From the IMG/VR virus record IMGVR_UViG_3300031673_000132, positions 1-43,293 of that record: a DNA stretch of 43,293 bases; one strand, 5' to 3'. The notes under the pieces were generated by a model. That model was not told where the DNA came from, searched no databases, and saw only the letters and a program-made list of their open reading frames with translations. A program made the position numbers and the translations under genes. This document shows, one piece after another, positions 1 through 43,293 of this stretch (positions are counted from its first letter, which is position 1; every line of letters begins with the position of its first letter). This stretch comes from a virus.

Positions 1-127
1 GTTGACCAATTTGCCGACATACAAACGACTGGTGATACTACGGCAAACACTTTGGGAAAGGGACAAGTTGGCATTGCCGGTTTAGATTATGCTTCTTTTG
101 GATACAGGGGGCATAATGGAACTAATT
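1..127. repeat. Terminal direct repeat (circular assembly overlap), left copy
   Basis: The first 127 bases are repeated exactly as the last 127 bases of the window. An overlap of exactly 127 bases is what a k=127 de Bruijn assembler leaves on a circular contig, and the tail-fibre reading frame stays open across the join. I read it as an assembly overlap showing circularity or circular permutation, not as a biological terminal repeat. Confidence 0.9.
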
Positions 128-333
128 ATGCGGTTTTGCAAGCACCGGATTTTTCAACATATATAAAGGCGGGTTCGGGCAAAAGTATTGTTCTTTCTAC
201 AAATAGCACAACTCTTGCGATGACATTGGCGTCCGGCGGTACGGTAACTATCCCTAATCTCGCCGGTGTCGGCGACAGATATGTATACGTGGACGAAAAC
301 GGGCAATTAAAGGCAGGCGCAGCCTATCCGTAA
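1..333 (+). CDS. Tail fibre protein, C-terminal 110 residues (gene continues from 42192)
   Basis: This is the 3' part of the tail-fibre gene that starts at GTG 42192 and crosses the circular join. Position 1 is in frame with 43167, which is exactly 975 bases after the start, so the whole protein is 435 residues. The segment ends with the residues GDRYVYVDENGQLKAGAAYP, a glycine-rich beta-type tail. No S74-type intramolecular chaperone is visible. The protein should form the host-contacting fibre of the virion. Adhesin function is inferred from composition and from its place after the ejection proteins. Confidence 0.8.
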   Translation, partial: VDQFADIQTTGDTTANTLGKGQVGIAGLDYASFGYRGHNGTNYAVLQAPDFSTYIKAGSGKSIVLSTNSTTLAMTLASGGTVTIPNLAGVGDRYVYVDENGQLKAGAAYP

Positions 334-345
334 GAAAGGGAATAA

Positions 346-498
346 ATGGATAAGAGAAAAGAACTGGCACAGGAACTCGGCGAGCTTACTCTGGAAATCG
401 CAGAACTGGCCGAACTAATCAAGAAACGACAGGTAAGAGCTAATGAGGTTGGCATAGCGTTAAGAGAACAAAAGAAAGAGCCTCCAAATACCCCTTAG
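346..498 (+). CDS. Small charged helical protein (50 aa)
   Basis: ATG 346 follows a GAAAGGG Shine-Dalgarno and lies 13 bases after the tail-fibre stop. The 50-residue product is highly charged and almost certainly one long amphipathic helix (GELTLEIAELAELIKKRQ). It begins a short plus-strand group with the holin-like gene, so a lysis or tail-assembly role is possible, but I do not recognise the family. It ends in TAG, and the same frame stays open through the next ORF (AKFVHPDAIWGFWR then the holin frame). Whether that downstream stretch is ever translated is unclear. Confidence 0.55.
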   Translation: MDKRKELAQELGELTLEIAELAELIKKRQVRANEVGIALREQKKEPPNTP

Positions 499-499
499 G

Positions 500-520
500 C
501 CAAGTTCGTCCATCCTGACG
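500..520. repeat. 21-bp inverted repeat, left copy (partner at 19849-19869)
   Basis: The 21 bases starting CCAAGTTCGTCC are found as an exact reverse complement at 19849-19869. Both copies begin just after a TAG stop codon, and each encodes KFVHPD in the frame that continues past that stop. Nothing outside the 21 bases matches. An exact 21-bp match is very unlikely by chance in 43 kb. Confidence 0.8.
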
Positions 521-585
521 CAATCTGGGGCTTCTGGAGGCTATCTCCGAGGCCAGTTATGGGAATAATAGAGTGGGAGAATGAT

Positions 586-831
586 ATGCCAGAAACAGAG
601 CAATGCCCATTAGGGGCTGAAAACAAGGCCAATGTCCAAAGTCTTAAAGAAGCCTTTGAAGATTTCAGAAACGAGGTTCGGGCTGACATTGGGGAAATCC
701 AAAAAAGCGTTCTTTCGCTAACCAACCATTATAGCAAACGGCTGACGTGGGGCGTTACCGCCACAATCACGGCTCTTACAAGTGCCCTGTCCGCCGCCGT
801 TATGTGGATTATAACCCATCCGGTACAATGA
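586..831 (+). CDS. Putative holin, XhlA-like (81 aa)
   Basis: The protein has a soluble, coiled-coil-prone N-terminal half (about residues 10-50) and one C-terminal hydrophobic segment (WGVTATITALTSALSAAVMW) ending in a short tail. This matches small haemolysin XhlA/holin-type phage membrane proteins, which permeabilise the inner membrane at lysis. I chose ATG 586 because GGGAGA stands six bases upstream; an in-frame ATG at 559 would add nine residues. Its last bases overlap the next gene as ATGA. No endolysin is recognisable beside it, so the holin call rests on topology and position. Confidence 0.55.
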   Translation: MPETEQCPLGAENKANVQSLKEAFEDFRNEVRADIGEIQKSVLSLTNHYSKRLTWGVTATITALTSALSAAVMWIITHPVQ

Positions 832-974
832 AAACCTGTAAAGACTGCCAAAAACTAAGTCGCTTACTCGACATCAGCGAGGCACAAAAGGCCAAGCTCA
901 GGAAGGAAAAGGAGGGCTTGCAGGAAACCATTGATAAACTCCGTGAGTACATCAGGAAGGAACTTGCCCGCTAA
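828..974 (+). CDS. Small CxxC helical protein (48 aa)
   Basis: The ATG overlaps the holin-like gene's stop as ATGA, implying translational coupling. The 48-residue product starts MKTCKDCQK, giving a CxxC pair near the N-terminus, followed by a lysine/glutamate-rich helix (about residues 15-45). There is no signal peptide or membrane segment, so it does not look like a spanin. An upstream TTG in the same frame would give 75 residues but lies inside the holin gene. The gene meets the minus-strand cluster tail to tail with a 4-base overlap. Function unknown. Confidence 0.5.
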   Translation: MKTCKDCQKLSRLLDISEAQKAKLRKEKEGLQETIDKLREYIRKELAR

Positions 975-1330
975 GCCTTTTCTGTAACTATCTTCTCGAA
1001 TGTCCACTGGTCTATCTTGCACCGCCACAACCGACCGTCTATCGTTCTAATGCGAACTCTTTCAGTGTCATAACTACTAATAATGCCGTGACAAAATCGT
1101 GAATCATCTTTCTTTCTTGCCAGCACAAAATCCCTAACCTTAACGGATAGGGGCGGTGTCCAGAGGCGGGCTTTGACTTCTAAGCGGCAAATTCCTTCGT
1201 CCCCATCTACGTCAACAACAAAAGCCTTTTCCTGTCCCTTATGAAGAATTTTGTATGGATTATACGCGCTCTCCCTTATCTCCACCTCACTTCCTCTCTC
1301 AAAATCCTTTAGTGTTTTCCATTCAAACAT
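971..1330 (-). CDS. Hypothetical early protein (119 aa)
   Basis: Last gene of the long minus-strand cluster. ATG 1330 has AAGGAG seven bases upstream. The product is soluble with a mix of short beta strands and charged residues (KAFVVDVDGDEGICRLEVKA, FVLARKK) and looks like a small SH3- or OB-like barrel by alternation of residues, but no family is recognised. Its end overlaps the convergent plus-strand gene by four bases with no obvious terminator between them. Confidence 0.65.
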   Translation of the reverse strand: MFEWKTLKDFERGSEVEIRESAYNPYKILHKGQEKAFVVDVDGDEGICRLEVKARLWTPPLSVKVRDFVLARKKDDSRFCHGIISSYDTERVRIRTIDGRLWRCKIDQWTFEKIVTEKA

Positions 1331-1341
1331 TTTTAGTCTCC

Positions 1342-2247
1342 TTAAAATTCATATCCACATTCGGACATTTTTATAATCGGCTGGGTTTGTATAGCTACTT
1401 TCCCGCACGTTTTATATCTTATATTGTGAAACGGTTTAATGCTAATCTCCATTGCCTGCAAGGGTCGGGGCTGATAGTTTCTGCGGGAGTCGTAAGTAGA
1501 AGGCCCGACGGCATAACCCAGCACCCAACATCCCCAGTTGCCTTTTCTGATTACTCTCTGATAACATTCGTCCGGCAATGCGCCGCTGTCAGGTATCCAC
1601 AAATGCACTTCCGGCGGCTCAATTCTAAAGGTATGGGAATGACCCCTTAAATGTATGTCAGCGTCGGCTATCTGACCGAGTCTTAAAAGATGGTTCGGTT
1701 CTGCCCCCGTACTGCGTCCGCCGCCCCAGCCATGAACAATAAATATCTTAATGCTTCTGCCGCAGCCGCCTTTTATCTTGAAGTTAAGACGGACAAAAGC
1801 AGCGTCTGTTAAATTCGGAACGCCAAGCTCATCACACATTACATAATGCTGGCCGTTATGTGTAGTTCTCATAATATCGTATTCGTGATTGCCTTCAATC
1901 AGACCGAGACACTTGTCCTTAATGGGTTCGACCATTTCACAGAATCTTTCCCTCTGCTGTTTGGCTATGTCGAGTAGCGCTTCTTTGATTGTTACAGCTT
2001 CGCCCACAAATAACCAGTCCGCCAGCGACCGGACATCGAACCTTCTCGTATCAGAGGGAGTTATAAAATCACAATAGTCCCCGCCACCAATCCAATAAGC
2101 ATTAGGCTTGTTTTTGATATATTGGACATATTGCCTGATATGACCTTCGGCACAGTTAAAAGTCCCGATGTGAGTATCTCCCAATGGGAATATATATACG
2201 ACATCAGATTTAGTTTTTAGTTCAATTTTTTTTTCTATTAACTGCAT
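1342..2247 (-). CDS. Calcineurin-like metallophosphoesterase (301 aa)
   Basis: The metallophosphoesterase motifs occur in order: GDTHIG (about residues 23-28), GGGDYCD (about 54-60), EGNHEYD (about 118-124), a histidine in VHGWGG (about 172-177) and RGHSHTF (about 201-207). These supply the two-metal site of calcineurin-like phosphatases and nucleases. Length is normal for a single-domain enzyme. ATG 2247 has AAGGA nine bases upstream. Phage members of this family act on phosphorylated nucleic acid ends or small phosphoesters; the substrate here is unknown. The neighbouring HAD phosphatase and PD-(D/E)XK proteins suggest a nucleic-acid-metabolism group. Confidence 0.85.
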   Translation of the reverse strand: MQLIEKKIELKTKSDVVYIFPLGDTHIGTFNCAEGHIRQYVQYIKNKPNAYWIGGGDYCDFITPSDTRRFDVRSLADWLFVGEAVTIKEALLDIAKQQRERFCEMVEPIKDKCLGLIEGNHEYDIMRTTHNGQHYVMCDELGVPNLTDAAFVRLNFKIKGGCGRSIKIFIVHGWGGGRSTGAEPNHLLRLGQIADADIHLRGHSHTFRIEPPEVHLWIPDSGALPDECYQRVIRKGNWGCWVLGYAVGPSTYDSRRNYQPRPLQAMEISIKPFHNIRYKTCGKVAIQTQPIIKMSECGYEF

Positions 2248-2259
2248 TAGAAATCCTTT

Positions 2260-2541
2260 TCAGTCAAACTTTTTCAGTCTGTATCCCAATCGCCAGAGAA
2301 AGTTACTTATCTCCCTGCTCGTTCTATCCACGGCCTCCTCACTTTTGTCCCAATCCTCGGCGTGTAAACATTCGTGCAGAATTATCCGCAATCCCTTTTT
2401 TGTATGAGGAGTAACAAAGACCATAAAATCTTTGAGTTCTTTTCTATCCCCGTGAACGTCGCAAAGACCATTTGTTCTGTTGATGTCTATTCTGTACCTG
2501 TGGCCGTTGAAGGTCTGGGTCTTAACTTTCTTTTTAGGCAT
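2260..2541 (-). CDS. Small HExxH metallopeptidase-like protein (93 aa)
   Basis: The sequence contains ILHECLHAEDWD, a classical HExxH zinc-metalloprotease helix, followed by an acidic helix (SEEAVDRTSREIS) that could supply a further ligand. At 93 residues it is a minimal domain, like the HExxH core of ImmA/IrrE- or SprT-type proteins, with no DNA-binding extension. A second protein of the same kind (6517-6870, HECVH) is also encoded. The start is supported by GGAG eight bases before the ATG. Protease activity is inferred from the motif only. Confidence 0.6.
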   Translation of the reverse strand: MPKKKVKTQTFNGHRYRIDINRTNGLCDVHGDRKELKDFMVFVTPHTKKGLRIILHECLHAEDWDKSEEAVDRTSREISNFLWRLGYRLKKFD

Positions 2542-2713
2542 TCTTGTTCTCCTTTTCCGGTTCTTTAAGTTCTCCGTTCACATAAGCATTGCCACACTTG
2601 GGACAAATAACTCCACTTTGACCACCCCTGGTAATAAAAGCCTCACAGTTGCGGTACTCGCCCGGCCCCGAAAACTCGAAGCCACATTCACATATTAAGT
2701 TCGGATTAGTCAT
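2534..2713 (-). CDS. Small zinc-ribbon protein (59 aa)
   Basis: ATG 2713 follows GGAGAACAAGA, and the stop overlaps the start of the next gene. The product carries two cysteine pairs, ICECGFEFSGPGEY near residues 8-20 and ICPKCGNA near 36-43, forming a likely four-cysteine zinc ribbon, then a charged tail rich in E and K. It is one of many tiny zinc-binding proteins in this early region. Role unknown; interaction with nucleic acid or host proteins is typical of such folds but unproven here. Confidence 0.65.
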   Translation of the reverse strand: MTNPNLICECGFEFSGPGEYRNCEAFITRGGQSGVICPKCGNAYVNGELKEPEKENKNA

Positions 2714-2870
2714 TCTTGTTCTCCTTTTCCGGCACTATCTCGTCTGCCGGAATACAATCGTGTTCAATCATAAATTCCAATTTGCCCTGCCTGAGCCAGT
2801 GGCAGCACCAGCACAAATTGTTTGGCTCGCCAGTCTTGTTCTCGTTCTGGTCGCAGCATTTGCATTTCAC
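2706..2870 (-). CDS. Small cysteine-rich protein (54 aa)
   Basis: The product begins VKCKCCDQNENKTGEPNN and continues CWCCHW, giving six cysteines and a histidine in the first 24 residues, consistent with a small zinc-binding knuckle. Its C-terminus (PEKENKND) resembles that of the next gene (PEKENKNA), and both genes share the junction sequence GGAGAACAAGAATG. GTG 2870 is the only reasonable start because a stop lies shortly upstream in frame. It overlaps its downstream neighbour by eight bases. Function unknown. Confidence 0.6.
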   Translation of the reverse strand: MKCKCCDQNENKTGEPNNLCWCCHWLRQGKLEFMIEHDCIPADEIVPEKENKND

Positions 2871-2871
2871 T

Positions 2872-3069
2872 TTACTTCCGTTTCAATGAACTGGGTTCTA
2901 ATTCCATTCGCATTACACAGTGTTGTAAAATTTTCTCTATACGCTTTAGTGTCTGGGATATATCAAATAACAGATTTGCTTCGACGGTTTGCGATTTGAC
3001 TACTCCACCATCTTGCCCAATACATCTAATCCACTTATTTACATCTCTCTCATATCTCACCTTGTCCAT
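2872..3069 (-). CDS. Hypothetical early protein (65 aa)
   Basis: A small, mostly helical soluble protein (FDISQTLKRIEKILQHCV is a probable amphipathic helix) without recognised motifs. ATG 3069 has GAAGGTGAAG upstream, a good ribosome site. It lies in an uninterrupted minus-strand run, one base from its downstream neighbour. Function unknown. Confidence 0.55.
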   Translation of the reverse strand: MDKVRYERDVNKWIRCIGQDGGVVKSQTVEANLLFDISQTLKRIEKILQHCVMRMELEPSSLKRK

Positions 3070-3088
3070 CTCTTCACCTTCTTTCTAC

Positions 3089-3343
3089 TTAAGTTACAGC
3101 ACTTTCCTGTAGTTGCTTCATTTGCTCCAGATACAAAATCATCATTATGTAGTTCTCGGCGTCAATCCAGTCGCCCTCCATTGCCTTCTGGACGGCCTTC
3201 CTCTTAAACTCACTAAGATTGGCAATATCATTCCAGCCGGCAACGCCTCCGTCCAGCTTCTCCCACATCCGGCCTCTCATTCTTTGTGCGTTGTCCCAAA
3301 CCAATATGCCAATCTCTTCTCTTTGTTTTTCTGTATTTACCAT
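3089..3343 (-). CDS. Hypothetical early protein (84 aa)
   Basis: Soluble helical protein with a strong start (AAGGAG before ATG 3343). Residues 20-45 (MRGRMWEKLDGGVAGWND) are glycine/tryptophan-rich and the rest is charged helix. No family recognised. It sits immediately downstream of the HAD phosphatase gene. Confidence 0.6.
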   Translation of the reverse strand: MVNTEKQREEIGILVWDNAQRMRGRMWEKLDGGVAGWNDIANLSEFKRKAVQKAMEGDWIDAENYIMMILYLEQMKQLQESAVT

Positions 3344-3355
3344 TTTAATATCTCC

Positions 3356-3709
3356 TTAATCTTGTCTTGGTAATTGACGAACAACATCCCTCCAATCTCC
3401 TTTGTAACATATAGCCCTGTCATCTATATAAACATCAGCAATCGGCTTATCCATATTTTCATCAACAATAATCTCATCAAAAGGCAACCCATTTTGAAAC
3501 ATAAATTGCTTTATGGCTTTAATATGATGTTCACGCCCATCTTTGTTCCCCCAATATGTTGCTGTTCTGCACGAATGTATTCTTATAATGTACCCCATCT
3601 GCCTAATTGCCACCAACGCCTCTTTCACTTTTGGTTCGGGTGGGCCAACATCAGGAAATTCAAACCTGCAAAGCGTGCCATCGAAGTCTATAATTGCTGT
3701 TTTTGTCAT
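3356..3709 (-). CDS. HAD-superfamily phosphatase (117 aa)
   Basis: The N-terminal IDFDGTLCRF is HAD motif I, with the nucleophilic Asp and the acid/base Asp two residues later. A threonine/serine in RIHSCRTA is a plausible motif II, and VYIDDRAI near residues 91-98 is the metal-binding acidic motif. At 117 residues it is a compact, cap-less HAD domain, similar in size to phage polynucleotide 3'-phosphatase or small nucleotidase domains. ATG 3709 follows AAGGAGATTTGAA. The substrate is not evident; the adjacent nuclease-like gene makes end repair or nucleotide salvage plausible. Confidence 0.8.
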   Translation of the reverse strand: MTKTAIIDFDGTLCRFEFPDVGPPEPKVKEALVAIRQMGYIIRIHSCRTATYWGNKDGREHHIKAIKQFMFQNGLPFDEIIVDENMDKPIADVYIDDRAICYKGDWRDVVRQLPRQD

Positions 3710-3710
3710 T

Positions 3711-4241
3711 TCAAATCTCCTTATTTTCTTTTTGCGAAATACCCTTGTCTTGATATGCCCCTTTATGTAATTTGGGCATTTTTAACTCTGTCAACCCCGT
3801 ACCATACGGCACTAACAATCCCCAAAACTCTGGCAATTCTTCTGGGCTGCAAATTCCTTTTTCGGCAACTACCCAATGGGCTGTTCCAACGGGCTTCATT
3901 CTTGCTTCTGCGTGTGGTGTTTTCTCGCCACCAAAGGTATTTAGAAAATCGGCACGAGACACTTTGGCCTCAAATACACAGACATACCATCTGTCAATGT
4001 CGCCAAAAACCTTTTGCTCCAATCTTTCATCTGTAAGCCTGCTGCTCATATACTTTTTAGTCAATCCTGAATGTCTCGTGTATCTTGTGTGGTGTTCATC
4101 GTGCATTCCCGCAATGGCCACAAAATCCGCAATGTAACCCACAACATTTGCTTCTGGCAACCCGCACATTTTGAATGAACGATTGCCAATCCATCGCCTA
4201 AGCATATTTTGCAATTCTATGTGCCTATTGCTTGCAACCAT
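3711..4241 (-). CDS. PD-(D/E)XK nuclease-like protein, MmcB-type (176 aa)
   Basis: A core of the PD-(D/E)XK pattern is visible: an acidic residue in YIADFVAI (about 36-43) followed by VCVFEAKVSRADF (about 87-99), where E-x-K closes the metal site. This arrangement and size resemble MmcB-like DNA-repair nuclease relatives. The gene is packed against the HAD phosphatase gene (one base apart). Catalysis is inferred from the motif, and the substrate is unknown. Confidence 0.55.
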   Translation of the reverse strand: MVASNRHIELQNMLRRWIGNRSFKMCGLPEANVVGYIADFVAIAGMHDEHHTRYTRHSGLTKKYMSSRLTDERLEQKVFGDIDRWYVCVFEAKVSRADFLNTFGGEKTPHAEARMKPVGTAHWVVAEKGICSPEELPEFWGLLVPYGTGLTELKMPKLHKGAYQDKGISQKENKEI

Positions 4242-4250
4242 TTCGTCTTC

Positions 4251-4589
4251 TTATTTTCTTTCATAAGAACATAAATGGGCGACAATCCAGCATTCAATCA
4301 TAGCCGCAACAGCCCACCAAAGAGTTATCTGGCCTTTTGCCGTCCATATACAAGCGGCCTTAATTATCAAGGCCACAGGAACAGCGATAGAGATGGGCAT
4401 ATCAATCGACTTCGGCAGCAAGGGGACGTACCAGTTCGTAATCACCTGCTCGCCTTTATATATCAGGCGGGCTTCTATTACGCCCACGGCTGCCTGACAG
4501 ACCAACACGCCGATAGCAGCTTCCTCCCAGCCGAGCAGGACAAAAAAGGCGATTATCAACAACACTATAGAAACATATTTACTTGACAT
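4251..4589 (-). CDS. Small membrane protein, three helices (112 aa)
   Basis: Three hydrophobic segments are visible: SIVLLIIAFFVLLGW continuing to about residue 38, ISIAVPVALIIKAACIW in the middle, and LWWAVAAMIECWIVAHL near the C-terminus, which ends in a basic SYERK tail. There is no enzyme motif. The start is supported by AAAGGTGAACCGAA before ATG 4589. Membrane localisation is clear; role unknown (possibilities include superinfection exclusion). Confidence 0.6.
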   Translation of the reverse strand: MSSKYVSIVLLIIAFFVLLGWEEAAIGVLVCQAAVGVIEARLIYKGEQVITNWYVPLLPKSIDMPISIAVPVALIIKAACIWTAKGQITLWWAVAAMIECWIVAHLCSYERK

Positions 4590-4602
4590 TTCGGTTCACC
4601 TT

Positions 4603-5301
4603 TCAAACCACTACATAACCTTTACATTCGACCTCTTTCGGAGTTAATTTACCCGACCAGTAATCGTTGGGATATTGACGAAAAACAGAAATAAATTTTG
4701 ACAGCCAGCAAGGGTCGTTATTGCCGTCTATCAAAGCCTTGTCTTGATAGTCTTCGATAGCCCGCTGCCAGTCGTCGGCTACACGCTGCCAGTATTCGGC
4801 TACACGCTGGCAGTATTCGGCTTCACGCTGCCAGTCGTCGGCTACACGCTGGCAGTTTTCGGCTTCCCGCCGATAGTTTTCGGCTTCCCGCTGGCAGTAT
4901 TCGGCTTCACGCTGCCAGTATTCGGCTTTGTGCCGACAATATGTTTTAGAAAACAATTTCCGTTTGCCTTCTTCCGAAAGCATTTTGGGCAGTCGTGCTT
5001 GCCACTGTATGCCATCGCCATATTTATCGTAGTTATTTTCTATCCAGACAATGATTGATTCTATGTCTGGAAAGTTCACCTGAAAGGCGGTGAACAGCTT
5101 GTCTTTGACCATTAACGGCAATGGTTCACCGGAGTTGGTAACTGGCTCGCCGTTGACGGGGTCGATACCGCAGCGCACCGCCTCCGCAGGCAAGCCTCTT
5201 TTCTTTTTTGAGTCCTCGTGAGAATTGTACTCAAAGTCCAAACCGACTTTGTATTTTCCCTCGTCTTCCCAATAATGACTGTGAATAAAACAATCACACA
5301 T
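4603..5301 (-). CDS. Heptad tandem-repeat protein (232 aa)
   Basis: The N-terminal domain (residues 1-125) starts MCDCFIHSHYWEDEGKYKVG and is unfamiliar. Residues about 127-190 are nine near-identical heptads of the type YWQREAE / YCQRVAD / DWQRAIE, encoded by 21-bp tandem repeats at about 4745-4935, and predict a long helix or coiled coil. A globular C-terminal part with conserved tryptophans follows. ATG 5301 has AAAGGAG upstream. The product of the next gene upstream (5303-5608) has related heptads. Repeat number probably varies between relatives. Function unknown; oligomerisation is the obvious use of the repeat. Confidence 0.7.
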   Translation of the reverse strand: MCDCFIHSHYWEDEGKYKVGLDFEYNSHEDSKKKRGLPAEAVRCGIDPVNGEPVTNSGEPLPLMVKDKLFTAFQVNFPDIESIIVWIENNYDKYGDGIQWQARLPKMLSEEGKRKLFSKTYCRHKAEYWQREAEYCQREAENYRREAENCQRVADDWQREAEYCQRVAEYWQRVADDWQRAIEDYQDKALIDGNNDPCWLSKFISVFRQYPNDYWSGKLTPKEVECKGYVVV

Positions 5302-5302
5302 T

Positions 5303-5608
5303 TTATTCTCCTTTCAACTTTGACTTTGTAAAATCCAACTCTTTCCCGTCCCAGCAGGAGTCGGGAACTTCTTTTTTATGTAGAGCCTCTATCTCTGTTT
5401 TGTAAATGATGATTACTTTCCGCCACTCGGCGTCTGCCTTCTGCCACTCGGCGTCTGCCTTCCGATATTCAATGAATGCCCTCTCTACTGGGACAGGCAA
5501 TTTGCCCTTCACAAATTGCATTTCGTAAAGGCGAATGGGAATCTCATCCTCGTCTTTATTTTCTTTAATAAATTTCGCCCGACCCGCCAAGTCCTTGTTC
5601 TTTTTCAT
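5303..5608 (-). CDS. Charged helical protein with short heptad repeat (101 aa)
   Basis: I chose ATG 5608, which overlaps the preceding gene's stop as ATGA and follows AAGGAAAAAGCAAA; an in-frame ATG at 5641 would overlap that gene by 37 bases. Residues about 50-75 carry the repeated heptad EYRKADAEWQKADAEWRK, like the repeat region of the following gene. Otherwise lysine/glutamate-rich and soluble. Function unknown. Confidence 0.6.
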   Translation of the reverse strand: MKKNKDLAGRAKFIKENKDEDEIPIRLYEMQFVKGKLPVPVERAFIEYRKADAEWQKADAEWRKVIIIYKTEIEALHKKEVPDSCWDGKELDFTKSKLKGE

Positions 5609-6210
5609 TTTGCTTTTTCCTTTTTTGCATTTCGTTCCCATTTATATTCGACTACTTTCCATACGAACAAGCCGACAACCAATATCCCGATACACAAGCT
5701 AATTGGCTTTGCATAAGCAGACCAGAAGTGAATAAACGCCATTCCCGCAAAACAAACCACAGGCACTATCCACAGGAATTTACCGATAGAAATTCCCAGC
5801 CACGCCATTAAAATACAAGCTGCCACTCCGCCCAGACCGAACAAAAACAAAAAGCCATAATAGGGGACAAGCGACTCAAGCAGAGCGTTTTCTCTGCCCT
5901 GTACGGTCTGCATATTTTTCGATACCGTTTCGGCGATTATGTCAGCCGCCCTGCCGGTAAATCTACAGGGGACATTCGGGTCGGTAAGATTATAGTCGGC
6001 GGTCGATGATGAGACACAGCCAGACAAAAGCAAAAGCAGAATTACTATCACCAAAAGTATTAAGCCAATGTAAAATCTCATCGGAATTCTCCTTGCATAA
6101 AAAACTCCAAGCCGAATATACGACAGTAAGTCATTCCGCCATTCCCGCCAGTATAAGACCGCTACCACAGCGAGAACTAAAATAAGTGCTATCCAAGCGA
6201 TAACCATCAT
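5605..6210 (-). CDS. Membrane protein with internal lipoprotein-like segment (201 aa)
   Basis: The protein has an N-terminal helix (IALILVLAVVAVLYW), a second stretch (IGLILLVIVILLLLL) ending in LSGC, and three or four further membrane segments towards the C-terminus, which ends in a basic tail. The LSGC box looks like a lipoprotein cleavage site, and ATG 6081 just before this stretch has its own AAGGAG at good spacing. Two products are therefore possible: a 201-residue membrane protein and a 158-residue lipoprotein-like form from an internal start. Role unknown. Confidence 0.6.
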   Translation of the reverse strand: MMVIAWIALILVLAVVAVLYWREWRNDLLSYIRLGVFYARRIPMRFYIGLILLVIVILLLLLSGCVSSSTADYNLTDPNVPCRFTGRAADIIAETVSKNMQTVQGRENALLESLVPYYGFLFLFGLGGVAACILMAWLGISIGKFLWIVPVVCFAGMAFIHFWSAYAKPISLCIGILVVGLFVWKVVEYKWERNAKKEKAK

Positions 6211-6435
6211 TCACCTGTCTTTCTGTTCGGCTTTTTCCTCTGTAAAAATATCCTCTATTACTTTATTGCCTATGTCTTTCGCTTGTTCACATAGAGCGAC
6301 CGTCCTTCCAAAGGTAACAAGCTGGCATTGTTCCCCGTTTTGAGCTATCCCCCAAAATATCCCTACAGGGAACTTGTGTTTATTGCAATAAGTCGCTAAA
6401 TCTCTAACCATTGGGTCGCTATTCCAAGCCATCAT
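6211..6435 (-). CDS. Hypothetical early protein (74 aa)
   Basis: Soluble protein without known motifs, with an acidic C-terminal helix (IEDIFTEEKAEQ). Starts at one of two adjacent ATGs after AGGTGA and ends one base before the next gene. The same ATGATGG start arrangement is used by the downstream membrane-protein gene. Function unknown. Confidence 0.55.
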   Translation of the reverse strand: MMAWNSDPMVRDLATYCNKHKFPVGIFWGIAQNGEQCQLVTFGRTVALCEQAKDIGNKVIEDIFTEEKAEQKDR

Positions 6436-6516
6436 TCACCTGCCCCTTCTTTGGGTTCTTCCCTTTCCCTCAAACTGGCCAGAGTCCGTTCCGGCCAGCC
6501 TGAGTAAAATTATTTC
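6436..6516 (-). other. Intergenic stem-loop
   Basis: This 81-base gap contains CTGGCC at 6475-6480 and GGCCAG at 6493-6498, a 6-bp GC-rich stem with a 12-base loop. It lies between the HExxH gene and the following gene of the minus-strand operon. It may be a processing site, weak terminator or stability element. No ORF seen. Confidence 0.4.
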
Positions 6517-6870
6517 TTAAACTATTTTTCTCATTATGTACTCTACTAAATAGGCATAGGCTTCTTCTGAAGCGTCTGTTAGCTGCATTCCCCTATCGCT
6601 CAGTATCCAATGAACGACGTGAACACATTCGTGTGCCACCGCCGCATTGTCGGCTTTCTCACTCAACCATATCACGACTATGTCCTCGCCCATTTTTTCA
6701 TATACTCTAAATCTGGCATCGGCCTTCGGGCGGATTGAAGGTTCTACACCAAACTCCAACCTTGCCCTTTGGCGATACCCATCAAAAGAACATCGAATCC
6801 AATAAATATTTATTCTGTATAAATCTATCCAAATATGTTGAAATTTAGGAAGCAGCTTTTGTCTTGCCAT
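6517..6870 (-). CDS. HExxH metallopeptidase-like protein (117 aa)
   Basis: Carries VAHECVHVVHW near residues 79-89, an HExxH zinc site, followed by an acidic helix (LTDASEEAYAYLVEYI) whose Glu could be the third ligand, as in minigluzincin-like small metalloproteases. It resembles the smaller protein at 2260-2541 in this motif and in overall plan. The gene start overlaps the end of the preceding gene by 26 bases. Activity is inferred from the motif. Confidence 0.65.
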   Translation of the reverse strand: MARQKLLPKFQHIWIDLYRINIYWIRCSFDGYRQRARLEFGVEPSIRPKADARFRVYEKMGEDIVVIWLSEKADNAAVAHECVHVVHWILSDRGMQLTDASEEAYAYLVEYIMRKIV

Positions 6871-7018
6871 TTTTCAATTCCTTTTGTTTAATAATGTCTT
6901 CTGCCCGATTGATAAGATTGTCAATATGGTTGATTTCTGTATCAAATCCCCAAACCATACCCTCATCATCTACACTTGCAGTAAGTTCAATTATTTTTCG
7001 TATTGTTTCTTTGTCCAT
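6845..7018 (-). CDS. Hypothetical small protein (57 aa)
   Basis: Reading frame from ATG 7018 to TAA 6845, embedded in the operon and overlapping both neighbours (32 bases upstream, 26 downstream). The product is a charged helical protein (MDKETIRKIIELTASVDDEG at the N-terminus, then a second helix). It fills what would otherwise be a gap of more than 100 bases and looks like a typical small early gene. Function unknown. Confidence 0.5.
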   Translation of the reverse strand: MDKETIRKIIELTASVDDEGMVWGFDTEINHIDNLINRAEDIIKQKELKNGKTKAAS

Positions 7019-7352
7019 TTTTCAATTCCTCGTTTTGCAATATCGCCATAAAATCATTCAGTTCAAGACAAACATAATCTCGCTCATTATTGCGGGAGAA
7101 AATCAACAGGCCGACCTTACTGCCCGCCTGCCACATTGTTTGCCTGAGGCACGCCCAAATATTCAGCCTTTCCTGCTTTTTGCACTCAATAACAAATCGC
7201 TCAAGCGGGCCGGACAAGTTCCTCAAGTCACCCTTGATATCAAGGCCACCGGAGTTGGGAACTCGCCTGACATTGCAGTCGAAAGCCTTGGATAGCTTCT
7301 TGGCAATCTCCCTTTCGTAGCCCTTACCTTTTCTCTGTGCCGAACTTGGCAT
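6987..7352 (-). CDS. Holliday-junction-resolvase-like PD-(D/E)XK nuclease (121 aa)
   Basis: The order KGYEREIAKKL (catalytic Glu, about residues 10-20), NSGGLDIKGDL (Asp, about 33-43) and FVIECKKQE (E-x-K, about 53-61) is the active-site pattern of archaeal Hjc-like and related phage resolvases. Length is right for a minimal resolvase. Such enzymes cut branched recombination or replication intermediates before packaging. A VRR-type nuclease is the alternative. Neighbouring genes give no further specificity. Confidence 0.7.
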   Translation of the reverse strand: MPSSAQRKGKGYEREIAKKLSKAFDCNVRRVPNSGGLDIKGDLRNLSGPLERFVIECKKQERLNIWACLRQTMWQAGSKVGLLIFSRNNERDYVCLELNDFMAILQNEELKNGQRNNTKNN

Positions 7353-7548
7353 TCCTCTTCCTTTTCAGTTCTTTTTTCGTTTCTCGTAGCTCTTTAAGCC
7401 ACCTCTCCAATTCTGTTTCAGGAAGCTGCTCAAGGACGCTTCTCGTATAGCCGCATTCACAAAATCCGTATACAGTCAGAAGCTCGTTTATTATTTCGTC
7501 CTTTGTCATCTTGTCTTCAAATGGCGATGGACATTCGGGGGGTATCAT
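7324..7548 (-). CDS. Hypothetical small protein (74 aa)
   Basis: Charged helical protein with a CxC pair (GFCECGYTRSVLEQLPETEL) and a basic tail rich in K and R. ATG 7548 has GGAGAATGAG upstream. It overlaps the resolvase-like gene by 29 bases. Function unknown; the helical core could be a protein-interaction hairpin. Confidence 0.55.
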   Translation of the reverse strand: MIPPECPSPFEDKMTKDEIINELLTVYGFCECGYTRSVLEQLPETELERWLKELRETKKELKRKRNAKFGTEKR

Positions 7549-7549
7549 C

Positions 7550-8116
7550 TCATTCTCCTTTCAGGGCTTGCTCTAAATTTCTTTTCGTAACATATTCACC
7601 TCTCGTTTTGCAGCATCTTTGCACTCTTCGCACCAACGCTATAATTCTTTTCAGCTTCTCGTTCTCATCTTGGAGTTGCTTAATTTGGTCTAATACAATT
7701 AGGGGGATATTACCCTTTAACCCCTCTTCTTTCAGCTTCTCAAGCTCCTCGTTCGAGGCTTGTAATTTCTCCCAAAAATTTGTTGCCCTATATGTTTCCG
7801 CTATACATTCCCGTTCAAGTTCAAAAATCCTATTCTGTAATTTTCCGTTCTCGGCTTGGAGGTCTCTGTATTCTTGTGTTGCAACATCTCTGTTTGTTTT
7901 CAAGACTTCAAGCTCGGCCTGGAGTTGCTCAATCACCTTTTGCATTTTATTGGCTGTACAACAAGTGCAAATGTAAATATCCTTGCTATCCTCATCAGGC
8001 AATAACCAATTTCCACATTTCTCACACCGTCTGGTATGCCTTGCAAGTTCGGCTTGGAGGTCATCAATTCTCCTACTTAATGCCGATTCTCTCGATGGCT
8101 TTGGCGGTCGATTCAT
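7550..8116 (-). CDS. Coiled-coil protein with N-terminal zinc knuckle (188 aa)
   Basis: Residues about 30-55 contain CEKCGN and YICTCC, a four-cysteine zinc ribbon. Two long coiled coils follow (QLQAELEVLKTNRDVATQEY and LQDENEKLKRIIALVRR), and a basic C-terminus with CCKTRGEYVTKRN ends the protein. It lies directly downstream of the replication initiator and overlaps it by four bases. A helicase-loader or scaffold role is possible from position, but no family signature is visible. Confidence 0.55.
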   Translation of the reverse strand: MNRPPKPSRESALSRRIDDLQAELARHTRRCEKCGNWLLPDEDSKDIYICTCCTANKMQKVIEQLQAELEVLKTNRDVATQEYRDLQAENGKLQNRIFELERECIAETYRATNFWEKLQASNEELEKLKEEGLKGNIPLIVLDQIKQLQDENEKLKRIIALVRRVQRCCKTRGEYVTKRNLEQALKGE

Positions 8117-8988
8117 TTTTTAGCCCTTTCTAATTGTTTTTGCATATTCACCGGCAGTTTCTTGCGGAGTTCCCGCTTCTCCTCGGCGGTTACGGGAATA
8201 ATGCCGGCTTCTTTGGCGTCATAACTCTGTCGTTTTTCGGCAATCCGAGTTTGTTTTGCCTGCGGAGTCAGGTAATCATCTTCAACAAAATTGTTCGGCA
8301 GGAAACGCCAGAATTGCTTTTCTGTGCGGTCTGTCGGCTTTGAACGACTAAAAAACTGATACAACGTCCAAGCATACGACCACTGATAATCAGAACTCAA
8401 CAGCACAAGGGCATAATTGTCTATCGTTTGGCAGAGTGTTTCGACGGGGTAGTGTTTCAGTGGCTCAATAAGCGATTGTTCGATTTCATACGACAAGTCG
8501 TTATGTGATTTCCATTTGTTGCCTTTTTGTTTTTTTGAATTCCAATGAGCAAATACAATAGTAGTTGTCTTATCTTTACTTAACTTAACTTTACTTAACT
8601 TAACTTCTGGAGGAGTTCCTCTGGAGTTACTCTGGAGTTGCTCTGGAGTTGGTGCTGGTATGACAGAAATAGCCTCTCTTGATTTGTCAATTTTGTTGAA
8701 ATCTTCAAATCTGGTATATTGTAAATATTGTTTGCCTTTGATGTTATACAGAATCAACAATTTGACATCGTGTAACTCCTGTAGGGATTTAGATATGCCT
8801 CGGATGGTTTGGTTCTTAATATATGGGCAAATAGTACCCTTAATGATAATTGGCTCCGCCTCTATTCGTCCTTCGCAGTCTAAATGAGGAAACATCATAA
8901 AATATAAAACTCTTGCCTTGTCGCTTTTAACGGCAGCAAATTTATCGCTGTAACTAATTCTCTTTTTTAACATTCGTCCTTCAGCCAT
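8113..8988 (-). CDS. Replication initiator / replisome-organiser-like protein (291 aa)
   Basis: The N-terminal domain (about 1-110) looks like the winged-helix module of phage replisome-organiser proteins: KKRISYSDKFAAVKSDKARV, then FPHLDCEGRIEAEP, then QYTRFEDFNKID. A proline/serine/lysine-rich linker (about 110-145) follows, then a helical C-terminal domain with tryptophans. This two-domain plan is that of lambda O-like and DnaD-like initiators. The linker is encoded by tandem repeats at 8575-8650 that look like iterons, so the origin may lie inside the gene as in lambda. No helicase or primase is encoded, so host factors would be recruited. Confidence 0.65.
   Translation of the reverse strand: MAEGRMLKKRISYSDKFAAVKSDKARVLYFMMFPHLDCEGRIEAEPIIIKGTICPYIKNQTIRGISKSLQELHDVKLLILYNIKGKQYLQYTRFEDFNKIDKSREAISVIPAPTPEQLQSNSRGTPPEVKLSKVKLSKDKTTTIVFAHWNSKKQKGNKWKSHNDLSYEIEQSLIEPLKHYPVETLCQTIDNYALVLLSSDYQWSYAWTLYQFFSRSKPTDRTEKQFWRFLPNNFVEDDYLTPQAKQTRIAEKRQSYDAKEAGIIPVTAEEKRELRKKLPVNMQKQLERAKK
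8575..8651. repeat. Candidate replication origin: iteron-like repeats in the initiator gene
   Basis: Two abutting 15-bp copies of TTTACTTAACTTAAC (8575-8589, 8590-8604) are followed by three copies of CTCTGGAGTT at 8619, 8630 and 8641, exactly 11 bases apart, with a degenerate fourth before them. An 11-bp period does not preserve the reading frame but does match one DNA turn, which suggests selection on the DNA. The AT-rich 15-mers would serve as an unwinding element. Origin function is inferred from the analogy with lambda O. Confidence 0.5.
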
Positions 8989-8995
8989 TTACTTG

Positions 8996-9027
8996 TCCTC
9001 AAACAGTCCCATCTGGCCTTGCTTTTG
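8996..9027 (-). pseudogene. 3'-end remnant of a second methyltransferase gene
   Basis: A 32-base stretch here is identical to 9431-9462, the codons for the last residues (KQGQMGLFE) of the broken methyltransferase. In this place it is read in a different frame as the end of the 49-residue ORF at 8999-9148. With the 5' remnant at 9393-9418 it marks a tandem methyltransferase copy that lost its interior. Confidence 0.65.
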
Positions 9028-9148
9028 AAATCCGCCTATCAATTATTTCTTTGATTATCTGACGCATTTGCACAGCATCTTCGCTTGGGTATGGTATTCC
9101 TAAATGTTCACATATTTTACGAGCAATCTCATTCTCTATAGATTCCAT
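8999..9148 (-). CDS. Hypothetical small protein (49 aa)
   Basis: ATG 9148 to TGA 8999. The product (MESIENEIARKICEHLGIPY at its start) is mostly helical. Its last codons use the duplicated methyltransferase 3' sequence in another frame, so the C-terminus (KARPDGTV) was gained by rearrangement. Function unknown. Confidence 0.5.
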   Translation of the reverse strand: MESIENEIARKICEHLGIPYPSEDAVQMRQIIKEIIDRRISKARPDGTV

Positions 9149-9150
9149 TT

Positions 9151-9369
9151 TTATTCATCCTTTTCATCTTTATCTAAAGTAATAATGCACTTAACTTTAT
9201 TGCTTGGCGGAGATTTCAAAAAGGCAAATTCCCATTCCAATAATACTTCTTCGACCTTGCCGTTGCGTAACTCATTTGTGGCATTTTCAATATCATCAAT
9301 AGCTTTTGTCCACTGATTGTTTCGCCATAATAATTTTGCCAAACGGTTTTTTATTTGATGTATTGACAT
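9151..9369 (-). CDS. Hypothetical small protein (72 aa)
   Basis: Soluble protein with an N-terminal helix-rich half (QIKNRLAKLLWRNNQWTKAI) and a beta-like C-terminal half ending in an acidic tail (LDKDEKDE). It lies between the two remnants of the deleted methyltransferase copy, so it may have arrived with that rearrangement. Function unknown. Confidence 0.5.
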   Translation of the reverse strand: MSIHQIKNRLAKLLWRNNQWTKAIDDIENATNELRNGKVEEVLLEWEFAFLKSPPSNKVKCIITLDKDEKDE

Positions 9370-9418
9370 TACTTACATCCTTTCTTCCGCAGATTATCTG
9401 GTTAATTGGCAGTTCCAT
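9370..9418 (-). pseudogene. 5'-end remnant of a second methyltransferase gene
   Basis: From ATG 9418 the minus strand encodes MELPINQIICG, the same 11 residues that begin the methyltransferase at 11416, with a few silent base differences. After that the similarity stops and the frame runs into unrelated sequence. The ATG overlaps the stop of the upstream methyltransferase as TAATG, as expected for two formerly coupled tandem genes. Confidence 0.65.
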
Positions 9419-11416
9419 TATTTATTGTTCTCCTCAAACAGTCCCATCTGGCCTTGCTTTTGCTCGGCTATTGTTATGCAGGTTTCTGCCTCGGCTATTC
9501 GCAATTTGGCCTGTTCTTTGATGTAGCCAGGGTTAAGTTCTACGCCTGAGTAGTTTCGTCCTAACCTTGCTGCTACGGCGGCGACAGTGCCCGACCCCAT
9601 AAAAGGGTCAAAAACAACGGCGGGTTCGGTTTCTTTAATCCCGCAGTTGCACGTCGGCCTCCAGCCGAGGGTGGTAGTATCTACTCCGGCAACAGTATTG
9701 CCGCAGGAATTTACGCCCTTGCCTTGATTGTGTCGGTCTGTTCTGTCTGCTGGACTGTATCGCTTAATCTGCTTACTGTCTACAATCCTTGCCCACTGCG
9801 CCCCGCATTTCGGGCATACTCCCTTTTGGCTTGTGGCGACCTTTATGCAGGGCTCTACTAAAGCCTCTGGAAATGTGGCGTAATGGCTTGACTTTTCGGT
9901 TTTAACTTGGTAAAATCCACATAAACAATTATCATTATTTAGGAGTTTACGATATGAAAATTTGTCAACAATGCGGAAAATCATTTGACCCAATAAACGA
10001 GCGTCCATCTCATCCGGCCAGATATTGCTCTCGAAAATGTTCCTTCCTTGCTCAGACAACCCGTGTGAAACTAACTTGCGTACAATGCGGGAAAATTTTT
10101 GAGCGGAAGGCTTACTTGAAGGATTTGTCAAAAGAGCGAGGGCCTTTTTGTGGCTTTCATTGTTACGGTCAATGGCAGAAGGAAAACACTGCCGGAGAAG
10201 CCAATCCAAATTATACTGCCCAAAGTAATAAGTACGGTGCTGCACAGTTAGTAAGAAATCGGGAGGCGGTACTTGAACGAGATAATTATCGCTGCGTAAA
10301 ATGCGGCTCAACTTTTCGCCTTCACGTTCATCATCGTCAAGAATGGCAAAAAGGTCAAACAGACCCCCATGTGCTGGACAATTTGGAGACATTATGTGCA
10401 TCATGCCATCGGAAAGCTCATCCTTTGAAACACGCTCCAGATGGTAAGTTTCTGAATAGGTAGAATAGACCTGAGGATTTATTACCCAGACATCACGAAG
10501 ATTGCGACCGGAAGGATTGTTTTTCTCTGGGCAATATTGAGTAAAATTTTTGTGTCCGATTCCTGCCGCTTCGATTGGTGGGCTTAATTTTAAACCTCTG
10601 TCGTGGGTGTTTTCTGAAACAGCTTCTCTCACCGCCTCCATATCACAAAAATAATTCCGGCTTTTGGTGAGTATAAACAGATACTCGTGTGCTCTTGTCG
10701 GCCTCCAGCTTCCTTTTCTAAGGACAAGGCCGCCGTTGGGCTCACACTTTGGACAGCCGGGGCAGGGCTGCCAGAGGGCGGAAGGAATGTTAATGTCTGC
10801 TCTAATTGCTTCTTTTTCGTTTTTGCGGTTTGGCATAAGATTTACTTGATTTCCCCTTGCTTTTCTTTTTAATGATTTTACTTTTATCTTATGCCTCTCC
10901 CACCGCCAGCCGTTAAGACTTTCGGGCATAGTCGAGCCGGAATATTTCTCGCAGAAACTCAAGGCTTTAGCCCAGATAGTATCGGAGCGCAAGTACCATC
11001 CATCAGCCTGTAGAGCAAGGGCAAGCCGCCACGCAAGGCCGATAAGGTCGCCAGGTTTTAAGCCTTTTACATTCGGGCCTGAGCAATTTGGGTATCTTTC
11101 ATCAACTTGTTGAAATCCTGAATTTTTGCCCCCAGCCCAACCACCATCTCGTCCCGCATTGTATTTATCTCCGTAATTGAGAAACAGCACGGCATCGTCC
11201 CGCATTATCCGCCGGACTTCACGAAAGCCGATAACTAACTTTTCGATATGTTCTTCCGGTGTCTTTTCCAATCCTAACTGTCCTTCAACGCCATAGTTTC
11301 GCTGTCCCCAGTCAGTACGGCGGGCTTGTTATGCACGTATGCACTAAGCCCGCCGGAAACTCCTTTAGAATTTGTATCCAATCACCACAAATTATCTGAT
11401 TAATTGGCAGTTCCAT
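9418..11416 (-). pseudogene. Beta-class DNA methyltransferase, frameshifted and interrupted by HNH gene
   Basis: From ATG 11416 the frame encodes MELPINQIICGDWIQILKEF and then motif IV TSPPY, where TGA stops it. Removing four bases at the CAGT-CAGT duplication (11309-11316) restores TSPPYWGQRNYGVEGQLGL and joins the long frame that ends at 9418. That frame has the target region, four-cysteine segments (CPGCPKC, CPKCGAQW) and motif I DPFMGSGT with GVELNP. This permuted order is that of N4-cytosine or N6-adenine beta-class enzymes. The frame is further split between NPQ and VKTEKSSHYATFP by 564 bases holding an antisense HNH gene, yet no stop interrupts it. As assembled, the gene should not make active enzyme unless frameshifting occurs. 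Confidence 0.8.
9954..10463 (+). CDS. HNH homing-type endonuclease, antisense in methyltransferase gene (169 aa)
   Basis: The only plus-strand gene inside the early region. ATG 9954 has TTAGGAG with good spacing. Residues 1-75 form two treble-clef-like cysteine clusters (CQQCGKSF, CSRKCSF, CVQCGKIF, CGFHCYG). Residues about 115-160 form the HNH nuclease: CVKCGS, LHVHHRQEW, LDNLETLCASCHRKAH. This domain order is typical of free-standing phage homing endonucleases. It sits in a 564-base insert within the methyltransferase gene on the opposite strand. No intron core is apparent, so a self-spreading insertion is the simplest reading. Confidence 0.85.
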   Translation: MKICQQCGKSFDPINERPSHPARYCSRKCSFLAQTTRVKLTCVQCGKIFERKAYLKDLSKERGPFCGFHCYGQWQKENTAGEANPNYTAQSNKYGAAQLVRNREAVLERDNYRCVKCGSTFRLHVHHRQEWQKGQTDPHVLDNLETLCASCHRKAHPLKHAPDGKFLNR

Positions 11417-11444
11417 TATTTACTGTTCTTCTCTTTGGTATGTG

Positions 11445-12089
11445 TCATCTGTTAGCCTTGAAAAATGCTCTTGCAAAACCAGCAGGAGTAATACTTCTTA
11501 ACATTTTGGTTCGTTCAGACTTGCCACCATATTTCCAAATAGGGGTTGTATATTTGCCCGACCTTTTTACCTCAGCAGGTTTTTCCCGTGGAGGCCAGAA
11601 ATTACCCCACAATAAGGTTTTTTTTGTATAGGCTTCTTTTTCTGGCTCATCTAACCATCCAGCAAAATCGCACGGATTAAAAGAAAATACTGGTGAGCCG
11701 TCTTTGGGCTGCCCTAAATCCGCTAAACGATGTGCCATAAGACGGCCCATTCTCCCAACCGGATTTTCTAAAGCCCAAAAAATCGGTGTGGTATATTCGA
11801 TTATGTCCAAACAAGCGTGTACTATGTTTATTGCTTCTTTTGTTCGGCCATCTCCATCCTTTGCTTTCCAATATTGTGCACCACTTACAGAAAAATGATG
11901 ACAAGGCGGAGCAGCTAAAACCCCATAAATCTTCGGCAGTTTCTGGACAACAACCTCGCATACATCGATTTCCGGTAACGTTACCAAGCGTACATCATAC
12001 CCTGCCTCTGCATAAGGCCGAGACCAAGCTCCCGTGCCGCCGCACAAGTCAAGTATTATTCTTTCGTTTACTGGCTTGGTTTGTTTCAT
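11445..12089 (-). CDS. DNA cytosine-5 methyltransferase-like protein (214 aa)
   Basis: Motif I LDLCGGTGAWSRPYAEAGYD (about 13-32), motif IV APPCHHFSVSG with the catalytic Pro-Cys (about 60-70), motif VI-like WALENPVG (about 107-114) and a motif X-like end SITPAGFARAFF are visible. It is shorter than bacterial C5 enzymes (about 330 residues or more), with a small target-recognition region, and ENP replaces the usual ENV. Such phage enzymes modify C or a C precursor base to evade restriction. ATG 12089 has GGCAGGGATG upstream, and a structured leader precedes it. Confidence 0.75.
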   Translation of the reverse strand: MKQTKPVNERIILDLCGGTGAWSRPYAEAGYDVRLVTLPEIDVCEVVVQKLPKIYGVLAAPPCHHFSVSGAQYWKAKDGDGRTKEAINIVHACLDIIEYTTPIFWALENPVGRMGRLMAHRLADLGQPKDGSPVFSFNPCDFAGWLDEPEKEAYTKKTLLWGNFWPPREKPAEVKRSGKYTTPIWKYGGKSERTKMLRSITPAGFARAFFKANR

Positions 12090-12124
12090 AGCATCCCTGC
12101 CGAGGGGCAGTCCGTTATTTACTT

Positions 12125-12246
12125 TTACCTAAAAAGCTGGCGGGCAGGAGGTGGTAAGTCCAGACCTTGCCGCCGTCTCAATGTATCGGCAACCCACTCC
12201 ATAATTACGTTGAAGGAGTCTGCGTTTTCACGCCGCCGCCAGCTTC
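12125..12246 (-). ncRNA. Multibranched structured RNA in front of the cytosine methyltransferase
   Basis: A perfect 10-bp outer stem (AAGCTGGCGG 12134-12143 with CCGCCAGCTT 12236-12245) encloses three hairpins: TTGCCG/CGGCAA (12167-12192), ACTCC/GGAGT (12196-12219) and GCGT/ACGC (12222-12233). Read on the minus strand the last hairpin has a GAAA tetraloop, and the outer stem is followed by a U-run, both supporting minus-strand RNA. The region is otherwise almost non-coding (a 25-codon ORF at 12125-12202 has no ribosome site). It may be a cis-regulatory leader of the methyltransferase gene or an independent RNA. Confidence 0.5.
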
Positions 12247-12409
12247 ACTTGTTAAATATTGCTCGTATAACAGCCGAGGTTACGATTGCACAAGCAACAT
12301 AAGTTAATCCTCTTTCTGTTGGGTCGTCCGCCGAAAGATTACCTAACGACCCCGCACAGCCATTTAAGAAAAAAAGAATCAAAATGATTAACAAAACAAT
12401 CCGTTTCAT
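12245..12409 (-). CDS. Small lipoprotein (54 aa)
   Basis: ATG 12409 has AAAGGAACAAAAG upstream and starts MKRIVLLIILILFFLNGCAG, a typical lipoprotein signal peptide with the LNGC lipobox (Cys 18). About 36 residues of mature protein follow, ending in a second weakly hydrophobic stretch (LTYVACAIVTSAVIRAI). A longer in-frame start at 12451 would lie in the terminator-like hairpin and is unlikely. Possible envelope or exclusion function. Confidence 0.65.
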   Translation of the reverse strand: MKRIVLLIILILFFLNGCAGSLGNLSADDPTERGLTYVACAIVTSAVIRAIFNK

Positions 12410-12425
12410 CTTTTGTTCCTTTCTC

Positions 12426-12507
12426 AAAAAAGCGGCGGGCTGTCCGGCCACGCACCGGACTGGGATTTTAACCTTTTTAGTCCTGTTTTTTTTACTTTGC
12501 CCGCCGC
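12426..12507 (-). terminator. Nested GC-rich hairpin with U-tract
   Basis: On the minus strand GCGGCGGGC (12507-12499) pairs with GCCCGCCGC (12440-12432), a 9-bp stem followed directly by six U. Inside it GTCCGG/CCGGAC (12442-12460) forms a second hairpin. This is the form of an intrinsic terminator with a decorated loop, placed after the 125-residue protein gene and before the lipoprotein gene. Partial termination or attenuation is more likely than a full stop because the operon continues. Confidence 0.6.
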
Positions 12508-12516
12508 CTTACAGAT

Positions 12517-12894
12517 TTATACAACATCAAAGTCCATCGTCATTTGTTTTTCGCCCATCGTCATCTTGCGTTCTTCGACTACATCGCCGTTGTCTTTGCG
12601 TATAATTTTCACAGTCAGTGTCGTGTAGTTGTATTCAATATCACATTCGATATTGCGATATTCGCATTTATCACGCACCAACCTTTGTTTGATTCTGATG
12701 TCGGCTTCACACTTTTCGATTTTAGCCTTAAAGTCTGCTTTCACTGATGCAAGGCCATCTTCAAGAGCTTGAGCGTCATCGAGTAGTTTGGCTAAATCAT
12801 TGGCCGCTACTGCGACTTCTTCCTCTGTTAATAGATATTTCAAGTATTCCGCCTGCTGTTTCGTTGCGATTTTGTCTTTTGTTTTTGTTTCCAT
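12517..12894 (-). CDS. Hypothetical early protein (125 aa)
   Basis: N-terminal half is a long helix or coiled coil (LTEEEVAVAANDLAKLLDDA then EDGLASVKADFKAKIEKCEA); the C-terminal half is beta-rich (IECDIEYNYTTLTVKIIRKD). Strong start: TGAAAGGAG before ATG 12894. No family recognised. It ends just before the nested hairpin. Confidence 0.6.
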   Translation of the reverse strand: METKTKDKIATKQQAEYLKYLLTEEEVAVAANDLAKLLDDAQALEDGLASVKADFKAKIEKCEADIRIKQRLVRDKCEYRNIECDIEYNYTTLTVKIIRKDNGDVVEERKMTMGEKQMTMDFDVV

Positions 12895-12906
12895 AAAAAA
12901 CTCCTT

Positions 12907-13065
12907 TCAATCCTTTCGTTTACATAATTCACAAACTTTCAATTCCTTCACTATTTCCCAGCCGATGCTTCCGCAGGGATAGGTTCTTGGCCTTGTCTTC
13001 ACGATGAACAAGTGCTGCTTTTTGCCTCGTTCAACTTGTCTGCCACATAGTTGGCATTTATACAT
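12907..13065 (-). CDS. Small zinc-ribbon protein (52 aa)
   Basis: Starts MYKCQLCGRQVERGKK and ends KVCELCKRKD, giving two CxxC pairs about 40 residues apart, with CGSIGWE between. This is a rubredoxin-knuckle-like zinc ribbon. It overlaps the preceding gene by eight bases. One of a series of such proteins. Function unknown. Confidence 0.65.
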   Translation of the reverse strand: MYKCQLCGRQVERGKKQHLFIVKTRPRTYPCGSIGWEIVKELKVCELCKRKD

Positions 13066-13405
13066 TATCAAAATCCCTCTTTATTGATTGCCAGCCGTTT
13101 AGAATTGACTGGTAGACTTTTATCCTGCTCTCAATGGCTCGTGCTTCCATTTCAGCTTGCAGGCGTTCGGCTAAATAGCGGGAACATTTGCCCTTGGCTA
13201 TGTCCTTGACGATAGTTACGGGCACTTTCGTTTCCCCGCCGAGCAGGCTTGCTATCGCCAGTTCCATTTGCTTGTCGTATTCGCCGCTTTTTGTGGAGAC
13301 AGATTTGTCCTTAACCATTTTTTCAAGCCTGACCTGCGCCTCAATAAGCCTGCTTTGGCATTTCTGTATCGCTTCGGATACATCGACTCGTTCTAACTGG
13401 GGCAT
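13058..13405 (-). CDS. Hypothetical early protein (115 aa)
   Basis: Mainly helical, basic soluble protein: an N-terminal coiled coil (AIQKCQSRLIEAQVRLEKMV), a central loop with LLGGETKVPVTIV, and a C-terminal helix pair. ATG 13405 has AAAGGATTAGAA upstream. It lies directly downstream of the SSB-like gene, which makes a replication or recombination role possible. No motif confirms this. Confidence 0.55.
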   Translation of the reverse strand: MPQLERVDVSEAIQKCQSRLIEAQVRLEKMVKDKSVSTKSGEYDKQMELAIASLLGGETKVPVTIVKDIAKGKCSRYLAERLQAEMEARAIESRIKVYQSILNGWQSIKRDFDNV

Positions 13406-13417
13406 ATTTCTAATCCT

Positions 13418-13993
13418 TTAGATTGGTGGTTCTGGTTCGTTCCCTTCGGGTTCGCCATCATCCAGATTCGGCCATTGGCCAGATTCGGGGATTTCGCCGG
13501 TGTTCAAAAAATACAAATTGTTCTTGGCGACCGTGTATTGCTGGGCAAGGTCTATATCCTTTGATACTACCAAGTCTTTGGCACAGGCCAGAGCGAAAGT
13601 AGTATTGGGAAGGTCGCCGTTCTTGGCTTGGCTCTGTGCCGGGGGCTTGTTCGGTGCGGGATGGGGGGCTTGTATCGGAGGTGTCTGTACGGGCTGGCCT
13701 TGCTGAACATTGGCATTGGAGTTCCAGAAGCCGGATAGATACACCTGGCTGTCAAAGGTGCTTACATAGCCGCTTATCTGGAATTGTAGTCGCTGACCGA
13801 CGTGCTGTTGGGTAAGTGGCTGGCCATTGCCTTGAAAAATCTTAACTTGTCTTTGTGTCTGGCCATCGTCAAGCTGTACTCGCTGAAAGGGCTTGCCGCT
13901 GGTCGCACTGAACTCTGTTTGCTTTACCTCTCGAACCGTAGCCAAAACCGAATACCGAGTTCGGCCGGGGTTGCTAATTGCTTGCTGTAACAT
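13418..13993 (-). CDS. Putative single-stranded DNA-binding protein (191 aa)
   Basis: Residues 10-90 read as an OB-fold: alternating strands RYSVLATVREVKQTEF, PFQRVQLDDG, RQVKIFQGNG, LQFQISGYVS. A proline/glutamine-rich linker follows (QQGQPVQTPPIQAPHPAPNK), then an acidic C-terminus ending DGEPEGNEPEPPI. OB-fold, flexible linker and acidic tail is the architecture of bacterial and phage SSBs, whose tail recruits partners. The terminal residues do not match the usual DDIPF. ATG 13993 follows GAAGGAG. Confidence is moderate because the fold is judged by eye. Confidence 0.5.
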   Translation of the reverse strand: MLQQAISNPGRTRYSVLATVREVKQTEFSATSGKPFQRVQLDDGQTQRQVKIFQGNGQPLTQQHVGQRLQFQISGYVSTFDSQVYLSGFWNSNANVQQGQPVQTPPIQAPHPAPNKPPAQSQAKNGDLPNTTFALACAKDLVVSKDIDLAQQYTVAKNNLYFLNTGEIPESGQWPNLDDGEPEGNEPEPPI

Positions 13994-14138
13994 TTTGCTT
14001 CTCCTTCATTATTTCATTGACTTTATCGACATAATCATCTATTGCTGTTTGTGCTGTGCATTGCAACATCCCCAGTTCACAAACATCACAGAGCCTATCA
14101 TCCGACATTTTTTCACATTCAGGACAGCCGTTTTTCAT
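13974..14138 (-). CDS. Small zinc-ribbon protein (54 aa)
   Basis: ATG 14138 follows CAGGAGAATAGCA, so I prefer it to the upstream in-frame start at 14222. The product starts MKNGCPECEKMSDDRLCDVC, with two CxxC pairs forming a compact zinc site, then a helix (AIDDYVDKVNEIMKEKQ). It overlaps the SSB-like gene by 20 bases. Function unknown. Confidence 0.6.
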   Translation of the reverse strand: MKNGCPECEKMSDDRLCDVCELGMLQCTAQTAIDDYVDKVNEIMKEKQNVTASN

Positions 14139-14140
14139 TG

Positions 14141-14626
14141 CTATTCTCCTGTAAAAATGTATTCGACGAGCTTTTCTATTTCCGGTTTGTCGATTGCTTT
14201 GCCCGCCCGAATGTAGGCACAAGTAAGGCCGTGCCGGATTTTGCCTTTGGTAACAGCTTGCCAGTCTCGTAATTCTTCATCGCCTTGGTAGTAGTCTGGT
14301 TCGGTTCGGCTTGCGTGGTTTGTAACAATTACATACTGGTCAACCCAAAGTTTTTTGCCTTCTTTTAATGCTATCTTTTTTGAAGATGGGTCTGCGGCCT
14401 GAATTTGGGCGGCTACAATAGAAACGTTGTCTCTCTTTTTCAGGGGGTCGTATGCGGCATTTTTGAAATCTGCCAACACTTCACCTGTGTCATCAAAAAG
14501 AACAACAGTAAAAACATAATTGTTGTCGGGTAATCGTGTCCAATTTTTCGTGGTTTTGACGGCAAAGACAACCCCGCCGTCAACCTTCTCGCCGACTGAC
14601 ATTTTTAGTAATTGGTCTATGGTCAT
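14141..14626 (-). CDS. OB-fold-like nucleic-acid-binding protein (161 aa)
   Basis: The first 75 residues look like an OB-fold barrel: GGVVFAVKTTKNWTRL, NYVFTVVLFDDTGEVLADF, then NVSIVAAQIQAAD, as in aminoacyl-tRNA-type anticodon-binding or replication OB domains. The C-terminal half is helical with YYQGDEELRDWQAV. It sits in the same operon segment as the SSB-like protein, so a role in replication or recombination is plausible. ATG 14626 has AGAGGAG upstream. The family is not identified. Confidence 0.45.
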   Translation of the reverse strand: MTIDQLLKMSVGEKVDGGVVFAVKTTKNWTRLPDNNYVFTVVLFDDTGEVLADFKNAAYDPLKKRDNVSIVAAQIQAADPSSKKIALKEGKKLWVDQYVIVTNHASRTEPDYYQGDEELRDWQAVTKGKIRHGLTCAYIRAGKAIDKPEIEKLVEYIFTGE

Positions 14627-14629
14627 TTT

Positions 14630-14863
14630 TTACTCCTCTTTACAGTCCTGACACACATAATCGTGATTATCATCTCTCTCTGCGCAGTAGTCGCAGATTT
14701 TCAGCCCGCAATTTATACAGGTATACAGTTGGTCTTTGCAATTTGGACAATAAGGATTCCCGCAAACTTCACAGATAATTACATCCTTAAAGTAAATCCT
14801 CTGCTCGCAATGCGGATTTGAGCAAATGTAATGGTCAATCTCTTTTACTTCATCAACGTCCAT
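14630..14863 (-). CDS. Zinc-finger protein, B-box/RING-like cysteine array (77 aa)
   Basis: ATG 14863 has GGAGGCCAATA upstream; the longer in-frame start at 14953 would overlap the YopX-like gene by over 100 bases. The 77 residues hold twelve cysteines and two histidines in regular CxxC pairs (CSNPHC, CEVCGNPYC, CKDQ, CINCGLKICDYC, YVCQDC), enough for two to three zinc sites in treble-clef arrangement. This resembles phage proteins built from tandem zinc ribbons. Binding target unknown. Confidence 0.65.
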   Translation of the reverse strand: MDVDEVKEIDHYICSNPHCEQRIYFKDVIICEVCGNPYCPNCKDQLYTCINCGLKICDYCAERDDNHDYVCQDCKEE

Positions 14864-15320
14864 TATTGGCCTCCAGCAGTTCGGGGTTGTCGTGGATGTT
14901 GCCGATGACTTCGATTTTTTGATAATGTAGAAGTGACAAGGGTATACAATCACACCCTTTTATATATTCAATATGGAATCCTATAATATTTATCGAGTAT
15001 TCCTCATAGTCAGAAGCGTCAACTTCCCCTTCTCCAAATCTGATTATTCCGTATGTCCATAAATCAAGACGGTCTTTTTCGGAATTATCTGACCAAGTTG
15101 CTTTTACTCTATCGCCTTCGCATATCTCTCTTTTCTCTTTGCTCGTGTCAAACTTGCCGGTGAACTGCCCTACTGTTTCGGGGTCAACTTCGAATGCCAC
15201 TTCATCTTCGCAGATTATTACAGAATAAGTATTATAGTGAGTATCTTGACGTTCTACATACCACCCATAAACCCATTCGCCATTATCAATTCGCTTGCCT
15301 CTGAATTTATGTATCCTCAT
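14853..15320 (-). CDS. YopX family protein (155 aa)
   Basis: Starts RIHKFRGKRIDNGEWVYGWY and continues EVDPETVGQFTG, then EKREICEGDRVKA and a C-terminal IEVIGNIHDNPELL. These are the landmark motifs of YopX proteins, which are common in phages of diverse hosts and form beta-rich oligomers of unknown function. Length is normal. ATG 15320 follows GGGAGGCTGACA. It overlaps the zinc-finger gene by 11 bases. Confidence 0.85.
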   Translation of the reverse strand: MRIHKFRGKRIDNGEWVYGWYVERQDTHYNTYSVIICEDEVAFEVDPETVGQFTGKFDTSKEKREICEGDRVKATWSDNSEKDRLDLWTYGIIRFGEGEVDASDYEEYSINIIGFHIEYIKGCDCIPLSLLHYQKIEVIGNIHDNPELLEANNGR

Positions 15321-15322
15321 TG

Positions 15323-15553
15323 TCAGCCTCCCTGTATTGACGAGATTGCGACACTGTATTTTTGGCCGTCCCGCTTATCTGTAAAAAAGCCTTCAACGCC
15401 ACTGGCGGTAAAGTTTGAGTCTGTCTTTTCAAAGTTCCCGTCTTTTATTTCATCCAAAAGCTCAGAACAGAAAGTCGGCGGGGGCAGTTGTGGACGTTTC
15501 AGGGGATAGCCCAACACATCTTCAAGTAATTTGTCTAACCATTGTGGATTCAT
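15323..15553 (-). CDS. Hypothetical early protein (76 aa)
   Basis: ATG 15553 overlaps the stop of the MazG-like gene as ATGA and follows AAAAGGAGAACTCCAA, so it is preferred to the upstream in-frame start. The protein begins MNPQWLDKLLEDVLGYPLKR and ends in a small beta-rich part (FFTDKRDGQKYSVAISS). No family recognised. Coupled translation with the MazG-like gene is likely. Confidence 0.55.
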   Translation of the reverse strand: MNPQWLDKLLEDVLGYPLKRPQLPPPTFCSELLDEIKDGNFEKTDSNFTASGVEGFFTDKRDGQKYSVAISSIQGG

Positions 15554-15846
15554 TTGGAGTTCTCCTTTTCTCTCTGGCGTATACACTCCACCCACGCCAT
15601 ACACACTGCTGCAACTTGTATCAATTCATACTCCAGGTTCTCTATGCAAGCCTCGTATTTGTATAATCGTTCTTTGTGTGGGTATGCTTCGTTGACTGTT
15701 TCGCCGACTTCGCCGACCTCTTCTATTAGTATAGGCAACCATCGCAAATCAGAATGATTCTGCTCTCCCCACTTGGCGTCTTGTTTTATGCGTTCCATTG
15801 CTACGCAGGCTAACGGAGGGTTTTCTCTTAATGTTGGGTCTGCCAT
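15550..15846 (-). CDS. MazG-like nucleotide pyrophosphohydrolase (98 aa)
   Basis: The sequence RIKQDAKWGEQNH, then ILIEEVGEVGETVNEAY, then LEYELIQVAAVCMAWVECI gives the E-E-x-x-E and second-helix acidic residues of the all-alpha NTP pyrophosphohydrolase (MazG-like) superfamily in a form common in phages. These enzymes hydrolyse (d)NTPs or alarmones and help redirect nucleotide pools. Length fits a single-domain member. ATG 15846 follows AGGAAAGACTAAA. Confidence 0.7.
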   Translation of the reverse strand: MADPTLRENPPLACVAMERIKQDAKWGEQNHSDLRWLPILIEEVGEVGETVNEAYPHKERLYKYEACIENLEYELIQVAAVCMAWVECIRQREKENSK

Positions 15847-15847
15847 T

Positions 15848-16138
15848 TTAGTCTTTCCTATATGAGTATGAGTTCGGGTCGAACCATTTATCTGCGTGCC
15901 GATTACAAACTTCTTTATCCCACGCAGCCAAAGTCTTTTTGCCTATTATGCCGTCGAGCTTGAGGTTGTGGCCTTTGTTGATTAGCATTTGTTGTATCTC
16001 AATCGGCGAGGGGATATGGGACTCGGCCTTGACGACTTGAGCCTGTAAGATGGCTATCTGGCCTTGGTAGGCTTTAGTGCCAAGGCTAATGACTACAACA
16101 AGAACAAGGCCAGCCAATATGGATTTAAGTGTTTTCAT
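15848..16138 (-). CDS. Membrane-anchored peptidoglycan-binding-like protein (96 aa)
   Basis: Starting at ATG 16138, the protein has a basic start and hydrophobic segment (LKSILAGLVLVVVISLGTKA), then a short coiled coil, then a domain resembling PG_binding_1: IEIQQMLINKGHNLKLDGIIGKKTLAAWDK, a helix pair around an LDGIxGxxT turn. Such domains dock cell-wall enzymes onto peptidoglycan; here no catalytic domain is attached. A role in lysis or superinfection immunity is possible. Upstream in-frame starts lie within the previous gene. Confidence 0.55.
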   Translation of the reverse strand: MKTLKSILAGLVLVVVISLGTKAYQGQIAILQAQVVKAESHIPSPIEIQQMLINKGHNLKLDGIIGKKTLAAWDKEVCNRHADKWFDPNSYSYRKD

Positions 16139-16670
16139 TACAATCGGAACAATATTCAGTGTGGCCATCTTCACCAGCGTTAAGTGCTTTTATGCCGCTT
16201 CCTTTGCAAGTGGGACAAGTAATTGGCCTGTGTTCAGGCAATACGGTTGCTTCGTGGTTATCGAGACCGTCAATGTCTCCGCAAGTTTCACAGAGCTGTT
16301 TCTCTGCTGTGGCAATGGCGGTGTCTGCTATGTCTTTCACATCAGGATATATACGACCCGAACCGCCACAATTACCACACGGCACGGTGTCAACTTGTTC
16401 CGTTGGATAATGAGGTTTACCATCTGCCCACAACCTGCCATCGCCTTCGCACCGCCTACAACATTCTCCCTCATTTTCGCTTATTTGTTCCAATGCTTCC
16501 ACTAACTGCTTAATGAGGGCTTGCTGGTCGGGATAGGCGTTGTAGCGATTGACGATTTCGGCAATAAAATCTGACGGCGTAGCAACTACTTGATATTGGT
16601 TTTTATTATTGTTATAACCAACTGCTGTTGTGGAATGACTAAATCTTTCAAGTTTTTCTGGTAATTCCAT
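16125..16670 (-). CDS. DnaJ-type zinc-finger protein (181 aa)
   Basis: Residues 1-70 are a helical N-terminal domain (SDFIAEIVNRYNAYPDQQAL). Residues about 75-180 contain CRRCEGDGRLW, CGNCGGSGRIY, CETCGD, CPTCKGSG and CSDC, the CxxCxGxG repeats of the DnaJ central zinc domain, but without a J-domain. Phages often encode such stand-alone modules. The probable role is substrate or protein binding, not chaperone catalysis. ATG 16670 follows GAAAGGATAACA. The stop lies inside the next gene's 5' end. Confidence 0.65.
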   Translation of the reverse strand: MELPEKLERFSHSTTAVGYNNNKNQYQVVATPSDFIAEIVNRYNAYPDQQALIKQLVEALEQISENEGECCRRCEGDGRLWADGKPHYPTEQVDTVPCGNCGGSGRIYPDVKDIADTAIATAEKQLCETCGDIDGLDNHEATVLPEHRPITCPTCKGSGIKALNAGEDGHTEYCSDCNENT

Positions 16671-16672
16671 TG

Positions 16673-16813
16673 TTATCCTTTCTCCGCCTTCTCTGCTGCG
16701 GCAAGGGCTTTTTTGTGGTGTGAGCCCTCTATGTGGTTTCTTCCTCGGATTTTATATTTGCAAATTGGACAACGGGGACGATACGTTATGGCTTCTATTT
16801 TGTGTTCTTTCAT
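16673..16813 (-). CDS. Small zinc-finger protein (46 aa)
   Basis: ATG 16813 has GAAAGGATAGACAA upstream. The product has CPICKYKIRGRNHIEGSHHK, a C2H2-type zinc site with a CPIC knuckle and a histidine cluster, followed by a lysine/alanine-rich helix (KALAAAEKAEKG). This resembles a minimal DNA- or RNA-binding finger with a basic helix. It follows a long structured non-coding region. Confidence 0.55.
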   Translation of the reverse strand: MKEHKIEAITYRPRCPICKYKIRGRNHIEGSHHKKALAAAEKAEKG

Positions 16814-17027
16814 TTGTCTATCCTTTCTCAGCTTTCGCTGTTAATTTCTGGGGCTGGTCGGGGGGACACCAGCCCCGTAGGAGGAGGGTGATGAAAAGCT
16901 ATTATTGCAACCGGCGGGCAAGATGTTGCAGATATGGTGGTCCTGCTCCTTGTTAAACAGCCCGCCACCGGTCTTTGCCAGCAGATAGAGCCAGTGCTGG
17001 CATTTGGACACACTGTCAAGTTTATTA
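16814..17027 (-). other. Structured non-coding gap with three stem-loops
   Basis: No convincing gene is present. Three GC-rich inverted repeats occupy most of it: a perfect 9-bp stem GGGGCTGGT/ACCAGCCCC (16850-16876), GGCGGGC/GCCCGCC with further pairing beyond a bulge (16911-16971), and TGCCAGC/GCTGGCA (16976-17002). They lie between the 123-residue zinc-ribbon gene and the 46-residue zinc-finger gene. Terminator, leader or processing functions are possible. Confidence 0.5.
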
Positions 17028-17399
17028 TTAAGTTTTAAAAGAGCGTTTTGCTTTCCTGCGCTTCAGCCTTATGTTGTTGAGCCGCCGGATTTCGGCGTAG
17101 AACTCGAGGGGGTGTTCGGTGTAGGAATATTCCCCGCCCATACAATCAAAATCAGGGTCAATTTTGCGGGCAGGGCAAGAAGGGCAATTGCACATATCGC
17201 CTCGGTAGTGTTTTTGGGCATAATCACAAAAGAAACAATTACTGGTGAGCCCTTCATCTTCATAACCGTGTGCTTCTACCCATTCTGCCTTTAGGCTTTC
17301 CACGCCCAAGCTGGGGTCTTTTCTTATTTTTGAAGCTATCCACTTCCACATCCACAAACAAAGAACCCAAGTTTCATCGAGGGTTAGTCTCTTTTTCAT
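17028..17399 (-). CDS. Zinc-ribbon protein (123 aa)
   Basis: ATG 17399 follows GAGAGGCGCAAA; an in-frame TTG at 17447 would overlap the repeat protein gene. The protein starts KKRLTLDETWVLCLWMWKWI, a tryptophan-rich helix, and then has CFFCDYAQKH and CNCPSCPARK, a four-cysteine zinc site typical of small phage proteins. It ends in a basic stretch rich in K and R. The 5' junction is a copy of the 40-bp repeat described separately. Confidence 0.6.
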   Translation of the reverse strand: MKKRLTLDETWVLCLWMWKWIASKIRKDPSLGVESLKAEWVEAHGYEDEGLTSNCFFCDYAQKHYRGDMCNCPSCPARKIDPDFDCMGGEYSYTEHPLEFYAEIRRLNNIRLKRRKAKRSFKT

Positions 17400-17436
17400 T
17401 TTGCGCCTCTCTGTTTTTATTGATTTTTTTCTTGAC
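17397..17436. repeat. 40-bp direct repeat, copy 1 (flanks repeat-protein gene)
   Basis: Matches 18500-18539 at 39 of 40 positions. Each copy encodes the last residues QEKNQ plus stop of one gene and the ribosome site and ATG of the next, so the pair brackets the 17437-18499 cassette in phase. Confidence 0.85.
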
Positions 17437-18502
17437 CCGTGTAACATTTTGTTTTTTTGTCGCTTTTGTCTATTAGAACGGCATTAACGGATTGAAGTAT
17501 GCTTTTGTCTAATTTGATATAAGCAATAATGATAGAATGGTCTTTTGCAGCCTCTACCGTGCTTGAGTCGTACATAACCTTCACCGTGCTTGAGTCGCAC
17601 ATATCCTCCACCGTGCTTGAGTCGTACATAGACTCCACTGTGCTTGAGTTGTGCATAACCTTCACCGTGCTTGAGTTGTGCATAACCTTCACCGTGCTTG
17701 AGTCGTACATAGACTCCACTGTGCTTGAGTCGTGCATAACCTTCACCGTGCTTGAGTTGTGCATAACCTTCACCGTGCTTGAGTTGTGCATAACCTTCAC
17801 CGTGCTTGAGCCGTACATAGACTTCACTGTGCTTGAGCCGTGCATAGACTCCACTGTGCTTGAGTTGTGCATAACCTTCACCGTGCTTGAGTTGTGCATA
17901 ACCTTCACCGTGCTTGAGTCGCACATATCCTCCACCGTGCTTGAGTTGTACATAGCCTCCACCGTGCTTGAGTTGTACATAGCCTTCACCGTGCTTGAGT
18001 TGTACATAACCTTCACCGTGCTTGAGTCGTACATAGACTTCACCGTGCTTGAGCCGTACATAACCTTCACCGTGCTTGAGTCGCACATATCCTCCACCGT
18101 GCTTGAGTCGTACATAGACTCCACTGTGCTTGAGTCGCACATAGACTCTACCGTGCCATAACAAGCGAAAATATAATCACCGTTATTGAGAATGCGGCTT
18201 TCGGTTGGCATTATAATCTTGGCCTTGCGCCAATCTTTTAGATGTTTTCTGGTTTCTTTTTCAGCCTTCTTTTTGTCATACCATTTGGGCAAAACATCTT
18301 GGTCGGTAGCAAATATCCATTTGTTAAAAGGTAATGTATAATCCTCATCAGGGGGTGTGATTTCCACACGGACAAAAGTGTAATTGCCTCTCACATCTTG
18401 TTCTTTTAATTTGAATTCCTCGACTATATCTTCGTGGCTATCGGATTTTTTAGACCAAAAGACTTGTTTTTTTGTTATTATGAAGCTTGCCGGTCTACAC
18501 AT
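17417..18502 (-). CDS. Nonapeptide tandem-repeat (beta-solenoid-like) protein (361 aa)
   Basis: Residues 1-105 form an N-terminal domain beginning MCRPASFIITKKQVFWSKKS, followed by VRVEITPPDEDYTLPFNKW and DQDVLPKWYD, seen in other phage and bacterial proteins that carry similar repeat tails. About 23 nonapeptides of the type SSTVKVMYD / SSTVESMHN then run to near residue 330, encoded by 27-bp direct repeats at about 17547-18160. The regular TV and M positions suggest stacked strands of a beta-solenoid. A short C-terminal domain follows. Start GGGAGGCGCAAA-ATG. Function unknown; surface binding or DNA-mimic roles occur among solenoid proteins. Confidence 0.75.
   Translation of the reverse strand: MCRPASFIITKKQVFWSKKSDSHEDIVEEFKLKEQDVRGNYTFVRVEITPPDEDYTLPFNKWIFATDQDVLPKWYDKKKAEKETRKHLKDWRKAKIIMPTESRILNNGDYIFACYGTVESMCDSSTVESMYDSSTVEDMCDSSTVKVMYGSSTVKSMYDSSTVKVMYNSSTVKAMYNSSTVEAMYNSSTVEDMCDSSTVKVMHNSSTVKVMHNSSTVESMHGSSTVKSMYGSSTVKVMHNSSTVKVMHNSSTVKVMHDSSTVESMYDSSTVKVMHNSSTVKVMHNSSTVESMYDSSTVEDMCDSSTVKVMYDSSTVEAAKDHSIIIAYIKLDKSILQSVNAVLIDKSDKKTKCYTGQEKNQ
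17547..18160. repeat. 27-bp tandem repeat array, about 23 units
   Basis: Units alternate between forms ending GAGTCGTACATA, GAGTTGTGCATA and related variants, all sharing ACCGTGCTTGAGT-type cores. Because 27 is divisible by three, unit loss or gain never shifts the frame, and both strands stay open in additional frames through the whole array. Only the minus-strand frame with the conserved N-terminal domain is taken as coding. Confidence 0.9.
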
Positions 18503-18539
18503 TTTGCGCCTCCCTGTTTTTATTGATTTTTTTCTTGAC
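18500..18539. repeat. 40-bp direct repeat, copy 2
   Basis: Partner of 17397-17436, with a single T/C difference. It forms the junction between the 68-residue protein gene and the nonapeptide-repeat gene. Confidence 0.85.
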
Positions 18540-18726
18540 TTTCCGCCTCGATGTTGTTTATGATGGAATTTATGTTTGACAAGGCTTTGTATTCTGGCAA
18601 GTCCTGTATAATTGAGCGGATGATTTCTGGTGTGTTGCAGGGCTTATCGAATTTGCGTTCTGCGTATAGTTCGAGTGCCCGTCTAAGACGTTTACTCAAT
18701 TTCATACACAAGGTTCTTGCTATCAT
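18520..18726 (-). CDS. Small helical basic protein (68 aa)
   Basis: ATG 18726 follows CAAGGAGCAAA and is preferred to the in-frame start at 18783. The sequence MIARTLCMKLSKRLRRALEL is a basic amphipathic helix, and the second half is helical and ends QEKNQ like the neighbouring repeat protein. The basic helix suggests nucleic-acid binding. No family identified. Confidence 0.55.
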   Translation of the reverse strand: MIARTLCMKLSKRLRRALELYAERKFDKPCNTPEIIRSIIQDLPEYKALSNINSIINNIEAESQEKNQ

Positions 18727-18796
18727 TTTGCTCCTTGACAAATATCCTGATATGTCTTTTTTACTATTGGTATTATCGACCATTTTGGAAATTAGG

Positions 18797-18961
18797 TCAA
18801 GTAAAAAATATAGAATTTTCTAAAATTTCCCTTGCTTTACCAGCTTGGTTGTTTATAATCCCTTTGTTCATAAGGGGTTGGAACAATGCAAAAAATTTCC
18901 CCAAAAGCTGGTATGGAGACCAATTTTCTTGCAGATTTAGTAAGCCTGTTTTTGTTTTCAT
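18797..18961 (-). CDS. Hypothetical small protein (54 aa)
   Basis: ATG 18961 follows AGAAAGGGGAAAA and lies just downstream of the strong promoter at 18989-19017, making it the first gene of that transcript. The product starts MKTKTGLLNLQENWSPYQLL and is helical with aromatic residues. No family recognised. First-gene position under a strong promoter suggests an early host-takeover protein. Confidence 0.6.
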   Translation of the reverse strand: MKTKTGLLNLQENWSPYQLLGKFFALFQPLMNKGIINNQAGKAREILENSIFFT

Positions 18962-18988
18962 TTTTTCCCCTTTCTAAATAATACTTGC

Positions 18989-19017
18989 ATTATATCACTA
19001 AATTCTTATTTAGTCAA
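18989..19017 (-). promoter_or_regulatory. Sigma-70-type promoter (minus strand)
   Basis: On the minus strand TTGACT (19017-19012) and a perfect TATAAT (18994-18989) are separated by exactly 17 bases. It should drive the 54-residue gene and the operon downstream. A perfect 17-bp palindrome (19024-19040) lies just upstream of the -35 box. Confidence 0.8.
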
Positions 19018-19023
19018 TCTTGA

Positions 19024-19164
19024 GGTCACAAATTGTGACCACACAGGTCTGTACGTTTCGTACAAAAGGGCGGGGACAATTTATCCCTACCCTTTGTATA
19101 GCCTGTGCTATACACAAAACAGGGGTACAATCTGTACCCTGCTTGCGTATAGCCTATGCTATAC
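19024..19164. repeat. Array of six short palindromes upstream of promoter
   Basis: In 141 bases there are GGTCACAA-A-TTGTGACC (19024-19040), TGTACG-TTT-CGTACA (19050-19064), an imperfect AAGGG/CCCTT hairpin (19065-19094), GTATAGC-CTGT-GCTATAC (19096-19113), GGGTACA-ATC-TGTACCC (19120-19141) and GTATAGC-CTAT-GCTATAC (19147-19164). Two are near copies of each other. On the minus strand two are followed by short T-runs and may act as terminators for the gene ending at 19159; others could be operators. Confidence 0.75.
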
Positions 19165-19464
19165 TTTATTTGCTTTGGCTATGGCAGCTTCAATTTGTTC
19201 GTAATCTTCGGCGGTTACAACCATAATATCTGGCTCACCTTTTCGGCCAAAACATCTTAAGGCTCTTTCGCACGCTGCCAGCAAATCCGGTGCGGCGGTA
19301 ATGAGGCATAATTGAGCTTCGGCTTTTTCTTTGCTGAGGGGATAGTTATATTTTATTGTTAAAAAAGAAACATCATCGCCCTTGGTTACATAAACATCGG
19401 CATTGGGAATTCGCCGCATAGCTAAAACTTCCCCACTACTACTTACTTCAGTAAAATCGTCCAT
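19159..19464 (-). CDS. Hypothetical phage protein (101 aa)
   Basis: ATG 19464 follows AAGGAGTAAAGAAA and is preferred to the in-frame ATG at 19500. The central part carries CLITAAPDLLAACERALRCF, a segment common in small phage proteins, and the end EDYEQIEAAIAKANKV is a helix. No enzymatic residues stand out. Its stop codon lies within the last palindrome of the array at 19024-19164. Confidence 0.65.
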   Translation of the reverse strand: MDDFTEVSSSGEVLAMRRIPNADVYVTKGDDVSFLTIKYNYPLSKEKAEAQLCLITAAPDLLAACERALRCFGRKGEPDIMVVTAEDYEQIEAAIAKANKV

Positions 19465-19567
19465 TTTCTTTACTCCTTCCTTGCATACGCTTGTATGCAC
19501 TTTGCATATAAGGCCGAGGCGGGCGGCCTACACGATAGACCGCTGCCCCGGCTGAAAGTGAGCGTTA
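19465..19567 (-). other. Structured gap with nested hairpin
   Basis: GCATAC/GTATGC (19483-19498) forms a 6-bp hairpin with a 4-base loop. Beside it GCCGAGGC (19513-19520) and GCCCCGGC (19545-19552) enclose an 8-bp hairpin (19523-19543). Both stems of the nested element need one pairing that is A-C on the plus strand but G-U on the minus strand, so the RNA form is the minus-strand transcript. Confidence 0.5.
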
Positions 19568-19756
19568 TTAAGCAGTCAACTTGTAAAACTTTTTCTTGTG
19601 CCCAACTGTTAGCAGTCTTTTCTGTTCGTTTTTATAATGCTCATCACAATAATAATAGAAAAAAATGTGATTTTGTTTTTGTTGGACATATCGGTCAACC
19701 ACTCTCCACGAAGCCTTACAATTACAATCTGTTGCCTGACAAATAATCGGTTTCAT
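19568..19756 (-). CDS. Small zinc-binding protein (62 aa)
   Basis: The protein starts MKPIICQATDCNCKASWRVV and continues YYYCDEHYKNEQKRL, with cysteines and a histidine (CxxxxCxC...CxxH) that could bind one zinc, then a basic tail (GHKKKFYKL). ATG 19756 follows AGAGGTGTAAA. The pattern resembles short treble-clef fingers in phage proteins. Function unknown. Confidence 0.6.
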   Translation of the reverse strand: MKPIICQATDCNCKASWRVVDRYVQQKQNHIFFYYYCDEHYKNEQKRLLTVGHKKKFYKLTA

Positions 19757-19848
19757 TTTACACCTCTTTTCTACAGGTCTCTAATTCGTTCATTTTCTCA
19801 AAACTGTCAATTTCAGCCCTTTTGCCCGAAATTTTTCGCACGAGGATT

Positions 19849-19869
19849 CGTCAGGATGGACGAACTTGG
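19849..19869. repeat. 21-bp inverted repeat, right copy (partner at 500-520)
   Basis: Exact reverse complement of 500-520. On the minus strand it follows the TAG stop of the gene at 19886-20092 and continues that frame with KFVHPDESSCEKF to a TGA near 19790. No start codon or ribosome site is seen for this stretch. Confidence 0.8.
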
Positions 19870-19885
19870 GGCGGAGGATGCTAAA

Positions 19886-20092
19886 CTACCCTGTCTTTTG
19901 TTTTTCTTTCAGCCATTCAGTTTCGAGATATTTTTCTACATAAACTTCACGGCCTTCGCAGCCACACCCCAAGCAGGTAAATGGATAAATGCGACAATCA
20001 TCCAAGCCCTCACTGCATCCATAGTCAAGGTCAGAACTGCCGCATTTAGGACATTCTCCGATGCATTCTTTGTTGTTCCAATCTTTTAACAT
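19886..20092 (-). CDS. Zinc-ribbon protein (68 aa)
   Basis: ATG 20092 follows GGCAAGGTAAA and is preferred to the in-frame start at 20107. Contains ECPKCGSSDLDYG and FTCLGCGCEGREVYVEKY, a four-cysteine zinc ribbon of the kind often seen as a stand-alone phage protein with an aromatic, acidic tail. It ends in TAG, after which the frame stays open for about 30 codons through the 21-bp repeat. Confidence 0.65.
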   Translation of the reverse strand: MLKDWNNKECIGECPKCGSSDLDYGCSEGLDDCRIYPFTCLGCGCEGREVYVEKYLETEWLKEKQKTG

Positions 20093-20107
20093 TTTACCTT
20101 GCCTCAC

Positions 20108-20182
20108 TTTCTCATAAATTAAGTTTCATAAGCCCCTGCCTTGCATTGAGGCTACGGCCAAGCCGGGCAAGGGCGGAAACTG
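20108..20182 (-). other. Gap with nested stem-loop
   Basis: CCTTGC (20139-20144) pairs with GCAAGG (20167-20172) around an inner GGCT/AGCC hairpin (20150-20164). It lies between the gene ending at 20183 and the zinc-ribbon gene. The plan, an outer GC stem with a smaller internal hairpin just before a ribosome site, recurs in other gaps of this strand. Confidence 0.45.
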
Positions 20183-20869
20183 CTAATTGACTTTCATAAT
20201 GTTCTGGCTTTTGTCCAAGGCGCATTCAATTTGGTCTGATTTCCAGCCAAGATCTTTAAGCATACCACTAATGCTACCCACTAAAACATTATAATCGCCA
20301 AGTTCTTTGGCCAGTATTTTTAGGTTGCGGGTTTCGTAGTATTTGCCTTCATCCCTTACTTCAACACTGAATCCCGCATCTTTCATCAAGTCCAGCATTT
20401 TTACAACAAGTAAGTGTGCTTGGACAAAATGAACAGCATATTGGGTTTTACAGAACGAATGAGCAATAAACTGTTTGCCTCGCAGATAAAAATTAAGGTC
20501 GCAACTTTCACAACCCTCGCCAGGCCACAAGCCCAATGATACGTTTGTTGTAGGTTTTAGCTCCTGCCAAGAACGGCCGTCTTTTTCCTTCCAGACTCCA
20601 GCTTCTATTATGCCCCACGTCGAAACACCTAAAAGTTCGAGGATTAAATCCCTCATTTCCAAGTTATCACTACTATTGTTAGGAAATGCCAGTGAATTTT
20701 GCAACCAGTTCCATATTGCAATATGGTTTTTGGTGATTTTGGTGGTTTTAACCTCCCCCACTTCTGCGAAAGGCAAGTCCAGACACTTTTGGCGGATTGT
20801 TTCTAACTTTAGGGCAAGTTCCGCCGCATTGCCCTTGGTTGTGATTGTGTAGTTAATTGTAAGTCCCAT
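20183..20869 (-). CDS. Hypothetical early protein, first large gene of the operon (228 aa)
   Basis: ATG 20869 follows GTGAGGTGTAAA and gives MGLTINYTITTKGNAAELAL; an in-frame ATG at 20887 would lie in the attenuator-like stem. The product looks globular alpha/beta, with a central aromatic, cysteine-containing segment (LGLWPGEGCESCDLNFYLRG) and FCKTQYAVHFVQAH. Proteins starting MGLTIxY occur in several bacteria and phages, without a function I can name. As first gene after the main early promoter it is probably abundant early in infection. Confidence 0.7.
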   Translation of the reverse strand: MGLTINYTITTKGNAAELALKLETIRQKCLDLPFAEVGEVKTTKITKNHIAIWNWLQNSLAFPNNSSDNLEMRDLILELLGVSTWGIIEAGVWKEKDGRSWQELKPTTNVSLGLWPGEGCESCDLNFYLRGKQFIAHSFCKTQYAVHFVQAHLLVVKMLDLMKDAGFSVEVRDEGKYYETRNLKILAKELGDYNVLVGSISGMLKDLGWKSDQIECALDKSQNIMKVN

Positions 20870-20870
20870 T

Positions 20871-20984
20871 TTACACCTCACTTTCATTAAAAGAGCGGCA
20901 AGCCCTTATTATGCTGGCAAGCATAGATAGAGAACAAGCCGCTCGTTGAGCTTTGATTTGATTGTGTGATTTGCTCGCCAGCAT
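20871..20984 (-). CDS. Leader peptide ORF of the early operon (37 codons)
   Basis: ATG 20984 follows TTAGGAGTTAAAT, a good ribosome site, shortly downstream of the promoter. The frame (MLASKSHNQIKAQRAACSLS, then MLASIIRACR) stops at 20871, two bases before the next gene's ATG. It runs through the whole hairpin region at 20893-20944. Translation here could decide which RNA structure forms and could couple ribosomes to the next gene. It may be a regulatory leader rather than a functional peptide. Confidence 0.5.
   Translation of the reverse strand: MLASKSHNQIKAQRAACSLSMLASIIRACRSFNESEV
20886..20944 (-). promoter_or_regulatory. Attenuator-like nested hairpin in early operon leader
   Basis: On the minus strand GAGCGGC (20944-20938) pairs with GCCGCTC (20899-20893) and is followed by TTTTAAT. 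An inner perfect hairpin TATGCT-TGCC-AGCATA occupies 20925-20910. The leader start at about 20977-20985 carries TATGCTGGC, the exact complement of GCCAGCATA in the inner hairpin, so two exclusive foldings exist, one hiding the leader ATG. Confidence 0.55.
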
Positions 20985-21010
20985 ATTTAACTCCTAACTA
21001 TCTATCGGCT

Positions 21011-21039
21011 ATATTACAAACAAAACTTTAACTTGTCAA
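21011..21039 (-). promoter_or_regulatory. Main early promoter (minus strand)
   Basis: Minus strand TTGACA (21039-21034), a 17-base spacer, and TAATAT (21016-21011). It fits the sigma-70 consensus closely and stands directly before the leader ORF and the long minus-strand gene cluster, so it is the probable start of early transcription by host polymerase. Confidence 0.85.
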
Positions 21040-21230
21040 CATAAAAATAAAAAAAATAACAAGATTTATTTAGGCTGGAATGAGCAAAAGACGTGCCAAT
21101 GCGTATATATATTTATGTTCGTTTCTGTGCTAATTTGGCATATTTAGAAAAAAATCTTCAAAATCTTTATTTTTATGCTTGAAAAAGCCCTCAAAATGTC
21201 ACATTTAGACTATATATATAGAGAGGTATT
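21040..21230. promoter_or_regulatory. AT-rich divergent control region
   Basis: Between the early promoter and the first plus-strand gene, 191 bases of very AT-rich DNA with A- and T-runs carry no gene. A TTGAAA near 21180 and a TATATATA run near 21212 could belong to the late plus-strand promoter, but the spacing is not consensus. GAGAGG before ATG 21231 is the ribosome site. Confidence 0.5.
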
Positions 21231-21488
21231 ATGTTTGAAGTTAAAAAGCTCAGGGATGAGCTGACGCCGGCTATTAGTCTGGACGTTAAAATTTACGGAT
21301 TGTTTGCACGAGGCTATACTCAGCAGCAAACAGCAGATATGCTGAAAATCAATCGCCGTACAGTGCATCGCCGTTTAAAACAGCTAAAGCTGAAATACCC
21401 AGACTTATTTAATCAGCCATCCGGCAAGCCTAAAATAATTAGCTACAACGACGAACTGCATAGCTCATACACCAAAGAAAAGTTTTAA
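21231..21488 (+). CDS. Helix-turn-helix regulator (85 aa)
   Basis: Residues about 20-60 (IYGLFARGYTQQQTADMLKI then NRRTVHRRLKQLK) form a clear helix-turn-helix of the homeodomain-like/sigma-region-4 type: TQQQTADML is helix 2 and NRRTVHRRL the recognition helix. The rest is a short tail ending SYTKEKF. As first gene of the plus-strand block at the divergent promoter it could control late transcription or act as a terminase-associated DNA-binding protein. Confidence 0.7.
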   Translation: MFEVKKLRDELTPAISLDVKIYGLFARGYTQQQTADMLKINRRTVHRRLKQLKLKYPDLFNQPSGKPKIISYNDELHSSYTKEKF

Positions 21489-21520
21489 GTTAACTAAGTT
21501 TGTGCAAATTAACAAGGATT

Positions 21521-21688
21521 ATGCCTAAAACACAAACCGCAGACGTAATTGAAATAGCCGATGAAATAATGGTCGAACTTAAAATCCCGCCGAAACATAA
21601 GCAAAAAGTTTATCAGACAGCCTACAAAGCCTACGAACAAGGCAAGTCAATCAAACAAGCCATAAAAGACTACTGGAATGAGCAATAA
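21521..21688 (+). CDS. Small helical protein (55 aa)
   Basis: ATG 21521 follows AACAAGGATT; an upstream in-frame TTG at 21500 lacks a ribosome site. The protein (VIEIADEIMVELKIPPKHKQ, then a basic helix ending in AIKDYWNEQ) is all helical. Its stop overlaps the terminase small subunit start as TAATG. Function unknown; position suggests packaging or transcription. Confidence 0.55.
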   Translation: MPKTQTADVIEIADEIMVELKIPPKHKQKVYQTAYKAYEQGKSIKQAIKDYWNEQ

Positions 21689-22128
21689 TGCCTAAAAGAC
21701 CATTCACGCCTAAACAACAAGCCTTTATCGATGAGTACTGCATAAATGGAGAGAATGGACTACAAGCAGCCAAAGCAGCTAAATATAAAGGTAATGACAA
21801 TGCTTTATCTCAAAGAGCGTATGAATTAGTAAGAAATAGTAATGTGAAAGCTGAAATTGATAGACGAATAGCTGAGATTAAGGCCAAATGTATAGCCAAT
21901 AGAGAGCAGCGTCAGCAGTTTTGGACACGTGTAATGTCCGGCTCAGAGCCGGGCTGTACAATGGGCGATAAACTGCGTGCAAGTGAGCTTTTAGGCAAGT
22001 CCGAGGCTGATTTCACTGACAATCTTAATACTGGCGATACATCAATTCCTGAGCTCACCGAGGCCGAGCGAGCGAGACTTAAGTTTATGGCACAAAACCT
22101 GTTAAGAGACAAGCAGAAGACCGCATAA
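21688..22128 (+). CDS. terS: Terminase small subunit (146 aa)
   Basis: The N-terminus KRPFTPKQQAFIDEYCINGE followed by NGLQAAKAAKYKGNDNAL and RAYELVRNSNVKAEIDRRI is the signature of the Terminase_2-type small subunit: a DNA-binding helix-turn-helix (about residues 8-55) followed by an oligomerisation helix. The C-terminus (RLKFMAQNLL) would contact the large subunit. It recognises the packaging start site on phage DNA. The large subunit follows 0.8 kb downstream with an HNH gene between. Confidence 0.85.
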   Translation: MPKRPFTPKQQAFIDEYCINGENGLQAAKAAKYKGNDNALSQRAYELVRNSNVKAEIDRRIAEIKAKCIANREQRQQFWTRVMSGSEPGCTMGDKLRASELLGKSEADFTDNLNTGDTSIPELTEAERARLKFMAQNLLRDKQKTA

Positions 22129-22158
22129 ATTAAGGCAGTTTAAGTATAATGCTGACAA

Positions 22159-22446
22159 GTGGATAGCTATAAATCAAACATACTCAAATTAAATAAGAGC
22201 CGCCTAAAACGCCTTTACGGGCTAACAGTTCAAGATTACTATGATTTATTAGCCAAGCAGGGCGGAAGATGTGCAATTTGTGAGGTTTTACAATGTGAAA
22301 TGCGCCGACCTTTTTATGTCGACCACAACCACGAAACAGGCAAAGTAAGAGGCCTGTTGTGTAGTAAGTGCAATACGAGATTGGCGACTATCGAGCAACA
22401 CCAAGAAGTAACCACCAAAATGATTGCTTATCTTGATTACACTTAA
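22159..22446 (+). CDS. Endonuclease VII-like HNH protein (95 aa)
   Basis: RLYGLTVQDYYDLLAKQGGRCAIC is the hallmark of recombination endonuclease VII-type proteins, continued by FYVDHNHETGKVRGLLCSKC (about residues 50-72), which supplies the His-Asn-His metal site and second zinc knuckle. At 95 residues it is the minimal nuclease domain. Start GTG 22159; no strong ribosome site. It is located between terminase subunits, where HNH proteins assist packaging or cos cleavage in some phages. Debranching or homing activity are alternatives. Confidence 0.85.
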   Translation: MDSYKSNILKLNKSRLKRLYGLTVQDYYDLLAKQGGRCAICEVLQCEMRRPFYVDHNHETGKVRGLLCSKCNTRLATIEQHQEVTTKMIAYLDYT

Positions 22447-22569
22447 CAAATGGGTTGGGTTAAGTAAAAAATCCTGTGGGCGGAGGCCATAACCCCCCAA
22501 GGGGGCGGGTGGCTTGATTTACTCTCCCCCCCTCTTCGAACATATAGTTTTTGGGTATTCAGGACAAGG
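22447..22569. other. GC-rich gap with C- and G-runs, candidate cos or terminator
   Basis: The gap has a strong hairpin CCCCCC-AA-GGGGG near 22490-22507 and a further run of seven C near 22525-22532, in an otherwise moderate-GC region. It lies between the endonuclease VII-like gene and the terminase large subunit group. It could be a terminator for the short upstream genes or part of a packaging site. No gene seen. Confidence 0.35.
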
Positions 22570-22764
22570 ATGGTAGATAATAAGTCATACAGAGAAAAGT
22601 GGATAGATTGTTCTTGTGGCAATCGGCTGGGTGGAACGCACGCCAGGTGGATGGGATATATATTTACCTGTAATAAATGCGGGAAAACGTATCGGGGCGG
22701 GTTATGGCCGAGGACGTGGTTGTGGTCATTTTTGCATTACAGGGATAGCAACGGTAAAAGGTAG
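22570..22764 (+). CDS. Small zinc-ribbon protein (64 aa)
   Basis: Contains WIDCSCGNRLGG and IFTCNKCGKTYRGG, two cysteine pairs forming a zinc ribbon about 30 residues long, then an aromatic C-terminus (LWPRTWLWSFLHY). ATG 22570 follows AGGACAAGG. It precedes a small lipoprotein and the terminase large subunit. Function unknown. Confidence 0.6.
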   Translation: MVDNKSYREKWIDCSCGNRLGGTHARWMGYIFTCNKCGKTYRGGLWPRTWLWSFLHYRDSNGKR

Positions 22765-22768
22765 AGAA

Positions 22769-22924
22769 ATGCTTAGGTGGCTTATTTTACCAGCAATTAC
22801 AGTTTTAGTCTTTGTTTCCGGCTGTATGGTCAGGGAGACGACCAGCACGACCGTCATACGGGAGAGTACGACCGTTATCATAGCCCCGCAGGAGAAGATG
22901 GGCAATTTCATAGGGGATATATGA
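22769..22924 (+). CDS. Small lipoprotein (51 aa)
   Basis: MLRWLILPAITVLVFVSGCM is a lipoprotein signal peptide with the VSGC lipobox at Cys 19. The mature part is about 33 residues of threonine/valine-rich, beta-prone sequence. ATG 22769 follows AAAAGGTAGAGAA and the stop overlaps the terminase start as ATGA. Size and type fit an outer-membrane spanin (Rz1-like) or an exclusion lipoprotein, but it is not embedded in an Rz gene and no partner is obvious. Confidence 0.65.
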   Translation: MLRWLILPAITVLVFVSGCMVRETTSTTVIRESTTVIIAPQEKMGNFIGDI

Positions 22925-24612
22925 CTTTAGCCACAGAAACTGAATCCGTACAGGTTGAGCAGTTAATGCAGGCCAATCCCTGTTTTTGGGCGGTTAAGAG
23001 CAAGATTAGGCTTTCCAACAATGTCATATTTTCATTTCAGGACAGGCCGTATTTGGAAGAGCCTATGGGTTGTGAAGTACCTGTTGCCGGTGCTATGAAG
23101 GGCACTGGTGGCGGTTTTAGTGAGTGTATGGGCATTTTACCGAGTTTGCACGGGATGAGATATGGCCGTTATCCGCAGGGTGTAGGTTATTTCTTTCCCA
23201 CTGATACCGATATGCAGGATTACGTTAAGTCGAGGTTCAATCCCGTCATACAGAACAACAGGAACGCCATAGGCAAATATCTCAAGCGTGGCGCGAGGGG
23301 TACGGATTCGGCTGGCTTGAAGAGGGTTGGTAATTCCAATTTGTATTTACGGGGTTCTACGTTAATGCCCGGCGATGAGGGCGGCGACGCCAAAAAATCG
23401 ACTAAGTTGCAGGGCATTCAGATTGACAGGCTGGTAGTTGACGAGATTGACCAGGTGGAGCCGGAGGCCATTTCCAAGATGCGGGGCAGGATGGGCAATG
23501 CCGCTATTGACGGCGTAAAGGGCAAGCGTGAGGAACGGTACATAGCCAATCCGTCCGACGAGGACAGGGGCATTGATTTGTACTGGCAGAGGTCAGACCA
23601 GAGATACTGGTATTCCAGGTGTCTTTTTTGCGGAGGTTTGACTTGTACGGTAAAAGAATTTATTAACGACCCTGAAAAGTCGGTGGGTCTTTATCCTGAA
23701 AGTCCCGATGGAGTAATTAGGGGGTATATGAAATGTACCAAGTGCGGTAAGCCTTTGGGTTTTAATGACGGTGAGTACATAGCAGACAGGCCAAGCGTTA
23801 AAGATTTGGTTATGTACCAATGGAGCCATTTGGCGTCTGCTTATCACGACCCCGCCCGGATTCTAAAGAACTTCAGAGACCCTCCGGAAGGCAATTTGGG
23901 TGATATTTACAGGCTCGATTTGGGGTTGGCCTATTCATCTTCGGACGAAAAGCTGAGGAAGAACACAGTTCTCGCCTGCTGTGGTAGCGATGGTATGCGG
24001 GAAAGTCATCCCGGCCAGTGTGCAATGGGGGTTGATAACGACGACCGCAAGCACGTCGTAATAGGAACTCGAACCGGTAACGACAGGTACGAGATTGTCA
24101 AGGTTGCTACGGTCGATACTTTCGGGGACGTTCACGATTTAGGGCTAAAATACGGCGTGAAGTTTGCGGTAGGCGATTTAAGACCCAACGCCGAGTCTGC
24201 AAGGCAGTTTCAGAGGGGGGAAAGATATAAAGTCTTTCTATGTGAATATACAGACTCACCGTTGCAGGATGCCACATTCAACGATAATAACGGGATAGTG
24301 AAGGTTTACAGAACCGGCATTTTCGATACATCGCACGGGGTCATTTCCGGCGGGCGGATAACGCTGCCGAGGCAGTGTGCGGCGATAGACGACTTCGCCC
24401 AGCAGTGCTGCAATTGCGTGAAGTCTAAAGAGACTGACAAAAGAAGGAATCGGATAATTTACAGGTACAAAAAGACCGGCAACGGCAACGACCATTTCAG
24501 GAACGCCCTGAACTATTTTCTCATTGCCGCCAATAAGGTTCGGATAACAAGGGACAAAAAATACTACAGGCTGCAGGCGCTGGTTGCGGACAACAATTAC
24601 GCAAGGGTATAA
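22921..24612 (+). CDS. terL: Terminase large subunit, GpA-like (563 aa)
   Basis: ATG 22921 follows AGGGGATAT; the longer open frame upstream is a shadow of the lipoprotein gene. The ATPase domain has a degenerate Walker A loop (AMKGTGGGFSE, about residues 58-68), a Walker B LVVDEID (about 169-175), and the NPSDEDRGID coupling segment. A zinc-ribbon insertion (CLFCGG ... CTKCGKP) follows. The nuclease half has conserved acidic residues in GVDNDDRKHVV and VGDLRPNAES. This is the GpA-like packaging motor that cuts concatemers and pumps DNA through the portal. Confidence 0.85.
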   Translation: MTLATETESVQVEQLMQANPCFWAVKSKIRLSNNVIFSFQDRPYLEEPMGCEVPVAGAMKGTGGGFSECMGILPSLHGMRYGRYPQGVGYFFPTDTDMQDYVKSRFNPVIQNNRNAIGKYLKRGARGTDSAGLKRVGNSNLYLRGSTLMPGDEGGDAKKSTKLQGIQIDRLVVDEIDQVEPEAISKMRGRMGNAAIDGVKGKREERYIANPSDEDRGIDLYWQRSDQRYWYSRCLFCGGLTCTVKEFINDPEKSVGLYPESPDGVIRGYMKCTKCGKPLGFNDGEYIADRPSVKDLVMYQWSHLASAYHDPARILKNFRDPPEGNLGDIYRLDLGLAYSSSDEKLRKNTVLACCGSDGMRESHPGQCAMGVDNDDRKHVVIGTRTGNDRYEIVKVATVDTFGDVHDLGLKYGVKFAVGDLRPNAESARQFQRGERYKVFLCEYTDSPLQDATFNDNNGIVKVYRTGIFDTSHGVISGGRITLPRQCAAIDDFAQQCCNCVKSKETDKRRNRIIYRYKKTGNGNDHFRNALNYFLIAANKVRITRDKKYYRLQALVADNNYARV

Positions 24613-24614
24613 AT

Positions 24615-24815
24615 ATGAGCGGATTATTCAGTAAGCCGAAGGAAGTTAAAATACCAAAACCAAAAGAGGCTGCTCCGGTAGCAGTGCCGGTAGTCAGTCC
24701 CGAAACTGAGGACGAGGCGATAAAAAAAGCGAGGCGCAAAAAGGGATTTGAAAAGCAATTCTTTACCGGTGCATTAGAGCCTGAATCGACAGGAAGAAAA
24801 ACCACATTTGGATAA
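24615..24815 (+). CDS. Small virion-module protein (66 aa)
   Basis: Starts two bases after the terminase stop. Lysine/proline-rich N-terminal half (KEVKIPKPKEAAPVAVPVVS) followed by KKGFEKQFFTGALEPESTGR, a motif seen in small proteins encoded just before portal genes in podoviruses. Probably unstructured. Function unknown; a head-assembly accessory role is likely from position. Confidence 0.6.
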   Translation: MSGLFSKPKEVKIPKPKEAAPVAVPVVSPETEDEAIKKARRKKGFEKQFFTGALEPESTGRKTTFG

Positions 24816-24832
24816 ATTTTGGAGAAATTGTT

Positions 24833-25111
24833 ATGGCAAGTTTAGTTGAAAATAGTGATACAGGCGGTTTGGTAATGGTAACGATTGCCAACCCTGCCGT
24901 TGATATTAGTCCCGATTCTCAGCCGTGTCGGCGCTGTTATGTTCGGCACTTTTCAGGAACAGCATCGTTTATGAATCAAAATGCGGCGTCGGTTGCCGCT
25001 TCAAGCTGGCCGCTCGGTACGACTATTCATTATTGTCCGGTACGAAATTTAAATCAACTTCACTTTATCGGGACGGCTGGCGATAAGGTTCAAATAATGT
25101 GGTTTTCATAG
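24833..25111 (+). CDS. Small beta-rich structural protein (92 aa)
   Basis: Strands predicted from the pattern GLVMVTIANPAVDI, CRRCYVRHFSG, IHYCPVRNLNQLHFIG, KVQIMWFS suggest a compact beta sandwich without enzyme motifs. Such proteins between terminase and portal are often head decoration or completion proteins. ATG 24833 follows TGGAGAAATTGTT. Identity uncertain. Confidence 0.5.
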   Translation: MASLVENSDTGGLVMVTIANPAVDISPDSQPCRRCYVRHFSGTASFMNQNAASVAASSWPLGTTIHYCPVRNLNQLHFIGTAGDKVQIMWFS

Positions 25112-25120
25112 GGACTTCTT

Positions 25121-25375
25121 ATGTATCATCCAATGGGTACTCATAAGAACGAAGAGCCGATAAAGAAAATGATAGTTGACGGCTATCGCAGGGGCGTATG
25201 TACCGCCGATGGCGGGGATATTCCGCTTGAAAGAAGAGGAATGGCGGGCAAGGGCAGTCATTATGTGGGGCAGGCCGCTATTACCGCCCTTCAAAAACAG
25301 ACTTCTATCGACGAAATGCTCGAAAGAATGATGCGTTGTGGAATAATTTCGAGGAAAAATACAAGAAATGGCTGA
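25121..25375 (+). CDS. Hypothetical virion-module protein (84 aa)
   Basis: Begins MYHPMGTHKNEEPIKKMIVD, with a glycine-rich centre (RRGMAGKGSHYVGQAAITAL) and a helical C-terminus (TSIDEMLERMMRCG). It overlaps the portal gene start by eight bases, suggesting coupling. Conserved context, no known function. Confidence 0.5.
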   Translation: MYHPMGTHKNEEPIKKMIVDGYRRGVCTADGGDIPLERRGMAGKGSHYVGQAAITALQKQTSIDEMLERMMRCGIISRKNTRNG

Positions 25376-27014
25376 TTTTGAAGCAAAAGAATATATTGCA
25401 ATGCAGCAGGAAGAAGAGGGCAAAGCGCAGAACTTCCGAAATCTATATCAGGACGTTGCCAATTTTATGATGCCTCGTGAGAACCAGATTACTTCAGAAC
25501 GCACGGCGGGCGAGGACAAATCCATAGTTACTTACGACCCTACGGCAATGATGGATTTGGATGATATGGTGTCGGGACTGTCCAACGCCTTTTTCCCGCC
25601 AGGTCAACAGTCGTTTAATCTCACGGTAGATAACAGAGAATTGGCCAATAGAGGCAATGTCAAACACAATCTTGCCCTGGCTTCGCAGATTACTCACGAT
25701 AGATTGTTTGCATCTAATTTTATGCTTCAGTTGAACGAGACATTGACTTCTCTTGTTGGTTTTGGGACGGGAAATTTATTTTCTGAATATATTGCGCGAG
25801 ATTATCTGCCGCTTGGTCTTAATTTTAAGGCGTGGGACATTCCTGTTTACACGTTCAAGCAAGACCATACCGGTCGGGTAGATACCGCCATATTGAAATT
25901 TCAATGGCCTGCAAGACAGGCATATCAGCAATGGGGTGATGATGCCGGAGAGAAAGTTCTTGAGGACATTAAAGAGCTTAGAACAGAGAGCAAGCGGCAC
26001 TGGTTCATTCATACTGTACGGCCACGAAGAAAAAGAAATCCTGCATTGCAAGATGTTTTGAATATGCCATTCGAATCGGTTTTTGTAAACGTCAAAGATG
26101 AGAAGATTATCGAGGAAGGCGGATTTCATCGGCAACCTTATGCTATTCCCCGATGGAAGAAATCTCCAAGCGAGAAATACGGTCGTGGTCAGGGTACGGT
26201 TGCTCTGGCCGGAGTAAAGACGCAACAGGTAATGTGGCGGGATTTTATAGAGTATGGCAATAAAGTTGTCAATATGCCGAGAGAGGTTTTAGATACTTTT
26301 GAAGGCCCGTTAAGGGTAACCCCGGGCGCACAAAACCCTGTCTCCGAAATACCTTCAACCAGAGTTATTGAGCTTGGTTCGCAAAACGCACCAATTGCCA
26401 AAGAAGCAATGGAGATGCAGGCCAATGCTATCCATAGGGCGTTTTTTGTTGATGTATTTGCCCCATTAGCTAACTTGCCTGGCGACCGCAGAACTACGGT
26501 TGAAATTTATCAAAGAGTGGCTCAGGCAATGAAGAAACTGGCTGCTCCGATTTACAGATTGCAGACGGAATTGTTTACTCCAGTGATTGAGAGGGTCGTC
26601 TTGCTTTTAATTGAGCATGGCGAGATACAATTAGTACCTGAACTATACGGCCAGAAGTTCGGTATCGAATATGTCAGCGAGCTTGCTATGGCAATGAGAG
26701 ACCAGCAGGCGAGGGCATTTGAAAGAGCCGCAATGATGACTACCGAGCTCGCAGCTATATTCCCGACAGCCCCCGACATTCTAAACGTCGATAGGGCTTT
26801 GCCGGATATATACTTGACTTACGGTATGAAAGCCGAGCATTTGAATACGAAAGAAGAAAAGGCGGCTATTCGCCAAAAGAGAGAAGATGATATTGCACAA
26901 CAGAAATTAGCGATGGCTGCACAGGTGGCGGGCGGCGCATATAAAGATATGAGTAAAAAAGCCGAAGAAGACAGTCCCTCTGAGCAATTACAAGGCGCTT
27001 TGACTGGAACTTAG
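25368..27014 (+). CDS. Portal (head-tail connector) protein (548 aa)
   Basis: The sequence matches the bacteriophage head-to-tail connecting protein family (T7 gp8-like): N-terminal QNFRNLYQDVANFMMPREN, then DDMVSGLSNAFFPPGQQSFN, central LPLGLNFKAWDIPVYTF and HTVRPRRKRNP, and C-terminal helices FGIEYVSELAMAMRDQQARA. The length is normal for this family. Twelve copies form the ring at the capsid vertex through which DNA passes and to which the tail tube docks. It is followed by scaffold and capsid genes in the standard order. Confidence 0.9.
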   Translation: MADFEAKEYIAMQQEEEGKAQNFRNLYQDVANFMMPRENQITSERTAGEDKSIVTYDPTAMMDLDDMVSGLSNAFFPPGQQSFNLTVDNRELANRGNVKHNLALASQITHDRLFASNFMLQLNETLTSLVGFGTGNLFSEYIARDYLPLGLNFKAWDIPVYTFKQDHTGRVDTAILKFQWPARQAYQQWGDDAGEKVLEDIKELRTESKRHWFIHTVRPRRKRNPALQDVLNMPFESVFVNVKDEKIIEEGGFHRQPYAIPRWKKSPSEKYGRGQGTVALAGVKTQQVMWRDFIEYGNKVVNMPREVLDTFEGPLRVTPGAQNPVSEIPSTRVIELGSQNAPIAKEAMEMQANAIHRAFFVDVFAPLANLPGDRRTTVEIYQRVAQAMKKLAAPIYRLQTELFTPVIERVVLLLIEHGEIQLVPELYGQKFGIEYVSELAMAMRDQQARAFERAAMMTTELAAIFPTAPDILNVDRALPDIYLTYGMKAEHLNTKEEKAAIRQKREDDIAQQKLAMAAQVAGGAYKDMSKKAEEDSPSEQLQGALTGT

Positions 27015-27015
27015 T

Positions 27016-27138
27016 ATGCCTTATGCAAGCGATAAGCAGCGTAGATATATGCACTGGGCACATCCGAAGATAGCCGCAAGGTGGGACGCCGAAATACGAC
27101 GGAAAGCGAAATACAGGAAATATCACAGGAGCAGATAA
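27016..27138 (+). CDS. Small conserved basic phage protein (40 aa)
   Basis: MPYASDKQRRYMHWAHPKIA followed by a basic helix. Short proteins of the type MPYxSxKQRRYMHAxxPxIA are widespread near capsid genes in phages, function unknown. ATG 27016 lies just after the portal stop. The high charge and the WAHP segment suggest DNA or head-protein contact. Confidence 0.65.
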   Translation: MPYASDKQRRYMHWAHPKIAARWDAEIRRKAKYRKYHRSR

Positions 27139-27139
27139 T

Positions 27140-27268
27140 ATGGATGTTAAAACTGAAAAGCCAAAATTGAAAGCGCCTAAAAGAGAAGATTACCTCCGAT
27201 GGGTCAGAAGTAAAATGATACAGGCTAATAAGGTGCGAAATGACACCGGAACAAACCGAACAGCTTAA
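27140..27268 (+). CDS. Small basic protein (42 aa)
   Basis: ATG 27140 follows CAGGAGCAGATAAT and the frame runs to TAA 27268, overlapping the next gene by 29 bases. The product (MDVKTEKPKLKAPKREDYLR then WVRSKMIQANK) is strongly basic. The overlap and lack of a known family keep confidence moderate. Confidence 0.4.
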   Translation: MDVKTEKPKLKAPKREDYLRWVRSKMIQANKVRNDTGTNRTA

Positions 27269-27494
27269 TAACGATATTCACGCTACTTTTACCGAGTTTG
27301 GCGCAGGCAAAAGGGTTTATAAATGGCTCGAAAAGTTTTGTTACAAATACAAGGTGGCATTAGTAATCGGAAGGCCGGACGAAAGCGCTTATAACGAGGG
27401 GCACAGGGACGTTATTATCGAGATTGACGAGCGTATTAGAAGGGCGACGGAACCGCCGCCGAAACCAATAGATGCAATAAATGAAAAGGAGTAA
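27240..27494 (+). CDS. Bbp19-like virion-module protein (84 aa)
   Basis: The segment VYKWLEKFCYKYKVAL followed by DESAYNEGHRDVIIEIDERI resembles the Bbp19 structural domain found between portal and scaffold genes of podoviruses (a short helical domain with an EGxRDV motif). The proline-rich end suggests a flexible tail. ATG 27240; the scaffold gene follows three bases after its stop. Confidence 0.55.
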   Translation: MTPEQTEQLNNDIHATFTEFGAGKRVYKWLEKFCYKYKVALVIGRPDESAYNEGHRDVIIEIDERIRRATEPPPKPIDAINEKE

Positions 27495-27497
27495 TTT

Positions 27498-28382
27498 ATG
27501 ACAGAGACACTCGAAACAACCAGTTCTCCTGCGGCAACGCAGATACAGGCGGGGGATTCGACCTCTACAGAAACAGAGTCTTTTGAATTATCGAAGTATA
27601 TCGACAATGACGGAACACTTAAGGATGGATACCTTGAGCTTGTGCCGGAGGATATGAGACACGACCTCGTTTACAAAAAGGTATCGGATTTCAAAGGCGT
27701 ATTAAGACAATTAGGCCAGCTTGACAGAACTGTCGGCAAAAAGGGAGTGATAATTCCAGACCCGAAAACTGCAACGCCTTCTGATATAGACGCTTTTCAT
27801 CGGGCTTTGGGCAGGCCGGACAAATCCGATGACTATAAACTTGATTTTCCCGAAGAGTTTAAGGATTTCTACGACCCTGAAACAATCAAGCAATTCAAGG
27901 AGATTGGTTTCAAGCGTGGTTTCGACCAAGAAGATATGCAGGCCATTATGGCATTAAAGATGGAGATGGACAAGCGGGACATTGAGTGGATGGAACAAGA
28001 CCAGATAAAAGAAAAGGCCGATTGCGAAGCCGCACTCAGGGATAAATGGGGAACGAATTACGATGTTCGTCTTCATCTTGCCAATTATATGATTGACAAG
28101 AACGCCATACCAGGCGAACAGAAAGATAAATTACTGGAAAAGATTGGGAACGAACCTCTTGTTGGCGATTTTCTCGCCACCATAGCAAGGAAATTCGTAG
28201 AATCCGGCTCGATTGCCGACGTTGAAATGACCAGTGCAATGACTAAGGGTGAAGCTGAGTCCAAGATGAAAGAAAAGATAACAGAACATCAGCAACATTC
28301 ACAGTGGAAATGGGATAATCCAGAAGGATACAAAAGGGAAGAAAAAGAAATTGACGATTTGGCTCGTATGGCAGCTTCGTAA
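27498..28382 (+). CDS. Capsid scaffolding protein (294 aa)
   Basis: Acidic, low-complexity N-terminus (ETLETTSSPAATQIQAGDST), a central conserved part (VPEDMRHDLVYKKVSDF and LGRPDKSDDYKLDFPEEFKD) and a long charged helical C-terminus (TKGEAESKMKEKITEHQQHS) fit podovirus scaffolds, which guide procapsid assembly and leave before DNA entry. Its position directly between the portal group and the major capsid gene supports this. Confidence 0.75.
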   Translation: MTETLETTSSPAATQIQAGDSTSTETESFELSKYIDNDGTLKDGYLELVPEDMRHDLVYKKVSDFKGVLRQLGQLDRTVGKKGVIIPDPKTATPSDIDAFHRALGRPDKSDDYKLDFPEEFKDFYDPETIKQFKEIGFKRGFDQEDMQAIMALKMEMDKRDIEWMEQDQIKEKADCEAALRDKWGTNYDVRLHLANYMIDKNAIPGEQKDKLLEKIGNEPLVGDFLATIARKFVESGSIADVEMTSAMTKGEAESKMKEKITEHQQHSQWKWDNPEGYKREEKEIDDLARMAAS

Positions 28383-28529
28383 ATAGTCGATACCCAGAAA
28401 TGGCCGACAACTTCGTGCAAGTATAAAACACCGTCTAAGAGACGTTAAATGCAGGCAAGACCTCTGAATAAGAGACACTCAAGCCGACAGACAACTTGAA
28501 AAGTGTTTTTTATGAAAGGAGGTCAGCCT
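28383..28529 (+). other. Scaffold-capsid spacer with hairpins and strong ribosome site
   Basis: No gene. CGTCT-AAG-AGACG (28433-28445) is a small hairpin. ACACTCAAG (28476-28484) can pair with CTTG and AGTGT (28496-28506), followed by five T, a weak terminator-like element. AAAGGAGG at 28515-28522 is a near-perfect Shine-Dalgarno for the capsid gene, consistent with high capsid expression. Confidence 0.4.
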
Positions 28530-29471
28530 ATGGCTACCCCAACTGTATTTGATATTTTTGTAAAGAAGTTCAGTCCGAACCTTTACACCCTCTCGCAGCA
28601 GGAGGAGGCAAAATTTCCTGTGAAAGTCAGAAGGGAGTCGGTTGCCAACGCTGAGGAAGCGTTTTTCGATACCGTTGGCCCCGCCGATGAACCGACTGAG
28701 AATACCACCTACAAAGGTGATACCCCCGAATCGGACGACCATTACGGAAGGCGTAAAGTCAAGCCGACGATGTGGGAAAAAGGTGATGTTCTCGATAAGT
28801 GGGCTTTGAATAGATGTTTAGCAGATTTACAGAGTGCCACTACCAAGGCGTTTGCAATGTCTTTCGGTCGCAAGACCGATAGTATCATCGTTGACGCCGC
28901 TCTCGGCGCCGCCTCTATCGGCAAGGAAGGCACATCTTCGGTAGATTTCATCGACGAGTCAGTCAGTCTCGACGCCATTACCGGCGGAGTGGTAACTACA
29001 CTCGGAACGGGAGCTTCGGTAACTTCGGCAGTCGGTCTCGAACTGGCGAAGATTCTTCGTATGATGCAGATTTTCAACGACGCCGATGTCAATGAGAACA
29101 TCCCGAAGTATTGGGCAATGAGACCATCGGACATCAAGTATCTGCTCAACTTAGCTCAGATTAACAGTATCGACTACAACAATGTTAAAGCCGCTTATGA
29201 AGGTAAGGTCAGCTACTACGGCGGGTTCAATATTTTCTGGTCGAACAAAGTGCCCGTTTCGGACACAACGATTAACGGAGGCACTACCTGTTATCGCAAC
29301 ATTGCTTGGGCGCAGGATGGCATAATCCTCGCTTATATCAATGAATTACAAACCCAAATGGCACCAGACCCCACTAAGAAGTTCAATACACGAATCTATA
29401 GTCAGATGGATTTAGGGGCTGTCCGAATGGAAGGCGCAAAGGTTCACGAGTGCCTTACGTTAATCGGCTAA
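28530..29471 (+). CDS. Major capsid protein (313 aa)
   Basis: ATG 28530 follows AAAGGAGG; an in-frame GTG at 28503 lies upstream of that site. The sequence TVFDIFVKKFSPNLYTLSQQ, then KPTMWEKGDVLDKWALNRCL, then FGRKTDSIIVDAALGAASIG and the C-terminal GAVRMEGAKVHECLTL match a family of phage capsid proteins of HK97-like fold found in T7-like gene orders. It should form the icosahedral shell. Its place after scaffold and before tail tube genes agrees. Confidence 0.85.
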   Translation: MATPTVFDIFVKKFSPNLYTLSQQEEAKFPVKVRRESVANAEEAFFDTVGPADEPTENTTYKGDTPESDDHYGRRKVKPTMWEKGDVLDKWALNRCLADLQSATTKAFAMSFGRKTDSIIVDAALGAASIGKEGTSSVDFIDESVSLDAITGGVVTTLGTGASVTSAVGLELAKILRMMQIFNDADVNENIPKYWAMRPSDIKYLLNLAQINSIDYNNVKAAYEGKVSYYGGFNIFWSNKVPVSDTTINGGTTCYRNIAWAQDGIILAYINELQTQMAPDPTKKFNTRIYSQMDLGAVRMEGAKVHECLTLIG

Positions 29472-29490
29472 TCGCCAGAAAGGAAATAAA

Positions 29491-30276
29491 ATGAGTACAA
29501 ACTTTAAATACAGTTACAGACCGCTGGATTACGATTCTTTGCCGATTGACTTTACGGGCAATAACAAACTTGGTCTTTATGCTACCGAGACTACACAGAG
29601 ATATGTGCTTGGTACGAGGAAGCTTTCTTGGGATGGTCGTGTTTACAAGTATTGTTTTTCTAACAATACCTGTAATCCTGCGAATGGGGCAATGAACAAT
29701 ACTGCTCCATTTATCGCCGATGATGGCACAAACGAAGTAGGAAATTCTAATGTTGTCGGCGATACTTTTATTACAGCAGATTCTCAAACTGTAGCGGAAG
29801 ACCTACTCGCTGGTGGTTTTGTGATTATTTATTCCACCTACGAACAGTTCAGGGGAATCGTTGGAAATACGGCTGGTGCTGGAACAGAGATTAGAATCTA
29901 TTTAGATGCACCATTGACTGGTACGACCACCGCCGATACGACGGATTTCTGTGCCTATTACAGTCCGTATTATGGTTTGGCGAATCACGCAAATATATCC
30001 AGAACATCTGTTATGTGCGTGCCTTGTACTTGGGTAAGTGCTGCCAGTATGTTTTTCTGGGGGCAGACCTGGGGGCCGTGCAGAATAAGTCCAGGTGCTG
30101 CTGGTTGGGGTAATGCAGCCGGTGAACGGCAGTTAGTATTTGGAGAGAATGGTTCTACTTTCCTCCATAACGCCGACACTGGAACTACGCTTCAGTATCA
30201 ACACGCGGGTTTTATTATTCCGCTCACGGCTTCTGCCGACGATGCACCTTTGACGATGTTACAAATTAGTGTTTAG
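29491..30276 (+). CDS. Head decoration or minor structural protein (261 aa)
   Basis: Beta-rich protein with many G, T, N and aromatic residues (RYVLGTRKLSWDGRVYKYCF, IRIYLDAPLTGTTTADTTDF, FFWGQTWGPCRISPG). It is placed directly after the capsid gene and before a terminator, like decoration or spike proteins of other podoviruses. No family signature is certain; receptor binding or shell stabilisation are alternatives. Confidence 0.55.
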   Translation: MSTNFKYSYRPLDYDSLPIDFTGNNKLGLYATETTQRYVLGTRKLSWDGRVYKYCFSNNTCNPANGAMNNTAPFIADDGTNEVGNSNVVGDTFITADSQTVAEDLLAGGFVIIYSTYEQFRGIVGNTAGAGTEIRIYLDAPLTGTTTADTTDFCAYYSPYYGLANHANISRTSVMCVPCTWVSAASMFFWGQTWGPCRISPGAAGWGNAAGERQLVFGENGSTFLHNADTGTTLQYQHAGFIIPLTASADDAPLTMLQISV

Positions 30277-30288
30277 TAAAACTGGGAA

Positions 30289-30325
30289 GGGGTCGGTTTA
30301 ATTTTTCCGGCCCCGACCTTTTATT
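30289..30325 (+). terminator. Rho-independent terminator after capsid module
   Basis: GGGGTCGG (30289-30296) and CCGGCCCC (30307-30314) form an 8-bp stem with one G-U pair and a 10-base AT loop, followed by GACCTTTTATT. An alternative stem with CCGACCTTTT is also possible. It separates the head genes from the tail genes. Confidence 0.7.
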
Positions 30326-30341
30326 AAGGAAGACGTAGAAA

Positions 30342-30557
30342 ATGAGACTGATTAGTCCAACACCGGCTTGTCCAAAATGTAAATCATATATGTTTATGAT
30401 ATGCCAGATAAAGGAAGTTTTCTATCGAAGATGTAAAAACTGTGGTTACAAGAAACGTCTGGACAAAATTGATTTCAAAAAGGTGGCGTTGAGTTGTTTT
30501 GAAAGGGTCAAGTTTTGGAAATCCTCAAAAGAGCAAAAGGTGATTCCGGTGAAGTAA
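30342..30557 (+). CDS. Small zinc-ribbon protein (71 aa)
   Basis: ACPKCKSYMFMICQIK and RRCKNCGYKKR form a four-cysteine zinc ribbon (about residues 9-34), followed by a basic tail. ATG 30342 has GGAAGACGTAGAAA upstream. It is the first gene after the capsid terminator and overlaps the next by 43 bases. Function unknown. Confidence 0.6.
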   Translation: MRLISPTPACPKCKSYMFMICQIKEVFYRRCKNCGYKKRLDKIDFKKVALSCFERVKFWKSSKEQKVIPVK

Positions 30558-30748
30558 TTGACTGGAACGAAAGTGAGAGCAACGTCAAAGAAGAAGTGAA
30601 CCGCCGAACTTACAAGGCCGGTTACACCGACATGGACGGACAACCAATGATTAGCAGGAACGATGGCGCAGGCAAGGGCGATGTCCCTCGGCCTGTAAAC
30701 AAAAAGAAATACGAAGAAAACTATAAACGTATTTTCGGACACGATTAA
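30515..30748 (+). CDS. Small phage virion-module protein (77 aa)
   Basis: The C-terminal half has SRNDGAGKGDVPRPVNKKKY and ENYKRIFGHD, a pattern seen in small conserved phage proteins (NDGxGKGDxPRP ... Y..NYxRIFG). The start is TTG 30515 after AAGGGTCAAGT; no ATG lies upstream in frame without running far into the previous gene. Function unknown. Confidence 0.6.
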   Translation: MEILKRAKGDSGEVIDWNESESNVKEEVNRRTYKAGYTDMDGQPMISRNDGAGKGDVPRPVNKKKYEENYKRIFGHD

Positions 30749-30757
30749 AGGTGACTT

Positions 30758-31636
30758 ATGGCATTAACCACCGCCGAAGTAGAGCTGTGTAATCAGTCGC
30801 TCGGCAAAATCGGGGCGAAACAGATTACCGCCGACCCGATACACAACCAAAACGAATACAGCCAGTGCAATCTCCACTACCCGCAGACGAGAAACGCTTT
30901 GCTTCGCAGTTTTGAATGGAACTTCGCCAAAGCCCGTTCTGCATTGATTACTTTGCAAACCCTGACTCTCGACTCGATGCCCTCTATTGATGTCTGGCCT
31001 GCCGGTACGGTCATAACGGGAGCTACGTCTAATACGACCGCTACGATACTGTCTATCACTTCTCCTACAGAATACCAGATAACGTATCTATCGGGCGATT
31101 TTACCGAAGGCGAGATAATTTCCGACAGGGTGGCCGAGCAGGTTTATTGGGAAGGCCAAGTCCTTTATTGGGAAGGGGAATTTGTATTCTGGCTGGGTAC
31201 AGGCAACGAGTTTATTTGCACTTCGGATTATCCCGCCCTTGCGAATGTAACGCCGGATTTCGAGTGGGATTATCAGTTCGTTTTACCAACTGATTATCTA
31301 CGAATGAGGTCTAATTACTCGGAAAACGAAGGCGACGACCCGACTATGCGATGGACGATAGAGGGGGATTATCTTTTAACAAACGACGATGAGGCCGAGA
31401 TAAAGTATATCAAGAAAGTTACAGACCCCTCCAAATTCGATCCGCTATTTACCGAATGTCTGATTTTACAACTCGCTCTGAAACTACTCCACCCGCTTGC
31501 GGGAACAAAAACTTCAGACTTAAAGCGGGATTTACAACTTGAGTTAAAAGATGTGATGTCGAGGGCAAGGACGATATGCAGGGCGGAAACAAATACTACG
31601 GGACGTTCAGATTGGCGATTAGCAAGATATAGTTAG
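30758..31636 (+). CDS. Tail tubular protein A-like / head-tail adaptor (292 aa)
   Basis: N-terminal TTAEVELCNQSLGKIGAKQI followed by CNLHYPQTRNALLRSFEWNF and ARSAL is the signature of T7 gp11-like tail tube adaptor proteins. The C-terminal ECLILQLALKLLHPLAGTKT also fits. Residues about 60-145 are an insert relative to simple homologues, with a T/G-rich strand segment and the module VYWEGQVLYWEGEFVFW (residues 129-145) that recurs in two other tail proteins. It forms the ring between portal and tail nozzle. Confidence 0.8.
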   Translation: MALTTAEVELCNQSLGKIGAKQITADPIHNQNEYSQCNLHYPQTRNALLRSFEWNFAKARSALITLQTLTLDSMPSIDVWPAGTVITGATSNTTATILSITSPTEYQITYLSGDFTEGEIISDRVAEQVYWEGQVLYWEGEFVFWLGTGNEFICTSDYPALANVTPDFEWDYQFVLPTDYLRMRSNYSENEGDDPTMRWTIEGDYLLTNDDEAEIKYIKKVTDPSKFDPLFTECLILQLALKLLHPLAGTKTSDLKRDLQLELKDVMSRARTICRAETNTTGRSDWRLARYS

Positions 31637-31658
31637 AAAATTTTGAAAGGATTTTATA

Positions 31659-32045
31659 GTGGCAGACCTTAAAGAAAAAAGTATTAGTTTATTGTCGTCA
31701 ACGACCCTTAGCGTGCAGAGTACGGGGGCGACCACGCTTTATACCGTACCTACCGGAAAACGATGCGTTCTCCATCACGCAAGGGTTATTTGCGGAACTG
31801 CGGCAAGCACAACGGCGATTATTACCTTTGGTCAGGTCGGTGCGTTGACTGACTTCTTGGGAAGTCAGACTATGACTAATCTGGCGGCCCAGTACGATTC
31901 GGTTATCTGTTCACCCGTACCAAACGCAACGCCGGTAAAGACCAAATCCTACGCCGCCGCCACCATTATACAGGTTAATGTCGGCACTGCCGATGCAGAT
32001 GGAAGTACGGACGCAACCGTAATGCTCTTTGGCACAATTTACTAA
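31659..32045 (+). CDS. Beta-rich tail or head structural protein (128 aa)
   Basis: Start GTG 31659 after GAAAGGATTTTATA. The sequence has strands LSVQSTGATTLYTVP, RCVLHHARVICGT, STTAIITFGQVG, ATIIQVNVGTAD, ATVMLFGTIY, reading as a single jelly-roll-like domain. Similar small proteins decorate heads or tails in phages. It lies between tail tube A and the next structural gene. Exact role unknown. Confidence 0.5.
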   Translation: MADLKEKSISLLSSTTLSVQSTGATTLYTVPTGKRCVLHHARVICGTAASTTAIITFGQVGALTDFLGSQTMTNLAAQYDSVICSPVPNATPVKTKSYAAATIIQVNVGTADADGSTDATVMLFGTIY

Positions 32046-32056
32046 AAGGTGTCGAT

Positions 32057-32590
32057 GTGTATGAAGTCAAATTCGCATATCAACCCGGTTGCAATCTGGT
32101 GTTTTCTGCATTTCAGCCCTGCGGGACGGGACGGGGAATAGAACAGCAGCCCCTGCCTGAAATTCGACCCACAGGATATTACGTTACTACGCCGATTACC
32201 GACTTGGTGGCAGGCGATATGGTTCTTGTCTATGAACTTGAAAGCGTTCTCTGGGAAGATGTCCCCGTCTATATTTCGACTGAAGATTATATTTACTATG
32301 AAGATGATAAAGTTCACTGGGAAGGTGAATGGCTGGTGAGCGTTGACGATTCGTTCAGTGATATTGTAACGTGGTGCGGCGACCCCATCGGTTCGGGTGA
32401 ATATAGTTCGGCGATTGATATTTCAGATGATTTAGTCAGTCTTATTGCCGGTCAGACTATGGTTACTAACGTCTATCCGGTATCTACGACAGGGGAAGGG
32501 ACAAGTGGCGGAGCAGTTGCACGGGCACGGCAATTAGACGAGCAGGACGTTGGTTATTTCAAACGCAAAAGAATAGAGAAGTATGGCTAA
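32057..32590 (+). CDS. Tail-module protein with YWEG insert (177 aa)
   Basis: Start GTG 32057 follows AAAAGGTGTCGAT. N-terminal MYEVKFAYQPGCNLVFSAFQ and C-terminal ARARQLDEQDVGYFKRKRIEKYG frame a central insert at residues 64-94 with three W/Y-E-D/G half-repeats (VLWEDVPVYI, IYYEDDKVHWEGEWLV). The end overlaps the tail tube B start by eight bases. Function unknown; virion protein by context. Confidence 0.55.
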   Translation: MYEVKFAYQPGCNLVFSAFQPCGTGRGIEQQPLPEIRPTGYYVTTPITDLVAGDMVLVYELESVLWEDVPVYISTEDYIYYEDDKVHWEGEWLVSVDDSFSDIVTWCGDPIGSGEYSSAIDISDDLVSLIAGQTMVTNVYPVSTTGEGTSGGAVARARQLDEQDVGYFKRKRIEKYG

Positions 32591-32777
32591 TATCCCGACA
32601 GTAAGTTTTAACGGCGGCGAGGCGTCCCCGCACATAGACGCAAGGGTTGACGTAGAGAAGCACCCGTCTTTATGCCGCCGTCTGGAGAATATGATTCCCC
32701 GTGTCTACGGAAGCGCCGAGCGAAGGCCGGGTACGAAGTTTATATACAAAATAACTGCCCCGGTTGTAGAGGTATAA
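32583..32777 (+). CDS. Tail tubular protein B-like, detached N-terminal part (64 aa)
   Basis: Residues TVSFNGGEASPHIDARVDVE and RLENMIPRVYGSAERRPGTK are the conserved N-terminus of T7 gp12-like tail nozzle/stabilisation proteins. The frame ends after FIYKITAPVVEV at TAA 32775-32777. The rest of the protein lies in another frame starting one base later. In homologues this segment continues directly into the part beginning VTEKVRTIPFIYS, found about 120 residues into the next ORF. Confidence 0.75.
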   Translation: MANIPTVSFNGGEASPHIDARVDVEKHPSLCRRLENMIPRVYGSAERRPGTKFIYKITAPVVEV

Positions 32778-32778
32778 G

Positions 32779-35700
32779 ATGACAGATTACGGGCCAAATC
32801 TTGTAGCTAATAGCGGATTTACATCTAACGCAAGTTGGGTTTGGAGAGAGGATTGGCAATGGAGTGGTAGTTACGCTTATTGTTATTATCATAGCGTTGA
32901 CAATGATTTTTATCAAATAATATCTATTACAAGCGGAGATATTTATAGGGTAAGTTTTAGAGCTCGAAGAGTAGGAGCAACAGGAACAATAACGTGTTAT
33001 CTTGGCGGCGACCTTGTTGACAGTATAGACCTTACAGAGGCTTGGACAACATATACATACGATAATGTAGTTGCAGGAAATACGAATGCCCTCATAATGT
33101 TTGGTGCTTTGGGCGTAGAGGTTAATTTAGACGATGTTTATGTCCAGGAAGAAACAGAACCCCTCCCCCTCACGCCGGAATACTTGGCGCTCGTAACGGA
33201 AAAAGTCCGTACAATACCATTTATCTATTCGTCTGAAATCGCCTATGAAGTCGAACTCGGCAATCAATATATGCGGTTCTTTTACGATGATACCGTTCTT
33301 TTGGATGCTGCTGACGATGAAGTCTGGATAGATTCGCCGTATCTTGAAGAGCATTTATTCCAGTTGCAATACCGTCAGGTCGGCGACGTGATGTGGATTA
33401 CTCACCCGCTCTATGCGCCGAGAAAACTTACCCGAACAAGTGCAACATCATTCGCTCTTACGGCCATTCCTTTTAAGAACGGGCCGTTTATGACCCGCAA
33501 CGACTTAATAGACCCGGACAATCCCTCTAATATCACTATGACTACCAGCGTTACCGGCGAGCCGGTAGGTACGGCGAAATATAGTTTGACCGGACACAAT
33601 ATCGGGGACAGACACGGAGATAATTTTATTAAAAACAATTGGTGGGATGGGATTGCTGCGCACGGAGTAAATGGCTCGCAAGCTGATTATTGCGGAGGTG
33701 GCAGGGCGTCAGATGGCAGACCCGTTTATATTACATATACCGTAACTTATGACACGCCAGTAGAAGAGCTTACCGAAATAAATATAGATTATATTTGTAT
33801 GTCTCGTGACCAGGGTGCTGATTTGACGCTTAATACCTGGACTAAAAGGGGATTGCGTGTTTACGATAGCGTTGAGGAAAAATGGACAGTGGTTGTCAAT
33901 CCGGAAATTATTGATACTGATTTTCCCGCCACTGTATATAAAGCTAAACCGGCGAAACTGATTGGTTTGGATGCCACTGCGGTAATAACCGGCTCCTGGA
34001 CGAATATATCCAGGATAGAAATATATCTTTTGGCCTACGCAAAGGAATATACGACTGCGTGTGCAATTTTTAACGTGAGTGCCGGAACAGAAACATACAT
34101 ACCAGGCACTTTAACTGCTTCGAGTGATTATTTCGAGACCGGACACGAAGGGGCATTATTCAAACTAATTCATAAAAGAACTATTACGGCCATTACTCTT
34201 AACCACGCTGGATATAGCCCCGCCTTATATACCAAGGGAACTTTCAGATTCGGTACGCACGGTCGCTGGGCGGGGACTGTCGAATTACAAAGAAATGATA
34301 ATGATGCAGGCTGGGACACCTACAGAACTTACATAGGCAAAAACGACCGGAACATTCAGGAGGCGTTTGTCGAGGAGGGAGATAATGTCCAGTATCGAAT
34401 TTATGTTCATTCCGGTATGACTGGAGATTTCGGGTCAGACCTTACACTCGATAACGTATTTAGGGAGGGTATTGTCCGAATAGTGTCTGTCGGCGATACG
34501 GTTTACTGGGAAGATGATGTTGTTACCTACGAGGACGAAATTGTAATAATAGTTAGTCGCACAGTCGCCAATATTGCAGTTGTAACTCCCATAGAAATGG
34601 CTGAGGCGACAAAGAGGTGGGCGGAGGGTGCGTGGAGCGATTTAAGGGGCTTCCCGACTTCGGTAACATTTTTCGAGGGCAGGTGTATTTACGGTGGTAT
34701 GCAGACAATCCTGCCGAGCGAAGCGAAACTGCTTACTGTCTGGCCTTCCGAAACGGACGACTATGAAAACTTCGAGGAGGGCGTAAAAGCCGCCGACTCC
34801 TTTGTTATTGTTGTCCCGTCCTCTAACGACATAATGTGGATTGAGGCTCTTGAAGCCTTAGTTGTGGGAACATCCGGCGACGAATGGAGAATCGGCTCAA
34901 ACAGAATGGAACAGCCGATTACACCGACCAATTATACCGTCAGGCAGCAATCATCTTACGGTTCTGCATATATTCAGGCGGTTCGGGTAAACGACCAGAT
35001 TTTGTTCGTTGATTTCGTGGGCCGTAAAGTTCGGGAACTGATTTTTAACGGCGATAAATATGTCAGTCGTGATTTGACGGCTCTTTCCGAACATATCACG
35101 CTTTCAGGCATAGTCGATATGGCCTTACAGAAAAATCCAGATACTATTTTATGGTGCGTTCTCGACGACGGCTCATTCGTGGCCAAGGTTTACGAAAGGG
35201 AGCAGAATGTAGTTGCGTGGTGGAAAGTTCCCATAGACGGTTTTGTCCAGTCCGCCTGCGTAACTCCCGGCGAGACTGAAGATAAAGTCTCTATCGCAAT
35301 TTTGAGAACGATAGTCGGAGATATTGTTTACTGCGAAGGCGATATTGTTACTTACGAAGGGAAAAATGTAACACTGGCCGATTATTGTATCTATATCGAG
35401 AGATTTGCGCCGAGGGTATTCGGAACAGATATTGAGGACGCCTTCTTCGTCGATTGCGGGGCTACTTTTGAGTCCACGACTCCCACAACTACGGTAACGG
35501 GCGCAACGCATCTTGTCGGTGAAACCGTAGCTATTTTGGCCGACGGTGTAGTTCAGGCGTCGAAAGTCGTTGATAAAGACGGCGAGTTTGAACTGGACGC
35601 CGCCGCAAGTAAAGTTCAATACGGACTGCCTTTTGTTCCGGTTCTCGAACCGATGAAACCGGTAGTAAATACCCAGATGGGAACTACAGCCGCAAGTATC

Positions 35701-35964
35701 GCTTCGGCCAAGGAAATGGGAATATCGTTTCTCGATACCGCCGGCGCGACGTATGGCGCTTCGCTTGATAATATGTTCACTATAGACTTTGACGACCCCC
35801 AGTGGGTGAACGCTTCTAAAATCGAAGGTCTTTTTACCGGCACGGTAAACGTAAGCGTTGACGGCGGATTTTCGCTTGAACAGCCCCTTATTATTTCAAG
35901 TGATAGCCCGCTGCCATTAACTGTTCGTGCGATTATACCCAAGATGGATGTTACGGGCAGATGA
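32779..35964 (+). CDS. Tail tubular protein B-like with N-terminal CBM-like domain (1061 aa)
   Basis: Residues 1-125 are a CBM4/9-like carbohydrate-binding domain (NLVANSGFTSNASWVWRED, YRVSFRARRVGATGTITCYL, EVNLDDVYVQ). From about 137 (VTEKVRTIPFIYSSEIAYEV) the sequence is the tail nozzle protein, including FRFGTHGRWAGTVELQRN, GAWSDLRGFPTSVTFFEGRC and the C-terminal GEWR-type blades. YWED modules are inserted at about 575-591 and 850-866. The start ATG is one base after the preceding stop (TAAGATG), suggesting reinitiation. Homologues are usually one continuous chain, so this gene was split by domain insertion. Confidence 0.8.
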   Translation: MTDYGPNLVANSGFTSNASWVWREDWQWSGSYAYCYYHSVDNDFYQIISITSGDIYRVSFRARRVGATGTITCYLGGDLVDSIDLTEAWTTYTYDNVVAGNTNALIMFGALGVEVNLDDVYVQEETEPLPLTPEYLALVTEKVRTIPFIYSSEIAYEVELGNQYMRFFYDDTVLLDAADDEVWIDSPYLEEHLFQLQYRQVGDVMWITHPLYAPRKLTRTSATSFALTAIPFKNGPFMTRNDLIDPDNPSNITMTTSVTGEPVGTAKYSLTGHNIGDRHGDNFIKNNWWDGIAAHGVNGSQADYCGGGRASDGRPVYITYTVTYDTPVEELTEINIDYICMSRDQGADLTLNTWTKRGLRVYDSVEEKWTVVVNPEIIDTDFPATVYKAKPAKLIGLDATAVITGSWTNISRIEIYLLAYAKEYTTACAIFNVSAGTETYIPGTLTASSDYFETGHEGALFKLIHKRTITAITLNHAGYSPALYTKGTFRFGTHGRWAGTVELQRNDNDAGWDTYRTYIGKNDRNIQEAFVEEGDNVQYRIYVHSGMTGDFGSDLTLDNVFREGIVRIVSVGDTVYWEDDVVTYEDEIVIIVSRTVANIAVVTPIEMAEATKRWAEGAWSDLRGFPTSVTFFEGRCIYGGMQTILPSEAKLLTVWPSETDDYENFEEGVKAADSFVIVVPSSNDIMWIEALEALVVGTSGDEWRIGSNRMEQPITPTNYTVRQQSSYGSAYIQAVRVNDQILFVDFVGRKVRELIFNGDKYVSRDLTALSEHITLSGIVDMALQKNPDTILWCVLDDGSFVAKVYEREQNVVAWWKVPIDGFVQSACVTPGETEDKVSIAILRTIVGDIVYCEGDIVTYEGKNVTLADYCIYIERFAPRVFGTDIEDAFFVDCGATFESTTPTTTVTGATHLVGETVAILADGVVQASKVVDKDGEFELDAAASKVQYGLPFVPVLEPMKPVVNTQMGTTAASIASAKEMGISFLDTAGATYGASLDNMFTIDFDDPQWVNASKIEGLFTGTVNVSVDGGFSLEQPLIISSDSPLPLTVRAIIPKMDVTGR

Positions 35965-36371
35965 TATTTCGTGAAATGACCCAAGAAGATATCGACTTCG
36001 TAAAAGACCATTCTGCGAGCAGGGGCATATTCAATAAGATGCCCCAGCAGATTGAGTTCTGCTATGCACTCGAACACGAAGATAAGATTTTGGCGATAGG
36101 CGGAATAACCCTGATAAATCTTACTACTGCGTGGTGCTGGCTGGATATGACCTGTTATGCCGGTAATCATATAATCGTAGTCTATCGGGTCGTTAAGGAA
36201 TGGCTGAACAAACTCGCAGAGGACAAAAAACTTAAAAGGCTTCAATGTTACGTTGAGCCTGACTTTCCGGAGGCGATAAGAATGGTAAAGCATTTGGGTT
36301 TCAAATACGAATATCCAATGCCGAGTTTCATAGGCGATAAACCGGCTTTGATGTTTGCGAGGATAATATAA
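35961..36371 (+). CDS. GNAT-like internal virion protein (gp13-type, 136 aa)
   Basis: The fold pattern MIFREMTQEDIDFVKDH, then DKILAIGGITLINLTTAWCW, then LKRLQCYVEPDFPEAIRMVK and HLGFKYEYPMP is that of GNAT acetyltransferase-like proteins encoded at the gp13 position of T7-like phages. It overlaps the tail tube gene by four bases. In relatives this protein is needed for virion assembly, and acetylation has not been shown. Loss of a clear acetyl-CoA P-loop (Q/RxxGxG/A) suggests a structural role. Confidence 0.75.
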   Translation: MIFREMTQEDIDFVKDHSASRGIFNKMPQQIEFCYALEHEDKILAIGGITLINLTTAWCWLDMTCYAGNHIIVVYRVVKEWLNKLAEDKKLKRLQCYVEPDFPEAIRMVKHLGFKYEYPMPSFIGDKPALMFARII

Positions 36372-36922
36372 TGGCGCAATTATTACTTAAGGCTGGTACT
36401 GGAATGACTGTTGCTGGCGGAATACAGCAAGGCCGAGATGCTGAAACCGAGGCAAAAAATGCACAGGCAACAGCCAATTATAACGCCCAAATTCAGGAGC
36501 AGGAGGCAAAAGCGATAGAGGCAAAGACGGCCTTCGAGCAGAGCAGGCAGGCCGAAGAAGGTGCGAGAATAGAAAGTTCACTACTCGCCAATATAGGCGC
36601 TTCCGGGGCAGTGCCATCCATAGGAACTCCGCTTCTCATTCAGGCTAAGCAAGCGTCCGAACTCGAACTTGAGAACTTAATGATTGGCTACGAAGGACAG
36701 ATTGGCGCTGCGAGAGCGAGAAGTCAGGCGGCGCTTGACAGGTTGCAGGGCAGGATATACAGACAGAGGGGCAGGAATATAGCAAGGGGCAGATATATGG
36801 GCGCTGGCGCTACCCTGTTGAAGGGATTCGGTTCAATGGATTGGGGCGGGGGTGGTGGAACTACCGGATATACAGGCGGGGATACTGGATATACTCGTAA
36901 TTTTTCGGCGAGCGACTGGTAA
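36371..36922 (+). CDS. Internal virion protein, gp14-like (183 aa)
   Basis: Starts LLLKAGTGMTVAGGIQQGRD, has an alanine/glutamine-rich helical body (TEAKNAQATANYNAQIQEQE, SQAALDRLQGRIYRQRGRNI) and a glycine-rich end (MDWGGGGGTTGYTGGDTG). This is the composition of gp14-type ejection proteins, which leave the head first and form a channel in the outer membrane. Gene order after the GNAT protein agrees. Confidence 0.75.
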   Translation: MAQLLLKAGTGMTVAGGIQQGRDAETEAKNAQATANYNAQIQEQEAKAIEAKTAFEQSRQAEEGARIESSLLANIGASGAVPSIGTPLLIQAKQASELELENLMIGYEGQIGAARARSQAALDRLQGRIYRQRGRNIARGRYMGAGATLLKGFGSMDWGGGGGTTGYTGGDTGYTRNFSASDW

Positions 36923-36935
36923 CAGGAGATAAATT

Positions 36936-38834
36936 ATGGGACAATTCCCAGGCGACATTGAATATACCGAAGCAACACCATCCGGCAGGGGTACTGCCGT
37001 CAGAGCCAATATAGATGTTCGTACCGGCGCAGAAGAGATGGGCAGGGGTTTCGGCGAGGCTGGCGGGGCGATTTTCGAGATAGGCCAGAAGATTTATGAT
37101 GAAGAAAGTGCAGCCGAATACTCAGAACTAAAGCGCAAATTCGACGAAAGAGGTTTTGCCCTTTACAATTCGGTAACGGGCGATATATCGCTCAATCCTG
37201 ATACTGGAGAATTTGAGGGTGCGGATGTTGGTCTCTGGCAGAACTTTGAAAACAACATCGAATCAGAATTACTACAGTCTAAAAAGGCCAATGTAAATGC
37301 GGCTATGAGGCAGCATATAAACGAAAACATAGTTAATTTGAAAGAATCTTTTTTCAAGCACGGCCTTTTTATTGCCAGTAAGAACGCAGATGCCAAATTC
37401 GAGGCCGAATACGCAAACCTTCTGGCAACCGGTGATTTGGGCGGTGCTTATGTTTTACTTAACAATTGGCGTGCAATAAAAGGCCGGGCCTTTCAGGAAA
37501 AATACAATGCCCTGGTAAAATCAGCGCCCAATGACTCATTGCTTTTGCAGGCTGAACGTAAAATGCTATTGGACGAAAACGAACCGGACACAACACCGGA
37601 TATGATGCAAACAAAAACGGCGATTACGAATCTTGGCACTGCCGATGTTTTACTCGACCAGATAGGAGAAAATGCCACCAATGAGCAGTTAATACAAAAA
37701 GCTCAGCTAAAAGAGCGGGGGCGAAGAAAGCAGCAAAAACTACAAGGGGAAATTAACGATAAATTTGAAGAATTGGCGTGGCTGAAACTTTCAAAGCCGG
37801 AAGAGTATGGCGAACTTGACAATAACTGGCTCAGTGCAAATGTAGCCAACCTCGATAGGTCAGCCCGTTATCATTACCAAGCTATTCTTGACGCACGGGC
37901 AAAAGCCGAAGAAAACAGGCAGGAAGAAGAGCAAAAACTCAAAGTAACCAAAGACAAAAATGCCTCTTTGCGTCTAACGGCGAGAATGGCCAAGGAACAC
38001 ATATTAACAAAACCGACATTGGAAGGAGAAGCTGCAAAATATGATTATAGCGATGCGGATTATACGGAGCGGCTTAATAAAATAGGGACAAGCATATTGG
38101 ATGACAGTGACCCCGCTATCGAAAGAAAAATCTCAGATGCGATAGCCTTCAATCCCACCTCGATAGACCCGACACATATTCGTAGTTTCGTGGGCAAGGG
38201 AAAGAGCGGCGGATTAAGCTTGGACAAGGCCGAAGAATACGAGGCTCGCTGGAAAACAGCTATGGATGAAAATAGCGGTTTGAACACTCCGGTCGCAAAA
38301 ACTTATCTTGGTATGCTGAAAGAGGCTGAAAGCGACAGGGTGTTTTCTCTGGATGCGGTAAAAAATAGCACAATTTATACCAAAGCATTAAATAAGTTTA
38401 CAGATTACTTTGCCAACTATCGGGAAAAGAACAAAAAAGACCCCACGTCTCAAGAAGCACAGGAGTTCTACGAAAATCTTGTTTCTGGTTACCGCAGGCC
38501 GGAATCGCCTTTTACGGACGCTAAAGTTCAACAAGTTCTTGGTGAGCTTGAAAGCGGTGGCGCAGTAAGTATATTCGGGACAGTTATGCCCTTTACTAAG
38601 CCGGAAGACGCCATAAATCACGCCCTGAGAAATTTAGGCCCGAACTGGCAGCAGATAGCGCCCGAAGCCGCTGAGATTATAAAACGTAAGTTTCCGAAGG
38701 CCGACATAAAAATAACTACGCCGATATCTCGACAACCCGAATTTCAAATAGGGCAAAGGATTCAACTCCCCTATGGAATGTACGAATATACCGGCTTGTC
38801 CGGTGATAAGGCGTTAAAATTGGTCGAAGAATAA
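36936..38834 (+). CDS. Internal virion protein, gp15-like ejection protein (632 aa)
   Basis: A large soluble, mainly helical protein: RTGAEEMGRGFGEAGGAIFE near the N-terminus, then long charged helices (KKANVNAAMRQHINENIVNL, NIESELLQSK), like gp15-type ejection proteins that line the periplasmic tunnel. No enzymatic domain is visible. ATG 36936 follows AACAGGAGATAAATT. It ends overlapping the next gene by one base. Confidence 0.7.
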   Translation: MGQFPGDIEYTEATPSGRGTAVRANIDVRTGAEEMGRGFGEAGGAIFEIGQKIYDEESAAEYSELKRKFDERGFALYNSVTGDISLNPDTGEFEGADVGLWQNFENNIESELLQSKKANVNAAMRQHINENIVNLKESFFKHGLFIASKNADAKFEAEYANLLATGDLGGAYVLLNNWRAIKGRAFQEKYNALVKSAPNDSLLLQAERKMLLDENEPDTTPDMMQTKTAITNLGTADVLLDQIGENATNEQLIQKAQLKERGRRKQQKLQGEINDKFEELAWLKLSKPEEYGELDNNWLSANVANLDRSARYHYQAILDARAKAEENRQEEEQKLKVTKDKNASLRLTARMAKEHILTKPTLEGEAAKYDYSDADYTERLNKIGTSILDDSDPAIERKISDAIAFNPTSIDPTHIRSFVGKGKSGGLSLDKAEEYEARWKTAMDENSGLNTPVAKTYLGMLKEAESDRVFSLDAVKNSTIYTKALNKFTDYFANYREKNKKDPTSQEAQEFYENLVSGYRRPESPFTDAKVQQVLGELESGGAVSIFGTVMPFTKPEDAINHALRNLGPNWQQIAPEAAEIIKRKFPKADIKITTPISRQPEFQIGQRIQLPYGMYEYTGLSGDKALKLVEE

Positions 38835-41800
38835 TGGCAAAAGAATACGATTTATCACAGATGACACTTGACGAGACAGAAGAGGCCATAAACAGTTATG
38901 ACCCCTATGATATTGCTGAACCACCCTCTTTTGAACTTTCCAAACAAGAACCCCCGCCGGAATTCTTGAGTATGGAAGAAGCGAATCAATTATTGGGGCT
39001 TGATTTTGCCGAGCCTCCCGAAACTTTAAGTATAGAAGAGGCATTCCCTGTACCGGAATTAAGAGCCATTGGGGGGGCTGTTGGTCTGGCTGGCGAGGCA
39101 ACAAAATTAACCGGCAAGGCCATTTGGAAAACACTGGGTGTTTTGTCTTGGCCGTTTGAGCGCATAGAAGCTGGCCTTGCCACGCCCACTACTGCAATTT
39201 TAAGAACCATTGGCCCACTTGTAAGAGAGCCGGTAAAAGCAGCAATTAAAGATATGCTATTTGGCCCGACCGAAATCAATAAAGATGCTTTCAAGAATAT
39301 GGTACGCAGTGGTCTGACCCCTTACGCCAAAACTATATTAGGCAAAAACTTTGAACCAATACTGGAAGACTTGGCGACAGAAGCATTGAACGGAGAAATA
39401 TCCGATGCCGAACTTGATGAAGCATTGGGGGAATCAAAAACTGCATTGCCAGAACTTATACCTGCATTTTTGAGGGGCGCAAAATCTTTTGTTCCATTTA
39501 CTCATAATGACCCCGAAAAAGTCAGGAATTTCAATGATGTGGCTGGCGCTTATTATGAAACATTGACCGGCGAACCAAAAGCGCCGGAATGGTATAAACA
39601 AATATTCGGAGTAGCTCTTTCTTTTTTAGTTCTGCCTACAGTATTTGGCAAGATATTGAAAATGAGCAAGACGGGATTATTAAAAATTCCGGCCATAGGG
39701 AAAATCGCCAACAGAAAATTGCCTGCTTGGGAAGAGGCCAAACTGATACGCAAGGCCAATATTTATGAGCGCAATGAACGAGCTGCGCAGTTGGGAAAAA
39801 CGCTTGCTAAAAAAGATGTTCAAAGAATTGCAAAAGAATTGAGTCTTAAAACCGGCAAGACCATAACCCCCGAAGCGGTCAAGTTGCGGCTGGGACAAAT
39901 AATCAAGGGCAGTGTTACCGAACAGGAATCACTGGCCACAGTAGCAAATCCCGTTATTCAAGAACTACAGGCAAATTTCAAGGAACTACAAAAACTGGGG
40001 ATACTCGGCAAGGAAACATATTTGACAAAACTGACAAAAGCCAGAATAAAAGAACTTACTGCCCAAAAAGAAAAATTGGCAAAGTCATTAACCCGATTAC
40101 AAACCGCCCCGCATTATGTCAAAACACAAGAGATTTCTGCCAAGTTCCCTGGCCGAGCCAAGAAAATTGCAGACTTACAAAGTAAAATTGACGATATTGA
40201 TGACATTCTTTGGAATTCAAAACTTATCAGCGGTGAGTTATATATGCCGAGAATGTATGCTACCAAAGAAGCCGAAGCAGCCGCCCGCAAATTCCCTGTT
40301 TCCGGCGGCCCGAAAGTCAAAGCACCTTATGCTAAGGCAAGAGAAAAAATCCCCCTTGCCGCCCGCAAAGAAATGGGCGAAATCCTTGAGCCTGCCTATC
40401 CCGTAACCAAAAGGCTTATACAGGAATCAATGGACATCGAAACAGCCAAACTGTTCGAGGCCGTCGCCAAACACGGCGAGTGGATTGACGATGTATGGCG
40501 GGAAGGATTAGCCGCCAAAGCGTTGCCGAATACAAAGCCTTACGGGGCATTGGCTGGGAAATTCGTAACTCCCCAAGTATACAATGATGTAACAGAATTG
40601 AACCGAATACGAAGCGACGTTGGTTCTCTTTACGATAGTATCATCGGCACTTGGAAATTGGGCAAGGTAACACTGAACCCAGCCACTCACTTTCGCAATA
40701 CAATAAGCAATTCAATTCTGCTTGATTTGAGCGGGACAGACCACGTTGCACAGGGCAAGTTAATGGTGCGGGCGATTAAAGAAATAAAATCCGGTAGCGG
40801 GGAATTTAAGACTGCTCAAAAGTATTTTGCCCGAACAACTATGATATCTGGCGAATTGCTTGATGATATGTTGAGAACCGTGCAAACAGAAAAAGCAAGC
40901 GGTTTACAAAAAACTATAAATGTTTGGAATAAGGCATTTGGGAAGGCAACTGGCACACCTGCGAAAATTTACCAACAAGAAGAATTTATCTTCAAGTTTA
41001 TGAAATATCTCGAACAAAGAGAACAGGGTAAAAGCATTATTGGCGCTGTTCAGGAAGCAAATAAATGGCTGTTTGATTATGGGGATTTGTCAAAATTCGA
41101 AAAGGTTTATGTAAGAAAAGTGATGCCATTTTATACATTCCCCCGTAAAGCATTGCCGAGAGTTTTGGAAGCGGCGGCAGATAGGCCGTTGACTTTGGCT
41201 AAATATCCCCTGTTGGCTTGGGCAGAAGAAAAATATGCCCTGCACAATCTCGAACTTACAGATAAGGATTACGACCAGATTAAAAAGGTTTTGCCGGAAT
41301 ATATGAAAAGCGGCGGCTATCTCTTAATGCCTTGGCGGGACGCCAACGGCGATTTGCAGTTTTTTGACTGGACTTATATTGTGCCTTGGGGGGAATTGTT
41401 CGATGTGCAAGATAGGGGTTTGCTGAGCGAAACCGTAACGAACCCGCTCTTTGTGGCAATAGCCGAAACAATGCTGAACAAGACTGCTTGGTCTAACAAA
41501 GAAATATGGCAAGAAACTGACACCGACAGCGAAAAAACATTCAAGAAAATGCTTCACGTTTGGCAGACAGCCGTTCCCTCTTTGATGTATAAGGGTATTT
41601 ATTGGGACAAACTATATGAATCGGCCACGGGCAAACCCTCGAAGATGGGCAAAATCAGACCGCTTGCACCCACAATTGCCCATACCATATTCGGTCTAAG
41701 AACACAGCCAATAGACGTAGAGGAACAGGAAAGGTTCAGGATTTTTGACAAGCAAAAGAAAGTCGAGGAACTCGAAAGCAAAATTAGAGACATTATTATC

Positions 41801-41890
41801 AGGGAAGCCAACGGCAATATCGAAGAGGAAGAATATACAAAAAGGCGAGACCAGTATTTCAAACAAATCGAGGAGATTTTAAAGGAGTGA
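38834..41890 (+). CDS. Large internal virion protein, gp16-like ejection protein (1018 aa)
   Basis: The N-terminal 60 residues are acidic with repeated E-P motifs (AEPPSFELSK, EPPPEFLSME). The body includes SGELYMPRMYATKEAEAAAR, GEILEPAYPVTKRLIQESMD, KLGKVTLNPATHFRNTISNS and MPFYTFPRKALPRVLEAAAD, signatures of large phage ejection or polyvalent proteins. One or two hydrophobic stretches (about residues 255-270) may insert in the inner membrane. No lysozyme or transglycosylase motif is visible at the N-terminus, unlike T7 gp16. The gene ends one base from the convergent membrane-protein gene. Confidence 0.7.
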   Translation: MAKEYDLSQMTLDETEEAINSYDPYDIAEPPSFELSKQEPPPEFLSMEEANQLLGLDFAEPPETLSIEEAFPVPELRAIGGAVGLAGEATKLTGKAIWKTLGVLSWPFERIEAGLATPTTAILRTIGPLVREPVKAAIKDMLFGPTEINKDAFKNMVRSGLTPYAKTILGKNFEPILEDLATEALNGEISDAELDEALGESKTALPELIPAFLRGAKSFVPFTHNDPEKVRNFNDVAGAYYETLTGEPKAPEWYKQIFGVALSFLVLPTVFGKILKMSKTGLLKIPAIGKIANRKLPAWEEAKLIRKANIYERNERAAQLGKTLAKKDVQRIAKELSLKTGKTITPEAVKLRLGQIIKGSVTEQESLATVANPVIQELQANFKELQKLGILGKETYLTKLTKARIKELTAQKEKLAKSLTRLQTAPHYVKTQEISAKFPGRAKKIADLQSKIDDIDDILWNSKLISGELYMPRMYATKEAEAAARKFPVSGGPKVKAPYAKAREKIPLAARKEMGEILEPAYPVTKRLIQESMDIETAKLFEAVAKHGEWIDDVWREGLAAKALPNTKPYGALAGKFVTPQVYNDVTELNRIRSDVGSLYDSIIGTWKLGKVTLNPATHFRNTISNSILLDLSGTDHVAQGKLMVRAIKEIKSGSGEFKTAQKYFARTTMISGELLDDMLRTVQTEKASGLQKTINVWNKAFGKATGTPAKIYQQEEFIFKFMKYLEQREQGKSIIGAVQEANKWLFDYGDLSKFEKVYVRKVMPFYTFPRKALPRVLEAAADRPLTLAKYPLLAWAEEKYALHNLELTDKDYDQIKKVLPEYMKSGGYLLMPWRDANGDLQFFDWTYIVPWGELFDVQDRGLLSETVTNPLFVAIAETMLNKTAWSNKEIWQETDTDSEKTFKKMLHVWQTAVPSLMYKGIYWDKLYESATGKPSKMGKIRPLAPTIAHTIFGLRTQPIDVEEQERFRIFDKQKKVEELESKIRDIIIREANGNIEEEEYTKRRDQYFKQIEEILKE

Positions 41891-42172
41891 TTATTCCCTT
41901 GGGCGGAAGTCGGTATGCATAAGACTTTCTATGGCATCTTGTTCTCGCATATCCCCAATGGATTCCTTTAATCCTTGTTGGCAAAATAACAGACGATATA
42001 AAATGCGAATAGGGAAAACAACAATCCAATAAATAAGAGAATACCCTATAAACAGAAACGCAATAAATACAAAGATAGTAAGAAGGAACAAAATAACATA
42101 AACCCAAAATTCAAATATCCATTGTAATGGCATATTTACAATCTTACTCATTTTAACAGTTTTGTCAAGCAA
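41891..42172 (-). CDS. Lone minus-strand small membrane protein (93 aa)
   Basis: Two membrane segments are visible (IFEFWVYVILFLLTIFVFIA and IGYSLIYWIVVFPIRILYRL), then a soluble C-terminal helix (KESIGDMREQDAIESLMH). The track start is TTG; ATG 42151 or 42133 are alternatives and none has a good ribosome site. TTGACA stands near 42164 on this strand. Only minus-strand gene between ejection and tail-fibre genes; possibly a superinfection-exclusion or lysis-timing protein expressed on its own. Confidence 0.55.
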   Translation of the reverse strand: MLDKTVKMSKIVNMPLQWIFEFWVYVILFLLTIFVFIAFLFIGYSLIYWIVVFPIRILYRLLFCQQGLKESIGDMREQDAIESLMHTDFRPRE

Positions 42173-42191
42173 AATCTGGAGATTGTCCTAA

Positions 42192-43293
42192 GTGCAAATA
42201 TATCCTCTATTTATACTTGACGGCGGCGAACTCGATAAAATCTTCAAGGCCGACGGTCTTTTAAGGCGTGCGGGAACAGAAACTTACGATACGACCTTAG
42301 ACCCGTCTCTTACCACATTGACCTTGTCCGGCCAGTTTACCAGCACTCTTGCTACTGGCACTTCGCCCTTTGCAGTTACATCAACCACACTCAATACCAA
42401 TCTTAACGCCGAATTGTGGGGTGGCTATAAATTTGCAGATTATCTTAATCAGGCGGTTAAAACAACCTCAAGCCCGACCTTTAATACTCTAACGCTTACA
42501 AGGGGTTATATCAATGCCGACGTTACCAATGCCCTTTTAGTAGAACAAGCTGGCGTTCACAATGACGTTTTGCGTGTTAATACTGCTACCGCACAAGTTG
42601 TAATTGCTGGTTCGCTGGACGAGCTAACCACACTTTCGATGTCCGGCCAACTAACAAATACGTTGGCCATTGGCACTAAGCCGTTTGTGATAACTTCGAC
42701 TACAATGTGTGATAATCTTAACGCCGATTTACTGGACGGTCAGCACGCCTCTGCCTTTTACAAATCAGGGGACAGCCCAACCTTTGCCGGTTTAATTACT
42801 CCTGCTATCAATGGTGGCACTTCAGCTAATGATGATATTACTATTCAAGGTACGACTCACGCTACCAGAGCGACCAGCTATGTTATCTTACAACCGACGG
42901 CGGGCAATGTTGGTATCGGGACAACAACTCCCGTAGTTCCCTTGCACGTTAATGGTGTAATAGCGGCAGAAGCAACTGCATTCGTTATTCCGGCTGGTAT
43001 AAAAGGGATTTTCCTAAAATATAACGAAGATTATGAGTACGGGTCATTATGGTGTTATGATTATCCGAATACAGTATATAAAGGTCTGGGAATAGACGCT
43101 GCTTTCACGGAATTTCAAGTAAGCGGCGTTAAAAAAGCGGAGATGCAATCAACCGGCATATTTGATGTTGACCAATTTGCCGACATACAAACGACTGGTG
43201 ATACTACGGCAAACACTTTGGGAAAGGGACAAGTTGGCATTGCCGGTTTAGATTATGCTTCTTTTGGATACAGGGGGCATAATGGAACTAATT
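42192..43293 (+). CDS. Tail fibre protein, N-terminal 367 residues (continues at position 1)
   Basis: GTG 42192 is the first start after an in-frame TAA; GGAG lies ten bases upstream. The fibre has two copies of a module of about 37 residues (LTLSGQFTSTLATGTSPFAV ... NTNLNAELWG and LSMSGQLTNTLAIGTKPFVI ... CDNLNADLLDGQHASAFY), and later GNVGIGTTTPVVPLHVNG, phrases typical of phage tail fibres and of the shaft before the host-binding tip. The last 127 bases repeat the window start; the full protein is 435 residues. Confidence 0.85.
   Translation, partial: MQIYPLFILDGGELDKIFKADGLLRRAGTETYDTTLDPSLTTLTLSGQFTSTLATGTSPFAVTSTTLNTNLNAELWGGYKFADYLNQAVKTTSSPTFNTLTLTRGYINADVTNALLVEQAGVHNDVLRVNTATAQVVIAGSLDELTTLSMSGQLTNTLAIGTKPFVITSTTMCDNLNADLLDGQHASAFYKSGDSPTFAGLITPAINGGTSANDDITIQGTTHATRATSYVILQPTAGNVGIGTTTPVVPLHVNGVIAAEATAFVIPAGIKGIFLKYNEDYEYGSLWCYDYPNTVYKGLGIDAAFTEFQVSGVKKAEMQSTGIFDVDQFADIQTTGDTTANTLGKGQVGIAGLDYASFGYRGHNGTN
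42310..42738 (+). repeat. Diverged module repeat within tail fibre
   Basis: Copy 1 at about 42310-42420 and copy 2 at about 42628-42738 encode the same pattern LTTLxxSGQxTxTLAxGTxPFxxTSTT followed by NLNAxL. Identity is clearer in protein than in DNA, pointing to an old duplication of one shaft module. Confidence 0.65.
43167..43293. repeat. Terminal direct repeat (circular assembly overlap), right copy
   Basis: Identical to 1-127. See the left copy; remove one copy for a circular 43,166-bp genome. Confidence 0.9.

Follow-up and report, generated by a model that had tools for sequence, protein, structure and literature searches.

A podophage-type tail nozzle encoded in separate pieces, with differing domains at the breaks of its chain

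The window analysed here is the complete IMG/VR virus record IMGVR_UViG_3300031673_000132, a stretch of 43,293 bases from a virus of microbes for which no near DNA relative was found among cultured phages. Its tail region contains, in this order, the genes for the portal, a scaffold-like protein, the capsid, tail tubular protein A (30758-31636), two small proteins, the nozzle, an acetyltransferase-like protein and the internal virion proteins. The gene upstream of the nozzle and all parts of the nozzle described below are located on the + strand. The gene immediately preceding the nozzle (32057-32590) gave no match in PHROG and Pfam searches, and its 3' end overlaps the start of the first nozzle piece (ATGGCTAA). 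This piece, ORF1 (32583-32777), codes for a free N-terminal peptide of 64 residues that ends with RRPGTKFIYKITAPVVEV and is terminated by a TAA at 32775-32777. The ATG of ORF2 (32779-35964; 1061 residues) follows one base past this stop codon and in another frame, stop and start together forming the junction TAAGATG (32775-32781). A Shine-Dalgarno-like AGAGG (32768-32772) is situated 6 nt 5' of this ATG, within the end of the N-peptide gene. The two ORFs and their junction are located exactly where a preliminary description of this DNA had placed them. ORF2 starts with an extra domain of about 125-140 residues (32779-33195), which is mostly beta by prediction; the nozzle body resumes at EKVRTIPFIYSS and extends from 33199 to 35961.

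The assignment to the nozzle is based on profile searches. ORF1 matches PHROG 376 with E=2e-15 and PHROG 20269 with E=4e-9. ORF2 matches PHROG 376 with E=8.5e-136 and the Carin-1 nozzle 8ck1 with E=7.5e-52, both matches belonging to the body. In PHROG 20269, ORF1 corresponds to profile positions 9-57 and residues 141-241 of ORF2 to positions 63-164, which means that the nozzle profile crosses the break with a loss of about 5 positions. With profile position 57 still in ORF1 and position 63 already at ORF2 residue 141, the conserved nozzle is complete, and ORF2 residues 1 to about 140 are extra. These data show that the nozzle of the window is truly split: its first 64 residues are encoded by a separate cistron. 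Within the body, a stretch of about 200 residues (about 33540-34100), modelled with low confidence, is common to the window and its nearest relative L002 and absent from L004.

The structural reference was L043, a natural fused homologue, which was modelled from a 29-sequence alignment with a mean pLDDT of 90.8. In the PDB, this model matches the Carin-1 nozzle 8ck1_A best (TM 0.83), and then the LME-1 and T7-type nozzles. The break of the window (site 1) maps to the loop of residues 56-63, which links strands 50-55 and 64-69 of the model. A second site at which relatives are broken (site 2) is the loop of residues 361-367, which links strands 356-360 and 368-371; the equivalent loop of the window (34699-34737) is unbroken. 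The model of ORF2 itself is of low confidence, and its best match is likewise 8ck1_A (E=8e-34, TMq 0.48). By sequence profile and fold, the window protein is a podophage tail nozzle of the PHROG 376/Carin-1 type, a single chain being usual among nozzles and not family-defining. The podophage nozzle is a hexamer beneath the adaptor in the virion; it belongs to the core of short-tailed phages, whose DNA channel it closes.

The preliminary description had assigned about 125 residues at the break to a CBM4/9-like domain. The additional residues are present (about 140, as judged from PHROG 20269), but the carbohydrate-binding assignment was not confirmed: no CBM family in Pfam matches the full insert up to E=10, and PDB CBM chains are matched weakly (E=0.036-0.084). 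The Pfam matches of a sub-stretch are limited to Laminin_G_3 at E=0.045. Alpha-rhamnosidase was rejected as an identity, the NCBIfam match being short and, at E=0.0034, far below the cut-off. A tblastn search of phages with the insert gave weak matches (E=0.008-0.04) to tail proteins of Shewanella phage 3/49 and Pelagibaca phage P1 and nothing else; these tail proteins have no CBM match in Pfam. No close homologue of the insert was found in the IMG/VR scan. The low-confidence ORF2 model contains seven predicted beta-strands at residues 44-124, with pLDDT values mostly of 50-72 over residues 41-124 and of about 30-40 before residue 41. We use "beta-sandwich adhesin-like domain" as a working label, the sandwich being weakly predicted by the model. 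Going by its resemblance to other domains, the insert probably acts as an adhesin close to the host surface; that it might bind sugars is a guess. Its GC3 of 0.30 compares with 0.47 for the nozzle body (z=-3.6) and is the lowest in the gene. Since this value is below that of every equal-length window of the body, it fits a recent gain of the insert.

The same site-1 break was found in 16 further IMG/VR contigs, that is, in 17 with the window, all of which carry the body. Because the architecture recurs in 16 other contigs, the split is far beyond chance. Note that the members are nearly all metagenomic contigs; among bacterial genomes, the search yielded a sole relative (L091), which has a fused nozzle and stems from a Mesorhizobium MAG contig. 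In L002, stop and restart follow a homologous PVVE tail, with TAAGATATG in place of TAAGATG. The next ORF of L002 carries the nozzle N-terminus once more, together with a domain of about 190 residues, and the body then has its own ORF. The next relatives, L007, L025, L009, L003 and L012, are likewise split. In L003 and L012, the free peptide ends with SKVYDV*, and the body ORF is headed by other domains. In L007, a plain N-peptide overlaps the body directly (ATGGCTAA) with no insert between them, and an N-copy bearing a GLUG domain is located upstream. The free peptides of L014 and L029, two contigs of different metagenomic origin, are identical. Whole genes separate the N-terminal piece from the body in L013, L032, L041, L054, L096, L098 and L113. 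For example, L041 contains an HNH endonuclease gene (PF13392; 4778-5278) between N-peptide and body. A pectate-lyase-like tailspike gene (Pfam PF12708) lies between the N-peptides and the body in L054 (4489-6063), and another one lies inside the nozzle of L094 (6464-7597), at a third break near AWARHPMYE. L036 is apparently split without an insert. L092 has a fused nozzle with a 79-residue insert in the site-1 loop and no split, which overturned the notion that fused nozzles never bear a domain at this site.

Two sequence similarities concern the neighbouring tail genes. A stretch of tail tubular protein A (TLDS..GDFTEGEIISD; window about 30899-31130) closely resembles the site-1 insert of L092 (about 4764-5000), as if a small domain moved between tail genes. 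A short paired motif of the type VYWEGxVxYWEGE occurs in the window at 31133-31200, 32282-32350, 34492-34560 and about 35316-35370, that is, in the three adjoining genes for tail tubular protein A, the 32057 product and the nozzle (twice), as well as in relatives. A motif of this type is repeated in the N-copy extension of L013 and L098 (CYENDVLFYEN).

A nozzle body is always accompanied by an N-terminal segment upstream, either fused or free (145 of 145 loci). Because many of these loci were retrieved with body queries, the co-occurrence is not an effect of the search alone. The free peptide of the window is 63% identical to that of L002. For the pairs window/L002 and L003/L012, synonymous divergence is large and protein divergence small, giving dN/dS values of 0.126 and 0.102, respectively. 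Judged from these sequence comparisons, the free N-peptide is under purifying selection and conserved rather than decaying, and by the same token it is presumably needed. The free peptides end 8-15 residues past a conserved Gly, and the body of fused nozzles restarts 14-15 residues past it. As the ends of the free peptides match this loop position of the fused proteins, the breaks are all within one loop. The 17 aligned N-peptides are too divergent to be used as a search query. For annotation, a peptide of about 60 residues in this position is to be taken as part of a nozzle and not as an orphan small gene.

A tree was calculated from 47 nozzle bodies. Every split falls in one clade of 38 members (support 100/99), and the outgroups are fused. 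At least six changes of state occurred at site 1 and at least six at site 2, which is split in 13 of the 47 rows. Forcing the 16 site-1-split rows into one clade was rejected (p-AU 2.6e-9). This shows that the same two nozzle loops were broken repeatedly within one clade.

The preliminary description had attributed the split to the insertion of the domain. According to this explanation, the insertion broke the gene, and what was left of its N-terminus is simply tolerated; extra sequence is indeed present at the break in most split members. However, the window, L002 and L007 form one group (96/71) in which all members are split and the contents of the break differ: the insert is on the body in the window and on the second N-copy in L002, and in L007 the plain N-peptide and the body adjoin with no insert. 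Because of these differences, and because L036 is apparently split without an insert and L092 has an insert without a split, splitting and insertion are separable. Moreover, the conservation of the N-peptide speaks against mere toleration. The preliminary description itself had named homologues that have this small protein as a separate one as an observation against its account, and such homologues do exist. We therefore consider an insertion that broke the gene improbable; in the lineage of the window, the distribution of the sequences suggests that the split is probably older than the insert.

The split could also be an error of sequencing or assembly, an indel having disrupted a gene that is in reality fused and contains an inserted domain. 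The window contig is metagenomic, and L092 is an example of a fused nozzle that bears an insert in the site-1 loop. Single cases such as the split of L036 could be due to indel errors. For the window, such an error is very unlikely: its sister L002 stops and restarts in the same way behind the homologous tail, the five next relatives are split too, the identical free peptides of L014 and L029 come from different metagenomes, and the ATG of ORF2 is preceded by a strong Shine-Dalgarno sequence.

A third explanation, which the preliminary description had also considered, is that a programmed +1 (or -2) frameshift at GTA-TAA-G joins both ORFs to one nozzle with an internal CBM-like domain. The reading frames of the two ORFs are offset by one base, and a single base separates stop and start. 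To our knowledge, this site carries no slippery motif. All 23 junctions examined, which comprise site 1, site 2 and the duplicated N-copies, restart on ATG. The restart is offset from the stop by -8 to +34 nt, and a shift of 0, 1 or 2 bases would be needed, depending on the junction; neither direction nor site of a shift is thus conserved. In addition, the downstream ORF of L002, L014 and L054 encodes the N-terminus again, and unrelated genes lie between the pieces in several relatives. These findings make frameshifting highly improbable. For the ATG of ORF2, the Shine-Dalgarno duplex energy is -7.1 kcal/mol, compared to a mean of -2.2 over all ATGs of the + strand. Since all restarts use ATG, frames and spacings are mixed and the Shine-Dalgarno sequence of the window is strong, the pieces look like ordinary coupled genes. 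Most likely, both chains would be made by coupled termination and re-initiation, because the body has its own ATG and a good Shine-Dalgarno sequence inside the end of the N-peptide cistron. That the nozzle mRNA contains an intron or homing element and has the pieces as its exons, as the endonuclease gene of L041 might suggest, is scarcely credible given that no Rfam intron matches the window region or eight split loci, that the insert of the window shares the reading frame of the body and has its own Shine-Dalgarno sequence and ATG, and that successive N-terminus copies occur in L002, L014 and L054.

In our opinion, the window probably encodes a split podophage nozzle, that is, a beta-propeller which is built from separate chains and bears interchangeable adhesin-like domains on the free ends of an exposed loop. 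The preliminary description had correctly recognized that the nozzle N-terminus is a peptide of its own, coupled to the ORF that follows; we infer its assembly with the body. The break falls within a single loop that joins two predicted beta-strands of the propeller-type nozzle. The free peptide may then dock non-covalently on the body and complete a beta-sheet. This is suggested by analogy with the propeller of T7 gp12, which is closed by its own first strand like a "velcro" (PMC6702177); accordingly placed, the free peptide of the window would carry the propeller closing strands. The free ends of the opened loop could accept whole domains on one tether. In the window, this would be a newly gained beta-domain that heads the body chain and probably serves as an adhesin close to the host surface. 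Among the relatives, this loop holds GLUG (L007, L012), Laminin-G/ConA-like (Laminin_G_3, L014), Gp80 (L045) or choice-of-anchor (type R, L003) domains; the domains at site 2 include GLUG (L028, L093).

The N-terminal segment is duplicated in six loci, often with extra domains on one of the copies. Two N-copies are present in five members of the clade (L002, L007, L014, L054 and L098). Outside the clade, L060 contains an extra nozzle-like N-terminus fused to an InlB B-repeat (2831-3997), directly upstream of an intact fused nozzle. One short segment is thus found on GLUG in L007, Laminin_G_3 in L014, the InlB B-repeat in L060, Gp80 in L045 and unassigned domains in L002 and L098. Because N-copies are duplicated onto different domains, even beside an intact nozzle, the N-segment is possibly an exchangeable anchor with a putative docking function. 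Somewhat doubtful, and offered tentatively, is the more extensive idea that it is an exchangeable docking strand, that plain and adhesin-tipped versions occur together in mixed nozzles, and that the channel is a modular receptor-binding platform whose decoration can be changed with the core chain unaltered.

No report of a split nozzle was found in the searchable part of the literature, most subscription journals being outside it. Nor did the wider pattern, a nozzle made from separately encoded pieces with domains at the breaks, turn up there; the nozzle family itself is known. If our interpretation is true, the DNA channel of short-tailed phages can be put together from exchangeable parts. 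The interpretation also yields a testable claim on how phages add surface domains to an otherwise rigid machine.

The closest known systems are the podophage nozzles themselves (T7 gp12; Cobetia phage Carin-1, 8CK1; LME-1 orf18, 9EFK; PHROG 376). Profile and predicted fold are alike, and so is the position of the gene, which lies downstream of tail tubular protein A and upstream of the internal virion proteins. In contrast to the solved nozzles matched here, which consist of one chain, the nozzle of the window has a separate N-terminal segment and a foreign domain at the break. A nozzle was shown to bind a receptor in another podophage (PMC7241545). Nozzles of uncultured phages in BFVD (entries GLEYA, VWFA and FCCH) combine, as here, the nozzle fold with extra, probably exposed domains; there the domain is on one chain, whereas in the window it is accompanied by a break. 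The N-terminal anchors of tail spikes and fibres, for example of Klebsiella phage tailspikes (PMC12692247), similarly consist of a short conserved segment that precedes interchangeable surface domains, and the domain-bearing N-copies of L002, L007, L014, L098 and L060 are the parallel. However, the tailspike anchor belongs to a separate fibre protein, whereas the N-segment is integral to the nozzle. Finally, phage DNA polymerase genes that were split by gain or loss of endonucleases (PMC10684548) likewise distribute an ancestral single chain over several ORFs. In contrast to these, the nozzle is a structural protein that was split repeatedly at the same loops, mostly without endonucleases and with domains added.
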